From NCBI GenBank assembly GCA_013822425.1, contig PNKL01000020.1, forward strand, positions 1 through 46,812: a DNA stretch of 46,812 nt. Reading direction: 5' to 3'. The position numbers were made by a program, and so were the translations under genes. This DNA comes from Gemmatimonas sp. GTDB lineage: Bacteria > Gemmatimonadota > Gemmatimonadetes > Gemmatimonadales > Gemmatimonadaceae. The notes beneath the pieces are model-generated. The model saw only the letters and a program-made list of their open reading frames with translations, was not told the origin of the DNA and did not search any database. Positions within the stretch are counted from its first letter, which is position 1; each line of letters opens with the position of its first letter. Below, piece after piece: positions 1-46,812 of the stretch.

Positions 1-1
1 C

Positions 2-616
2 ACGGGTGAAGTGCGCGAACGCCTGGGACTTGGCGTCGCACCCTACCTGCTCACCGTGGCACGCCTCGTGCCCCACAAGGGACAAGACGTCGCCATCCGC
101 GCCCTCGCGCGCCTCGCGGCGGAGCTTCCGACGCTGCGATACGTGATCGTCGGCGAGGGACCGGACGAGCAGCGCCTGCGCGACCTCGCGCGCGCCATGG
201 GCGTGGAGGATCGCGTCGTCTTTGCCGGGGCGATGCGGGACGACATGCTGCCCGCGGTCTATGCCGGCGCCGCCGTCTACGTGGGGCTCTCGCGGCTGCT
301 GCCGCCCATCAACGTCGAGGGATTCGGCATCTCCTTCGTGGAGGCGGCGGCGAGCGGCGTCCCGTCGGTGGCCGGCGATTCAGGCGGCGTGCGCTCGGCG
401 GTCCTCGACGCGCAGACCGGGATCCTGGTGCCGCCCGAAGACGATGATCGCGTGGCCGATGCCATTCGCATGCTCATGGTGGACGAGCCGCTGCGGCGGC
501 GCCTTGGTGGCACCGCCCGCGAAGCAGCGCTGCTGCGGTTCAACTGGGATCGCGTGACGCGAGACACGGTGGAGTTCGCCGCGCAGTGCGTGGATCGCGC
601 GAGGAGCAGATCATGA
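2..616 (+). CDS. Glycosyltransferase, GT4-like (5' partial)
   Basis: The reading frame is open from the left edge, so the N-terminal half lies outside the window; 204 residues are visible. The visible part is the nucleotide-sugar-binding half of a GT-B glycosyltransferase of the GT4/WecA-neighbour type. It has the 'LLTVARLVPHKGQD' strand-turn that opens this domain. It also has the acceptor-site stretch 'GFGISFVEAAASGVP' with the two spaced Glu residues of the EX7E motif, followed by a Gly-Gly turn. It probably transfers a sugar from a nucleotide-sugar donor to a lipid or polysaccharide acceptor at the cytoplasmic face of the membrane. Its stop overlaps the ATG of the acyltransferase, so the two are likely co-translated in an envelope glycolipid operon. 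The substrate cannot be told from sequence. Confidence 0.88.
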   Translation, partial: TGEVRERLGLGVAPYLLTVARLVPHKGQDVAIRALARLAAELPTLRYVIVGEGPDEQRLRDLARAMGVEDRVVFAGAMRDDMLPAVYAGAAVYVGLSRLLPPINVEGFGISFVEAAASGVPSVAGDSGGVRSAVLDAQTGILVPPEDDDRVADAIRMLMVDEPLRRRLGGTAREAALLRFNWDRVTRDTVEFAAQCVDRARSRS

Positions 617-1527
617 AGGCGACCTGGAAGCACTGGCTGGAGTACGCCGCGCTGCGCGTGGTGGTTGCCGCGCTGGGGCCGCTCGGCACCCGTCGCGCCA
701 GCGCCATCGGTGCGCGCATCGGGGCATTGGGGTACTGGCCGCTTGGCATTCGACGCGGCGTCGTGACGCGGCACCTCGCCGCGTGCTTTCCGGAGCGCAC
801 CGACGCCGAACGCGCCGCGCTGGCGAGGGCGACGTACGAGCATCTGGGGCGCGTCGGCGTGGAGTCCATCCTGATGTCCCGGCTGGGTCCCGGCTCGCTC
901 AGTGACCTCTTCGAGGGGGTCGAGGGACTCGACGCTGTCGAGCGGGCCCGCGCCCGCGGCAAGGGGCTCGTGCTGGTGGCGGGCCACCTCGGCAACTGGG
1001 AACTCTCGGGCGCGTACCTGTCCGCGCTCGGCGTTCCGGTGGCCGCGGTGGCCAAGCGCCAGCTCAATCCGCTCGCCGATGCGTTCGTGAATCGCACACG
1101 CCGTCGCCTCGGAATGACCGTGGTCTACGACGACGAGGCGGTGCGCAAGCTCCCGCGCCTGCTCAAGGACGGCTGCGCGCTCGGCCTGCTTGCCGATCAG
1201 GCGGGACTGGGCGCTGCCACGTTCGTCCCGTTCTTCGGGCGGCCGGCGCGCACGCCGCGTGGCCCCGCCGTCTTCGCGCTGCGCTTTCACGCGCCGCTGA
1301 TCTTCGTGTGCGCCGCGCGCCAGCCGAGCGGTCGCTTCATCCTTCACCTCGAGGAAGTGGAGGTGGCGCAGACCGGCGACCTCGAGGCCGACGTGGACGC
1401 CACCACGGCCCGCTTCACGGCGGTGCTGGAGCGATGGGTTCGCCGCTATCCGGGCCAGTACTTGTGGGCGCATCGCCGCTGGAAGCGGCAGCCCCCCGAC
1501 ACTCCACCAGAACTGCGCGAGCCGTGA
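613..1527 (+). CDS. Lipid A biosynthesis-type lysophospholipid acyltransferase (LpxL/HtrB family)
   Basis: This 304-residue protein has the family catalytic motif H-x4-E at H125-E130 ('GHLGNWE'), and an N-terminal hydrophobic segment around residues 10-40 that would anchor it in the inner membrane. The family transfers an acyl chain from acyl-ACP or acyl-CoA to lipid A or a related glycolipid. I chose the ATG at 613 because it has GAGGAG six bases upstream and overlaps the glycosyltransferase stop as ATGA; an in-frame GTG at 586 would add nine residues inside the upstream gene. The glycosyltransferase neighbour fits joint assembly of an acylated glycolipid. Whether the acceptor is true lipid A is not shown. 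Confidence 0.88.
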   Translation: MKATWKHWLEYAALRVVVAALGPLGTRRASAIGARIGALGYWPLGIRRGVVTRHLAACFPERTDAERAALARATYEHLGRVGVESILMSRLGPGSLSDLFEGVEGLDAVERARARGKGLVLVAGHLGNWELSGAYLSALGVPVAAVAKRQLNPLADAFVNRTRRRLGMTVVYDDEAVRKLPRLLKDGCALGLLADQAGLGAATFVPFFGRPARTPRGPAVFALRFHAPLIFVCAARQPSGRFILHLEEVEVAQTGDLEADVDATTARFTAVLERWVRRYPGQYLWAHRRWKRQPPDTPPELREP

Positions 1528-1546
1528 GCGCGCAACGAGCGATGCC

Positions 1547-2701
1547 GTGACGTACGACGTCGAGGCGCTTCGCAAGCGCGAGTTTCCCTGGGCCGCGCGT
1601 GGCGAGCGCATCTTCCTGGATCACGCCGCCACCGGGCCGCTTCCGCAGCGCGCACGCGATGCGCAGGCCGAGGCCAACGAGCTCCGCGCCGAGTTGTGGC
1701 GCGTGGGATTCGAGTACTTCTGGGACGGCGTGGTGCGGGGGCGCGAGTTCGCGGCGGCGCTGATCAACGCGTCGCCCGACGAAATCGCCATCACAACCAA
1801 CACGTCGCAGGGCGTCAACCTCGCGGCGCGCGCCCTGCCATTCAAGGCCGGTGACGTGGTGGTCTCCACGGCGGGCGAGTTTCCGGCGAACATCTATCCG
1901 TGGATGGGGCTGGAGAAGGCGAAGGGCGTCTTCCTCGAGCTCGTGCCGATGAAGCACCGCCTCCCCGACGAGGACGCGCTCATCGCGGCGCTCGACCGGC
2001 CCAACGTGCGCGCCCTCACGGTGAGCTGGGTGTCGTTCGCCACCGGCGCCAGGCTCGACCTCGCCCGCCTCGGCGCCGCCTGCAGGGAGCGCGGCATCTG
2101 GTTCGTGGTAGATGCCATCCAGGGGCTCGGTCCGGCGGTGCTCGACGTGAAGGCGTGCCAGATCGACATCCTGGCGACCGGCGCACAGAAATGGCTGCTC
2201 TCGCCGTGGGGCACGGGGTTTGCCTACGTGCGCCGCGACCTCGTGCAGGAACTCGACCCGCCGGTGGTGGGCTGGCTGTCCATGCCCGCGTCGGCCGACT
2301 TCACGCGCTTCCTCGACTACGACTACGCGTTCTATCCGGACGCGCGGAAGTTCGAGGTCTTTACCGCGCCGATGCACGATCTCAAGGCGATGGCCGCATC
2401 GCTGAGTCTCTTCCTCGAACTCGGCCCCGCCGCGGTGGCGGCACACGTGGCGTCGTTGGCCGACCACGTCGTGGCATGGTGCGATGGACGACCCGACGTG
2501 CGGCTCATCACGCCCGCCGCGCGCGCCCGCCGCGCCGGACTGCTGTCCATCGCCGTGGACGACCTCGCCGCGGCGAGTGCGCGTCTCTCGGCAGCCGGTG
2601 TCTCGCACACCGTGCGCGAAGGCGGCGTCCGGCTATCGCCGCACCTCTACAACACCACCGCCGAGCTCGACGTCGCGCTGGCGGCGCTGGTGCCGCGGTA
2701 A
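1547..2701 (+). CDS. PLP-dependent class V aminotransferase (cysteine desulfurase/isopenicillin epimerase-like)
   Basis: The 384-residue protein has the class V fold signatures: 'FLDHAATGPLP' near the N-terminus, the cofactor-holding 'VDAIQG' (D189, Q192) and the PLP Schiff-base lysine K215 in 'GAQKWLLSP'. I see no conserved Cys loop typical of a housekeeping IscS/SufS, so a Csd-like or other class V activity on an unknown amino substrate is more likely. The start is GTG at 1547; an ATG at 1542 runs into a stop at once. The gene follows the acyltransferase by 19 bases. The C-terminus is complete, and directly after its stop begins a fragment of an unrelated gene. Confidence 0.85.
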   Translation: MTYDVEALRKREFPWAARGERIFLDHAATGPLPQRARDAQAEANELRAELWRVGFEYFWDGVVRGREFAAALINASPDEIAITTNTSQGVNLAARALPFKAGDVVVSTAGEFPANIYPWMGLEKAKGVFLELVPMKHRLPDEDALIAALDRPNVRALTVSWVSFATGARLDLARLGAACRERGIWFVVDAIQGLGPAVLDVKACQIDILATGAQKWLLSPWGTGFAYVRRDLVQELDPPVVGWLSMPASADFTRFLDYDYAFYPDARKFEVFTAPMHDLKAMAASLSLFLELGPAAVAAHVASLADHVVAWCDGRPDVRLITPAARARRAGLLSIAVDDLAAASARLSAAGVSHTVREGGVRLSPHLYNTTAELDVALAALVPR

Positions 2702-2711
2702 GGCGGGCCCG

Positions 2712-3008
2712 GTGACCAGCCGCGCCGCCCTGCTCTCGGTCCTGCCGCTGGTCAAGCGGGGCCAGGCGCCGTTCAGCGCCTTCGAGGTCCTCGCCGTGCC
2801 GATGCTGGGCGAGCGGGAATTCTTCATCCGCAAGGCCATCGGCTGGGGGCTGCGCGAGATCAGCAAGACCGACCCTGGCGTCGTCGCGGCGTTCCTGCGC
2901 GCCCACCGCGCCGACGTGTCGGGACTCACCCTGCGCGAGGGGGCCAAGTACCTGCCGGCGCGGGACCGGCGGGCGCTGCTTCCGGTGCGGAACCACGCAC
3001 CCCAGTAA
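2712..3008 (+). pseudogene. 5'-truncated DNA alkylation repair (AlkD-like HEAT) remnant
   Basis: Only the last 98 residues of a DNA-alkylation-repair protein (PF08713 family, normally about 220-240 residues) are present. The diagnostic C-terminal signature 'REFFIRKAIGWGLRE' is intact and is followed by 'SGLTLREGAKYLP', also typical. The helices that hold the DNA lesion pocket, including the upstream Trp/Asp-containing part, are missing. The fragment starts within about 10 bases of the preceding aminotransferase stop and in another frame. A GTG at 2712 could in principle start it, but no ribosome-binding site stands out. I infer a deletion or recombination scar; a short functional protein is less likely. 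It converges on tyrS. Confidence 0.68.
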
Positions 3009-3033
3009 GCCATTCATCCAGGCGACAGGCCGT

Positions 3034-4293
3034 TCAGGGCGTCAGCTCGAGGACGGCGATTTCGCGGGCGCCCTTGCGCAGCAGGAAGTACCGCTCATAT
3101 GCGGCGCCGGCGAGGTCGATGTCGGGCGTGTCGGCGGAGTGCCGTTCGCCGTTCACGCTGACCGCCCCCTGCTGCAGCAGCTTGCGCGACGCGCTGCGCG
3201 AGAGCCCGAACGCCTGCTCGAGCGCGTCGAGGATGGAGATGGCGTGCCCGGCGGCGAACCGCGCGCACGGGATTTCGCGCACCAGCGTGTGAAAGACGTC
3301 GAGCGGCAGCTCCATCACGTCCACTCGCTTGTCGAAGATCACCTTCGACACCCGCTCGGCCAGCGCCGCCGCCTCGCCGCCGTGCACGAGGGCGGTGACC
3401 TCCGTGGCGAGGCGCCGCTGCGCGACGCGCTCGTGCGGCGCCGCGGCCAGGGCCGCTGCCAGCGCATCAACTTCCTCGCGCCCCAGCAGCGTGAACATCC
3501 TGAGGAAGCGCACCGCATCGGCATCGTCCGCGTTCACCCAGAACTGGTAGAACTTGTACGGCGAGGTGCGCGCCGCGTCGAGCCAGACGGCGCCCGCCTC
3601 CGTCTTGCCGAACTTCTGCCCGCCGGACGTCGTCACCAGCGGCAGCGTGACTCCGTGCGCCTCCTTCTGCACCGTGCGGCGGATCAGCTCGGTGCCGGCG
3701 GTGATGTTCCCCCACTGGTCGCTGCCGCCCACCTGCGCCGTCACGCCGTAGCGGCGGTGCAGCTCGAGGAAGTCGTATGCCTGGAGCAGCATGTAGGAGA
3801 ACTCGGTGTATGAAATGCCGCCCTCGAGGCGCGCCTTCACCGATTCCTTCTGCATCATCAGGTTGATCGGGAAGTGCTTGCCCACGTCGCGCATGAACGC
3901 GATCGCGTGTAGGGAGCGCAGCCACTCGCCGTTGTCCACGAGCTGGGCGCCGGACGGGCCCGAAAAGTCGAGGAAGCGCTCCAGTTGTGCTCGAATGCCC
4001 GCGACGTTCGCGTCGATCTCGTCGACGGTGAGCAACTGGCGTTCCGACGCCTTGCCGCTGGGATCGCCGATCATTCCCGTGCCGCCGCCGACCAGCGCCA
4101 CCGGCCGGTGGCCCGTGCGCTGCAGGTGCACGAGGCCCATGATCGGTACGAGGTTGCCGACGTGCAGCGACGCGGCCGTGGGATCGAAGCCGCAATAGGC
4201 GCTCACGGGGCCCGACGCGAAATGCGCTGCCGCGCCCTCAGTCTGCTGGTAGAGCAGGTCGCGCCAGGCAAGCTCTGAGAGGAAATCGGTCAT
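3034..4293 (-). CDS. tyrS: Tyrosyl-tRNA synthetase
   Basis: This 419-residue protein attaches tyrosine to tRNA-Tyr in the cytoplasm. It has the class I HIGH-equivalent 'SLHVGN' (H44-N47), the tyrosine-pocket 'YCGFDPTA' at 33-40, 'QVGGSDQWGN' at 187-196 and the KMSKS-equivalent 'KFGKT' at 227-231. An S4-type RNA-binding domain occupies about residues 350-415. Length and order are those of bacterial TyrRS of the KFGKT group. The ATG at 4293 lies one base after the stop of the upstream glycosyltransferase and has no obvious Shine-Dalgarno. A TATATT at about 4304-4309, inside the end of that gene, could give it a promoter of its own and a very short leader. Confidence 0.97.
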   Translation of the reverse strand: MTDFLSELAWRDLLYQQTEGAAAHFASGPVSAYCGFDPTAASLHVGNLVPIMGLVHLQRTGHRPVALVGGGTGMIGDPSGKASERQLLTVDEIDANVAGIRAQLERFLDFSGPSGAQLVDNGEWLRSLHAIAFMRDVGKHFPINLMMQKESVKARLEGGISYTEFSYMLLQAYDFLELHRRYGVTAQVGGSDQWGNITAGTELIRRTVQKEAHGVTLPLVTTSGGQKFGKTEAGAVWLDAARTSPYKFYQFWVNADDADAVRFLRMFTLLGREEVDALAAALAAAPHERVAQRRLATEVTALVHGGEAAALAERVSKVIFDKRVDVMELPLDVFHTLVREIPCARFAAGHAISILDALEQAFGLSRSASRKLLQQGAVSVNGERHSADTPDIDLAGAAYERYFLLRKGAREIAVLELTP

Positions 4294-4294
4294 C

Positions 4295-5491
4295 TCAGGA
4301 AATATAGGCGCGTGCCGCCTCTGAAAGAAACGCGTACAGTCGGTCGGTCACGCCGACGAGATCGTGTTCCCGTCGCACCACCTCCCAGGCGCGGCGAGCC
4401 ATCGCCGGACCGTCGCCGCGCGCCGCCACGCAGTGCCGCAGCACGGCATCAATGGCCGACGGGGCGGGATCTTCGGCGAAGTGTGCGCACGCATGCCGGC
4501 GCAGGAAGTCGTTCGAGGCGGCCTCGTGCGGCCCGCACGCGAGGATCGGACGTCCCGCGGCCATGTAGTCCGTCACCTTGGTCTGGATCGAAGACCGCGA
4601 CATGTGCGCCTGCGACGGCTCGAACGACGATGCCACGAGGAGCAGGTCGCAGTCGCCAAGTGCTCCGCCGAGCGCCGCGTACGGGATGAGCCCGCCGTCC
4701 ACCACGTTCCAGCGCTGCCAGTTGTCCTGGTGGCGCTCCCAGAAGTACCGGTCGGTGAACAGCACGAACTCGATGTCGGTGCCTGCGGCACCCAGGCGCT
4801 GCACGCCCTGCGCGACGGCGGCCACCGCGTCCCAGTGCATCGGCCACACCGATCCGGCGTACCCGATGCGGAAGCGTCCGGCGCGCGGCGCGGATAGCGC
4901 GGCCGGTGGTGATTCGGCGAACGCCACGGGGTTGTGCACGACAAGCGCCGGCCGATCCACGCCGGTGAACTCGCGCGTGGACGACAGGAGATTTGGTGAG
5001 ACAGTGAGCCAGGCAGCCGACTCGCGCAGCAGCGTCCGTCCCCGGCGACGCGTGTCGAAGGCCAGCGCGACGCCCGGCGCGAACGCCAGCCAGTCGTCCA
5101 TGAGGTACGTCACGAGCGGTCCGAACGACTGGCACCGTTCCGTGATGGCGACGCCCGTCGGATGGGTTGGGACGGAGAGCACGAGCTGCGGGTCGAACCG
5201 CTCGATCTCGGCACGGCCAGGGAGGGGACGAATGCCGACCCACGCCGCGTCCAGGTGACCGATCAGGCCCCGCAGTGCCTGCGTGACGCGCCCCGGGAGG
5301 GCTGGCGCGGCGGGCAGCACGCGCCGACCTCCTTCCATCGTGAACGGCGTGCTCGTGTTGGCGCTCACCGCGAGCAGGCGGTCCTCAGGGTAGCGCGAGA
5401 ACAGGTTGACGAGGGTGCGCCCGGCGCCGCGGCTGCCAGGCGAGAGGTCGGCGTCCGTGACGAGCAGGAGCCGCGGCGGCGCGGCGGTCAC
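4295..5491 (-). CDS. Glycosyltransferase family 4-like protein
   Basis: This protein of 398 residues has a GT-B layout. The N-terminal strand '[20 protein letters not shown]' starts the acceptor domain. The donor half starts near '[15 protein letters not shown]' and continues to '[17 protein letters not shown]', the place where GT4 enzymes bind the nucleotide-sugar diphosphate. I place the start at GTG 5491, which overlaps the epimerase stop as GTGA; a GTG at 5509 would extend it by six residues. The close coupling to a nucleotide-sugar epimerase suggests that the epimerase product or its derivative is used in the same surface-glycan pathway. Donor and acceptor are unknown. Confidence 0.82.
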
Positions 5492-6540
5492 GCCAGGCGC
5501 CGCTGCCACGCTTCGACGATCTCGTCGAAGATCGTCGCCAACGGCACGGTGATGGACCAGCCGGGATAGTGCGCCATCATCTTCCGCAGGTCGCTGTAGT
5601 AGCAGATGTGGTCGCCAATGCGGTTCGTCTTGTCGTACTCGGCCACCATCGGTTTGCCGGTGCGTTCCTCGACGAGCGTGAACGCCTCCATGATGGAGCA
5701 GGCGTTCCCCTTGCCCCCGCCGAGGTTGTACACCTCGCCGCTCCGCGGCGCGGCGATGAACGCCTCGGCGAACGTCGCGACGTCGCGCGAGTGGATGTTG
5801 TCGCGCACCTGCTTGCCTTTGTAGCCGTAGATGCGGTACGTGCGTCCCTCGACGTTGCGCTTGACCAGGTAGCTCAGGAAGCCGTGCAACTCGACGCCTG
5901 CGTGGCTCGGGCCGGTGAGACAGCCGCCGCGCAGCGCGCAGGTGCGCATGCCGAAGTAGCGCCCGTACTCCTGCACGAGGACGTCGGCCGCCACCTTCGA
6001 CGCGCCGAAGATCGAGTGCGTTGACTGGTCGATGCGGAAGTCCTCCGCGATGCCGTTGGCGAAGGCCGGGTCCGCGTAGTCCCAGCGTGTGTCGAGCTCC
6101 ACGAGCTTCAGTTCGTTGGGCGCGTCGCCGTACACCTTGTTGGTGCTGAAGTGCACGAACGGCGCCTCGAGGCAGTACGTGCGCGCCGCCTGCAGCAGGT
6201 TCAGTGTGCCTACCGCATTGGTGTCGAAATCGTCGAACGGAATGCTCGCCGCGCGGTCGTGGCTCGGTTGCGCCGCCGCGTGCACGATGGCGTCCGGCTT
6301 CAGCTCGCAGAGCAGCGCGTCAATCCCCGTGCGGTCGCGGACGTCGAGCTCGTGATGCCGGAAGTTCTTCCAGGCATCCGTGAGCCGCTGCTGCATCCAG
6401 CGCGTGTCGCCGCCGGGCCCGAAGAAGACCGCGCGCTGGTTGCTGTCCACCCCGTGCACGTCCCAGCCGAGTGCGGCGAAGTGGTCGACCATTTCCGAGC
6501 CGATGAGGCCGGATGAACCGGTGACGAGGAGTCGTGGCAT
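5488..6540 (-). CDS. NAD-dependent sugar epimerase/dehydratase (CDP-paratose/tyvelose 2-epimerase-like)
   Basis: The 350-residue extended SDR has the Rossmann motif '[10 protein letters not shown]' at 8-17, 'HAAAQPSHD' at 87-95 and 'FSTNKVYGD' at 131-139. The region '[20 protein letters not shown]' resembles CDP-tyvelose 2-epimerases. At the catalytic Y-x3-K site the protein reads F178-G-A-S-K182, so the usual Tyr is Phe while Lys is kept. The family works on nucleotide-linked sugars in the cytoplasm for surface polysaccharides. ATG 6540 starts directly at the canonical 'MPRLLVTG' strand. It heads a leftward operon with a glycosyltransferase and tyrS, and is divergent from the PBP gene. The exact substrate is not determined. 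Confidence 0.82.
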
Positions 6541-6643
6541 GCCTGAAACTACCGTCGTCGGCTTGGCGGCGGGAGAAGACGTCCGAACAGGAAGGGGAAG
6601 GGTACAACCTCCCCCGCAGCCTTTGTGATAGATTTTCCGTCTC

Positions 6644-8791
6644 ATGAAGAAGCCCCTGCGCTACGCGCTGATTGCGGTCGCGTCCCTCGCCGGCGTCTCG
6701 CTGGCGGGCGTCGCACTCGGCTGGGCGCTCGTCTGTCGTGGCGACCGGTGCCCGCCCATCTCCGGGCTCGACAAGTACAGTCCGCGGCAGACGTCCAAGC
6801 TCTTCGCCGCCGATGGGCGCTTCGTGGCGGAGCTGGGCCTCGAACGCCGCACGCTCGTTCCCATCGAGCAGATTCCCAAGGTCCTCACGGCGGCGTTCGT
6901 CATCACCGAGGACCGGCGCTTCTACCAGCACAGCGGCATCGATCTCGTGCGGGTCTTCGGCGCCGGCATGGCCAACGTGATGCGCGGCGGCTACTCGCAG
7001 GGGTTCTCGACCATCACGATGCAGCTCGCGCGCAACGTCTTCCCGGAGAAGCTGACGCGCGAGAAGACGCTCCTGCGCAAGCTGCGCGAGGCCAAGGTGG
7101 CCCGCGCCATCGAAGCGAGGTTCAGCAAGGACCACATCCTCGAACTGTACCTCAACCAGATCAACCTGGGGAGCGGCGCGTACGGCGTCGAGACGGCGAG
7201 CCAGCGCTACTTCGGCAAGTCGGTGCGCGACCTCAACCTCGCCGAGGCGGCGACGCTGGCCGCGCTCCCCAAGGCGCCCAGCCGCTACAACCCCCGCCGC
7301 TTTCCGGACCGCGCCATCCAGCGCCGCAACACCGTGCTCGAGCTGATGCGCCGGGAGGGCGCCATCAGCAACGCCGACGCGTCGCTCGCCAAGGCGTATC
7401 CGCTGCGCCTTGCCCATGGCGGCGGACGCTCCGCCGACGTCGCGCCGTACTACGTCGAGTGGGTGCGCCAGCTGCTCGAGGCGAAGTTCGGCGAGCGCAT
7501 CTACACCGAGGGAATGCGCGTCTACACCACGCTCGACCTCGAGCTGCAGGGCGCCGCCGAGCGCGCACTCGAACGGCAACTCAAGGCCGTCGAGGGCGGA
7601 TCGGCCGGCGCGTTCCCGCATCGGACATACGAAGAGCTGATGACCGCCACAGCGGTCGCCGAGGATCCGACGCCCGGAAGCGTGACGCCCTACCTGCAAG
7701 GTGCGTTCATCGTGATGGATCCGCGCAGCGGCGCGGTCCGTGCGCTGGTGGGCGGGCGCGACTACGATGACTCCAAGTTCAACCGCGCCACGCAGGCCAC
7801 GCGGCAGCCGGGTTCGACGTTCAAGCCCATCGTGTATGCGACCGCCATCCAGAGCGGCCGCCCACCGTCGTACATTCTCGATGACGCTCCCGTCGAGCTG
7901 CCGCAGGTAGCCGGCGACACGTGGCAGCCGCGCAACTACGACCTGAAGTTCGAAGGGCCGATGATCATGCGGCGCGCGCTGTACCAGTCGCGCAACATGC
8001 CGGCCATTCGCCTCGGCATGGAGCTGGGCGAGCAGAGCGTCGTCGAGATGGCGCGCCGCTTCGGGATCACGACGCCAATCCCCGAGTATCCGTCCATTCA
8101 CATCGGCTCGGCCGAGGTCGTTCCGCTGCAGATGGTGGCAGCCTACTCCACCTTTGCCAACCTCGGCTGGCGCGTCTCGCCGATCAGCATCCTGCGGGTC
8201 GAAGACGCCCAGGGGAAGGAACTGTGGAAGCCCGAGATCGCACGCGAGCCTGTGCTCGCGCCCGAGGAAGCGTGGCTGATGGTGGACATGATGAAGGACG
8301 TGCTCCGCCGCGGCAGCGCCGCCGGCGCGATGGCGGCGTCTGGGTTCCGCCTGCCGGCGGGCGGGAAGACGGGCACGACCAACGACTATACCGACGTCTG
8401 GTTCATCGGCTATACCGCCGACCTCGTCGCCGGCGTGTGGATGGGCTTCGACAAGCCGCAGAAGATCATGCCCAACGCGCAGGGCGGCCGTCTCGCGGCG
8501 CCCGCCTGGGCGCAGTTCATGATCGAGGCCTACCAGCGCAAGCCGTCGCCGCCCGACTGGCCGCGCCCGGGGTCGCTCGTCTCCAAGCACGTGGATGAAC
8601 TGACGGGACTGCTCGCCACCCCGGGCTGTCCGGCCGAAGATGCGTATTTCGAGTGGTACATCCCGGGCACCGAGCCGCTGGCGGAGTGCGCGCCACGCGC
8701 GGCGGGCGCGCGGCCCGAACCGCTCAAGGACACTCGCCCGTCGCGCAAGCCGCCGGCCGCGCCCGCCGGTGGGCCGACGCGGAGACCCTGA
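6644..8791 (+). CDS. mrcA: Class A penicillin-binding protein (PBP1A-type transglycosylase/transpeptidase)
   Basis: This 715-residue bifunctional enzyme polymerises and cross-links peptidoglycan at the inner membrane. An N-terminal membrane anchor (residues about 5-30) is followed by the GT51 domain with the catalytic Glu E89 in '[10 protein letters not shown]' and '[12 protein letters not shown]'. The transpeptidase domain has S391-x-x-K394 ('GSTFK'), S449-R-N451 and K575-T-G. The C-terminus is proline- and arginine-rich and short. The gene diverges from the epimerase operon across about 100 bases and shows no strong ribosome-binding site. The amidohydrolase gene starts two bases after its stop. 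Confidence 0.95.
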
Positions 8792-8793
8792 GG

Positions 8794-10137
8794 TTGGGCC
8801 GCACCCGATATCACGCGCGCTGGGTGCTGCCCATCGTGGCGCCGCCCATCGACGACGGCACCGTCGTCGTCGAGGACGATCGCATCGCATGGGTGGGGCC
8901 GCGTGCGCAGGCTCCCGCAGGCGGTACGGACGACGACCTCGGCGATGCCGTGCTCATGCCCGGGCTCGTCAATGCGCACACGCACCTCGAGCTTACCGTC
9001 ATGCGCGGCTTCCTCGAGAACCTGCCGTTCTTCGAGTGGGTGCGCACGCTGGCACGGGCGCGGCGCCACGGGCTGGATGCCGCGGCCCTGCTCGACAGCG
9101 CGCGGCTCGGCATCGCCGAGGGGCTCCGCGCCGGCGTCACGACGTATGCCGACACAGGGGACTCAACGGCGGCGTTTGACGCGCTGCGCGAACTGGGCGC
9201 GCGCGGCATCGCCTACCGTGAGGTCTTTGGTCCCGACCCGGCGCAGGTGGAGGCATCCATGGCCGGCCTGCGCGCGAGCGTCGACGCGATGCGGGCGCGT
9301 GAGACGCCGCTCGTCCGAGTGGGCGTCTCGCCGCATGCGCCGTACAGTGTGAGCGACGTGCTGTTCGAGGCGGTGGCCGCCTACGCCGCCGCTGAGCGCC
9401 TTCCGGTGGCCGTGCACATCGCGGAGGGCGAGGACGAGTCGATGCTGGTGGAGCGCGCGCAGGGGCCGTTCGCCGACTTCCTGCGCTCGCGCGGCATTGA
9501 TGTGGAACCGCGCGCGCGGTCCCCGGTCACGCTGCTCGAGCGCTGCGGCGTGCTGGCCGCGCGGCCCCTGCTCATTCACGCCGTCCGCGCCGACGCGCCC
9601 GACATCGCCGCCATGGCGCGGCATCGCTGCACCGTGGCGCATTGCCCGGCCAGCAACGCCAAGCTCGCGCACGGAATCGCACCGCTCCTCGAGATGCTCG
9701 ACGCCGGACTCGACGTCGGACTTGGCTCCGACTCGATGGCGAGCAACAACCGCATGGACATCTTGGGTGAGGGGCGGCTGGCGTCATTCCAGCAGCGCGT
9801 CCGCACGCGGCGCGTGGACGCGCTGCCCGCGGCGCAGGTGCTGGATCTGGCCACGCGCGGCGGTGCGCGTGCCCTGGGGCTCGGCAATGCGGTCGGCGTT
9901 CTCGCCGAGGGCTTCCAGGCCGATCTCGCCGCATTCGATCTGCACGGCCTGAACGGTCCCGTGCACGATGCGGCCGCCGCCCTCGTGCATGCGGGGGAAT
10001 CCCCGGCGCGTCGCACGGTGGTTGCCGGACGCGTGCGCGTGCGTGACGGCGTTGTCCTGCATGAGGACCCGTCGCTGGCCGCGCGTGTGCAGGCGCACGC
10101 CGACGCGATGGACCGCTGGCGCCGCGCCGACACCTGA
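8794..10137 (+). CDS. Amidohydrolase-superfamily deaminase/chlorohydrolase (MtaD/SsnA-like)
   Basis: The 447-residue metal-dependent hydrolase belongs to the TRZ/ATZ group. It has the H62-x-H64 metal pair in 'VNAHTHLEL', 'VSPHAPYSVSD', a third His in 'AVHIAEGEDE', and the metal-binding Asp in 'GLGSDSMASNN'. Members deaminate methylthioadenosine, guanine, aminofutalosine or related heterocycles; this sequence does not tell which. The start is TTG at 8794, two bases after the PBP stop, with GGAG at 8781; it is the only choice that keeps the N-terminal beta-sandwich strand 'RYHARWVLPI'. Its stop is followed by about 90 bases before ilvE. Confidence 0.85.
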   Translation: MGRTRYHARWVLPIVAPPIDDGTVVVEDDRIAWVGPRAQAPAGGTDDDLGDAVLMPGLVNAHTHLELTVMRGFLENLPFFEWVRTLARARRHGLDAAALLDSARLGIAEGLRAGVTTYADTGDSTAAFDALRELGARGIAYREVFGPDPAQVEASMAGLRASVDAMRARETPLVRVGVSPHAPYSVSDVLFEAVAAYAAAERLPVAVHIAEGEDESMLVERAQGPFADFLRSRGIDVEPRARSPVTLLERCGVLAARPLLIHAVRADAPDIAAMARHRCTVAHCPASNAKLAHGIAPLLEMLDAGLDVGLGSDSMASNNRMDILGEGRLASFQQRVRTRRVDALPAAQVLDLATRGGARALGLGNAVGVLAEGFQADLAAFDLHGLNGPVHDAAAALVHAGESPARRTVVAGRVRVRDGVVLHEDPSLAARVQAHADAMDRWRRADT

Positions 10138-10173
10138 GAGTAAAATTCAACGGCCCCGTGCGTGACCGCCGTA

Positions 10174-10206
10174 CTCTGTCGGATTCTGTCACTTTCTGTC
10201 GTATTC
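10174..10206. repeat. 10-bp tandem repeat (unit NNNTTCTGTC), about 3 copies
   Basis: Three 10-base units share the core TTCTGTC or CTCTGTC in strict 10-base phase. The array lies between the amidohydrolase stop and the ilvE ribosome-binding site. Read on the minus strand the core is GACAGAA, the same class as the arrays near 20.5, 28.4 and 44.4 kb. Unlike most of those arrays it does not abut the stop codon of a gene read in its own orientation. Confidence 0.6.
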
Positions 10207-10224
10207 ACCCGGAGCAGCTTCATC

Positions 10225-11184
10225 GTGTCCCATAAACCCGCTGCGAGCGGCGCGACCCAGAAGATCTGGCGTGATGGCGCGTTCGTGGACTTCCAGGACG
10301 CCACGATCCACGTGATGAGCCACGTGGTGCACTACGGGTCGTCGGTGTTCGAGGGCATTCGCTCCTACGAGACGCCGTCGGGCGGCGCGGTCTTCCGCCT
10401 GCGCGACCATATGCGCCGCCTCGCCGACTCGGCGAAGATCTACCGCATGGAGATGCAGTACTCCGTGGACGAGCTGTGCCAGGCCGTGCTCGACACGATC
10501 GCGGCCAACGGGCTCAAGGAGTGCTACATCCGCCCGCTGGTCGTGCGCACCGGACAGAACATGGGCGTGCACCCAGGCGGCGCGCCGATCGAGACGTTCA
10601 TCATCTGCTGGATCTGGGGGCGCTACCTCGGTGAGGAAGCGCTGGAGCGCGGGGTGGACGTGCGCATCTCCAGCTGGCGTCGCGCGGCCGGAAGCACCCT
10701 GCCCACCATGGCAAAGGCCGGCGGCAACTACCTCAGTTCCCAGCTCACCAAGATGGAAGCCAAGGTGGACGACTATGTCGAGGGCATCATGCTCGATGTG
10801 AACGGCCAGGTCGCGGAAGGGAGCGGCGAGAACCTCTTCCTCGTGCGCGACGGCACCCTCTACACGTCAACCATCGGGGCCGGCATCCTGCAGGGCATCA
10901 CCCGTAACTCGGTGATTCGCATCGCCCAGGATCTCGGCATTGCGGTCCATGAGTCGCCCATCCCGCGCGAGATGCTGTACGTCGCCGACGAGGTCTTCTT
11001 CTGCGGCACCGCCGCGGAGCTGACTCCCGTTCGCTCGATCGACCGCATCACCATCGGCGAGGGGCATCGCGGTCCGGTGACAAAGACCATTCAGGAGAAG
11101 TACCTCGGGATAGCGAGTGGCCGGATCCCCGATCCGTACGGCTGGCTGACGCCCGTCCCCAGTCCCGCGGTCGCGAGTAGATGA
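10225..11184 (+). CDS. ilvE: Branched-chain amino acid aminotransferase
   Basis: The 319-residue fold-type IV PLP enzyme catalyses the last step of valine, leucine and isoleucine synthesis and the first step of their breakdown. Seen are 'HYGSSVFEGIRSYET' near the N-terminus, 'YIRPLVVRTGQNMG', the PLP lysine in 'TMAKAGGNYLSS', and 'VAEGSGENLFLVRDG' followed by 'GILQGITRNSV', which bind the cofactor phosphate. The length fits the 300-310-residue IlvE group. I chose GTG 10225 because GGAG lies at 10211 and the encoded start leads straight into 'KIWRDGAFVDF'; a further-upstream start would read through the repeat. It appears monocistronic or paired with the HNH gene. Confidence 0.94.
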   Translation: MSHKPAASGATQKIWRDGAFVDFQDATIHVMSHVVHYGSSVFEGIRSYETPSGGAVFRLRDHMRRLADSAKIYRMEMQYSVDELCQAVLDTIAANGLKECYIRPLVVRTGQNMGVHPGGAPIETFIICWIWGRYLGEEALERGVDVRISSWRRAAGSTLPTMAKAGGNYLSSQLTKMEAKVDDYVEGIMLDVNGQVAEGSGENLFLVRDGTLYTSTIGAGILQGITRNSVIRIAQDLGIAVHESPIPREMLYVADEVFFCGTAAELTPVRSIDRITIGEGHRGPVTKTIQEKYLGIASGRIPDPYGWLTPVPSPAVASR

Positions 11185-11228
11185 CCATGCCGCCGCCGCG
11201 CATCGCTCTTACCTCGCTGGAGGATTAG

Positions 11229-11801
11229 GTGCTCGTCGGCTGCCTCGCCCTCAACTCGTCGTTTGAGCCGCTGACGCTTGTGCCGCTGCGCCGCGCGCTG
11301 CGGCTCGTCATCGACGGCAAGGCCGAGATCGTCGAGGCCGACGGCGAGCGCTCCGTGCGCTCCGCCAACCGGCACTTTCCGCATCCCGTCGTCATCCGGC
11401 TCACGAAGTACGTGCACGTGCCGCGGCGCTTCCGTCGCCATGTCACCAACACGTTCCTCTTCGCGCGCGACCACTACCGCTGCCAGTACTGCGGGCGCGT
11501 CTCGGCGCTGTTGAAGCCGCGCGAGTCCCTCACCCGGGACCACGTCATCCCGCTTTCGCGAGGCGGCGACAACGCGTGGACCAACGTCGTCACCGCATGC
11601 AGTTCCTGCAACACGCGCAAGGCCAACCACCTGCCGGCGGAGATCGGCATGCGGCTGTTGCACAACCCCGTGGAACCGCACTTCGTGCACCTCTCGTGGG
11701 CGGTGCGCAAGCTGACCCCCGCGCAGAGCAAGTACATCCGGATGTTCTACGGCGCGGCCATGCTGCACGAGGTGGAGCGGACTGTGGACTTCAGGAGATA
11801 G
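11229..11801 (+). CDS. HNH endonuclease
   Basis: The 190-residue protein has a C-terminal HNH nuclease domain. C85-x2-C88 and C124-x2-C127-N form the zinc ribbon. The catalytic beta-alpha-metal element contains D104-H105 ('LTRDHVIPLSRGG') and the Asn in 'DNAWTNVVTAC'. The N-terminal 'LNSSFEPLTLVPLRRALRLV' is typical of stand-alone chromosomal HNH proteins that are common in free-living bacteria and of unproven role. The GTG start at 11229 follows the ilvE stop by 44 bases. The TAG stop is the first unit of a GGTAGAT repeat array that precedes a terminator. Confidence 0.88.
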   Translation: MLVGCLALNSSFEPLTLVPLRRALRLVIDGKAEIVEADGERSVRSANRHFPHPVVIRLTKYVHVPRRFRRHVTNTFLFARDHYRCQYCGRVSALLKPRESLTRDHVIPLSRGGDNAWTNVVTACSSCNTRKANHLPAEIGMRLLHNPVEPHFVHLSWAVRKLTPAQSKYIRMFYGAAMLHEVERTVDFRR

Positions 11802-11825
11802 ATGGTAGGTGGTAGATGGTAGATG
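11799..11825 (+). repeat. 7-bp array (GGTAGAT) starting at the HNH stop codon
   Basis: Degenerate 7-base units of the type GGTAGAT begin with the TAG stop of the HNH gene itself. Bases 11804-11825 are a perfect 22-base inverted match to 11863-11884, with a terminator hairpin between them. Confidence 0.85.
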
Positions 11826-11828
11826 TGG

Positions 11829-11862
11829 AAAGGGCGGGCTCCTCACGAGTCCGCCCCTTTTT
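11829..11862. terminator. Bidirectional terminator hairpin between convergent genes
   Basis: A GC-rich stem (AAAGGGCGGGCTC against GAGTCCGCCCCTTT, one bulge) with a short loop ends in a T run on the plus strand and in AAA-to-TTT on the other. It sits between the convergent HNH and DUF4390-like genes. Confidence 0.8.
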
Positions 11863-11891
11863 CATCTACCATCTACCACCTACCGACTACC
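11863..11891 (-). repeat. 7-bp array at the stop codon of the DUF4390-like gene
   Basis: On the minus strand this reads GGTAGTCGGTAG followed by GTGGTAGATGG-type units. The stop codon at 11880-11882 lies inside the array. It is the mirror partner of the array at 11799-11825. Confidence 0.82.
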
Positions 11892-12548
11892 TTCTGTCCT
11901 AAAGACCCCCGTCCGCGCCACATACTCTCGCCGCTCGCCGCCGAGCAGGCGTGACGCCAGCGTCTTGAGGCCGCGCCCCACCACGGTTCCGGGGTTGCGC
12001 TCCCCGCGCACGGCCGGCCGCAGCTCGCCGCGCAGCCACCGCTCCACCTCGTCGAGGTCGGACAGTGAAAGCGTCTCGACGGTCAGCGTTGCCTGGTAGT
12101 ACATGCGCTTCGAGGCAGCCGATGCGACAATCTGTGCTCGCGTGGGGCGCGCCACGGCCGATGCGGCATCGCCCAGCAGCGCAAACCGGCCGAGCGAAAA
12201 CGGCCGGGAGCCGACGATCTGGATGACCTCGTAAACCCGCTCCACTGCCAGCCAGCGCACGACCACGTCCCACTCCGTGAAGCGCTCGAGGTCATTCACC
12301 CAGCCGCCGACGCTCCACAGCTCCACCACGAAGTGCAGCCGCGCAGGAAATCCGCTGGCGAGCAATTCCTGCAGCTTGCGGCCGGAGAGCATGTGCGATG
12401 CCACCACCACCGGCCCCGTGCGCGTCACCTGGTCGACGGCGGGCGCGGTGATGGCCAGCGATGGCCGCGTCTGCGCCGGCGCTGCGGCCGCCGCCGTGCC
12501 AAGGAGCGCGACGGCGGCCAGCAGCTGGTGGCGCAGGCGGCGTGGCAT
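11880..12548 (-). CDS. Secreted DUF4390-like protein
   Basis: The 222-residue protein begins with a signal peptide (residues 1-25: two Arg, a hydrophobic Ala/Leu stretch, then 'AAAAPAQ'). The body has 'VVASHMLSGRKLQELLASGF', 'LHFVVELWSVGGWVNDLERF' and 'VVRWLAVERVYEVIQ', which recall DUF4390, a periplasmic protein often found beside NtrY-like kinases. ATG 12548 overlaps the TGA of the barrel gene, so the two are translationally coupled; the kinase/regulator operon lies just upstream. A role in envelope sensing is inferred from context only. The family call is from memory of motifs and is moderately sure. Confidence 0.65.
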   Translation of the reverse strand: MPRRLRHQLLAAVALLGTAAAAAPAQTRPSLAITAPAVDQVTRTGPVVVASHMLSGRKLQELLASGFPARLHFVVELWSVGGWVNDLERFTEWDVVVRWLAVERVYEVIQIVGSRPFSLGRFALLGDAASAVARPTRAQIVASAASKRMYYQATLTVETLSLSDLDEVERWLRGELRPAVRGERNPGTVVGRGLKTLASRLLGGERREYVARTGVFRTEGSR

Positions 12549-14260
12549 CAAAAGGGGTGTTTGACCCGGACGATGACGTTGACGGGCTCGCGTGCCGTGG
12601 TCGTCGCCTTGGCGAGGTAGATGCCGACGGAACCAAAATCGATCCCCACCCCGATGTCGGCACGGAAGCTCGAGAGCGGCGGCACGTCGTCCTTGGCGTA
12701 CGTCGTCGCGAGGTCCGGTGCGCCGACACTCCAGCCGCGGCCGGCGTCGGCAAACAGCACCCACGATGCAGGCCGGTTGAAGCCGGGGCGCCACCAGTCG
12801 TCGCGCGCGTCGTCGCGCACCCAGCCGACGTGGAAGTCGCTGCGGTACTCCGCCTGGAAGAGCATCACGCGGTCGCAGAGCGCTGGGGCACCTGGCAGGA
12901 CCGTTCCGCCGCACGTCAGCACGTCGGGATGCACCCGCCACGCGCGCCGGAAGTCGTAGCCGGGGAGCGTGCCCGGCCCGCCCACCGACAGGCGCCGCTG
13001 CATCGGCAGCCGGTCGCCCGACATCCACCCGCCGGCGACGAAGCGCAGGTTGAGTGCGGCGTCCGGAGAGAGGCGCGTATGGCGGCGCGCATCCACGAAG
13101 CCCCGCGTGTACGCCACATCCTCCGGCACGGGGATCATGGCCAGCAGCCCCGGGTCGCGGGCCAGCGTCCCCGTGCCGCGCTCGATCTCCGCGTCGAGGT
13201 ACCACCCGCCCCACAGTGCGCTCTCGCGGCGACGCGTGTCCACACGCAGTCGCGACGTCGCCAGGTGCATCGTCCCCTCGTCCATCGCCGGGTTCGTGCG
13301 CCATGGGTCGCTGCCGCGGATGAGCGAGAACGGATCGCGATCACGGGCGCTTGCCCACCGTTCGTTGCCAATCGAGAAGGTGAGGTCGGCATCGGTGCCC
13401 GCGTGCAGCTTCACAAACCCGAGGCCGCCGTGCCGGCGATAGTAATCGCGGAAGTCGCGATGCAGCACGGCCGCGGCCAGCCCCACCTCGCGGTCGTTGA
13501 GCTGCCACTTCTCCACGGCGTCAACGATGTCAAATGTCCGGCCGCCGACGCCGACCCCGAGCTTCTTGCCGAATCGCAGCTCACTCGTGACATCGTGGCC
13601 CAGCGTGCCGCGGTCCCACCGCACCGGACCGGCCGTGCGCACCACGCCGAACGCCTCGAGCGTGAAGCGCCCCCAGTCGGTCGTCTGGTGGATGCGGGGC
13701 CCGATGAGCAGGGGCAGTCCCTCCACGCGATTGTACGTGTGCGCGCTCGTGAAGGTGAAGTCATGCCACGACCGGTCGTCGGGAGACGGCGGCCGGCGGC
13801 GGGTCCGCCGCTTCCACCAGGCATCGTCGTAGGTCGGCTCCTCCTCTGGCACGAGGCGCTCCTCGGTCAGGTGGTAGCGCAGCAGTTCGGGCTGTCGCAG
13901 CACGTCGCCGCGGATGGTGGCGGCGTCGCGTCCGCTGATGGTGCCGCCCACGACGATGAGGCCGCCCACCGACGCCCCTGGAGACAGCCGTACATCCGAA
14001 TTGATGGCGACCAGTGTGCCGGTGATCTGCCCGGCCACGCGCACGGGGCCGTTGAGCACCGCGACGTCGCCCTCAATGGTCCGCTCTGCGGCGACCTCCA
14101 GCACACCCGTCACGCGCAGGGTGCGCTCGGCGTTGTAGGTCGCCACGGCCGCGGCCGCGGCGGCGGCGCGCGGGGCCGTATCGCGCTGCTGTGCGTCCGC
14201 AATGCTGCCGGCGCCTAGAACGAGCGCGGTGAGTGCCGCCAAGTAGTGCATGCGAGTCAT
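12548..14260 (-). CDS. Outer-membrane protein: beta-helix (bactofilin-like) N-domain plus Omp85/BamA-type barrel
   Basis: The 570-residue precursor has a signal peptide ending near 'SIADAQQ'. Residues about 40-120 carry repeated short strands ('RTIEGDVAVLNGPVRVAG', 'GTLVAINSDVRLSPGASV', 'GGLIVVGGTISG') like bactofilin-type beta-helix rungs. The C-terminal part resembles an Omp85 barrel: the loop motif 'SVGGPGTLPGYDFRRAW', then 'FQAEYRSDF', 'WVLFADAGRGW', and a terminal strand ending in Phe. No POTRA domain is visible. ATG 14260 has GAGGA seven bases upstream. The gene lies downstream of an NtrX-like regulator and is coupled to a DUF4390-like gene. It might insert or move envelope components, but no substrate can be named. 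Confidence 0.75.
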   Translation of the reverse strand: MTRMHYLAALTALVLGAGSIADAQQRDTAPRAAAAAAAVATYNAERTLRVTGVLEVAAERTIEGDVAVLNGPVRVAGQITGTLVAINSDVRLSPGASVGGLIVVGGTISGRDAATIRGDVLRQPELLRYHLTEERLVPEEEPTYDDAWWKRRTRRRPPSPDDRSWHDFTFTSAHTYNRVEGLPLLIGPRIHQTTDWGRFTLEAFGVVRTAGPVRWDRGTLGHDVTSELRFGKKLGVGVGGRTFDIVDAVEKWQLNDREVGLAAAVLHRDFRDYYRRHGGLGFVKLHAGTDADLTFSIGNERWASARDRDPFSLIRGSDPWRTNPAMDEGTMHLATSRLRVDTRRRESALWGGWYLDAEIERGTGTLARDPGLLAMIPVPEDVAYTRGFVDARRHTRLSPDAALNLRFVAGGWMSGDRLPMQRRLSVGGPGTLPGYDFRRAWRVHPDVLTCGGTVLPGAPALCDRVMLFQAEYRSDFHVGWVRDDARDDWWRPGFNRPASWVLFADAGRGWSVGAPDLATTYAKDDVPPLSSFRADIGVGIDFGSVGIYLAKATTTAREPVNVIVRVKHPF

Positions 14261-14430
14261 CGTCTGTCCTCGGGAGCTTGGGATGCCCGCAAGAGTGCAG
14301 GGGCCATGCCGCGGGTGGCCGGAGGGCGCAATCGCCGAGTGGGCATGCGCTTGCCGCGCGGCGCACGCGTCGCGGCGTCGTCGTCGTTGTCGTCGGAGTC
14401 GCCAGGAGTGGGCATACCCGTGTCGTTTCG

Positions 14431-15804
14431 TCACTCGCCATTGTCGGGCTGCAGGCCCAGGCGCCGCATGCGCCGGTACAGGTTGGGCCGGTCGGTGCGC
14501 AGCCGCCGCGCCGCCTCCGCCACGACACCGTTGGCCGCCGACAGCGCCCGCGTGATGAGCAGCTTCTCGTACTCGTCCAGGGCATCGCTGAGCGTGAGCT
14601 CCGGCTGCACCAGGTCCGGCAGCGACGGCGCGGACAGCGGCGCCAGCGGCAGTACGCCGCGCACCTCCTCCTCGCCGATCGGTCGGCCCGCGTGCAGGAT
14701 GCTCAGCCGCTCCACGATGTTGGCCAGTTCGCGCACATTGCCCGGCCAGCGGTATCGCGACAGGGCATTCACCGCCTCCGCGGTCCACACCGGCATCACC
14801 TGCGCCGACCGCCGGCGTTGCAGCGCCGCGAAGTGGCGCACGAGCGCCGGCACATCATCCGGCCGCTCGCGCAGCGGCGGCACGGGAAGGGGAATCACGT
14901 TCAGCCGGAAGAACAGGTCCTCGCGGAACTGCCCCTCGCGCACGGCGCGCTCGAGGTCGCGGTTGGTGGCGGCGAGGATGCGCACGTCCACCTTGATGGA
15001 GCGGCCGCCGCCCACGCGCTCGATCTCCCGCGCCTCGATGGCGCGCAGCAGCTTGCTCTGCGCCTCGGGTCCGAGGTCGCCTACCTCGTCGAGGAACAGC
15101 GTTCCGGTGTGCGCCAGCTCGAAGCGTCCGAGCCGCCGCTCCGTGGCCCCCGTGAACGAGCCCCGCTCGTGGCCGAACATCTCGCTCTCCACGAGGTCGC
15201 GCGGGATTGCCGCACAGTTCACCCGAACGAACGGTTTCTCGCGCCGCGCGCTCTCCGCATGGATCGCCGCCGCAACCAGCTCCTTGCCCGTCCCCGACTC
15301 ACCCGTGATCAGCACCCGCGCGTCCGTCGGCGCGACGCGCGCAATCATCTCGCGCACGCCGCGCAGCGCCAAGCTGTCGCCCACCAATTCGCCGTGCAGG
15401 CCGAGGTCCATGCGCAGCGCCGTGCGCTCGCGCCGCGCCATGCGCAGTTCCAGCGCGCCGGCCAGCGCCAGCAGCACGCCCTCGGGCGTGAGCGGCTTCT
15501 CGAGGAAGTTCACCGCGCCCAGGCGCGTCGCCTTCACCGCGTCGGCAAGTCCGGCGCGCCCGCTCATCATCACCACCGGCAGCTCTGGGAACCGCTCGCG
15601 CAACTGTTCGAGCGTCGCCATGCCGTCCAGCGTGCCGGGCATCATCAGGTCGAGCAGCACCAGGTCGGGCTCCCAGTCGAGAGCGCGCGCGATCCCCGCC
15701 TGCCCGTCCGCTGCGTCGCGCACCTCGAAGCCTTCGGCCTCGAGCAACGCCCCCACCATGCGCCGGATGTTGGGCTCGTCGTCGATGATCAGGACGGACG
15801 GCAT
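14431..15804 (-). CDS. Sigma-54-dependent response regulator, NtrC/NtrX-like
   Basis: This 457-residue protein has three domains. The receiver has D8, D9, phospho-acceptor D52 and K103. The AAA+ domain has Walker A 'GESGTGKE' at 167-174, the sigma-54-contact loop 'GSFTGA' at 214-219 (A to S relative to the usual GAFTGA) and Walker B 'GTLFLDE' at 233-239. The C-terminal Fis-type helix-turn-helix spans about 425-452. It is expected to activate RNA polymerase carrying sigma-54 after phosphorylation by the kinase encoded 630 bases upstream in the same operon. The start is eight bases after the stop of the preceding small gene. Ser in place of Ala in the loop occurs in some active members, so activity is still likely. 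Confidence 0.92.
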
Positions 15805-15812
15805 CTAGGCGC

Positions 15813-16160
15813 TCACGGCCGTGCGGGGGGGAGCGGCGACGGTGTCTTCTCGGCGAGGAGCTTCGTGACGAAACGCTGGCCCTCGGACACGCGCTCCACC
15901 TCGACGGCAATTGACTCCACCGCGCGCTCGATGCGGTCGAGCCGGTCCTCCACGCCCTGCAACGATGGCGCCGCCGAGGGCGCGCCGCCCTCGAGGCGCC
16001 TCGCCATCGCGCGCGCAAGCGGATAGAGAATGGTCCCCATCGTGCCGAAGACGATGGCGGCGACCAGCACCTCGCCGGGTTGGATGACGGCCTGCATCAC
16101 GATGCGGTCAGTCGCGCCAGCCATCGGCATGACGTTCGCCAGTATCACTGCACTCGACAT
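15813..16160 (-). CDS. Small membrane protein with C-terminal coiled coil (paralogue A)
   Basis: A 115-residue protein with one hydrophobic segment (about residues 30-50, 'VLVAAIVFGTMGTILYPLA') and a predicted coiled coil ('VEDRLDRIERAVESIAVEVERVSEGQRF') ending in 'TKLLAEK' and a proline-rich tail. The C-terminal 40 residues are nearly the same as those of the next gene upstream, so the two are paralogues. Both sit between the histidine kinase and response regulator genes. I do not recognise the family; a membrane-tethered oligomeric accessory of the two-component system is an inference from position. Confidence 0.75.
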   Translation of the reverse strand: MSSAVILANVMPMAGATDRIVMQAVIQPGEVLVAAIVFGTMGTILYPLARAMARRLEGGAPSAAPSLQGVEDRLDRIERAVESIAVEVERVSEGQRFVTKLLAEKTPSPLPPARP

Positions 16161-16168
16161 CACGGCTC

Positions 16169-16441
16169 CTACTCCGGCTGCGGAGGAAGCGCCCCTGTCG
16201 GCCGCTCCGACAGCAGCTTCGTCGTGAACCGCTGCGCTTCGGAGATGCGCTCCACCTCGACGGCAATGGACTCCACCGCCGCCTCGATGCGGGCCAGCCG
16301 CTCCGCGGCGTGCGGGTCCGCGCTGGGCAGGATGCCGCGTTCCTCTCGGCGGATCTTGGCGCGCACCAGCGGCACCCCGAGCACGATGCCCACGACCATC
16401 GCAAAGAACGCAATGGGAACCAGCACTTCCGGACCGTTCAT
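16169..16441 (-). CDS. Small membrane protein with C-terminal coiled coil (paralogue B)
   Basis: A 90-residue protein with an N-terminal transmembrane segment ('VLVPIAFFAMVVGIVLGVPLV', residues about 6-26), a basic patch 'RAKIRREERG', then the coiled-coil block 'RLARIEAAVESIAVEVERIS' and 'QRFTTKLL'. The block matches paralogue A almost residue for residue. ATG 16441 overlaps the kinase stop as ATGA, showing translational coupling to the kinase. Topology would place the coiled coil in the cytoplasm, next to the kinase dimerisation region. Function unknown. Confidence 0.78.
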   Translation of the reverse strand: MNGPEVLVPIAFFAMVVGIVLGVPLVRAKIRREERGILPSADPHAAERLARIEAAVESIAVEVERISEAQRFTTKLLSERPTGALPPQPE

Positions 16442-17649
16442 GATGTCGCCCCCGCTCGATGTTCACTCATGGCCGGAAAGACCAGGCGGACTTCCGTCCC
16501 TTCGCCCGGCGTGCTGTCGGCTTCGACGCGTCCGCCGTGCGCCACCACTGTCTGCTTCACGATTGCCAGCCCCAGCCCCGTCCCCGCCGTCTTGTCGGTC
16601 ACGTACGGGTCCCAGATGCGAGGCAGCTTCTCCGCCGCGATGCCGCATCCGTGGTCCCGCACGGCCACCACGACGTCGTGGTCGCGCCGGGCCACGCGCA
16701 CCTCCAGCCGCGCCGTCGCGCCGCCCGCCTCTACTGCGTTGATCAGCACGTTCGCGAAGGCGCGATGCAGCGCGTCGTGCTGACCCTGTACGAGCGGGAG
16801 GTGCGGCTCGGTTTCGAGCTGGAGTGCCGCGGAGTCGGGGACGCTCGTGCGCGCCACCTCGCGCGCCATGTCCCCGAGGTCGAGCGCCGCCATCGGTCCC
16901 TCGGGTAGGCGGCCGAATTGGCCAAAGCTGCGCGCCATGGCCTCCAGCCGCTCGCTCTCTGTCGAGAGCACATCCAGTGTCTCGCGCAGTTCCGGCGCGG
17001 CGTCCCGTCGCAGGCGCGCGATCGCGAACCGGATGGGCGTCAGCGGGTTCTTCAGCTCGTGGGCCACCTGCCGAGCCGATTCACGGAACGCCTCGAGTCG
17101 CTCGGCCGCAATGGCCGATTCGCGCCCGCGTTCGAGCTCGGCGGCCATGGTACGCATGCGGTCGCGCAGGACGCCGAATTCCGGTGCGCCGCGCTTCGTG
17201 ACGCGCTCCGGGAGCGGCTCTCTATTCGTGATCGCCTCGGTCCAGCGTACGAGTTCATCCAACGGTCGGCTCAGCTGTCGGCTCAGATGGCCAGCGATGC
17301 GCGACGCGAGGTAGGTGAGGACCGCGAGCAGGATGAGCCCGACCACGAGGAGCGCCGGGCCCGTCTGCCGCGCCAGGTACTCGAACCGGCGCGCCTGTGT
17401 GACCGAACTGGCGAGTTCCTGCTCATGGCGCGTGAGAGCCGCCTTCGCTTCAAGCGACATCGGCGCCTCAAGCGCGAGGCGCACCGCCCGCGCTCCCGAG
17501 GCCGCCACGCGGTCCCACGCCGCCGCCCCGCTCATCCGCGGAAGCACACGGCTCGTCGCCCCGCCCCACGCCACCGTCAGGACCAGCGACGGCACGAGCG
17601 CGAAGAGCGCGAGGATGACAAAGAGCCGGGCGCGGAATCCGAGTGACAC
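16438..17649 (-). CDS. NtrY-like membrane sensor histidine kinase
   Basis: The 403-residue kinase has two transmembrane segments (about 8-30 and 98-118) flanking a short extracytoplasmic region of about 65 residues, a HAMP-like linker, and HisKA with phospho-acceptor H197 in 'ARQVAHELKNPLTPIRFA'. The HATPase domain shows the N box 'NVLINAVEAGG', G1 'VRDHGCGI' and G2 'TAGTGLGLAIVKQ'. No PAS domain is visible, unlike classical NtrY. It should phosphorylate D52 of the regulator made by the same operon. The small sensor domain hints at detection of a membrane or periplasmic signal. The start at 17649 leads straight into 'MSLGFRARLFVI'. Confidence 0.9.
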   Translation of the reverse strand: MSLGFRARLFVILALFALVPSLVLTVAWGGATSRVLPRMSGAAAWDRVAASGARAVRLALEAPMSLEAKAALTRHEQELASSVTQARRFEYLARQTGPALLVVGLILLAVLTYLASRIAGHLSRQLSRPLDELVRWTEAITNREPLPERVTKRGAPEFGVLRDRMRTMAAELERGRESAIAAERLEAFRESARQVAHELKNPLTPIRFAIARLRRDAAPELRETLDVLSTESERLEAMARSFGQFGRLPEGPMAALDLGDMAREVARTSVPDSAALQLETEPHLPLVQGQHDALHRAFANVLINAVEAGGATARLEVRVARRDHDVVVAVRDHGCGIAAEKLPRIWDPYVTDKTAGTGLGLAIVKQTVVAHGGRVEADSTPGEGTEVRLVFPAMSEHRAGATS

Positions 17650-18079
17650 GATATCTGGGACGGAACTGGGTGCAGGGGAGTTTCATTACGACACGACCCC
17701 CCGAAACTTGCTAGCGGCGCGGGGTTGCGGCCACTGGCCCTGCAGGGGACGGGTGCCGCCGGACCCCCGCAGGCATTACATTACTCGACCAGAGGTCCCG
17801 GACGTTGCCGATGATCGGCTGATCATCGGCTTCGCCCGTGACTTCGGGGCCACCCAGCGTCCGCGCCACCCGCGTCTCCCGGCACCGCCGATAGCCAGTG
17901 GAGCGTGCTCGCGGCCCCTTTCGCACCCGCAGGTTCTTGCCGGCCAGCTGCCCCCATTGGCGCTCCGGTTGAGAACCGGTGGAGCACATCAACCACGGGC
18001 AGCTGCCGCGTCCGGTCACGAAGGCCGTGTTGGCATGCTCGCCCCCGGGCCGTTTGCGCCCGGCCAATCGCGAGAAGGC
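17650..18079. promoter_or_regulatory. 430-bp gene-free region with several hairpins (long leader of the NYN gene?)
   Basis: No credible coding region is seen. Three inverted repeats stand out. One at 17807-17830 has a perfect 10-base stem and 4-base loop. One at 17945-18005 has a 9-base outer stem (CAGCTGCCC/GGGCAGCTG) enclosing an inner hairpin of CCGGTT/AACCGG. A third, near 18049-18066, has CCGGGC/GCCCGG. I checked for tmRNA, RNase P and SRP signatures and found none. It may be a structured 5' leader of the downstream gene or carry promoters for both divergent genes. Confidence 0.45.
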
Positions 18080-19825
18080 ATGAACAACCGTCACCAGCGG
18101 AGCTCGTCGCTCCGCGCCCCCGTCGCTCCGCTGCACCGCGGGCCGCAAGCCGCCGCGCACGCCGCCGCCGGGATCGCCACGCCACACGCCGCGCCCAACG
18201 CGGCCCTGCTCATCGATTTCGACAACGTCACGATGGGCATCCGCTCCGACTTGCAGACGGAGCTGCGCAACCTGCTGTCGTCGGACATCATCAGCGGCAA
18301 GGTCGCCGTGCAGCGCGCCTACGCCGACTGGCGGCGCTACCCGCAGTACATCGTCCCGCTGTCGGAATCGTCCATCGACCTGATCTTCGCCCCGGCGTAC
18401 GGTTCGTCCAAGAAGAACGCCACCGACATCCGCCTCGCCGTGGATGCGGTCGAGCTGGTCTTCACCCGCCCGGAAATCGGCACGTACATCCTGCTCTCCG
18501 GCGATTCGGACTTCTCCTCGCTCGTGCTCAAGCTCAAGGAGTACGGCAAGTACGTCATCGGCGTCGGCATCCGCGAGTCGTCGAGCGACCTGCTGGTGCA
18601 GAACTGCGACGAGTACTACAGCTACAACGCCCTCGCCGGCCTCGTGAAGTCGAGCGACGAGACGGCCGCGCAGAAGTGGGACCCGTGGGAGCTGGTTACC
18701 GAGGCCATCACCCGCATGTCGAAGAACGGCGACGTCATGCGTTCGGACCGCCTCAAGCAGGTCATGCAGGAAATCGACGCGACGTTCGACGAGAAGAACC
18801 TCGGCATGTCGAAGTTCTCGCGCTTCTGCCAGGAAGCCTCGCACAAGGGGCTGATCCTCGTCACCAAGCTCGAGAACGGCCAGCTCGAAGTCGCGCTGCC
18901 GAGTGCGCTCCGCAAGGACGCGCCCACGCCGGCCGGCGCGGCGGCGGTCGGCGCCGCGCCGCGTGACGACGAGGAAGGACGGGGCCGTCGCGGCCGGCGC
19001 GGCGGCCGTGGTCGCGGTCGTGAACGTGCCGCTGAGCCGCGCCCCGAGGTCGCTGCCGCTCCTGCCGCAGTCGCGGCACCCGCAGCAACCCCCGCTGCCG
19101 CGCCCGCGCCGGCACCCGCCGCACCGGCGCCGCATCATCCGCGTCATCCGCGTCACGAGCGCAAGCCTGCCGCGCCGCATGTGGACGCCACCATCGGCGT
19201 CTCGGGCGTGCGCCTGACCCGCGACGAAGCGTTCTCGCTCGTGCGCCGCGCCGTTGAGGCGCTCGCCACGGGGGACTCCTCGGTCATGGCCGAGGCCGTG
19301 CGCGTCAAGGCGCGTGAACTGCTCGGCCGCGACAGCGAGTCGCTGAGCGACCGCAACTTCACGCGCATCCTGCGTGACACGCACGACGGCGGCGCGGTGG
19401 ATGTGCGCCGCCGCGGCGATTCGTTCGAGGTCTCGCGCGTCGAGGGCGCAGTCAGCGTCGCCGACCAGCTCAGCGCCGCCGAGGCGCAGGCCAAGGCCGA
19501 CGCACCGCCGCCGCCGGCTGCCGCGCCCGCTCCGCGCGGCGTGGGTGCGAGCCGCGGCCTCCCCGCCAAGGGGGGCCGTGGCGTGAAGGTGCCGCCGTCC
19601 CTGCTCCTCCTCGGCGTCGTGGACGACACGCCGGCGATGACGCCGCCGTCGCAGCCGGTGGCGGAGCCGGCCAAGAAGGGCCGCCCTGGTCGCAAGCCGC
19701 CAGCGAAAGCCAACGCCGCGGCAAAGGCCGAAGCTCCGGCGAAGGCTGAAGTCCCGGCGAAGGCTGCGGCCAGCGCCAAGCCGGCGGCACGGAAGCCGCG
19801 CGCCAAGAAGGACCCGGCTGCGTAG
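18080..19825 (+). CDS. NYN-domain (PIN-like) nuclease with two OST-HTH/LOTUS domains and H1-like tail
   Basis: A 581-residue multidomain protein. Residues 41-190 form a NYN (LabA/DUF88) nuclease domain with the acidic set D46, D48, D116, D142 and D144 ('LIDFDNV', 'ATDIRL', 'LLSGDSDF'). Residues about 200-275 ('WELVTEAI' to 'GQLEVAL') and about 375-452 ('DEAFSLVRRAVEAL' to 'DSFEVS') look like two OST-HTH/LOTUS RNA-binding domains. Between them lie an Arg-Gly-rich stretch (300-316) and an Ala/Pro linker. The C-terminus (531-581) starts with an AT-hook-like 'KKGRPGRKPP' and continues with Lys/Ala/Pro repeats like histone H1. ATG 18080 has AGAAGG just upstream. The architecture suggests an RNase acting on structured or nucleoid-associated RNA; the substrate is unknown. 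Confidence 0.85.
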   Translation: MNNRHQRSSSLRAPVAPLHRGPQAAAHAAAGIATPHAAPNAALLIDFDNVTMGIRSDLQTELRNLLSSDIISGKVAVQRAYADWRRYPQYIVPLSESSIDLIFAPAYGSSKKNATDIRLAVDAVELVFTRPEIGTYILLSGDSDFSSLVLKLKEYGKYVIGVGIRESSSDLLVQNCDEYYSYNALAGLVKSSDETAAQKWDPWELVTEAITRMSKNGDVMRSDRLKQVMQEIDATFDEKNLGMSKFSRFCQEASHKGLILVTKLENGQLEVALPSALRKDAPTPAGAAAVGAAPRDDEEGRGRRGRRGGRGRGRERAAEPRPEVAAAPAAVAAPAATPAAAPAPAPAAPAPHHPRHPRHERKPAAPHVDATIGVSGVRLTRDEAFSLVRRAVEALATGDSSVMAEAVRVKARELLGRDSESLSDRNFTRILRDTHDGGAVDVRRRGDSFEVSRVEGAVSVADQLSAAEAQAKADAPPPPAAAPAPRGVGASRGLPAKGGRGVKVPPSLLLLGVVDDTPAMTPPSQPVAEPAKKGRPGRKPPAKANAAAKAEAPAKAEVPAKAAASAKPAARKPRAKKDPAA

Positions 19826-19827
19826 CG

Positions 19828-20481
19828 GTGAAGCGCGCACGCGTCACCAGCCCTGAGAACGCCGCGTCCCCACTGGGGGCGCGGCGTCTCTCATGGCGCG
19901 CGCTGCCGCGCCGCTTCTACGATCGTGACACGGAAGTGGTCGCGCGCGACCTCATCGGGCGCGTGCTCGAGTGTACGCGCGACGGTGTGACCTGCCGCGG
20001 CATCATCTCCGAGACCGAGGCATACCTCGGCGAGCACGATCCTGCCTGCCACGCCGCCGTCGGTCGTACGGCGCGCACGGCGGGCCTCTACGGGCCGCCG
20101 GGCACGGCGTACGTCTATTTCATCTACGGCATGTACTGGTGCGTGAACGCGGTCACGCGAGCGGAAGGCCTGCCGAGCGCGGTGCTGATTCGCGGGGTGC
20201 GCCCGCTTGACGGGCTCGACGCCATGCGGCGCCGTCGCGGCCGCAGCCGGCGCATCGCCGACCACGCACTCGCCGACGGCCCCGGCAAGCTCTGCCGCGC
20301 CTTCGGCATTGACGGCCCCGCGCACCACGGCGCCGACCTCGTGCGCGGCCCCGCGCTGCGCATTCTGCACGGCGCCGCGGTGGACGATGCACTCGTCGCC
20401 GTGACGCCGCGAATCGGGATCAGCAAAGCCAGGGAGTGGCCGCTGCGGTTCCTGCTGCGGAACGCTGACGGTAGACGGTAG
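19828..20481 (+). CDS. 3-methyladenine DNA glycosylase (AAG/MPG family)
   Basis: The 217-residue protein removes alkylated purines from DNA. It has the family core 'GIISETEAYLGEHDPACHA', where E62 corresponds to the catalytic Glu, then 'RTARTAGLYGPPGTAYVYF' and 'YGMYWCVNAVT', which form the lesion pocket with the intercalating Tyr. The C-terminus 'GPGKLCRAFGID' is also typical. The only standard start is GTG 19828, two bases after the NYN gene. The first 22 residues are not conserved-looking and cover a strong hairpin (19855-19890), so translation may begin further in at a non-standard codon. The stop TAG lies within a GACGGTA repeat. Confidence 0.92.
   Translation: MKRARVTSPENAASPLGARRLSWRALPRRFYDRDTEVVARDLIGRVLECTRDGVTCRGIISETEAYLGEHDPACHAAVGRTARTAGLYGPPGTAYVYFIYGMYWCVNAVTRAEGLPSAVLIRGVRPLDGLDAMRRRRGRSRRIADHALADGPGKLCRAFGIDGPAHHGADLVRGPALRILHGAAVDDALVAVTPRIGISKAREWPLRFLLRNADGRR
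19855..19890 (+). terminator. Strong hairpin after the NYN gene, inside the AAG reading frame
   Basis: GAGA-ACGCCGCG and CGCGGCGT-CTC pair with one bulged A, and the inner CCCC/GGGG extends the stem around a tiny loop. It looks like a transcription terminator or processing signal for the NYN gene, yet it falls within the first codons of the glycosylase frame. Confidence 0.55.
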
Positions 20482-20489
20482 ACGGCGGC
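20467..20489 (+). repeat. 7-bp array (GACGGTA) across the AAG stop codon
   Basis: GACGGTA units in 7-base phase run through the glycosylase TAG stop (20479-20481) and end in a degenerate GACGGCG unit. Faces the 10-base array of the convergent gene across a hairpin. Confidence 0.75.
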
Positions 20490-20515
20490 GTACGCGAGAA
20501 CCCCAGTGAAAGCGC

Positions 20516-20545
20516 AGAGGTCCGGAGCCATCGCCCCGGACCTCT
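20516..20545. terminator. Terminator hairpin between convergent AAG and barrel genes
   Basis: A perfect 10-base stem AGAGGTCCGG/CCGGACCTCT with a 10-base loop lies between the stops of the two convergent genes. Confidence 0.8.
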
Positions 20546-20572
20546 GCCGTATTCTGCCGTATTCTGCCGCTA
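20543..20572 (-). repeat. 10-bp array (CGGCAGAATA) starting at the barrel-gene stop codon
   Basis: On the minus strand the TAG stop at 20570-20572 is followed at once by units CGGCAGAATA, CGGCAGAATA and CGGCAGAGGT; the last merges into the terminator stem. Confidence 0.82.
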
Positions 20573-21232
20573 TCTCAATTTGTCGATCGCCGTCCCGAAG
20601 TTGTACCGGAGCCCGGCCTCCCAGAAGCTCGTCGAGCCGTTGCCATTGATGAGCCAGCCACCCGTCCCCTTGGTCGGCATCATCGTGTACTGTGCGTACG
20701 GCGCGAAGCGGTGCCAGGTGATCATGAAACCTCCGCTGAACGTCGCCTTGGCAAGGGCACGCGCATCGTTCACGCGCTTTTGCGCGGAGTCGCGGGCTGC
20801 GGCGCTGTTGAAGAACGTTCCGATCGGCTCCGCCTGCTTGATGTAGTTGAACGAGTAGCCGACGCCGGCGTACGGCCGGAACCACGTCCAGTTGGGCAGG
20901 AAGAGGATGCCCTGGAATCCAACACGCCGCAGGTCGGTGATCAACGCCTTGCGCAGGCCCGACGAGTTGGGGTCGGCCACGGTCGACGAATCGGTGAAGT
21001 ACGCTTGCGCCCCATAGATCTGCAGCGCCCAGCGCTGGCGCGTGATCAGCCAGTCGGCCTGGATCATCGGCGCGTCCACGCGGTGGAAACGCGTCGGGAA
21101 CGACAGCCGTCCACCGCCCGCACCCCAGAACCACGAGTGTTCAATCGGCACATTCGCCTGCTGCGCCGCGGCGGCGGCGGGGAGAAGCGCCGCCAGCGTG
21201 AACGCGCGGCCAAGGCGTGAGATCGTCCGCAT
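20570..21232 (-). CDS. Predicted outer-membrane beta-barrel protein
   Basis: The 220-residue precursor has a signal peptide (residues 1-24, 'FTLAALLPAAAAAQQ'). The rest alternates polar and aromatic residues as in small 8-stranded barrels ('SWFWGAGGGRLSF', 'WALQIYGAQAYFT', 'RPYAGVGYSFNYI', 'FAPYAQYTMMPT', 'SFWEAGLRYNFG'). ATG 21232 has GAGGG upstream. The protein is exported and probably sits in the outer membrane; I cannot name a function. It is transcribed alone, with its own promoter region between it and kbl's 3' end. Confidence 0.72.
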   Translation of the reverse strand: MRTISRLGRAFTLAALLPAAAAAQQANVPIEHSWFWGAGGGRLSFPTRFHRVDAPMIQADWLITRQRWALQIYGAQAYFTDSSTVADPNSSGLRKALITDLRRVGFQGILFLPNWTWFRPYAGVGYSFNYIKQAEPIGTFFNSAAARDSAQKRVNDARALAKATFSGGFMITWHRFAPYAQYTMMPTKGTGGWLINGNGSTSFWEAGLRYNFGTAIDKLR

Positions 21233-21348
21233 GCTAGAACCCTCGAAAAGGAGGATCGCCGGCGCCCCCCGCGCACCGACGCGACAGCACTTGCCGCTCG
21301 GTGACCGGTGCAGCCAGTGGTACCGGATGTAGACGATGCGTCCCGCCC

Positions 21349-21365
21349 CCGGGTCACGGACCCGG
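21349..21365 (-). terminator. Hairpin downstream of kbl
   Basis: CCGGGTC/GACCCGG with a 3-base loop lies a few bases beyond the kbl stop. There is no T run, so it would act as a stabiliser or Rho-assisted terminator. Confidence 0.45.
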
Positions 21366-21371
21366 CAGCGG

Positions 21372-22580
21372 CTACATCGCGAGCCCTACCTTGCGTGCCA
21401 CACGAGCGATGGTGCGCACGGCAAAGTCCAGGTCGTCCCTGGAATGCGCCGCAGAGATCTGGCAGCGAAGCCGCGCCGTCCCGTGCGGCACCACCGGGAA
21501 CCCGAATCCGGTGACGAAGATCCCCTCGTCCAGCAGCAGTTCGCTCATCTTGATGGCGTGCGCCGTCTCGCCGATGATGATCGGCACGATCGGTGTGTCG
21601 CCCGGCAGCGGATTGAACCCGGCCTCGATGATCGCCTGCCGGAAGTACTGCGCATTGTCCCGGAGCTTCTGCACCCGTTCGGGGTAGGTCTCGAGGAACT
21701 GCACCGCCGCCAGCGCGCTGGCCGCCACCGTGGGAGGCAGCGCGTTGGAGAAGAGCTGCGGTCGCGACCGCTGCGTCAGCATGTCGCACAGCGCCACAGG
21801 CCCCGCGACGAAGCCGCCGGCGGCGCCGCCGAGGGCCTTGCCGAGCGTGGACGTGATCACGTCCACCGCGCCCAGCACCCCAAAGTGCTCCGCTGTGCCG
21901 CGCCCCGTCGCGCCCAGCACGCCCGTGGAGTGCGAGTCGTCCATGACGACGATCGCGTCGTGGTCGCGCGCGATCTGCAGAATGTCCGGTAGCTTCGCGA
22001 TGCTCCCTTCCATTGAGAAGACACCGTCGGTCCAGATGATGCGCCGGCGCGCCCCCTTGTTCGCCGCAAGCTTCTCGCGCAGGTCGTCCAGGTCGCCGTG
22101 CTTGTACACGGCCGTGGTGCACCTGGTGATCGCTTTCGCGAGCCGGACCGAGTCGATGATCGACGCATGGTTCAGCGCGTCGCTCACCACACAATCCCCT
22201 TCCTCGGCGATCGTCGCGGTGAGCCCCTCGTTGGCGTTCCAGCAGCTCACGTACGACAGCGCCGCGGGCGTGCCGACGAAGCGCGCCAACGCCGCCTCCA
22301 GCTCCCGATGCACGGAAAACGTGCCGCAGATGAAGCGCACGCTCCCCGTGCCCGCGCCATAGCGCTTGAGCCCGTCAAGCCCGGCCTGCACCACCGATGG
22401 CTCGTTGCAGAGCCCGAGGTAGTTGTTGGAGGACAGGATGAGCACCTCGCCGCGCCCCTCCATGCGGACGTGCGCCGCCTGCGGCGACTCGAGGTAGGTC
22501 AGCCGCTTGTAGACCCCATCGGCCTTCAGTTGCGCAATGGCGCCTTCCAGTGATGCGGAGAATGCGGAGTTCAATGCCAT
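21372..22580 (-). CDS. kbl: 2-amino-3-ketobutyrate CoA ligase (glycine C-acetyltransferase)
   Basis: The 402-residue PLP enzyme of the alpha-oxoamine synthase family splits 2-amino-3-oxobutyrate with CoA into glycine and acetyl-CoA. Seen are 'SNNYLGLCNEP' at 51-61, 'GTGSVRFICGTFSVHRELE' at 77-95, D214 and H217 in 'MDDSHSTGVLG', and the PLP lysine K248 in 'STLGKALGG'. Length and motifs match Kbl better than BioF or the 5-aminolevulinate synthases, and the tdh neighbour upstream supports this. The gene lies 84 bases downstream of tdh; the gap is filled by an 11-base repeat array, so co-transcription is likely but coupling is not direct. Confidence 0.95.
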   Translation of the reverse strand: MALNSAFSASLEGAIAQLKADGVYKRLTYLESPQAAHVRMEGRGEVLILSSNNYLGLCNEPSVVQAGLDGLKRYGAGTGSVRFICGTFSVHRELEAALARFVGTPAALSYVSCWNANEGLTATIAEEGDCVVSDALNHASIIDSVRLAKAITRCTTAVYKHGDLDDLREKLAANKGARRRIIWTDGVFSMEGSIAKLPDILQIARDHDAIVVMDDSHSTGVLGATGRGTAEHFGVLGAVDVITSTLGKALGGAAGGFVAGPVALCDMLTQRSRPQLFSNALPPTVAASALAAVQFLETYPERVQKLRDNAQYFRQAIIEAGFNPLPGDTPIVPIIIGETAHAIKMSELLLDEGIFVTGFGFPVVPHGTARLRCQISAAHSRDDLDFAVRTIARVARKVGLAM

Positions 22581-22620
22581 AGGTATGCCAACCCGTCCCG
22601 TAGACGGAACTGTAGTAAGT

Positions 22621-22667
22621 CTGTTGTCTCTCTGTTGTTTCTCTGTTGTTTCTCTGTTGTTTCTCTA
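22621..22667 (-). repeat. 11-bp array (AGAAACAACAG) starting at the tdh stop codon
   Basis: Read on the minus strand, the TAG stop at 22665-22667 is followed directly by about four 11-base units of type AGAAACAACAG, the last with a G for A. The array occupies most of the tdh-kbl gap, so it lies inside an operon and not at its end. Confidence 0.85.
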
Positions 22668-23690
22668 TCCTATTTCGAATACCACCTTTCCCGCCTCTCC
22701 GCTCTTGATCACGCGGATCGCCTCGGCATGTTGCTCCAGCGGAAATCTGTGGGTAATGACCGGCGTCGGGTCGAACTTGCCGGAACGCAGGAACTGCGTC
22801 ATCTGGATCCACGTGTCGTACATCCGGCGGCCGACCACGCCGTACACCGTGACCCCCTTGAAGATGATCTCGGTTGCCAGGTTCATCTCCATCGGCTTCG
22901 CGGGAATGCCCAGCATCTGCACCCGGCCACCGACGCGCACTTCCTTGAACGCCTGATGCACGGCGGCCGGCACGCCGGCCATTTCGAGCACGACATCCAC
23001 GCCCAGGCCGTCCGTCGCCTTGCGCACGGTGTCGGCCACCTGATCGGGAGTCACCGCGAAGTGCGCGCCCATCGCGCGCGCCAACTCCAGCCGTCGCGGG
23101 TTCACATCGCTCGCAATCACGCAGCTCGCGCCCGCCGCGACGCAGATCCCGACGGCGAAGATGCCGATTGGCCCGCATCCCGTGATGAGCACGGTATTGC
23201 CGGGGATGTCGGCCGTCAGCGCCGTGTGGAACGCGTTCCCCATGGGGTCGTGAATGCCGCCAATCTCGAACGGGATGTTGTCATCGAGGTGCCAGACATT
23301 GCCGGCGGGCATCGCGATGTACTCGGCGAAGCAGCCGTCCCGGTCCACGCCGATGATGCGCGTGTTGGGGCAGACGTGCGAGTTGCCCGTGCGGCACAGG
23401 TGGCAGCGGCCGCAGACGATGTGCCCCTCGGCCGTCACGCGATCGTTGACGTGCACGTCGGTGACGAGCTTGCCCACCTCCACCACCGTGCCGGCGAACT
23501 CGTGGCCGACGACGAAGGGCGGCTTGCAGCGCCCCTTCGCCCAGTCGTCCCACGCGTGGATGTGGACATCGGTGCCGCAGACGCCGGCACGGGACACCTT
23601 GATCAGGACTTCATCATCGCGGATGGTCGGGACAGGGACGTCCCGCAGTTCGAATCCAGCGGCGGGGGCTGGTTTGACGAGCGCTTTCAC
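22665..23690 (-). CDS. tdh: L-threonine 3-dehydrogenase
   Basis: This 341-residue zinc-dependent MDR oxidises threonine with NAD to 2-amino-3-oxobutyrate, the Kbl substrate. Catalytic-zinc ligands C38, H63, E64 and structural-zinc cysteines C93, C96, C99, C107 fall at the same numbers as in the E. coli enzyme, and 'CGTDVHIHAWDDW' and 'GHEFAGTVVEVG' are typical. The nucleotide fold carries 'ITGCGPIGIFAVG'. I chose GTG 23690, with GGAG nine bases upstream, because it gives the standard N-terminus 'MKALVKP' and length; a start at 23774 would add a non-conserved Arg/Ser-rich stretch. About 270 bases upstream separate it from the SDR gene. Confidence 0.96.
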   Translation of the reverse strand: MKALVKPAPAAGFELRDVPVPTIRDDEVLIKVSRAGVCGTDVHIHAWDDWAKGRCKPPFVVGHEFAGTVVEVGKLVTDVHVNDRVTAEGHIVCGRCHLCRTGNSHVCPNTRIIGVDRDGCFAEYIAMPAGNVWHLDDNIPFEIGGIHDPMGNAFHTALTADIPGNTVLITGCGPIGIFAVGICVAAGASCVIASDVNPRRLELARAMGAHFAVTPDQVADTVRKATDGLGVDVVLEMAGVPAAVHQAFKEVRVGGRVQMLGIPAKPMEMNLATEIIFKGVTVYGVVGRRMYDTWIQMTQFLRSGKFDPTPVITHRFPLEQHAEAIRVIKSGEAGKVVFEIG

Positions 23691-23910
23691 GCGCGGAGGC
23701 TCCGGTCTTTGGGCGGATGTCGCCGGCGAAGACGGCCGGCGCGATCGGGATCGGCGATACCACGCGGCCGACACATAAAACGTCGCGTGTGACGTCGTCA
23801 GACGGAAGGGCGAATTTGCTGATCTCTGTGTAGTGGAACCACAACCACACGGCCGAAGGGCGCGAAAGACCGCGAAGAAGCACCAGGGAACAGCGCCGCA
23901 CTCGGCTTTA

Positions 23911-23960
23911 TCTGTTGTCTCTCTGTTGTCTCTCTGTTGTCTATCTGTTGTTTCTCTTTA
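23911..23960 (-). repeat. 11-bp array (AGAGACAACAG) starting at the SDR stop codon
   Basis: The TAA stop at 23958-23960 leads directly into four 11-base units (AGA-[G/T]A[G/A]-[A/-]CAACAG type). The unit is almost the same as in the array after tdh 1.3 kb away. Confidence 0.85.
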
Positions 23961-24749
23961 CAACAGTCCCGCCGTCTGCCCGCCATCCACCTGAATCGCC
24001 GTCCCCGTCACGAAGCTCGCGCGCTCCGACGCCAGGAACGCCACGACGGCCGCCATCTCGCGGGGCGCGCCCACGCGCTTGAGCGGCACGTGCGCGGCAC
24101 GCCGTGCCAGCAACTCCTCCACGGCGATGCCGTCGCGCGCCGCACGCATGCGCGCCAGCTCGGCAGCGCGCGCCGTGTCGAAGTGCCCGGGCAGCACCGT
24201 GTTCACCAGCACGCCGTCCGCCGCCACCTCGTTGGCCATCGTCTTCGCGAAGCCGAGCAGGCCGGCGCGCGCCGTGTTGGAGAGCAGCAGGTCGGGCTGC
24301 GGTTGCTTGGCCGCAAACGACGTGAGGAAGATCACGCGCCCCCACCGGCGCTCGCGCATGCCCGGGAGCGCGGCCTGCGCCAGCTCGACGGACGCCAGCA
24401 GGTTGAGCCGAAGCGCCTGCTCGAACTGCGCCATGGTCGCGACATCGACCGTCGTTGCCGGCGGGCCGCCGGCGTTGGCCACCACGATGTCCACTCGTCC
24501 GAGCGCCGCCTGCGCCGTGCGCACGCACGCGGCGGGGGCGCCGGGCTGCGCCAGATCCGTCGGCACGGCGATCACGCGCACGCCATGCCGCTGCGACAAC
24601 TCGTCGGCCACTGCCTGCAGCCGCGCCACGTCGCGGGCCACGACCGCAACGTCGCATCCCTCGGCCGCCAGTTCCTCGGCAATCGCGCGTCCCAGCCCCG
24701 ACGACGCGCCTCCCACCAGCGCTACCTTGCCGCGAAGCCCGAGGTCCAT
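23958..24749 (-). CDS. SDR-family oxidoreductase with substituted catalytic site
   Basis: The 263-residue protein has the short-chain dehydrogenase fold: the cofactor loop 'GGASSGLGRAIAEEL' at 13-27, 'ANAGGPP' at 91-97, Ser S144 and the C-terminal 'FVTGTAIQVDGGQTAGLL'. The Y-x3-K pair reads S157-N-T-A-R161 instead, so both Tyr and Lys are replaced. This pattern occurs in a divergent SDR subgroup annotated as FabG-like; whether it acts as a reductase is open. ATG 24749 lies one base after the formate dehydrogenase stop and has GGAGG upstream, so it is coupled to that gene. Confidence 0.85.
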   Translation of the reverse strand: MDLGLRGKVALVGGASSGLGRAIAEELAAEGCDVAVVARDVARLQAVADELSQRHGVRVIAVPTDLAQPGAPAACVRTAQAALGRVDIVVANAGGPPATTVDVATMAQFEQALRLNLLASVELAQAALPGMRERRWGRVIFLTSFAAKQPQPDLLLSNTARAGLLGFAKTMANEVAADGVLVNTVLPGHFDTARAAELARMRAARDGIAVEELLARRAAHVPLKRVGAPREMAAVVAFLASERASFVTGTAIQVDGGQTAGLL

Positions 24750-24750
24750 G

Positions 24751-27702
24751 TCAGCCTCCCACCGCGGCGGCGACCGCCGCCGCTTCGACGCGCACCGCGC
24801 ACACCTTGAACTCCGGGATGTGCGCGTGCGGGTCGAGCGCCGGGTTCGTGAGCAGGTTGGCCGCCGCCTCGCGGTAGTGCATCGGCACGAACACCTGGTG
24901 CCGCGCCACGCGCTCGCTGATGCGCACGGCGATGCGGATGTGTGCCCGCCGCGATGTCACGACCACCTCGTCCCCGTCGTGTACGCCCACCGCCGCGGCG
25001 TCCGCCGGGTTCAGCTCGATGGTCGGTGTGCTCTCGCGCGAGTCGAGCGCCGTCGACCGGCGCGTCATCGTTCCCGTGTGCCAGTGGTAGATCTGGCGTC
25101 CCGTGTTCAGGAAGAACGGGTACTCCGCGTCCGGCAGCTCCGCCGGCGGCAGGTACTCCACGGGAACCAGCGTGGCGCGGCCGTCGGGTGTCGGGAAGGC
25201 GTCCGCGAACAGGAAGGCCGTGCCCATGTGCGACTCGTCCGGCACCGGGTACTGCAGGCCGGCGCGGTGCTCGCGAAGCCGCGCGTGCGTCACGCCGCGC
25301 AGTGTCGGCGTCACCCGTGCGATCTCGTGTTGCACGCCCTCGCTGTCGGCGTACGGTGTCGCAACGCCGAGCCGCCGTGAGAGGTCGAGCAGGATATCGA
25401 GGTCCGCACGCGCCTCGCCCGGTGGCTCCACGGCCTTGTCGGCCAGCTGCACGCGGCGCTCGGTATTGACGAACGTCCCCGTCTTCTCGGCGAACGCCGC
25501 CCCCGGCAGCACCACGTCGGCGTAGCGCGCCGTCTCGGTGAGGAAGATGTCGTGTACGGCCAGGAACTCGAGCCCGCGGAACCAGTCCTCCGCGTGCGAG
25601 ACGTCCGGGTCGGAGATGACCGGGTTTTCCCCCATGATGTACATGGCGCGCACCGGGGAGTCGGCGCCCACGATCTGCGTGACCTTGCGCCCCACCGTGA
25701 GCGACAGGCGCTCCGGGTCGATGCCCCACGCCTCGGCGTACATCGCGCGGACCGCCGGGTCGTCCACGCGCTGATAATCCGTGTAGGCGAACGGCACCGC
25801 CCCCATGTCGCTCGCGCCCTGCACGTTGTTCTGCCCGCGGATCGGGATCATCGCCTTGCCCCACGCGCCGATCATGCCGCACGCCAGCATCAGGTTCAGC
25901 AGCGACGTCACGATGTCGGTGCCCGTGTGGTGCTGCGTCAGCCCCATCGCCCACAGCGTAGCCGAGCGCGGCCCCTTGGCGTACAACTCGGCGGCGCGCC
26001 GGATCAGCGCGGCGCTCACGCCGCAGATCGCCTCCGCCGCCTCGGGGGAGTACGGCGCCACCGCGGCGCGCACTGCCGCAAAGCCGTGCGTGCGCGCGGC
26101 AACGAACGCCTTGTCCTCGAGCCCCTGCTCAAGAATGTGGTGCAGCATCGCGTTCAGCAGTGCGACGTCGGTGCCCGGCACCATCTGCAGGTGGATATGG
26201 GCGCGCGCGGCCAGTTCGATGCGACGCGGATCGGCCACGATGAGCGTGGCGCCGCGCCGCGCCGCGCGCTTGATGGCCGCGCCGAACACCGGGTGGCTCT
26301 CGGTCGTGTTTGCCCCGAGTACGAAGATCACGTCCGACTCGTGCTCAACCTCGCGCATGGAACCCGAGGCGGCGCTCGTACTCAGCGCGCGCTGCATGGC
26401 GCTCACCGACGACGAATGGCACAGCCGCGTGCAGTGGTCCACGTTGTTGGTGCCAATGCCTGCGCGGAACAACTTCTGCAGGACATAGTTCTCCTCATTG
26501 GAGCATTTCGCGCTCTGGAACGTCGCCAGCGCGTCGGGACCGTGCGCGTCGCGTACGCGTGCCAACTGCTGCGCGGTGAGTTCAAGCGCCTCTTCCCAGG
26601 TGGCCTTCCGGAATGGCTCGTACCACGACTCTGGCGTCGCCACGCGATCGCGCGGGTCGCCGAGCGGATTCTCCGGGCGGTGATGCTTGCGCAGCGGGTT
26701 CGTGCGCGGGCGATGCGAGGCATTGCCTCCCTCGCCGCGGATGCTCTCCCACGGGCCGCCGCGGTCGGGAAACGCCGCGGCGCCGTCCCGCGAAGCGTCA
26801 AACGTCCATGTCCCCGCGGTGTCGCGCCGCCACCCGCGACGGATCAGTGGTGTGGTCAGCCGGTCGCGATGCAGCACGAAATCGGTGCCGAACCGCCCCT
26901 TCACGCACAGCGACCCCTCGCTCGGACTCGCTTCCTCGATCCACGGACTCGACACTTGCACGACGTCATTGCCGCGCACCTTCAGGTCCACCTGGCATCC
27001 CACGCCGCAGTACGGGCAGATCGAGCGCACCACGCGCTCCTCGTGCGCCATCGTGTCAAGGCGGAACTTCGCGTGCGGCAGGACGTCGTGGATCGCCCCC
27101 GTGGGGCAGACGCGCACGCACTCGCCGCACCACGTGCAGCCGGCGTGTTCCGGGTCGCCGTGCGCCCCCACGATGATGTGCGCGTCGGCGCCACGTCCCG
27201 CCACGTCGAGCACACCCACCACCTGGATGTCCTCGCAGGCGCGGACGCAGCGCGTGCAGAGGATGCACGTGCTCATGTCGTGCAGGATCATCGGGTCGGC
27301 GAGGCGGTGGTCGCCCTTGCGGAGCGGCAGGGCAGCGCGGTGCGCGGTGGGCATGTCGTACCGGCGCACCAGTGTCTCGAACTCGTTGCGCGCTCCGTCC
27401 GCGGGGATGCGCTCCACCGGGTAGCGCTCGAGCAGCATCGAGAGCACGCCGCGGCGGTTCGCCACCGCCGCGTCCGACTCGGTCGTCACCACCATCCCCT
27501 CGACCGTCGTCGTCGCGCACGACGGCAGCAGCTTGCCCGATCCCTCCACCGACACCAGGCAGATGCGGCAGTTGCCGGCGGTCGGCAGCTTCGGATACCA
27601 GCACAGCGTCGGGATGTCGATGGACGCGGCACGCGCCGCGTCGAGGATCGTCTTTCCCTCGGCGCACTGCACGGACTGGCCGTTGATCGTCAGCGTAGGC
27701 AC
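24751..27702 (-). CDS. Molybdopterin formate dehydrogenase, alpha subunit (Cys type)
   Basis: The 983-residue protein oxidises formate to CO2 in the cytoplasm. Order: 2Fe-2S ferredoxin domain with C34, C45, C48, C62; a linker (84-115) where the His-Cys3 cluster ligands usual in this fusion are absent; a two-cluster ferredoxin domain (C146/149/152/156 and C189/192/195/199); Mo-bis-PGD domain with 4Fe-4S ligands C229/232/236/266; active-site C428-H429 in 'HCTRLCHSSSV', where other enzymes have selenocysteine; and the C-terminal molydopterin-dinucleotide domain ('NTGRQIYHWHTGTMTRR'). A roughly 60-residue Arg/Pro/Gly-rich insertion lies at about 300-360. GTG 27702 has AGAGGA seven bases upstream. 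No beta/gamma subunit or FdhD is nearby, so its electron partner is unknown. Confidence 0.93.
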   Translation of the reverse strand: MPTLTINGQSVQCAEGKTILDAARAASIDIPTLCWYPKLPTAGNCRICLVSVEGSGKLLPSCATTTVEGMVVTTESDAAVANRRGVLSMLLERYPVERIPADGARNEFETLVRRYDMPTAHRAALPLRKGDHRLADPMILHDMSTCILCTRCVRACEDIQVVGVLDVAGRGADAHIIVGAHGDPEHAGCTWCGECVRVCPTGAIHDVLPHAKFRLDTMAHEERVVRSICPYCGVGCQVDLKVRGNDVVQVSSPWIEEASPSEGSLCVKGRFGTDFVLHRDRLTTPLIRRGWRRDTAGTWTFDASRDGAAAFPDRGGPWESIRGEGGNASHRPRTNPLRKHHRPENPLGDPRDRVATPESWYEPFRKATWEEALELTAQQLARVRDAHGPDALATFQSAKCSNEENYVLQKLFRAGIGTNNVDHCTRLCHSSSVSAMQRALSTSAASGSMREVEHESDVIFVLGANTTESHPVFGAAIKRAARRGATLIVADPRRIELAARAHIHLQMVPGTDVALLNAMLHHILEQGLEDKAFVAARTHGFAAVRAAVAPYSPEAAEAICGVSAALIRRAAELYAKGPRSATLWAMGLTQHHTGTDIVTSLLNLMLACGMIGAWGKAMIPIRGQNNVQGASDMGAVPFAYTDYQRVDDPAVRAMYAEAWGIDPERLSLTVGRKVTQIVGADSPVRAMYIMGENPVISDPDVSHAEDWFRGLEFLAVHDIFLTETARYADVVLPGAAFAEKTGTFVNTERRVQLADKAVEPPGEARADLDILLDLSRRLGVATPYADSEGVQHEIARVTPTLRGVTHARLREHRAGLQYPVPDESHMGTAFLFADAFPTPDGRATLVPVEYLPPAELPDAEYPFFLNTGRQIYHWHTGTMTRRSTALDSRESTPTIELNPADAAAVGVHDGDEVVVTSRRAHIRIAVRISERVARHQVFVPMHYREAAANLLTNPALDPHAHIPEFKVCAVRVEAAAVAAAVGG

Positions 27703-28203
27703 TCGGTCATCCTCTCGGGAAACACCACCCGATAAAGTTTGGCCGTGTGCTGGTGAATCGCAATCGGCCCGCCGCTGTCGCGCACGGCCCCGTGTACGCG
27801 CCGTGACATTCTCAGAGGAGGATCGTCGAATGCGCAGTGCGGTATTCGCGGCGAGGCCGATGGCGACATGCGCGAATGTGCGCGCAGGATCGTGTGAGAA
27901 GTGCGGCGCGAGCATCGCGATGATGCGCCGGACCGCAATTCGGCGCCGAAAAGAATTGTGGTGCTGGTACTTGCGCGAATTGAATCTTTAAACAATCGTG
28001 TAGGCAAGTCCGACGTGCGACGATTGCGATGATGAATCGGTTCGGCGATGTCGCGCACGCTGTTTTCGAAGGACGGAATCACCAGTTCACAACGCGCCCT
28101 TCGGGGCCGTGCACGAATTTCCGTCGTGGTGACGCGGCGGAGAAACCCAGCGATTCACCGGGGAATCGCCAGGGAAAGACCCTCCTTGATAGGAGCTAGG
28201 ACA
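27703..28203. other. 500-bp region without a convincing gene; leader of the peptide gene at its end
   Basis: Lower GC than its surroundings. Open frames here lack codon bias and family resemblance. It holds perfect palindromes at 27913-27922 and 27939-27950 (TTCGGCGCCGAA), a hairpin at 28150-28169 (GCGATT/AATCGC) and another at 28182-28195 (CTCCT/AGGAG). It likely carries the divergent promoters of formate dehydrogenase and of the small Lys/Ala peptide gene. Confidence 0.5.
28182..28195 (+). promoter_or_regulatory. Small hairpin that pairs the Shine-Dalgarno of the Lys/Ala peptide gene
   Basis: CTCCT and AGGAG pair across a TTGAT loop. The AGGAG is the ribosome-binding site eight bases before ATG 28204, so the stem could hide it. 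Confidence 0.45.
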
Positions 28204-28278
28204 ATGGCTGCCAAGAAGAAAGCTGCGAAGAAGAAGGCTGCAAAGAAGCCCGCCAAGAAGGCCGCGAAGAAGAAGTAG
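28204..28278 (+). CDS. 24-residue histone H1-like Lys/Ala peptide
   Basis: The gene encodes only 24 residues: Met, two Ala, then blocks of Lys2-3 separated by Ala-Ala or Pro-Ala, for 14 Lys in all. It has AGGAG eight bases before the ATG, a stop, and a strong terminator-like hairpin right after, so it looks like a complete gene and not a fragment. The composition matches the C-terminal tails of H1-like/AlgP-like proteins and the tail of the NYN protein at 18.1-19.8 kb. Such a peptide would bind nucleic acid without sequence preference. No known gene of this size can be named. It converges on the 53-residue gene at 28502. Confidence 0.72.
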   Translation: MAAKKKAAKKKAAKKPAKKAAKKK

Positions 28279-28298
28279 TTCTTCCGCTCTTCGGAGCA

Positions 28299-28332
28299 CA
28301 CAGGGGAGCTGGCATCTGCCGGCTCCCCTGTG
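28299..28332 (+). terminator. Terminator hairpin after the peptide gene
   Basis: CACAGGGGAGC pairs with GCTCCCCTGTG around an inner CGGCAG-like loop, followed by CGTTTA. It lies 20 bases after the peptide stop. Confidence 0.78.
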
Positions 28333-28345
28333 CGTTTATGGTGGA

Positions 28346-28389
28346 GCAGAGAACGACAGAACGCGGCGGAGAACGGCAGAGTGCGGCAG
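28346..28389 (+). repeat. 10-bp array, left arm of a long inverted repeat
   Basis: Four degenerate 10-base units (GCAGAGAACG / ACAGAACGCG type). The arm is a near-complement of 28443-28496. Confidence 0.75.
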
Positions 28390-28412
28390 TAGCCACGCTC
28401 ACTGAAATCAAA

Positions 28413-28442
28413 GCGGCCGACGGGAATCAACCCCGCCGGCCG
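28413..28442. terminator. GC-rich hairpin between the two 10-bp arrays
   Basis: GCGGCCG and CGGCCGC close a stem with inner GGG/CCC; it is the centre of the larger inverted structure formed by the flanking arrays. Confidence 0.6.
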
Positions 28443-28496
28443 CTGCCGTTCTCTGCCGTTCTCTGCCGTTCTCTGCCGTATTCTGTCGTTCTCTGC
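28443..28496 (-). repeat. 10-bp array (ACGGCAGAGA) just after the 53-residue gene's stop
   Basis: Five 10-base units CTGCCGTTCT on the plus strand, one diverged to CTGCCGTATT and one to CTGTCGTTCT. The same two divergent units appear at matching positions in the left arm, so the arms match unit by unit. It starts five bases beyond the TAG at 28502-28504 (minus strand). Confidence 0.82.
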
Positions 28497-28501
28497 GCGC
28501 G

Positions 28502-28663
28502 CTACGCCGCCGCCGGCTTAGGCTGCTCCTCTGGTTCCGGTACCGGCACCGGTCCCCAGATATATGCGGACAGGCGAGGGGTCTCTTCAGCGCGCGGTCC
28601 GCGCGAAATGATGATGCCGAGGGGCTCCTGCTTGACGATTTCGACCTGACGAAGCTGATTCAT
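28502..28663 (-). CDS. Small hypothetical protein (53 residues)
   Basis: The predicted protein starts 'MNQLRQVEIVKQEPLGIII', has a central 'SRGPRAEETPRLSAYIWGP' and ends in a Pro/Glu/Ala tail. The order of hydrophobic and charged residues looks like a genuine small soluble protein. I chose ATG 28663; an in-frame start at 28696 would add eleven residues. No signal peptide or known motif is present. The ribosome-binding site is weak (GGA). A GC hairpin (GCGCTGCC/GGCAGCGC) lies just upstream at about 28687-28709. I do not recognise a family. Confidence 0.55.
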   Translation of the reverse strand: MNQLRQVEIVKQEPLGIIISRGPRAEETPRLSAYIWGPVPVPEPEEQPKPAAA

Positions 28664-28808
28664 GACTGCATTCCGGCTTTGAGGGGGCGCTGCCACGATG
28701 CGGCAGCGCTTGTGCTTACATATGGAAGTAAGTATTTGACGTTGCAGGAGCGATGCCAGTTTCTGTCGTGTGTTAACTCTCGTAATAGCAATGTGTTAGA
28801 CAAAGCAA

Positions 28809-28831
28809 AACCGCCCTCGACAGGGGCGGTT
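28809..28831 (-). terminator. Rho-independent terminator of the methyltransferase-like gene
   Basis: AACCGCCC/GGGCGGTT stem with a 7-base loop, followed on the minus strand by TTTTGCTTTG. Confidence 0.82.
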
Positions 28832-28875
28832 GTTTCGTTCGGACACGACGCAAATGCATCAGGTGTGTCAGTTTG

Positions 28876-29652
28876 TTACGCGACTGCCTTCCTCGCGACA
28901 AAGGTCTTCGACTCGCCCTTGTCGTGCACGATCGAAATCGCCCAGCCGCTGTACTGCTGCCGCAGCTCCGCTTCGTCAATCATGGACGATCCCGCCACGA
29001 TGGTCTCGACGAGATGCACGCCGCCATCCATGGTCACGCTCTTCAGCACGTCAAAGACGCGCGAGCGCTCGTCGGAAGACAGGCCGGCGAATGCCGCCGG
29101 CGTGCATACCACGGCCGTCAGCGGATCGGTTGGCAGGTGCGTGTGCAACTCGCCCACCGTGCCGCGCACCATCAATTCGAGGCCGGCATCACGCGCCGCC
29201 TCCAGCATGCGTTCCACGACGTCGCGCTCAGGCTCGACCGCCGTCACGGCGCATCCGTTGGCGGCGAGGTAAAGCGCCGACCCCTCCACGCGCGCACCCG
29301 TGACCAGCACCGACCCTGAGCCCGCCAACAGGGGGATGGCCGCCCTCAGCGGCGTGTTGCCGCGCAGGCCCCAGTGCTCGGGACGCTGCAGTTCCGATGC
29401 GTTGCGCTGGCGCCGCTTGCGCCACGTATCATACGACGGCAGCCGCAGCCGGCCGGTGATCAGCTTGTCCACCTCCGCCGCGAGCAGCAGTTCCGTCATG
29501 CCCATCTGCGTGCCGCTGCCGAGGCGGCGCATCGCCTCGTCCGCGAGCGACATGAGCGCCGACCGGCTGACCGAGTTCTTGTAATCCTCGATCTCGCGTT
29601 CGACGTACATCTCGTATTCGTGGCGGAGCGAACGGGGGCTGTGCGGCGGCAT
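28876..29652 (-). CDS. Predicted Rossmann-fold protein, SAM-methyltransferase-like
   Basis: The 258-residue protein has an N-terminal helical part rich in charged residues ('EYEMYVEREIEDYKNSVSRS') and a C-terminal alpha/beta domain. There, 'GSGSVLVTGARVEGSALYLA' resembles motif I and 'CAVTAVEPERDVVERMLEAA' the acidic motif II of class I methyltransferases. Motif I lacks the usual G-x-G spacing, so SAM binding is uncertain. ATG 29652 is chosen; ATG at about 29616 is possible. A terminator follows. It diverges from mutM across a repeat-filled gap. Its role is unknown. Confidence 0.6.
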   Translation of the reverse strand: MPPHSPRSLRHEYEMYVEREIEDYKNSVSRSALMSLADEAMRRLGSGTQMGMTELLLAAEVDKLITGRLRLPSYDTWRKRRQRNASELQRPEHWGLRGNTPLRAAIPLLAGSGSVLVTGARVEGSALYLAANGCAVTAVEPERDVVERMLEAARDAGLELMVRGTVGELHTHLPTDPLTAVVCTPAAFAGLSSDERSRVFDVLKSVTMDGGVHLVETIVAGSSMIDEAELRQQYSGWAISIVHDKGESKTFVARKAVA

Positions 29653-29737
29653 GGTTGGGCTGAAGGCCTGCTCACAAGGTAAAATTCGGCGCGGACAATG
29701 CAATTACTTGCGGAACCAAGATTCGGGCGATTCCCGT

Positions 29738-29807
29738 TCCACCGTCCACCGTCCACCGTCCACCGTCCACGATCTACCATCCACCACCTACCATCTACCA
29801 TCCGCCC
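29738..29807. repeat. 7-bp arrays (CCGTCCA then CCATCTA types) upstream of mutM
   Basis: About ten 7-base units: five of CCGTCCA, then CGATCTA, CCATCCA, CCACCTA, CCATCTA, CCATCCG. They fill the gap between the divergent methyltransferase-like and mutM genes up to four bases before the mutM TTG, leaving no room for a ribosome-binding site. Confidence 0.85.
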
Positions 29808-29811
29808 TCCC

Positions 29812-30603
29812 TTGCCCGAACTCCCCGAAGTCGAAGCCGCAGCCGTCGTCGCGCGCCGCGTCCTGGTCGGCCGCGTCCTCGCATCAGTCACCACGCATCA
29901 CGCGTCGCAACGACGGGTCCTCCCGCCTCACGCCGCGCGGCGCATGGTGTCGCGCCGCGTCGTGCGCGTCGAACGGCATGCCAAGCACCAGCACATCGTC
30001 CTCGACGACGGCGCCATCGTGGCGGTGCACTTCCGCATGAATGGCGACTGGGAGCTGGCGCACGCACACGACCCCCTCCCCTCGTACGCCCGTATCGTCT
30101 TCGCGACCACGGATGGCATGCGGCTCTGCCTCGTCGACTCGCGGGCGCTCTGCACCGCCACCTATCATGCACCCGGCGCTCCGCCCGAGCTGGCCCTCGG
30201 CCCTGAACCGGACGCGCTGACGGCAGGCGCGCTGTGGGACGCGCTGGCGCGGCGCACTGGGTCCATCAAGACCGTGCTGCTCGACCAGCGCGTCGTCGCC
30301 GGCCTCGGCAACATCTACGTCGCGGAGGCGCTGTGGCGTGCGCGCGTTCACCCCGCGCATCGCGCCAGCGCGCTGAGCGGGCGGCAGGTGCAGGCGCTCG
30401 TGCGCGGCATCAAGGCCGCCATTGCCGATGGCTTCGCGCGGCAGGGACGCTATCGCGCCGGCCTTCGCGACCGCCCGTTCCGGGTCTACGACCGTGAGGG
30501 CTCCGCGTGCACGCGGTGCCGCACGAAGGTCGAGCGCATGACGCAGGCGGGGCGAAGCACATACTGGTGTCCCGGATGCCAGGGCAGGCGGGCGGGCAGG
30601 TGA
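29812..30603 (+). CDS. mutM: Formamidopyrimidine-DNA glycosylase
   Basis: The 263-residue base-excision enzyme removes 8-oxoguanine and formamidopyrimidines and nicks the abasic site. It has the catalytic N-terminus P2-E3 ('PELPEVE'), K58 in 'RHAKHQH', 'VHFRMNGDW', the helix-two-turn-helix 'VVAGLGNIYVAEALWRA' and a C-terminal zinc finger C233, C236, C253, C256. The start is TTG at 29812, which alone places Pro right after Met as the chemistry requires. There is no Shine-Dalgarno; a 7-base repeat array abuts the start instead. The stop TGA begins another 7-base array. Confidence 0.95.
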   Translation: MPELPEVEAAAVVARRVLVGRVLASVTTHHASQRRVLPPHAARRMVSRRVVRVERHAKHQHIVLDDGAIVAVHFRMNGDWELAHAHDPLPSYARIVFATTDGMRLCLVDSRALCTATYHAPGAPPELALGPEPDALTAGALWDALARRTGSIKTVLLDQRVVAGLGNIYVAEALWRARVHPAHRASALSGRQVQALVRGIKAAIADGFARQGRYRAGLRDRPFRVYDREGSACTRCRTKVERMTQAGRSTYWCPGCQGRRAGR

Positions 30604-30632
30604 CGGCAGACGGCAGACGGCAGACCGCAGAT
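30601..30632 (+). repeat. 7-bp array (CGGCAGA) starting at the mutM stop codon
   Basis: TGA is followed directly by CGGCAGA units, three exact and a fourth CCGCAGA. It fills nearly all of the 33-base gap to the convergent RlmI-like gene. Confidence 0.82.
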
Positions 30633-30636
30633 ACCG

Positions 30637-31809
30637 CTACGTTTCGCCGTTCTCCAGCAGCAGGCCCTTCAGGTAGCCCGTTTCCGGAATCGTCAGTACT
30701 TCGGGATGGTCGAGCGGCTGCCCCGTGAGAGCGCGCAGGATCATCGGGCGCTGGCTGTCGGCCGCCGCCTCACGCACCACGTCCAGGAACATCGGCTTCG
30801 TCACGTGATAGCTGCAGCTGGCCGTGAAGAGCACGCCGCCCGGCGCGAGCAGGCGCATCGCCCGCAGGTTCAGCTCCTTGTAGCCGCGCAGCGCCCCGGC
30901 AATGGACCCGCGATTCTTGGCGAGCGCCGGCGGATCGAGTGCAATCACGTCGAAGCGCTCCCCGCGCGCCGCCGCGTCGCGGAGGTACTCGAACGCGTCG
31001 GCCTCCACGCACGCCAGCGTGCCGATGCCGTTGCGCGCCGCGTTCGCGCGCGCTCGCTCCAGCGCCTGCGCCGACGCGTCCACCGCGGTCACCGAGTCGG
31101 CCCCGCGCGCGAGATGCAGGGCAAAGCTGCCGTGGTAGCTGAAGACGTCGAGCGCGCGGCCGCGCGCGTACCCGCGGAGCATCACGCGGTTCTCGCGCTG
31201 GTCCAGGAACGCCCCCGTCTTCTGCCCCGTCCAAGGTGCCGCGAGGTAGCGCACGCCGTGCTCGTTCACCTCGATCTCCTCGGGAACTGTGCCGGCGACG
31301 AGCTCCACCGTCCGCGGCAGCCCCTCGCGTGCGCGCACCGGGGCGTCGTTGCGCGCCAGAATGCCGGCGGGCGCGGCGAGCTCCTGCAGCACGTCCACCA
31401 CCAGCGCGCGCTGTGCCTCCACGGCCGCCGAGAGAAACTGCACCACAAGCCACCGGTCATACCGGTCCACCACCAGCGCGGGCAGTCCGTCGCCCTCGCC
31501 ATGCACCAGGCGGCACGCGTTCGTGTCGGCGGCGAGCGGCGTGCGACGTGCCTGCGCGTGCGCCAGCCGCGAGCGCCACCACGCACGGTCAATCGCCGCA
31601 TCGCTGTCGCGCTCGACGCGGCGCAGCGCGATCTCGGACGCCGGGCTCCACCACGCCCAGCCGAGCGCCTGCCCACGCGCGTCGGCAATGCGCACCGCGC
31701 CGGCGGGTCCTGTCGGTGCCTCCGCGAGGTCGCTGCGAAAGACCCACGGATGTCCGGCGGCCAGGCGCTTGGCGCCGCGGGAGGTAACGATGGCGGTGGG
31801 AGGGGTCAT
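30637..31809 (-). CDS. RlmI-like class I rRNA methyltransferase (PUA plus SAM domain)
   Basis: The 390-residue protein has an N-terminal PUA-like RNA-binding domain ('KRLAAGHPWVFRSDL'), a middle 'LVVDRYDRWLVVQF', and a Rossmann methyltransferase domain. The latter has 'GQKTGAFLDQRENR', 'ALDVFSYHGSFALHLARG' (motif I), 'VTAVDASAQAL' (motif II), 'DVIALDPPALAKN' and 'LFTASCSYHV', the last with the Cys-Ser of m5C-type enzymes. This is the architecture of the E. coli 23S rRNA m5C1962 enzyme RlmI. Conversion of a cytosine in 23S rRNA is likely but other targets are possible. It converges on mutM. Confidence 0.87.
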   Translation of the reverse strand: MTPPTAIVTSRGAKRLAAGHPWVFRSDLAEAPTGPAGAVRIADARGQALGWAWWSPASEIALRRVERDSDAAIDRAWWRSRLAHAQARRTPLAADTNACRLVHGEGDGLPALVVDRYDRWLVVQFLSAAVEAQRALVVDVLQELAAPAGILARNDAPVRAREGLPRTVELVAGTVPEEIEVNEHGVRYLAAPWTGQKTGAFLDQRENRVMLRGYARGRALDVFSYHGSFALHLARGADSVTAVDASAQALERARANAARNGIGTLACVEADAFEYLRDAAARGERFDVIALDPPALAKNRGSIAGALRGYKELNLRAMRLLAPGGVLFTASCSYHVTKPMFLDVVREAAADSQRPMILRALTGQPLDHPEVLTIPETGYLKGLLLENGET

Positions 31810-31910
31810 GCGCAGAAGCTACCAACCGCCGGCAAACGGTGACAGATGACGCCCGCGGATTTGCTTGTCCGCGACGCGAAAGCCGCGCACCATTACCCGA
31901 TGCCGCGGGT

Positions 31911-31999
31911 GACGCGGATGAGGGCGGATCACGCCGATCCGGCCTTTGGGGTTTCCCTGAGGCAGTATCCGCGTCGATCCGTTCAGCTCCGTGCAATCC
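31911..31999. repeat. Degenerate GCGGAT / ATCCGC units in inverted orientation
   Basis: Three GCGGAT-like units 9-11 bases apart at 31911-31940 face ATCCGCG, ATCCG and ATCCGCG at 31967-31999. It lies between the mltG stop and the rlmI start. Weakly conserved. Confidence 0.4.
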
Positions 32000-32035
32000 G
32001 CGGCAAGGCAGTGGTAGATCCACGGCGCGCGCGCG

Positions 32036-33127
32036 TCATCGCCGGGGCGGTTTCTTCGGGGCGGGCATCGGCGGCAGGGACTCGACCGGCGCTCCGGCCG
32101 CGCGCGCCGCCGAGTCGCGCGCCGCACGCAGGGCGTTCGCCTCGCGCTCCGCGGAGTCGGTGCGGGCCTGCGCACGCACCATGCGAATGGCCTCGAGGTG
32201 CTCGCGATACGTCGTGCGGAACTCGTGGTGGCCGTCCGGATGCGCCACGAAGAACCGGTACGGCACCTTGGCCGGATGCAGCGCCGCCGTCAGGCTGGCG
32301 AACCCCGGCGACCCGATGGGGCCGGGCGGCAGCCCGAGCACGCGATACGTGTTGTACGGCGATTTGACCCGCAGATCCCGGAAGTACACGCGCCCCGGCC
32401 GCTTGCCGAGCGCGTACGTCACCGTCGGATCGGCTTGCAGCGGCATGCGCATCCGCAGGCGGTTCAGGTACACCGCCGCCACCACCGGCCCTTCCTCGCG
32501 CCGGCGCACCTCGCGTTCCACGATGGACGCCAGCGTCACGACATCGTGTCGGCTGAGCTTGAGGCTGTCGAGCCGGGCGTTCCATTCCGGCTTCCACAGC
32601 GACTCGAACCGGTGCACCATCGCCGCCACCGCTTCGTGCGCCGTTACCTGGTCGGGAAAGGTGTATGTGTCGGGAAAGAGGTACCCCTCGAGCGACGGCG
32701 TCGGAATGTCGAGCTGCCGGCGCAGCGTCGAATCGCGCACCGCCATCTCGAGCGAGTCGCGCGAGACCTCGAGCGCCTGGGCGAGGAGCGGCACGATCTG
32801 CGACAGCTCGTAGCCCTCGGGAATCGTGACCGTGTGCACGATTCCCTTGCCGCGGCGCAGGTCGTAGAGCAGCTCGTTCCAGCTCGTGCCGCGCGCCAGC
32901 ATGTAGGTGCCGTACCGCATCGAGCGGTCGCGGCCGCGGAGCTTGGCGTAGATGCCGAAGAGCCGGGCGTTCCCGATCAATCCGTGTGCGGCCAGCGACT
33001 CGGCGGCGACACGGAAGCTCGCCCCCTTGGGGATCGTCACCTTCTCCATCGGTCCGCCCCGGGACCCGCAGGCCGCGGCGGCAGCCACGACGGCGGCACC
33101 GGCGAGTCGCCACAGGCTACACGGCAT
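32036..33127 (-). CDS. mltG: Endolytic murein transglycosylase MltG (YceG-like)
   Basis: The 363-residue protein cleaves nascent glycan strands to set their length. It shows the YceG core: 'VTIPEGYELSQIVPLLA', 'LEGYLFPDTYTFP', the catalytic E204 in 'TLASIVEREVRRREE', 'VYLNRLRMRMPLQADPTVTYA' and 'SPYNTYRVLGLPPGPIGSPG'. The N-terminus is short and ends in a lipobox-like AAAC (Cys 20), whereas most MltG have a transmembrane anchor; it may be a lipoprotein. The C-terminus is a Pro/Lys tail. ATG 33127 overlaps the ruvX stop by 11 bases. Confidence 0.93.
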   Translation of the reverse strand: MPCSLWRLAGAAVVAAAAACGSRGGPMEKVTIPKGASFRVAAESLAAHGLIGNARLFGIYAKLRGRDRSMRYGTYMLARGTSWNELLYDLRRGKGIVHTVTIPEGYELSQIVPLLAQALEVSRDSLEMAVRDSTLRRQLDIPTPSLEGYLFPDTYTFPDQVTAHEAVAAMVHRFESLWKPEWNARLDSLKLSRHDVVTLASIVEREVRRREEGPVVAAVYLNRLRMRMPLQADPTVTYALGKRPGRVYFRDLRVKSPYNTYRVLGLPPGPIGSPGFASLTAALHPAKVPYRFFVAHPDGHHEFRTTYREHLEAIRMVRAQARTDSAEREANALRAARDSAARAAGAPVESLPPMPAPKKPPRR

Positions 33128-33617
33128 TGCCGTCTCCTCGGTCCTCGGTCATCGGATGTTGGCCGTTCGTGCTCTCACTCGCCCAGATCCGCGCGCCGTG
33201 CGCCAGCGCCTGCTCCAGGAGCACGGTCGCCGCGAGCGCGTCCACGTCCCCTTTCCGGCCGCGCGTGGATCCCTCCATGGCCTTCACCGCGCGCAACGCG
33301 GCCGACGTGGTGAATCGCTCGTCGAACAGGCGCGCCGGATGCCCGGTGCGAGCCTCCAGTTCATGCGCCAGGCGACGCGCCTCCACCGCGCGGGGCGTGT
33401 CGTCGCCCGCCTCGTCGAGCGGCAGCCCCACGATGAACGCCGTCGCCCCGACCTCCGACGCCTTGGCGAGCAGCGCCGTGAGCGGCGGACGCTTGCCCGC
33501 GCGGCGCTCGATGAACCCGGCCGGCTGCGCGATGATCCGCGACGGGTCGCTCATCGCCAGCCCGACCCGCCGGTCGCCCAGGTCGATGGCGAGAATGCGT
33601 CCGGGAAGCTCAGACAT
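33117..33617 (-). CDS. ruvX: RuvX/YqgF RNase H-fold nuclease
   Basis: The 166-residue protein has the RNase H-like fold used by the pre-16S rRNA nuclease/Holliday-junction-resolvase-like YqgF. Motifs: 'LAIDLGDRRVGLAMSDP' with the first Asp, 'FIVGLPLDEAGDD', 'DERFTTSAALR' and 'KGDVDALAATVLLEQAL' with the last Asp. The C-terminal tail is longer than usual by about 20 residues. It overlaps rho by 8 bases and mltG by 11, so the three are tightly coupled; the mltG-ruvX neighbourhood is common in bacteria. Confidence 0.93.
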   Translation of the reverse strand: MSELPGRILAIDLGDRRVGLAMSDPSRIIAQPAGFIERRAGKRPPLTALLAKASEVGATAFIVGLPLDEAGDDTPRAVEARRLAHELEARTGHPARLFDERFTTSAALRAVKAMEGSTRGRKGDVDALAATVLLEQALAHGARIWASESTNGQHPMTEDRGDGNAV

Positions 33618-34869
33618 CGCCCTCCGCCATCTTCTTGAAGAACTCGGCGTTCGTCTTGGTCAGCACCATGCGCTTGGACAGGAAGAGCACCTGGTCCTCC
33701 GGCGGCATGTCGCCGAGGAATTGCCTGATCAGGAAGATGCGGTTCTTTTCCTCCGGTGTCAGGAGCAGCTCTTCCTTGCGCGTCCCCGACTTCTGGATGT
33801 CCACGGCCGGGAAGATGCGGCGGTTCGCGATGTCGCGGTCGAGGACGAGCTCCATGTTGCCCGTCCCCTTGAACTCCTCGAAGATCACTTCGTCCATCCG
33901 CGAGCCGGTGCTGACGAGCGCGGTGGCCACGATGGTGAGCGTCCCGCCGCCGTCAATGGCGCGCGCCGCGCCGAAGAACTTCTTGGGACGCTCCATCGCC
34001 TTCGCATCCACGCCCCCCGACAGCAACTTGCCCGACATCGGGATCACGGTGTTGTGCGCGCGTGCCAGACGCGTGATCGAATCGAGCAGGATCACGACAT
34101 CGCGGCCGCCCTCCACGAGCCGCTTGGCGCGCTCGATGGTCATTTCCGCCACCTGCACGTGGCGCGAGGCGCGCTCGTCGAACGTGCTCGCGATCACCTC
34201 GGCGCCGGGCACCGAGGCAATGAAGTCGGTCACTTCCTCGGGCCGCTCGTCGATGAGCAGCACGATCAGCGTGACCTCCGGGTGGTTCTCCGAGATGGCG
34301 AGCGCCATCTTCTGCAGCAGGATTGTCTTGCCGGCGCGCGGCGCCGCAACGATCAGCCCGCGCTGGCCCTTGCCGAGCGGCGCGATGATGTCCACGAGGC
34401 GCATCGCGAGGTCGCCGTCGGCGCGCTCGAGCCGCAGGCGGAACTTGGGATACGAGGGGCGCAGGCTGTCGAACTGGATGCGCGCCTGCGCCGCCTCGGG
34501 CGCCCCGCCGTTCACGCTCTCCACCTGCAGCAGCGCAAGGAACTTCTCCCACGGCTTGGGCGGCCGCACGCGGCCGCGCAAGGTGTCGCCCGTGCGTATG
34601 CTGAAGCGCCGGATCTGCGTCTGCGACACATACACGTCGGCGATGCCCGCGAGGTAGCTGTTGTCGGGGCTCCGCAGGAAGCCGTGCCCCTCCTTCACGA
34701 CCTCGAGCACGCCCTCGGCCATCAGCGTGTCGCCGCGCGCGAGCAGGGCATGCTCGATCTTGTAGATCAGGTCGGGGCGGAGCAGGGCGGCAGCGTCGGC
34801 AACGCCCAGCGACTCGCCGAGGGCGAGCAGCTCGGGCAGCGGTGTGCGCCTGAGTTCGGAGATATCCAC
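33610..34869 (-). CDS. rho: Transcription termination factor Rho
   Basis: The 419-residue hexameric RNA helicase releases RNA from transcription complexes. It has the N-terminal helical bundle and cold-shock-like RNA-binding domain ('GHGFLRSPDNSYLAGIADVYV'), then the ATPase core: 'PLGKGQRGLIVAAPRAGKT' with Walker A at 176-182, 'LLIDERPEEVTDF', 'SITRLARAHNTVIP', and the R loop near 'LSGGVDAKAM'. I prefer GTG 34869, which gives the standard 'DISELRR' start and length; an ATG at 34962 adds 31 low-complexity residues. Neither has a clear ribosome-binding site, so a leaderless start is possible. Confidence 0.97.
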   Translation of the reverse strand: MDISELRRTPLPELLALGESLGVADAAALLRPDLIYKIEHALLARGDTLMAEGVLEVVKEGHGFLRSPDNSYLAGIADVYVSQTQIRRFSIRTGDTLRGRVRPPKPWEKFLALLQVESVNGGAPEAAQARIQFDSLRPSYPKFRLRLERADGDLAMRLVDIIAPLGKGQRGLIVAAPRAGKTILLQKMALAISENHPEVTLIVLLIDERPEEVTDFIASVPGAEVIASTFDERASRHVQVAEMTIERAKRLVEGGRDVVILLDSITRLARAHNTVIPMSGKLLSGGVDAKAMERPKKFFGAARAIDGGGTLTIVATALVSTGSRMDEVIFEEFKGTGNMELVLDRDIANRRIFPAVDIQKSGTRKEELLLTPEEKNRIFLIRQFLGDMPPEDQVLFLSKRMVLTKTNAEFFKKMAEGDV

Positions 34870-34989
34870 GAAGCGGAGGAACGAGTGCGGAGGAGGGAGT
34901 GCGGGGGATCGCCCCTGTCGGGAGGGAGGAGCGGAGTTGTACTGCCCCCGGGGCGAGCGCATGGGCTCGTGCCGACGGGAGGGAGGGGA

Positions 34990-35063
34990 TGCGCGAGGCG
35001 GGATTCGAACCCACGACCTTCGGCTCCGGAGGCCGACGCTCTATCCAGCTGAGCTACTCGCGC
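34990..35063 (-). tRNA. tRNA-Arg (anticodon CCG)
   Basis: A full cloverleaf: acceptor GCGCGAG/CTCGCGC, D arm GCTC/GAGC, anticodon stem TCGGC/GCCGA with loop CTCCGGA (anticodon CCG, decoding CGG) and T arm GTGGG-TTCGAAT-CCCGC. CCA is not encoded. It lies 120 bases upstream of rho on the same strand. Confidence 0.96.
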
Positions 35064-35120
35064 GCAGCCCGCCGCGGGGCGGGGACAGGAAAGCTAGGGG
35101 TGGCGGCCCCTGGTTACAAG

Positions 35121-35152
35121 GCGCGACCGATATCAGGCGCGACCGATATCAG
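35121..35152. repeat. Perfect 16-bp tandem duplication
   Basis: GCGCGACCGATATCAG occurs twice back to back just downstream (minus-strand sense) of the AraC-type regulator stop. It may be a recent slippage event. Confidence 0.85.
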
Positions 35153-35193
35153 TGGGTTGCTCGCTGCGCCCCGCTGGACCCTGCAGCTCCCCG

Positions 35194-36006
35194 TCAACCG
35201 ACGCGGAAGATCGCCGGCTGTTCGTTGGAGGTCGTCATGGCCGTCCGAAACTGCCGCGCGAGTTCGGTCACGGTACCGCGTGCGCGCAACTCGCCCGGGT
35301 TGAGCCCGGTGTACCGCTTGAGCATGTTGCGGAAGGCGGCTCCGCTGGCGAAGCCGAGCTCGGCTGCCACGTGGTCCACGGCGCGGCCGTCCTCTTCCAG
35401 CAGGATGGCCGCCGCCAGCAGGCGGCACCAGCCCAGCACCTGCTGCGGGGGAGGAGTGCCGGCCACCGCGCACCGTTCGGCGAGCGTCTTGCGATGCAAG
35501 CCGAGGGCGCGGGCCGCGACGTCCACGGAAAGGTGCTGGTGCGAGTTCTTGAGGCCGTACGCCACCAGCGGACGCACGCGCGCCGGCGTGTCCGGCGCAA
35601 TGGCGCCCCAGACGCGATCGCCGCGATGCCGCGTGACCGCCGCGGTGAGCGCACTCCGCACGAGCAGCGGGAAGCGCCGGTCTTCTTCAAACAGGATGGC
35701 ATGCACGCCGGCGCGCGCCACCCGCAGCAGCTCTTCGGGATTCACGCGCAGGCGCGACGCCATGCCAACGGTGGCGACCGACGGGAACTTGGTCGGCACG
35801 TCCTCCAGGATGGCGACGGAGCACGCCACGTCCTCATGCAGGTCGAAGATGGCGACGTGCACGTCCGGCCGACGGAGCGCGCGGCGCGCCGCCGCTTCCT
35901 GCGTGGCGCAGAGCACCGGCGCGCCCGCCGGAAGCCCGGCCACGAGCCACCCAGGGGCCTCGGTTTCGCGGCCCACCAGCAAAATGGGAGAATAAATTCG
36001 CTTCAC
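35194..36006 (-). CDS. AraC-type transcriptional regulator with receiver-like N-domain
   Basis: The 270-residue protein has two parts. The first 120 residues look like a response-regulator-type alpha/beta fold ('SPILLVGRETEAPG', 'VAIFDLHED' with an Asp at the end of a strand, then 'VPTKFPSVATVG'), but the acidic pocket is incomplete. The C-terminal 100 residues form an AraC helix-turn-helix pair ('LSVDVAARALGLHRKTLAER' and 'VDHVAAELGFASGAAFRNMLKRYTGLNPGELR'). GTG 36006 is the best start; no ribosome-binding site is visible. It is divergent from a small lipoprotein gene, and two copies of GTGACGTGG lie between them, which may be its own operator. Confidence 0.75.
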   Translation of the reverse strand: MKRIYSPILLVGRETEAPGWLVAGLPAGAPVLCATQEAAARRALRRPDVHVAIFDLHEDVACSVAILEDVPTKFPSVATVGMASRLRVNPEELLRVARAGVHAILFEEDRRFPLLVRSALTAAVTRHRGDRVWGAIAPDTPARVRPLVAYGLKNSHQHLSVDVAARALGLHRKTLAERCAVAGTPPPQQVLGWCRLLAAAILLEEDGRAVDHVAAELGFASGAAFRNMLKRYTGLNPGELRARGTVTELARQFRTAMTTSNEQPAIFRVG

Positions 36007-36036
36007 GTGACGTGGAGTAATGAAAATGTGACGTGG
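36007..36036. promoter_or_regulatory. Two GTGACGTGG direct repeats, 21 bp apart (candidate operator)
   Basis: Copies at 36007-36015 and 36028-36036 have centre spacing of two helical turns, as AraC-family binding sites often do. They lie between the divergent regulator and lipoprotein genes. Confidence 0.5.
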
Positions 36037-36102
36037 CGTGTTAGTACTTGCCGGCGGGCGCATGTATCTATCTCCCCGACTCCACCACCAAGGAGAATTT
36101 CC

Positions 36103-36231
36103 ATGTCCCGCCAGACCATCGCCCGCCTGCTGTTTGCCCTGCTGATCGTCGGCACGCTGACCGCGTGCGCCACGTCCCCCACGGCCCCCGATGGCCAGGG
36201 GAAGCCGAAGGACACGCTGCCTTGGAACTGA
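36103..36231 (+). CDS. Small lipoprotein (42 residues)
   Basis: A 42-residue precursor with a clear lipoprotein signal: 'SRQTIARLLFALLIVGTLTAC', where LTAC is the lipobox, then about 20 polar Pro/Lys/Asp-rich residues. AAGGAG lies six bases before the ATG, a strong site. The mature peptide would be a lipid-anchored tail on the periplasmic or outer leaflet. Divergent from the AraC-type gene, it is its likely target. Function unknown; such tiny lipoproteins are often entericidin-like or unassigned. Confidence 0.8.
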   Translation: MSRQTIARLLFALLIVGTLTACATSPTAPDGQGKPKDTLPWN

Positions 36232-36247
36232 CGGCACGCGAGCATTG

Positions 36248-37393
36248 CTAGACCCTCTCGAGTTCGAGCACGACGCGGTGGGCCGGGGCCGACAGCGCCA
36301 CGGTGTCGGCAGGCTCCGCCGTGCCCGCCAGGACCGCGTCGCAGCGGCGCACCACGACGCTGAGGTGCAGTTCCAGGGCGTCGCGCCGCGCGGCGCGTGC
36401 GAGACGCCGGGCCTTGGCGCTGTTGCCGAGTTGCGCGTAGGCCTGGGCGAGTTCGCTCCGCGCCTCGAGCTCCTCAAGGGGGAAGTTCGCGGCGGCCGCC
36501 GTCGCAACCAGGCGCCCGGCGAACCGGTCGACCATCGCGCCGCGGCCGAGTGCGGCCGCGGCGAGCGCCCCCTTGGAGTAGGCTGGCATGAGCACGCGGG
36601 CGTGCCGCGTGGTGCGCAGGGCGGCCTTGATGGCGCGCAGGGCGGCCACCGGCCGGCCGGCGCGCAGCGCAATCGACCCGAGGTTCACCATCACGCCCGC
36701 CTTGTCGCAGCTGCCAAGGGCCGACGTCTCCAGCGCGCGCCAGCCGGCGATGAGGGCGCGGTTGAAGTCTTGGTCGCCGAGCGCCGCGGCCATCTCGCCG
36801 TGGTACGCGACGGCCACCACGACGGCGTTCCGTGCCGAGGCCAGCCGCGCCTTGGCGTACCACCGGTACGCGGCCGTCGCATCGCCCTCGAGGGTCCGCA
36901 GGATTCCCTTGCCGACGAGGGCGCGACCGCGCAACTCGGCGAGCCGGTACCGCGTCGCGTAGCTGAAAAGGTACGAGTAGAGGTTCTCTGCCACCTGCGT
37001 GGCGCCGAACGACCGGCAGATGCGCGCCTGTCGAAAGATCGCCATGGCGGCGCTCGGCCGGTCGACGCGATCCCAGACGCGGCGGGCCGCCGCCAGCGTA
37101 GTGTACGCGAGGGTCAGGGCACCGGCCGCCTCCATCTCTGCCGTGAGGGCGAAGAGGGGTCCGGGCCGAAGCGCGCGGCGCTTGGCGACGACAGCCGCAC
37201 CGCCGTCAATCGCCGGGGACGCCGTCAGCCGTTCGACGTCGAGCCCCGCAGTCAGCCACCGCGCGTCGTCCTCCCCGAACTGCACGATGTCGGGCGTGCG
37301 CTCGAGGTCCCGCCGGTAGGCCGTGAGCACGTCGCAGATGAGGGCCGTGCCGTAAGGATCGGTGTGGGGTGTCGCGATGAGGAGAGGGAGCAT
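36248..37393 (-). CDS. TPR-like helical-repeat protein
   Basis: This 381-residue protein is mostly alpha-helical repeats of about 34-40 residues ('AAMAIFRQARICRSFGATQVAENLYSY', 'ALVGKGILRTLEGDATAAYRWYAKARLAS', 'VMVNLGSIALRAGRPVAALRAIKAAL', 'ELEARSELAQAYAQLGNSAKARRLARAA'), with Ala/Gly/Leu at TPR positions. No signal peptide and no DNA-binding domain are visible. ATG 37393 is used; a TTG at 37441 would add 16 residues. It is probably a cytoplasmic scaffold. Divergent from the gene at 37545, with which it shares an AT-rich promoter region. Confidence 0.65.
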   Translation of the reverse strand: MLPLLIATPHTDPYGTALICDVLTAYRRDLERTPDIVQFGEDDARWLTAGLDVERLTASPAIDGGAAVVAKRRALRPGPLFALTAEMEAAGALTLAYTTLAAARRVWDRVDRPSAAMAIFRQARICRSFGATQVAENLYSYLFSYATRYRLAELRGRALVGKGILRTLEGDATAAYRWYAKARLASARNAVVVAVAYHGEMAAALGDQDFNRALIAGWRALETSALGSCDKAGVMVNLGSIALRAGRPVAALRAIKAALRTTRHARVLMPAYSKGALAAAALGRGAMVDRFAGRLVATAAAANFPLEELEARSELAQAYAQLGNSAKARRLARAARRDALELHLSVVVRRCDAVLAGTAEPADTVALSAPAHRVVLELERV

Positions 37394-37441
37394 TGGATCG
37401 CCAAAGGGCGGAAGGGCCGGGCCGCGGGTGGCCGGGACCAA

Positions 37442-37544
37442 TGATCATACTATGTCACGGTTCTCCCGATTCCGCAAGATCACCGAAAAGTTACATGGCA
37501 TAATAGATTTTTTCAAAGGGGCGCACTAGACTGGAACTCGTCTA
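37442..37544. promoter_or_regulatory. AT-rich divergent promoter region
   Basis: Unlike its surroundings this stretch is AT-rich and contains CATAATAG and TTACATGG. It most likely holds promoters for the genes on either side; no -35 fits well, so the exact site is unsure. Confidence 0.4.
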
Positions 37545-38312
37545 ATGACCGCCGCCGGACGCCTCAGCGCCCGGGGCGGCGTGTCCCCGTCCCCGTCCGC
37601 GATGCGTCAGCACACCTGGGTACTCGCCACTCCATCCCGCCACGCGCCGTCCGTCTCCGCCGCTCCGGCCGGCCACTGCGTGGTCGGCATCCCCGCCGAT
37701 GCCGGCGCCGTCGACGCCTCCTGGCTGCGTCCGGTACTCACCGCACTGCTCAGTCGCCACGAGAAGGTCATGGTTCTGCTCACATCGGAACTGCTGGCGT
37801 ACGAGGGGAGCACGGCCAGTTCAGGCCGGGGTGCAGCACAGCCGGCCGCCACGGTACACGAACGCATCTCGCAGGACACCATGGCCCGCTGGCTGGAGAT
37901 CGAAGAGGTCAAGCTCAGTCTCAAGGCGGCAGATCACCCGCGGGTGCATATCGCCAGCTGGGCGCACTTCACCGATGCCAGGTTCGCCGAGCTGTGGCGC
38001 ACGCTGCTCAGCGCCTTTGCGCGGGACCGGCGGTTCCGCCGTGACGTGTTCGGGCTCTCGCGCGACTCGATGGCCGACACGGGACGGGCCGACATCATCG
38101 CCATGCCCGACCGCGCCCTGTCCCTGTCCCGGCTCGAATCCCTCGCGATGCGGCTGCGCGTCTGCGAGGTCGGCGGCTACCACTACGAATACGGCTTTGG
38201 CGAGGACGACAGGCTCACGCGGCATCTCTACGAGGGGGCATATGCGGCAGACGGCCTGTCGGTGGAGTCATTGGTCGGGCATGCCGCCCGCCGGCAGTTC
38301 GTCACGCTGTGA
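37545..38312 (+). CDS. Hypothetical protein, alpha/beta, possibly cyclodipeptide-synthase-like
   Basis: A 255-residue protein. Residues about 43-80 form a beta-loop-alpha start ('HCVVGIPADAGAVDASWLRP', 'HEKVMVLLTSELLAYEG'), and 'HPRVHIASWAHFTDARFAELWRTLL' followed by 'FARDRRFRRDVFGLSRDSMAD' recalls the helical half of tRNA-dependent cyclodipeptide synthases. The catalytic Ser pocket (GNSYF in that family) and the Y-x3-E pair are not present, so this is only a weak resemblance. ATG 37545 or 37602 could be the start; neither has a clear ribosome-binding site. It may be tied to the divergent TPR-like gene. Confidence 0.55.
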   Translation: MTAAGRLSARGGVSPSPSAMRQHTWVLATPSRHAPSVSAAPAGHCVVGIPADAGAVDASWLRPVLTALLSRHEKVMVLLTSELLAYEGSTASSGRGAAQPAATVHERISQDTMARWLEIEEVKLSLKAADHPRVHIASWAHFTDARFAELWRTLLSAFARDRRFRRDVFGLSRDSMADTGRADIIAMPDRALSLSRLESLAMRLRVCEVGGYHYEYGFGEDDRLTRHLYEGAYAADGLSVESLVGHAARRQFVTL

Positions 38313-38321
38313 GCGGCGGAG

Positions 38322-38606
38322 CTATCGCCCCTTCTCGGTGGCGAGCAGCCCGCGGGACACGGTCGTGGTGGAACGCCCCTTGCGCGGCTTGATCGGCGCC
38401 AGGCCATTGCTCCGCTGCACGGCGTCGCGGTAGAGCGTCGCGTAGTCGAGCGGTCCCACTTCGAGACGGCGTCCCTTTTCCTTGAGATAGATGCCGTGCA
38501 CGGTGAGGCGGACGATCATCCCCTCCACCTCACGAATGACCTCCGTGGCGCCCACCCATTTCTGGGTGGCGGGATCGGTGTAACCGCGCTTCAGCTTCGT
38601 GGGCAT
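38322..38606 (-). CDS. Small hypothetical protein (94 residues)
   Basis: A basic protein with a front half of mixed beta/alpha character ('KWVGATEVIREVEGMIVRLTVHGIYLKEKGRRLEVG', 'LDYATLYRDAVQRS') and a Lys/Arg/Ser tail. No known motif. It ends 10 bases from the stop of the convergent gene at 38312, and the next leftward gene upstream is the acyl-CoA synthetase, 36 bases away, so it may be co-transcribed with it. Family not recognised. Confidence 0.65.
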   Translation of the reverse strand: MPTKLKRGYTDPATQKWVGATEVIREVEGMIVRLTVHGIYLKEKGRRLEVGPLDYATLYRDAVQRSNGLAPIKPRKGRSTTTVSRGLLATEKGR

Positions 38607-38642
38607 CGCAAACCGGGATGAGGGTGGCTCGAGGCGCGAAAA

Positions 38643-40745
38643 CTAACGACCCCGCACGCGCAGCCGCACATCCACCGCCACCGCACCCTCGCCCGCCGGG
38701 CGCACGCGCAGCGGGTTGATCTCCACCTCGGCGATGTCCGGATGCTCGGCGACGAGCTGGCCAAGGCGCAGCAGCGCCTCCAGGGCCGCCGCCCGGTCGG
38801 CCGGCGGCACGTTGCGGAAGCCGCGCAGCTTGCGCCCGGCCCACGTGCCGTCAATCATCGCGTCGGCCTCCGAGCGCGGGAGCGGCGCGAGCGCGAAGGC
38901 CACGTCCTTGACGCCCTCCACCTCCGTGCCGCCCGCGCCGAACATCACCAGCGCGCCGAACTGCGGGTCCTGCACCGCGCCGACGATCACCTCCTGCCCC
39001 TCGGGCAGCATGCGCTGCACATGCACGCCGTCGAGGCGCGCCCCGGGATACGCGCGCCGCGCGTTGGCCTGCACCGTGGCGAAGCCGGCGCGCACGGCGT
39101 CGGCGTCGCCAAGCCCGAGGAGCACGCCGCCGACATCCGATTTGTGCGGGATGTCGGGCGAGGCCACCTTGAGCGCGACGGGAAAGCCGAGGTGCGACGC
39201 CAGCGCGACCGCATCGGCGGGCGTTGGTGCGAGCGCGATGCGCGGCAGGTCGATGCCATAGGCGCCGAGCACGCGTGCCACATCCGCCTGCGCCAGGAAG
39301 CCGGCGGGAGCCGCATCGAGCACGGCGCGCACCGCCGGGGCGCGCACGTCCGTGAACAGCACCGGCGCCGGAACGGGAGCGGCGAGAAAGTCCGCACGCC
39401 GTGCGAGCGTCGCCAGTGCGCTGGCGGCGCGTTCGGGGAACCGGTAGTCGGGGATGCGCGCGGCGCGCAGCACCTCGCGCGCGCGACGCACGAGGTTCTC
39501 GCCCATCAGCGCCACGACCACCGGCTTGGCGGAGCCGTGAATGACCGGCACCAGCGCCTTGCACACCGAGTCCGCGCTGTGCGTCGGCGGCGGCGGCATG
39601 ATGACCATCACGGCCCCGACCGCCTCGTCGGCGAGCAGCGCGGCGAGGCACTCGCCGTACTCGTGCGGTCCGGCGGCGGCGAGCATGTCCACGGGATTCT
39701 GCATGCTCGCCGCGGCAGGAAGCACGGCGCGCATGCGCGCGACGGTGGCGTCGGAGAGCGCGGCGAGCGGAAGGCCGAGTGCTTCGACGGCGTCGGCCGC
39801 CACCACGCCGGGGCCGCCGGCGTTGGTCAGCACCGCGATGTCGCGGCGCCGGGGGAGGGGGCACCAGGCCAGCGCGCGCGCCCAGTCGAACATCTCCTCG
39901 TTTGTCTCGGCGCGAATCACGCCCGCGCGCTGGAAGGCGGCGTTGTACGCCGCCTCCTGCCCGGCGAGCGCCCCCGTGTGCGACGCGACGGCGCGCTGTC
40001 CGGACGCGAAGCGCCCCACCTTGAGCGCGACCACCGGCTTGGTGCGGGTCACGAGGCCCGCCTCCTCGATGAAACGCCGCCCCTCGCGCACGCCCTCGAG
40101 GTACAGCGTCAGCACGCGCGTGTGCGGGTCGCTCGCCACGGGCGCCAGCACGTCGGTCTCGCTGACGTCCGTCTGGTTGCCGAGGCTGACGAGACGGGAG
40201 AGCCCGAAGCCCTGTCCGCTCGCCCAGTCGATGACGGCGGCACAGATGGCGCCGGAGTGCGAGATGAACGCCACGTCGCCCGGCATGGGCGGGGGTGGCG
40301 CGAGGAATGTCGTGTCGAGTGGCAGGTGCGTGTCGAGCAGGCCGATGCAATTGGGGCCGATGAGCCGGATCCCGAACTCGCGCGCCGTGCGCGCCAGGTC
40401 CGCTTCGCGCGCGGCGCCTTCGGCGCCGACTTCCCGGAAGCCGCCCGAGGCGATGATGGCGGCGCGGATGCCGCGCGCCCCGCAGGCACGCAGCGCGTCC
40501 AGCACGGCCGCGGCCGGCACGACGATGACGGCGAGATCCACGGGCTCTGGAATCTCCGCGATGCTGCGGTGCGCCGGGCGCCCCATCAGCTCGCCGCCGC
40601 GCGGATTCACCAGGTGGATAGCGCCCCGATAGCCCGACTGCGTGAGGTTGCGGGCCACGCCGTAGCCCAGCTTCACCGGGTCATGCGAGGCGCCGATGAC
40701 GGCGATGCCCGCGGGCTGGAAGAACGGCTGCAGCGTGGCGTCCAC
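38643..40745 (-). CDS. ADP-forming acyl-CoA synthetase (fused alpha-beta, acetyl-CoA synthetase type)
   Basis: The 700-residue protein interconverts an acyl-CoA, ADP and phosphate with the free acid and ATP. The N-terminal CoA-binding domain begins 'PAGIAVIGASHDPVKLGYGV'. The succinyl-CoA-ligase-like part carries the phospho-histidine H256 in 'VASHTGALAGQEAAY'. The last third is an ATP-grasp (beta) domain with 'FPVALKVASPDIPHKSDVGGV' and 'VMFGAGGTEVEGVKDVAFALAPL'. Acetyl-CoA is the usual substrate but others occur in this family. GTG 40745 gives a normal N-terminus; GTG 40778 is also in frame. Confidence 0.9.
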   Translation of the reverse strand: MDATLQPFFQPAGIAVIGASHDPVKLGYGVARNLTQSGYRGAIHLVNPRGGELMGRPAHRSIAEIPEPVDLAVIVVPAAAVLDALRACGARGIRAAIIASGGFREVGAEGAAREADLARTAREFGIRLIGPNCIGLLDTHLPLDTTFLAPPPPMPGDVAFISHSGAICAAVIDWASGQGFGLSRLVSLGNQTDVSETDVLAPVASDPHTRVLTLYLEGVREGRRFIEEAGLVTRTKPVVALKVGRFASGQRAVASHTGALAGQEAAYNAAFQRAGVIRAETNEEMFDWARALAWCPLPRRRDIAVLTNAGGPGVVAADAVEALGLPLAALSDATVARMRAVLPAAASMQNPVDMLAAAGPHEYGECLAALLADEAVGAVMVIMPPPPTHSADSVCKALVPVIHGSAKPVVVALMGENLVRRAREVLRAARIPDYRFPERAASALATLARRADFLAAPVPAPVLFTDVRAPAVRAVLDAAPAGFLAQADVARVLGAYGIDLPRIALAPTPADAVALASHLGFPVALKVASPDIPHKSDVGGVLLGLGDADAVRAGFATVQANARRAYPGARLDGVHVQRMLPEGQEVIVGAVQDPQFGALVMFGAGGTEVEGVKDVAFALAPLPRSEADAMIDGTWAGRKLRGFRNVPPADRAAALEALLRLGQLVAEHPDIAEVEINPLRVRPAGEGAVAVDVRLRVRGR

Positions 40746-40817
40746 GATCGGCGATCTCCGGCTGGAAGCGCACAGCACGCGCGGGGGTGCGGGAAATCTA
40801 AGGGATCGCGCGCGGCG

Positions 40818-41387
40818 TCACGGTGCCGGTACCAGGACCCCATATACCGCCGGCGCACGATCCAGCGGGCCCGCCCAGTAGATGCGCGCGCCGACCTGCG
40901 TGCGCAACGCCGCGGGCACGTCGCGCAGCGGCCGCCGCATCCCGTCCGCAGTCTCGAGTGCATACGCGTTGCCCTGAGCGCGCAGCACACCGTCTGCGGC
41001 GGCGATACCATCCACGGCGCGCACGGCATACCGCGCGGCCGCGAAGGTGCAGGCGACACCCGGGAGCATCGTTGCCGATGCGCGATCTCGCGTTCCCCAC
41101 AGCGCCACTTCCAATCCCTCGAACGGCGGCGCTGCCGTCATCCGCAGCGCGCACACCGCCCCGTCCGCGCCCCGCACGACCAGTTGCGTGGTCGGGTCAC
41201 TGCCGATGCGCTCCACGACACCCCGCACCGAATCGGCGGCGCGCTCGCCGTCGGTGAAGGCGGGGGCGGTACGCGCCGTCGAGGCCGCCGTATCGGCGGA
41301 AACGCCCGCCCTCCTTTGCTCGGCAGCAGGCGAGCACGCCGCGAGTGCCACCGCCAGCAGCGTCGCATGCCGCGCCGCCGCGTTCAT
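40818..41387 (-). CDS. Predicted lipoprotein
   Basis: The 189-residue precursor has a short signal and lipobox ('LLAVALAAC'), then a Thr/Ala-rich linker and a beta-rich domain ('GVVERIGSDPTTQLVVRGADG', 'LEVALWGTRDRASATMLPGV', 'VRAVDGIAAADGVLRAQGNAYAL', 'ARIYWAGPLDRAPAVYGVL'). The repeated short strands could form a small barrel or OB-like fold. ATG 41387 overlaps the TGA of the metallopeptidase-like gene as ATGA, so the two are coupled and probably act together outside the cytoplasm. Function unknown. Confidence 0.68.
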   Translation of the reverse strand: MNAAARHATLLAVALAACSPAAEQRRAGVSADTAASTARTAPAFTDGERAADSVRGVVERIGSDPTTQLVVRGADGAVCALRMTAAPPFEGLEVALWGTRDRASATMLPGVACTFAAARYAVRAVDGIAAADGVLRAQGNAYALETADGMRRPLRDVPAALRTQVGARIYWAGPLDRAPAVYGVLVPAP

Positions 41388-44305
41388 TGAATCCTCGCAA
41401 TCGCAATGCGCAGCAGGGACGACGCGGTGCCACCGGTGCTGGAGCGCAGGTTCAGCACCTGCGCGGCGGTCGAAGTGCCGCTCAGCTCGAAGTACGCGTT
41501 GGCGCCGCCGCGCACGCCCGTCTGCGGCGCCGCGAACGATCCGAACGACAGCGCCGGCGGCTGGATCGGGAAGGCAGTGTTGAACCGTCCGGCCCACGCC
41601 GGATCGGCATTCAGCGATGCATAGATGTTGCGCAGGTTCCACGTGCGGAATTGCAGGTCGCTGGATGGATTCGTGAGCCCCGGATAGTCGTCCATGAAGA
41701 GCGCCAGCGTCCATTGGCCGATCAACTGGTCCATCGGAATGCCGGCCACCGCCGCCAGGTTGGCGGTGCCGGTGAGGCTCGACGAGGTCAGCGCCGTCAG
41801 GAAGGCTGCGTCCGACGCGCCGTACCGGTCCACGGCGTAGCGCACCAGCGACCAGGCAGTCTGGTAGAAGAAGCTCCCCGTCTGCCCGGTGGCGTCGCCG
41901 TACGGCGACCAGTTCCAGGGCTCGAGCAGGCGCGGCCGCAGCTCATTGAACGATCGTCGCGCGCCGTAGCTCGGCCGCCGCAGCGGGTCGTTGGCGAGGC
42001 ACGTCGCGTTCGTCGGGTTGAAGTCGCAGTACAGCCCATTCGATGCCGCCGTGCCATAACCGGCGTTGCCGCCGAACGCCGTGTGGTGCAGCGCCTGCCG
42101 CGCCCACACTTCTTCGGCATGACGGGCCGTGCCTTCCTCCATCCAGCTTGCCTCGAACGGCGCGCCGTTCGCCATCCGCACCGCCATCGAGGCGATGTGC
42201 TTCACCTCGTGGATCACGGTGCGCCCCATGAAGTTGTACCAGCCGCCGGGGTTGGCCGTCGATTCGAGCGACGTGCCGGCGCCCGTGGGCACGCTGCCGT
42301 AGAAGAACTCGCCGAAGTTGCTGGTGCCGCAGGTCGAGCGCGGGAATTGATCGCGGCTCGTCACGAACGCGGCGACGCCACCGATCGCATTCACCCGCTG
42401 CGTGAAGATCATGTGCACGCGGCCGTCCGCGTCCGTCTGCGCGTCGCGGAGCAGCGGGTCGCCGAACGTCTGTCGCACGACGTTGTACTGGTCGGCGTCG
42501 AACACCTGCCCGAGGCGCTGGTACCGGTTGGCAAGCGTCGTGTCGTTGCTTGCGAGCAGCGCGTTCGCGGTGTCTTCCCAGATGACGGCGCGGCTCCCTG
42601 AATACAGCGCGATCGCCGTGATGCGCGCGGTGGTGTCGGTGCAGGTCGCCCATGGCCAGTACAGGACGCGCCGGTCGCCGGCCGCGGGTGCGGCGGCGGC
42701 AGTGACGGCGCGCCGGCGCGGCGGCGGCGTGGTGGCGCGCGCGCGCAGCTGCTCCACGAGGGCGCGCTCGCGCTCCAGGTGCTCCCAGTGCGCCTGGTCG
42801 CGACTCGCGTCGGCCGACGCTTCGGCCATGGCAGCGCGCGATGCCCGCAGCGGAGCGAACTGCCGCGCGCTCGCCGCGCCCGGAGACGGATTGCCGCTCA
42901 GTTCGAAGTCCACTTGCGAGTTCGCCGACGTGGACGCGTTGTACACCGAGATGAGATAGCGCGCCGTGCCGCCCGTCGCCGGCAGCTCGTTGCACCGGCT
43001 CGCTGTGTTCGACGACGCAACAAACGCCTGTCCGACGGCGAGCGCGCGCGGGAATCCGGTCACCGTCACCGTGATCGCGCTTCCCACCGCGCCGGCACTC
43101 GCCACTACCACAGGCACCGTCCCGCTGGGAACGCACGGTGCGGTGGCGGTGATCTGCGTCGTCGTGGCGGCGGTGACCGTCGCGCTGACCCCCGACACGA
43201 GAATCGTGTTCCCGGCGACCGTCGGCGCGAAGCCGGAGCCTGTGATGACGAAGGCGGTCCCTGGCACGAGCGGCTGCGGCTCCACTGCGACAACCACGGG
43301 CGCGGACGACGACGTGGCGTTGAAGACAACGCCCGGCAGGCCAGGCGCGCTCGCCGTCAGCGTGTTGGTGCCCGTCGCGGTGCCCATCACCCAGCTGCCC
43401 ACGGCCGCGAGCCCGGACGCGCTGCTCGTCGCCGTCGTACCGGAGGCGGTGCCACCGCCGCTCGAGACTGTAAACGTGACAACGATGCCGGCCACCGGGT
43501 TGCCGAACGCGTCGTTGACGCGAACCGCGGGTGCGATGGGCACGGCGGTGCCGGCGCCGGCGGTCTGGTTGTTGCCCGCGGAGGCCACGAGCACGGCGGC
43601 CGGACCGGCGGTGGCCGTCGCGGTGAAGAAGACCGTGTCCTTCACGCCGGTTGCGACCGCCTGCATCGCCTGGACGCCGGCGCCCGGACCCAGCGTCCAG
43701 ATGGTGGACGCCGTGCCGTCGCTCCCCGTGGACGCCGTCGCCGGGTTCATGGAGCCGCCGCCGAGGGCGGGCGAAAAGGAAACCGGGATGCCGGCCACCG
43801 CACTGCCCAGGCGATCCCGCAGCTTCACGCGGATCGCACCGCCCAGCGCCGTGCCCACCGTCGCGGTCTGCGCATCCCCGGCGTCCTTGCTCGGCGCGAC
43901 GGGCACCTGCGCAACGGTCACGGGAATGCCGGCCCTCGCGCGTCCCACGGTGACGGTGATGGTCGCGTTGCCGTTCGCGACGGCCGTGACCGTCGGGTTT
44001 GCGCCGCCGCTGACCGAGGCGACGGTCGGCGCCGATGATGTGACCATTGGCGCCGCGCTGGGCATGACGGCGCCGTTCTGGTCGCGCACTGTGACCGTAA
44101 ACGACTCCGTGGCCCCCACGGCGTCGAACGAGAGGCTCGACACGGAGGCGGTCAGCGTCGTCGCGACGAGCGGAGGCGTGGAGTCCTTGCCGCACCCAGC
44201 GCCGGCGCCGAGGAGGACCAGCGCCGCGGCACGCATCACGAGCCGCGCGGAAAAGCATGCGGAATCGCGACCGACGGGCGAACGCGTGCGCGGAGAAAAG
44301 TTCAT
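41384..44305 (-). CDS. Secreted Ig-like multidomain protein with M30-like metallopeptidase domain
   Basis: The 973-residue protein has a lipoprotein-type signal ('AALVLLGAGAGC', Cys about 38). Residues about 48-120 resemble a BIG_2 domain, then two to three BIG_1/invasin-type repeats ('AVAGIPVSFSP', 'PVAGIVVTFTV'), and an IPT/TIG domain ('VVVAVEPQPLVPGTAFVITG'). From about residue 490 a peptidase-like part carries H699-E700-x2-H703 ('TVIHEVKHIASMAVRM') and a downstream E724 in 'WMEEGTARHAEE', the pattern of gluzincins such as hyicolysin (M30). It should be exposed at the cell surface or released. It overlaps a lipoprotein gene. Start 44305 or 44236; neither has a clear ribosome-binding site. 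Confidence 0.78.
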   Translation of the reverse strand: MNFSPRTRSPVGRDSACFSARLVMRAAALVLLGAGAGCGKDSTPPLVATTLTASVSSLSFDAVGATESFTVTVRDQNGAVMPSAAPMVTSSAPTVASVSGGANPTVTAVANGNATITVTVGRARAGIPVTVAQVPVAPSKDAGDAQTATVGTALGGAIRVKLRDRLGSAVAGIPVSFSPALGGGSMNPATASTGSDGTASTIWTLGPGAGVQAMQAVATGVKDTVFFTATATAGPAAVLVASAGNNQTAGAGTAVPIAPAVRVNDAFGNPVAGIVVTFTVSSGGGTASGTTATSSASGLAAVGSWVMGTATGTNTLTASAPGLPGVVFNATSSSAPVVVAVEPQPLVPGTAFVITGSGFAPTVAGNTILVSGVSATVTAATTTQITATAPCVPSGTVPVVVASAGAVGSAITVTVTGFPRALAVGQAFVASSNTASRCNELPATGGTARYLISVYNASTSANSQVDFELSGNPSPGAASARQFAPLRASRAAMAEASADASRDQAHWEHLERERALVEQLRARATTPPPRRRAVTAAAAPAAGDRRVLYWPWATCTDTTARITAIALYSGSRAVIWEDTANALLASNDTTLANRYQRLGQVFDADQYNVVRQTFGDPLLRDAQTDADGRVHMIFTQRVNAIGGVAAFVTSRDQFPRSTCGTSNFGEFFYGSVPTGAGTSLESTANPGGWYNFMGRTVIHEVKHIASMAVRMANGAPFEASWMEEGTARHAEEVWARQALHHTAFGGNAGYGTAASNGLYCDFNPTNATCLANDPLRRPSYGARRSFNELRPRLLEPWNWSPYGDATGQTGSFFYQTAWSLVRYAVDRYGASDAAFLTALTSSSLTGTANLAAVAGIPMDQLIGQWTLALFMDDYPGLTNPSSDLQFRTWNLRNIYASLNADPAWAGRFNTAFPIQPPALSFGSFAAPQTGVRGGANAYFELSGTSTAAQVLNLRSSTGGTASSLLRIAIARIQ

Positions 44306-44383
44306 GCGGGGAGCGAAAGACGGGTGATAAGATATGATCCCTCAGGGACCCTCCCCCGGCAAGTGATACGCATCACCGTGCCT

Positions 44384-44454
44384 CTCTGCCGTTCTCTGCC
44401 GTTCTCTGCCGTTCTCTGCCGTTCTCTGCCGTTCTCTGCCGTTCTCTGCGGCTA
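44384..44454 (-). repeat. 10-bp array (ACGGCAGAGA), six exact copies, at the aminotransferase stop codon
   Basis: Plus-strand units GTTCTCTGCC recur without error five times and once with a final G. Read on the minus strand, the TAG stop (44452-44454) is followed by CCGCAGAGAA and then CGGCAGAGAA units. This is the cleanest array in the window. Confidence 0.9.
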
Positions 44455-45771
44455 CAGCAGGCCCTGCAGGGCCCGCTGTAGCCGTGGCATCGCCGCCGCG
44501 ATCTCCGCCTCGCTCACAGCCCCGACGCTCAGGCGGAACCAGCCGCTCTCCTCCGGCACGCCGAACGCCTGGAACGGTACGACGCCGACCTGCGCCGCCT
44601 CGAGTATCCAGCGGCGGATCTCCTCGTTGGTCGTAAGCACCCCGCCGGTCGTCGTTCGCTTGCCGAACGGGTGGATGCGCGCCGTCAGGTAGATTGCGCC
44701 CATCGGCGGCAGCGCCTCCACCGGCAGTCCCCGTACACGCATCTGTTCGAGCCCGCGGTACAGGGCGTCGAGTCGGCGTTGGATGCCGGGAATGAACGCC
44801 GCACGGAACTCTGCCTGCGCGGCGACGTCTCCCAGAAAGGCCGCCGTCGCCACCTGCTCGGCGCGCGGTGCCCACGCGCCAATGTGGCCGATGACCGCAC
44901 TCATCCGGGCAATCACGTCCGCCGGCCCCACGGCCCACCCCACGCGCAATCCCGTGGCGGCGAACGCCTTGGAGATGCCGTCCACGAAGATCGTGTACCT
45001 CGCCATCTCGGGGACCAGTGCCGGAGGCGTCACGTGGTGTGTGTCGCCGACGCACAACGGCCAGTAGATGTGGTCGTACATCAGAAAGAGCGGACGCTCG
45101 GTCGTGCCTTCACGTCGCCTGTTCTCCGCGAGAACGGCGTGGCAGATCGTGGTCAGCGACTCGGGGGTGATGGCGGTGCCTGACGGATTGAGCGGCGAGT
45201 TCAGGCAGACGAGCCGTGCCCCGCGCAGAGCCGGCGCGAGATCCGCCGCGGTGGGAAGAAAGTGGTTGGCGCTCGAACAGGGCACCGGCACACCCACCGC
45301 GCCCAGTTGATGCACGTAGTGGTTGTTGTTCCACGACGGCAGCGGATAGACCACGCGGTCGCCGGGATCCACGAGGCTCCGATAGATGCTGTAGATCACC
45401 GGGCGCGCACCGCCGGTGACGTGGATGCACTCGATCGGATACGCGAGGCCGAGTTCGCGGCGGTAGTACGCCTGCACGGCCTGCCGCAGTTCGGGCACGC
45501 CATCCGCGGGTGGATAATTCGTTTCGCCCTTGGCCAGCGCTGTCGCAACTCCGTCCCGCAGCCTGGCGGGAATCGGGAACTGCGCGGGGTCGAAGTCACC
45601 CACGGTCAGGTTGCAGATCGGCGCGCCACCGCGGACCATGGCGCGAATCTCGCCGGCGATCTTGAGAATCTCCGAGCCCGTGAGGCCGGCGGCCATCGCG
45701 GAGACTCGCGGGACGCCGGCAGCCCCATCGGGACCGGCGAGAGCACTCAGGTCGATCTCGGGTCGAGGCAT
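44452..45771 (-). CDS. PLP-dependent class I/II aminotransferase
   Basis: The 439-residue fold-type I aminotransferase acts on an amino acid or related amino donor. Seen are 'ICNLTVGDFDPAQFPIP' and 'GETNYPPADGVPELRQAVQAYY' near the N-terminus, 'YPLPSWNNNHYVHQL', the Asn of 'NSPLNPSGT', Asp/Tyr of 'LMYDHIYWP', and the PLP lysine in 'VDGISKAFAATGLRVGWAVG'. It resembles aspartate/aromatic aminotransferases of the AspC-I gamma type. ATG 45771 starts right at 'MPRPEIDLSAL'; an in-frame start at 45927 would add 52 residues without family likeness. Substrate unproven. Confidence 0.88.
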   Translation of the reverse strand: MPRPEIDLSALAGPDGAAGVPRVSAMAAGLTGSEILKIAGEIRAMVRGGAPICNLTVGDFDPAQFPIPARLRDGVATALAKGETNYPPADGVPELRQAVQAYYRRELGLAYPIECIHVTGGARPVIYSIYRSLVDPGDRVVYPLPSWNNNHYVHQLGAVGVPVPCSSANHFLPTAADLAPALRGARLVCLNSPLNPSGTAITPESLTTICHAVLAENRRREGTTERPLFLMYDHIYWPLCVGDTHHVTPPALVPEMARYTIFVDGISKAFAATGLRVGWAVGPADVIARMSAVIGHIGAWAPRAEQVATAAFLGDVAAQAEFRAAFIPGIQRRLDALYRGLEQMRVRGLPVEALPPMGAIYLTARIHPFGKRTTTGGVLTTNEEIRRWILEAAQVGVVPFQAFGVPEESGWFRLSVGAVSEAEIAAAMPRLQRALQGLL

Positions 45772-46136
45772 CGCGTCGCCGGGGCCGGGGGATCTCAGAG
45801 AACGGAACACCGTAAAGGTAATGCGCTCACGGGATTGCACGCCCGACGCGACGGCGACGAGGTCCCCGCAGAGCGGGGGCGACGCGCTCCGCGCTGTGGC
45901 GAAGGCGACCAAGTCCGCACCCCGCAACGGGGTTTCATAATGCGTTAGCCCTGGAGCTCACCTCGCCTGAGCTTGACAACCACCCACGTTCCGGTACATC
46001 CTCGAAGGGTCACGTGGCGTGATACCAACGTTCGGCTGCTCCGTCACGCACTCAAGTGAGTGCGCACATGGCAGCAAGCGGGACGCGGCATCCACCTTTG
46101 CGTACGGGACTACTTCATCCACGGAATGGTGTACTA
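45772..46136. other. 365-bp intergenic region
   Basis: No coding region is supported. It contains the divergent promoters of the aminotransferase and the right-edge lipoprotein genes; a TTGACA lies at 45973-45978 but no good -10 follows at 17 bases. GC content drops toward the right. Confidence 0.45.
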
Positions 46137-46812
46137 TGCGTTCAACCATTGAACAGCGAACCAAGAACCCCTCATGCCACGAGCAACCATCACGTGCGCG
46201 ATGCCTGTTGAGTCTCGCTGCTATTTCAATCGCTGCTGCCTGCGGCGACCAACCAGCGCCCTCGACACCTGAACACGTCCAACCGAGCAATGAGGCGCGC
46301 AATATCGTGCTCCAGCCGGGACGCTACCCCACAGCCGACGATCGCCTGGCAGAAATCGCACTCCAGATTCCCGGCTTCGGCGGTCTCGCTTTCGACGACG
46401 ACGGTGCCGTTCGAGTGTATGTCACTGACTTGGGCCAGGAAGAAGCGGCTCGCCGGGTGATTAGCGCGCGCATGACTGGACGGTCAAAGAGTGGCGATGG
46501 ACCCGGAGTTGGAACGCCAATGATAAGATTCGTCAAAGGCCGATACGACTGGTCGCAGTTGCTCGCATGGAAGGCGCAGTTGCGCCGTACCGTCTTCAGT
46601 GACCCGAGCGTCACCTTCCTGGACGCCGACGAGGGCAGCAATCGGATCACGATTGGTATTGTTGACCTCAACGATGAAACCCGAGTGCGGACCCTGGCGC
46701 TGTTGGCCAGTGTACCGCCTGAGGCAATCGCGTTTGTTGAACGCGGTCGCCCTCAGCTGCTGCAGAACCTGCGACAAAACTACAGTCCGCGAATTGGCGG
46801 GCTCGGTATTAG
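46137..46812 (+). CDS. Predicted lipoprotein, 3' partial
   Basis: The frame from ATG 46137 stays open to the right edge (225 residues). The first 36 residues hold a signal with lipobox 'SIAAAC' (Cys 36), and the mature part starts with a Pro/Ser/Thr linker. It continues with 'VLQPGRYPTADDRLAEIALQIPGFGGLAFDDDG' and 'SVTFLDADEGSNRITIGIVDL', whose spacing recalls the propeptides of secreted trypsin-like proteases; that is only a resemblance. Codon usage is visibly lower in GC than in neighbours (more NNA/NNT codons), which hints at a different origin. The C-terminus is beyond the window. Confidence 0.72.

Follow-up and report, generated by a model that had tools for sequence, protein, structure and literature searches.

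A conserved lysine-rich micro-gene with a structured leader RNA in the Gemmatimonadaceae, probably encoding a miniature Hc2-like polycation

We consider it probable that the Gemmatimonadaceae possess a single-copy, monocistronic gene for a miniature Hc2-like polycation, whose translation would be off by default and released or tuned through P1, a hairpin in the leader of its transcript. The copy described here lies in a stretch of 46,812 nucleotides from Gemmatimonas sp. that was analysed as a whole (the window). More tentatively, the P0-P1-P2 hairpins of the leader, with their ACCGGG loop, may constitute a new class of cis-regulatory RNA that controls translation of this mini-H1 and of Lys-tailed SWIB proteins family-wide, with a histone-like protein functional at 14-24 residues.

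The micro-ORF occupies 28204-28278 on the forward strand and encodes 24 residues (MAAKKKAAKKKAAKKPAKKAAKKK, then a stop codon), namely 13 Lys, nine Ala, one Pro and one Met, with zero acidic residues. A Shine-Dalgarno GGAG (28192-28195, +) is located 8 nt 5' of the ATG at 28204, and the elements within 28118-28332 (+) follow in the order P0, P1, P2 with the Shine-Dalgarno, ATG, the 24-codon ORF and a terminator stem. This last element is an intrinsic terminator-like stem of 15 bp followed by CGTTTAT (28299-28332, +); of 52 relatives, 50 have a stem of at least 8 bp just past their stop codon. When the 206-nt region was folded, it gave a z-score of -5.2 and none of 200 shuffled sequences was equally stable. 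A previous sequence-only reading had proposed a complete, stand-alone gene for an H1-like peptide with its own ribosome-binding site, a stem able to hide that site and a terminator, and this description is borne out: ORF, GGAG and terminator are all present and conserved, the stem (CTCCT-TGAT-AGGAG, 5 bp) leaves GGAG with a predicted unpaired probability of 0.05, and the peptide has the composition of a Lys/Ala polycation with long positional orthologues that are Hc2-like. The start then assigned to the gene (28182) proved to be that of P2, the conserved structured leader beginning at 28118 with P0. The likeness suggested to the tail of an NYN protein is weak (about 6 Lys per 24 residues of that tail), and the 24-mer is more like the N-terminal tail of a SWIB protein encoded on a different contig of the genome. 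The NYN protein itself is an 836-aa product of 17315-19825 (+), with an NYN domain (Pfam 1.3e-24) and a C-terminal tail rich in Lys, Ala and Pro. In the correct frame the 24-mer had zero family matches among Pfam and NCBIfam profiles.

Leader, ORF and terminator are jointly kept at 87-95% DNA identity in eight of the ten other genomes of the genus, and leader and ORF at 78-79% identity in two further genera; in a scan of named genomes, the true relatives belonged to the Gemmatimonadaceae or Gemmatimonadota. Loss in related genomes of the ORF with its ribosome-binding site had been put forward as grounds for abandoning the gene, and both are conserved. Within the genus, six distinct 24-codon alleles gave a pN/pS of 0.032 in the proposed frame, whereas the remaining frames gave 4.9 and 1.8, a large contrast from a small set of repetitive sequence. 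Values from 13 ungapped 21-codon ORFs of more distant genera (0.55 versus 0.41 and 1.29) are uninformative, since the order of Ala, Thr and Lys is unaligned in them. Frame-specific purifying selection together with in-frame change of length is what distinguishes a protein-coding small gene, and the locus displays both. Judged from these substitution patterns, the ORF is real and under strong purifying selection as a protein within the genus.

Among relatives whose flanking DNA is long enough, most have the polycation ORF next to two conserved ORFs, which serve as markers of synteny. In the window they lie on the reverse strand and encode 53 aa (28502-28663; MNQLRQVEIVKQEPLGIIISRG..YIWGPVP.., LGIIISRG..YIWGPVP) and 275 aa (28876-29703, a marker across the family). 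The 53-aa ORF has no match in Pfam or NCBIfam; a methyltransferase assignment for the 275-aa ORF was dropped and the ORF left unnamed because Pfam gives no match to it. The other side of the gene is flanked by a molybdopterin oxidoreductase gene (24751-27702) on the opposite strand to the micro-ORF. A pmbA/tldD-like metallopeptidase gene is often found directly upstream of the polycation gene (e.g. at 3-1466 of L011, in L012 and L096, and in L216 of the sister family), and is missing beside the window's copy and many others.

ORFs at the syntenic position are Lys-rich and encode 14 to 51, 72, or 102 to 137 aa, including a 105-aa form in genome G031. The long forms cluster in a few lineages and require at least three changes on a tree of the neighbouring 275-aa protein. 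Micro forms occur throughout the family and also in the sister family, where six loci (L215, L216, L218, L226, L021 and L022) carry Lys/Ala ORFs of 20-23 aa with a different but equally placed hairpin and a terminator; at two of these loci the ORF lies behind pmbA. On a parsimony reading, the long forms would thus have arisen by growth of repeats.

Three of the long syntenic orthologues matched Pfam HC2 (PF07382) with E-values of 1.8e-9, 3.4e-8 and 5.7e-7. The bit scores of these three (L065 38.4, L064 34.2, L076 30.3) are all below the gathering cut-off of 40, and neither the 24-mer nor any other long orthologue matched the profile. Lys/Ala/Arg repeats, a strongly basic character and an almost complete lack of acidic residues, the features by which H1-like composition is recognised, are all present, and ORFs of less than 60 aa have a mean net charge of +0.55 per residue. 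By composition, then, the polycation would work like an H1/Hc2-type protein, yet it is not filed under Pfam HC2 because even the long forms miss the threshold. It resembles Hc2/HctB histone H1-like nucleoproteins (PF07382) and other bacterial H1-like polycations in Lys/Ala-rich repeat composition, but at 24 aa here, and down to 14 in relatives, it is too short for any family model.

The leader begins with P0 (28118-28145, +), an 11-bp stem closed by a GUGA tetraloop. Across 53 non-redundant leaders the mean z-score of P0 against shuffles was -2.5, with values below -1 in 45 and a few leaders without a clear P0. P1 follows (28146-28174, +) and comprises an outer CCC/GGG helix, a small internal loop and an inner 7-bp helix (GCGATTC/GAATCGC) that presents the loop ACCGGG at 28157-28162. 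In A4, an alignment of ten leaders from micro-ORF and SWIB genes, each sequence forms all seven inner pairs, of which six are altered on both sides. In A5, an alignment of 57 matches, there were 92 double-change cells for P1 versus 25 in shuffles, where cells count sequences rather than events and the alignment was fitted to a covariance model that favours a covariation signal; the signal was lost when the partner columns were slid. Independently of the covariance model, 49 of the 53 non-redundant micro-ORF leaders form six or all seven inner pairs around ACCGGG, whereas 2.2% of 983 further ACCGGG sites in the same sequences do so. The inner stem has 42 distinct sequences across 66 loci with pairing retained, and the outer helix, which varies between lineages, averages 3.7 bp versus 2.8 when arms were reshuffled between loci (maximum 3.1 in 500 reshufflings). 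Furthermore, when 25 leaders were aligned with plain MAFFT, RNAalifold recovered P0 and P1, with eight pairs changing on both sides.

The final hairpin, P2 (28182-28195, +), pairs the Shine-Dalgarno GGAG within its 5-bp stem. P2 has at least 4 bp in 50 of the 53 leaders (shuffle mean 33.6, maximum 40), and GGAG is unpaired with a mean probability of 0.07, versus 0.36 with the spacer shuffled. A few lineages lack P2 or have an altered form of it, and the RNAalifold consensus, in which the P2 columns are misaligned, does not include it. The most conserved columns of both A4 and A5 include the Shine-Dalgarno; the start codon is also among those of A4, having been placed in the aligned stretch by choice. 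Since the leaders were gathered partly through the ACCGGG motif, and in places through a Lys-rich start, the constancy of the P1 loop is partly built in. The loop can change, as shown by ACGGTG in the syntenic leader L016 and by ACTGGG, ACTAGG, ACTTCC or ACTTCG in the sister family. Two roles for the loop, both judged by eye, were rejected on these grounds: complementarity to the Shine-Dalgarno region is not kept by the sister-family loops ACTTCC and ACTGGG, and the same loops break the complementarity needed for loop-loop dimerisation through CCGG.

A covariance model of the leader (R1), which contains no coding positions past ATGGC, matched 124 of 148 genomes and 33 of 35 genera of the Gemmatimonadaceae. 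In wider sets it matched 68 of 151 genomes at the level of the order and 79 of 249 at that of the phylum, and nearly all of these belonged to the family. Matches outside the family were few and weak, and the four such loci examined (L211-L214) have no Lys/Ala ORF of this kind; hits of a motif pattern scan outside the Gemmatimonadota were rejected, their stems being short or missing and their proteins unrelated. All 53 matches examined at 22.6 bits or above precede a Lys/Arg-rich ORF, as does one weaker match (L081, 22.0 bits), while the remaining four weaker matches (17-22 bits) appear fortuitous. A structured cis-regulatory leader RNA is recognised by helices that covary and by its recurrence in front of a single class of gene, and the leader shows both.

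Genes bearing the leader are of two kinds, pure polycation ORFs and SWIB-domain proteins (Pfam PF02201) with Lys/Ala tails. By position, the majority are the polycation gene described here, and SWIB genes make up the remainder. The SWIB gene of the same genome (L002, contig C29, about 4749-5090) has the same P1-P2 leader, at 64 bits, and for this reason mini-H1 and SWIB are regarded as a small shared-leader group of chromatin-type proteins. Its product shares a near-identical MAAKKK start with the micro-ORF peptide, but differs in the folded SWIB domain that follows the tail and in having no P0 directly upstream, P0 being missing from that position in the SWIB leaders inspected.

Over the leader, no Rfam 15 family reached its gathering threshold, and relaxing the E-value to 1 yielded weak chance hits only; the sole Rfam match in the window is a tRNA at 34990-35063. 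The leader shares a general layout with known cis-regulatory RNAs, i.e. a structured leader occluding a ribosome-binding site, and matches none of the Rfam 15 families. No description of the polycation gene or its leader was found in the open-access literature, and as far as could be checked the leader is an undescribed RNA motif with strong covariation. A related form of control is established in Chlamydia, where the small RNA IhtA holds back hctA translation post-transcriptionally until it is needed (PMC3469542, PMC4355289), and HctA is lethal when made in E. coli (PMC3469542). Post-transcriptional restraint of an H1-like protein, proposed here from sequence, would be common to both systems, but IhtA is a separate small RNA whereas the present leader would act in cis and combines a covarying hairpin with a built-in stem that pairs with the Shine-Dalgarno. 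By analogy, silencing of a harmful polycation by its leader would make similar sense here.

Four other explanations were weighed. The molecule that functions could be the RNA itself, as a structured and terminated small RNA in which the ORF is incidental; the sequence-only reading had offered an RNA product by way of alternative. This would fit the high stability of the conserved fold (z -5.2), the three conserved hairpins and the terminator, and the persistence of the leader where the coding part shrinks to 14 codons. We nevertheless regard this as unlikely because selection acts at the protein level (pN/pS 0.032) and length changes stay in frame in ORFs that are always Lys/Arg-rich. Every examined leader match at or above 22.6 bits precedes such an ORF, of up to 137 aa, and the Shine-Dalgarno and the start codon, the latter aligned by choice, are among the most conserved columns. 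Alternatively, P1 could act as DNA, an inverted repeat serving as operator for a dimeric repressor, and such a repeat does stand upstream of two related genes in this genome. Against this, the 42 distinct inner stems keep their pairing despite wide variation, and constancy is greatest in the loop rather than in the half-sites. The succession of P1, P2 and Shine-Dalgarno is also fixed, and a conserved block resembling a promoter is found some 140 bp upstream of P1, all of which makes an operator very unlikely.

The two further alternatives concern the peptide. That it is a ribosome-bound basic microprotein, like THX or bL37 in other phyla, and not a nucleoid protein, appears quite unlikely. It is certainly very short and very basic, and ribosomal-protein leaders have a similar layout, with structure covering the ribosome-binding site, but growth by repeats from 14 to 137 aa is unlike a protein that fits one ribosomal place, and a SWIB gene, but no ribosomal gene, was seen behind the leader. 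Least probable of all is a modified-peptide-like pair in which a neighbouring PmbA/TldD-type protease has the peptide as its substrate or partner: the 24-mer lacks Cys, Ser and Thr as sites of modification, the long forms look Hc2-like, and the pmbA/tldD-like gene that stands directly upstream in many family and sister-family genomes is missing beside the window's copy and many others.

For the favoured reading, a leader-controlled miniature polycation, a mechanism can be outlined. The peptide, with its 13 lysines, would coat or condense DNA (or RNA) by charge, as suggested by its composition and by synteny with longer Hc2-like proteins. P2 would hold translation low by default, so that its opening would be needed, and P1 is proposed as the docking site of a trans-factor that would set P2 opening or ribosome access; the factor could be a small RNA, a protein, or the polycation regulating its own synthesis. 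Bacteria are known to have H1-like polycations, but we are aware of none of 14-24 residues, and if the proposal is true the peptide would be among the smallest chromosome-packing proteins proposed. Common gene finders have a lower limit of 90 nt, and the genes fall below it, so a conserved part of likely nucleoid machinery would miss annotation. The leader offers a testable mechanism in Shine-Dalgarno occlusion, and its presence at the SWIB gene suggests that a small group of chromatin-type genes is controlled together after transcription. Furthermore, the range of 14 to 137 aa at one locus provides a natural series for the minimum length of a DNA-condensing protein.

Upstream of the leader, a candidate promoter block (TACTTGCGCGAATTGAATCTTTAAACAATCGTGTAGGCAAGT, 27953-28009, +) is kept in seven of the eight same-genus loci compared, with ATACAAT at the -10 place in relatives. 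A sigma-70 consensus scan for a promoter gave no site, and the conserved block is visible solely by comparing relatives. An inverted repeat, ACTTGC...GCAAGT, flanks the -10-like TACAAT/AACAAT within 27953-28009. The block is a possible promoter with an operator, and would give a leader of approximately 190 nt. On the other side of the gene, 28412-28500 contains a repeated CTGCCGTTCTCTGCCGTT tract with a terminator-like stem on the minus strand (28412-28444), and TCTGTCGTAC repeats similar to this tract occur near the locus in L008.
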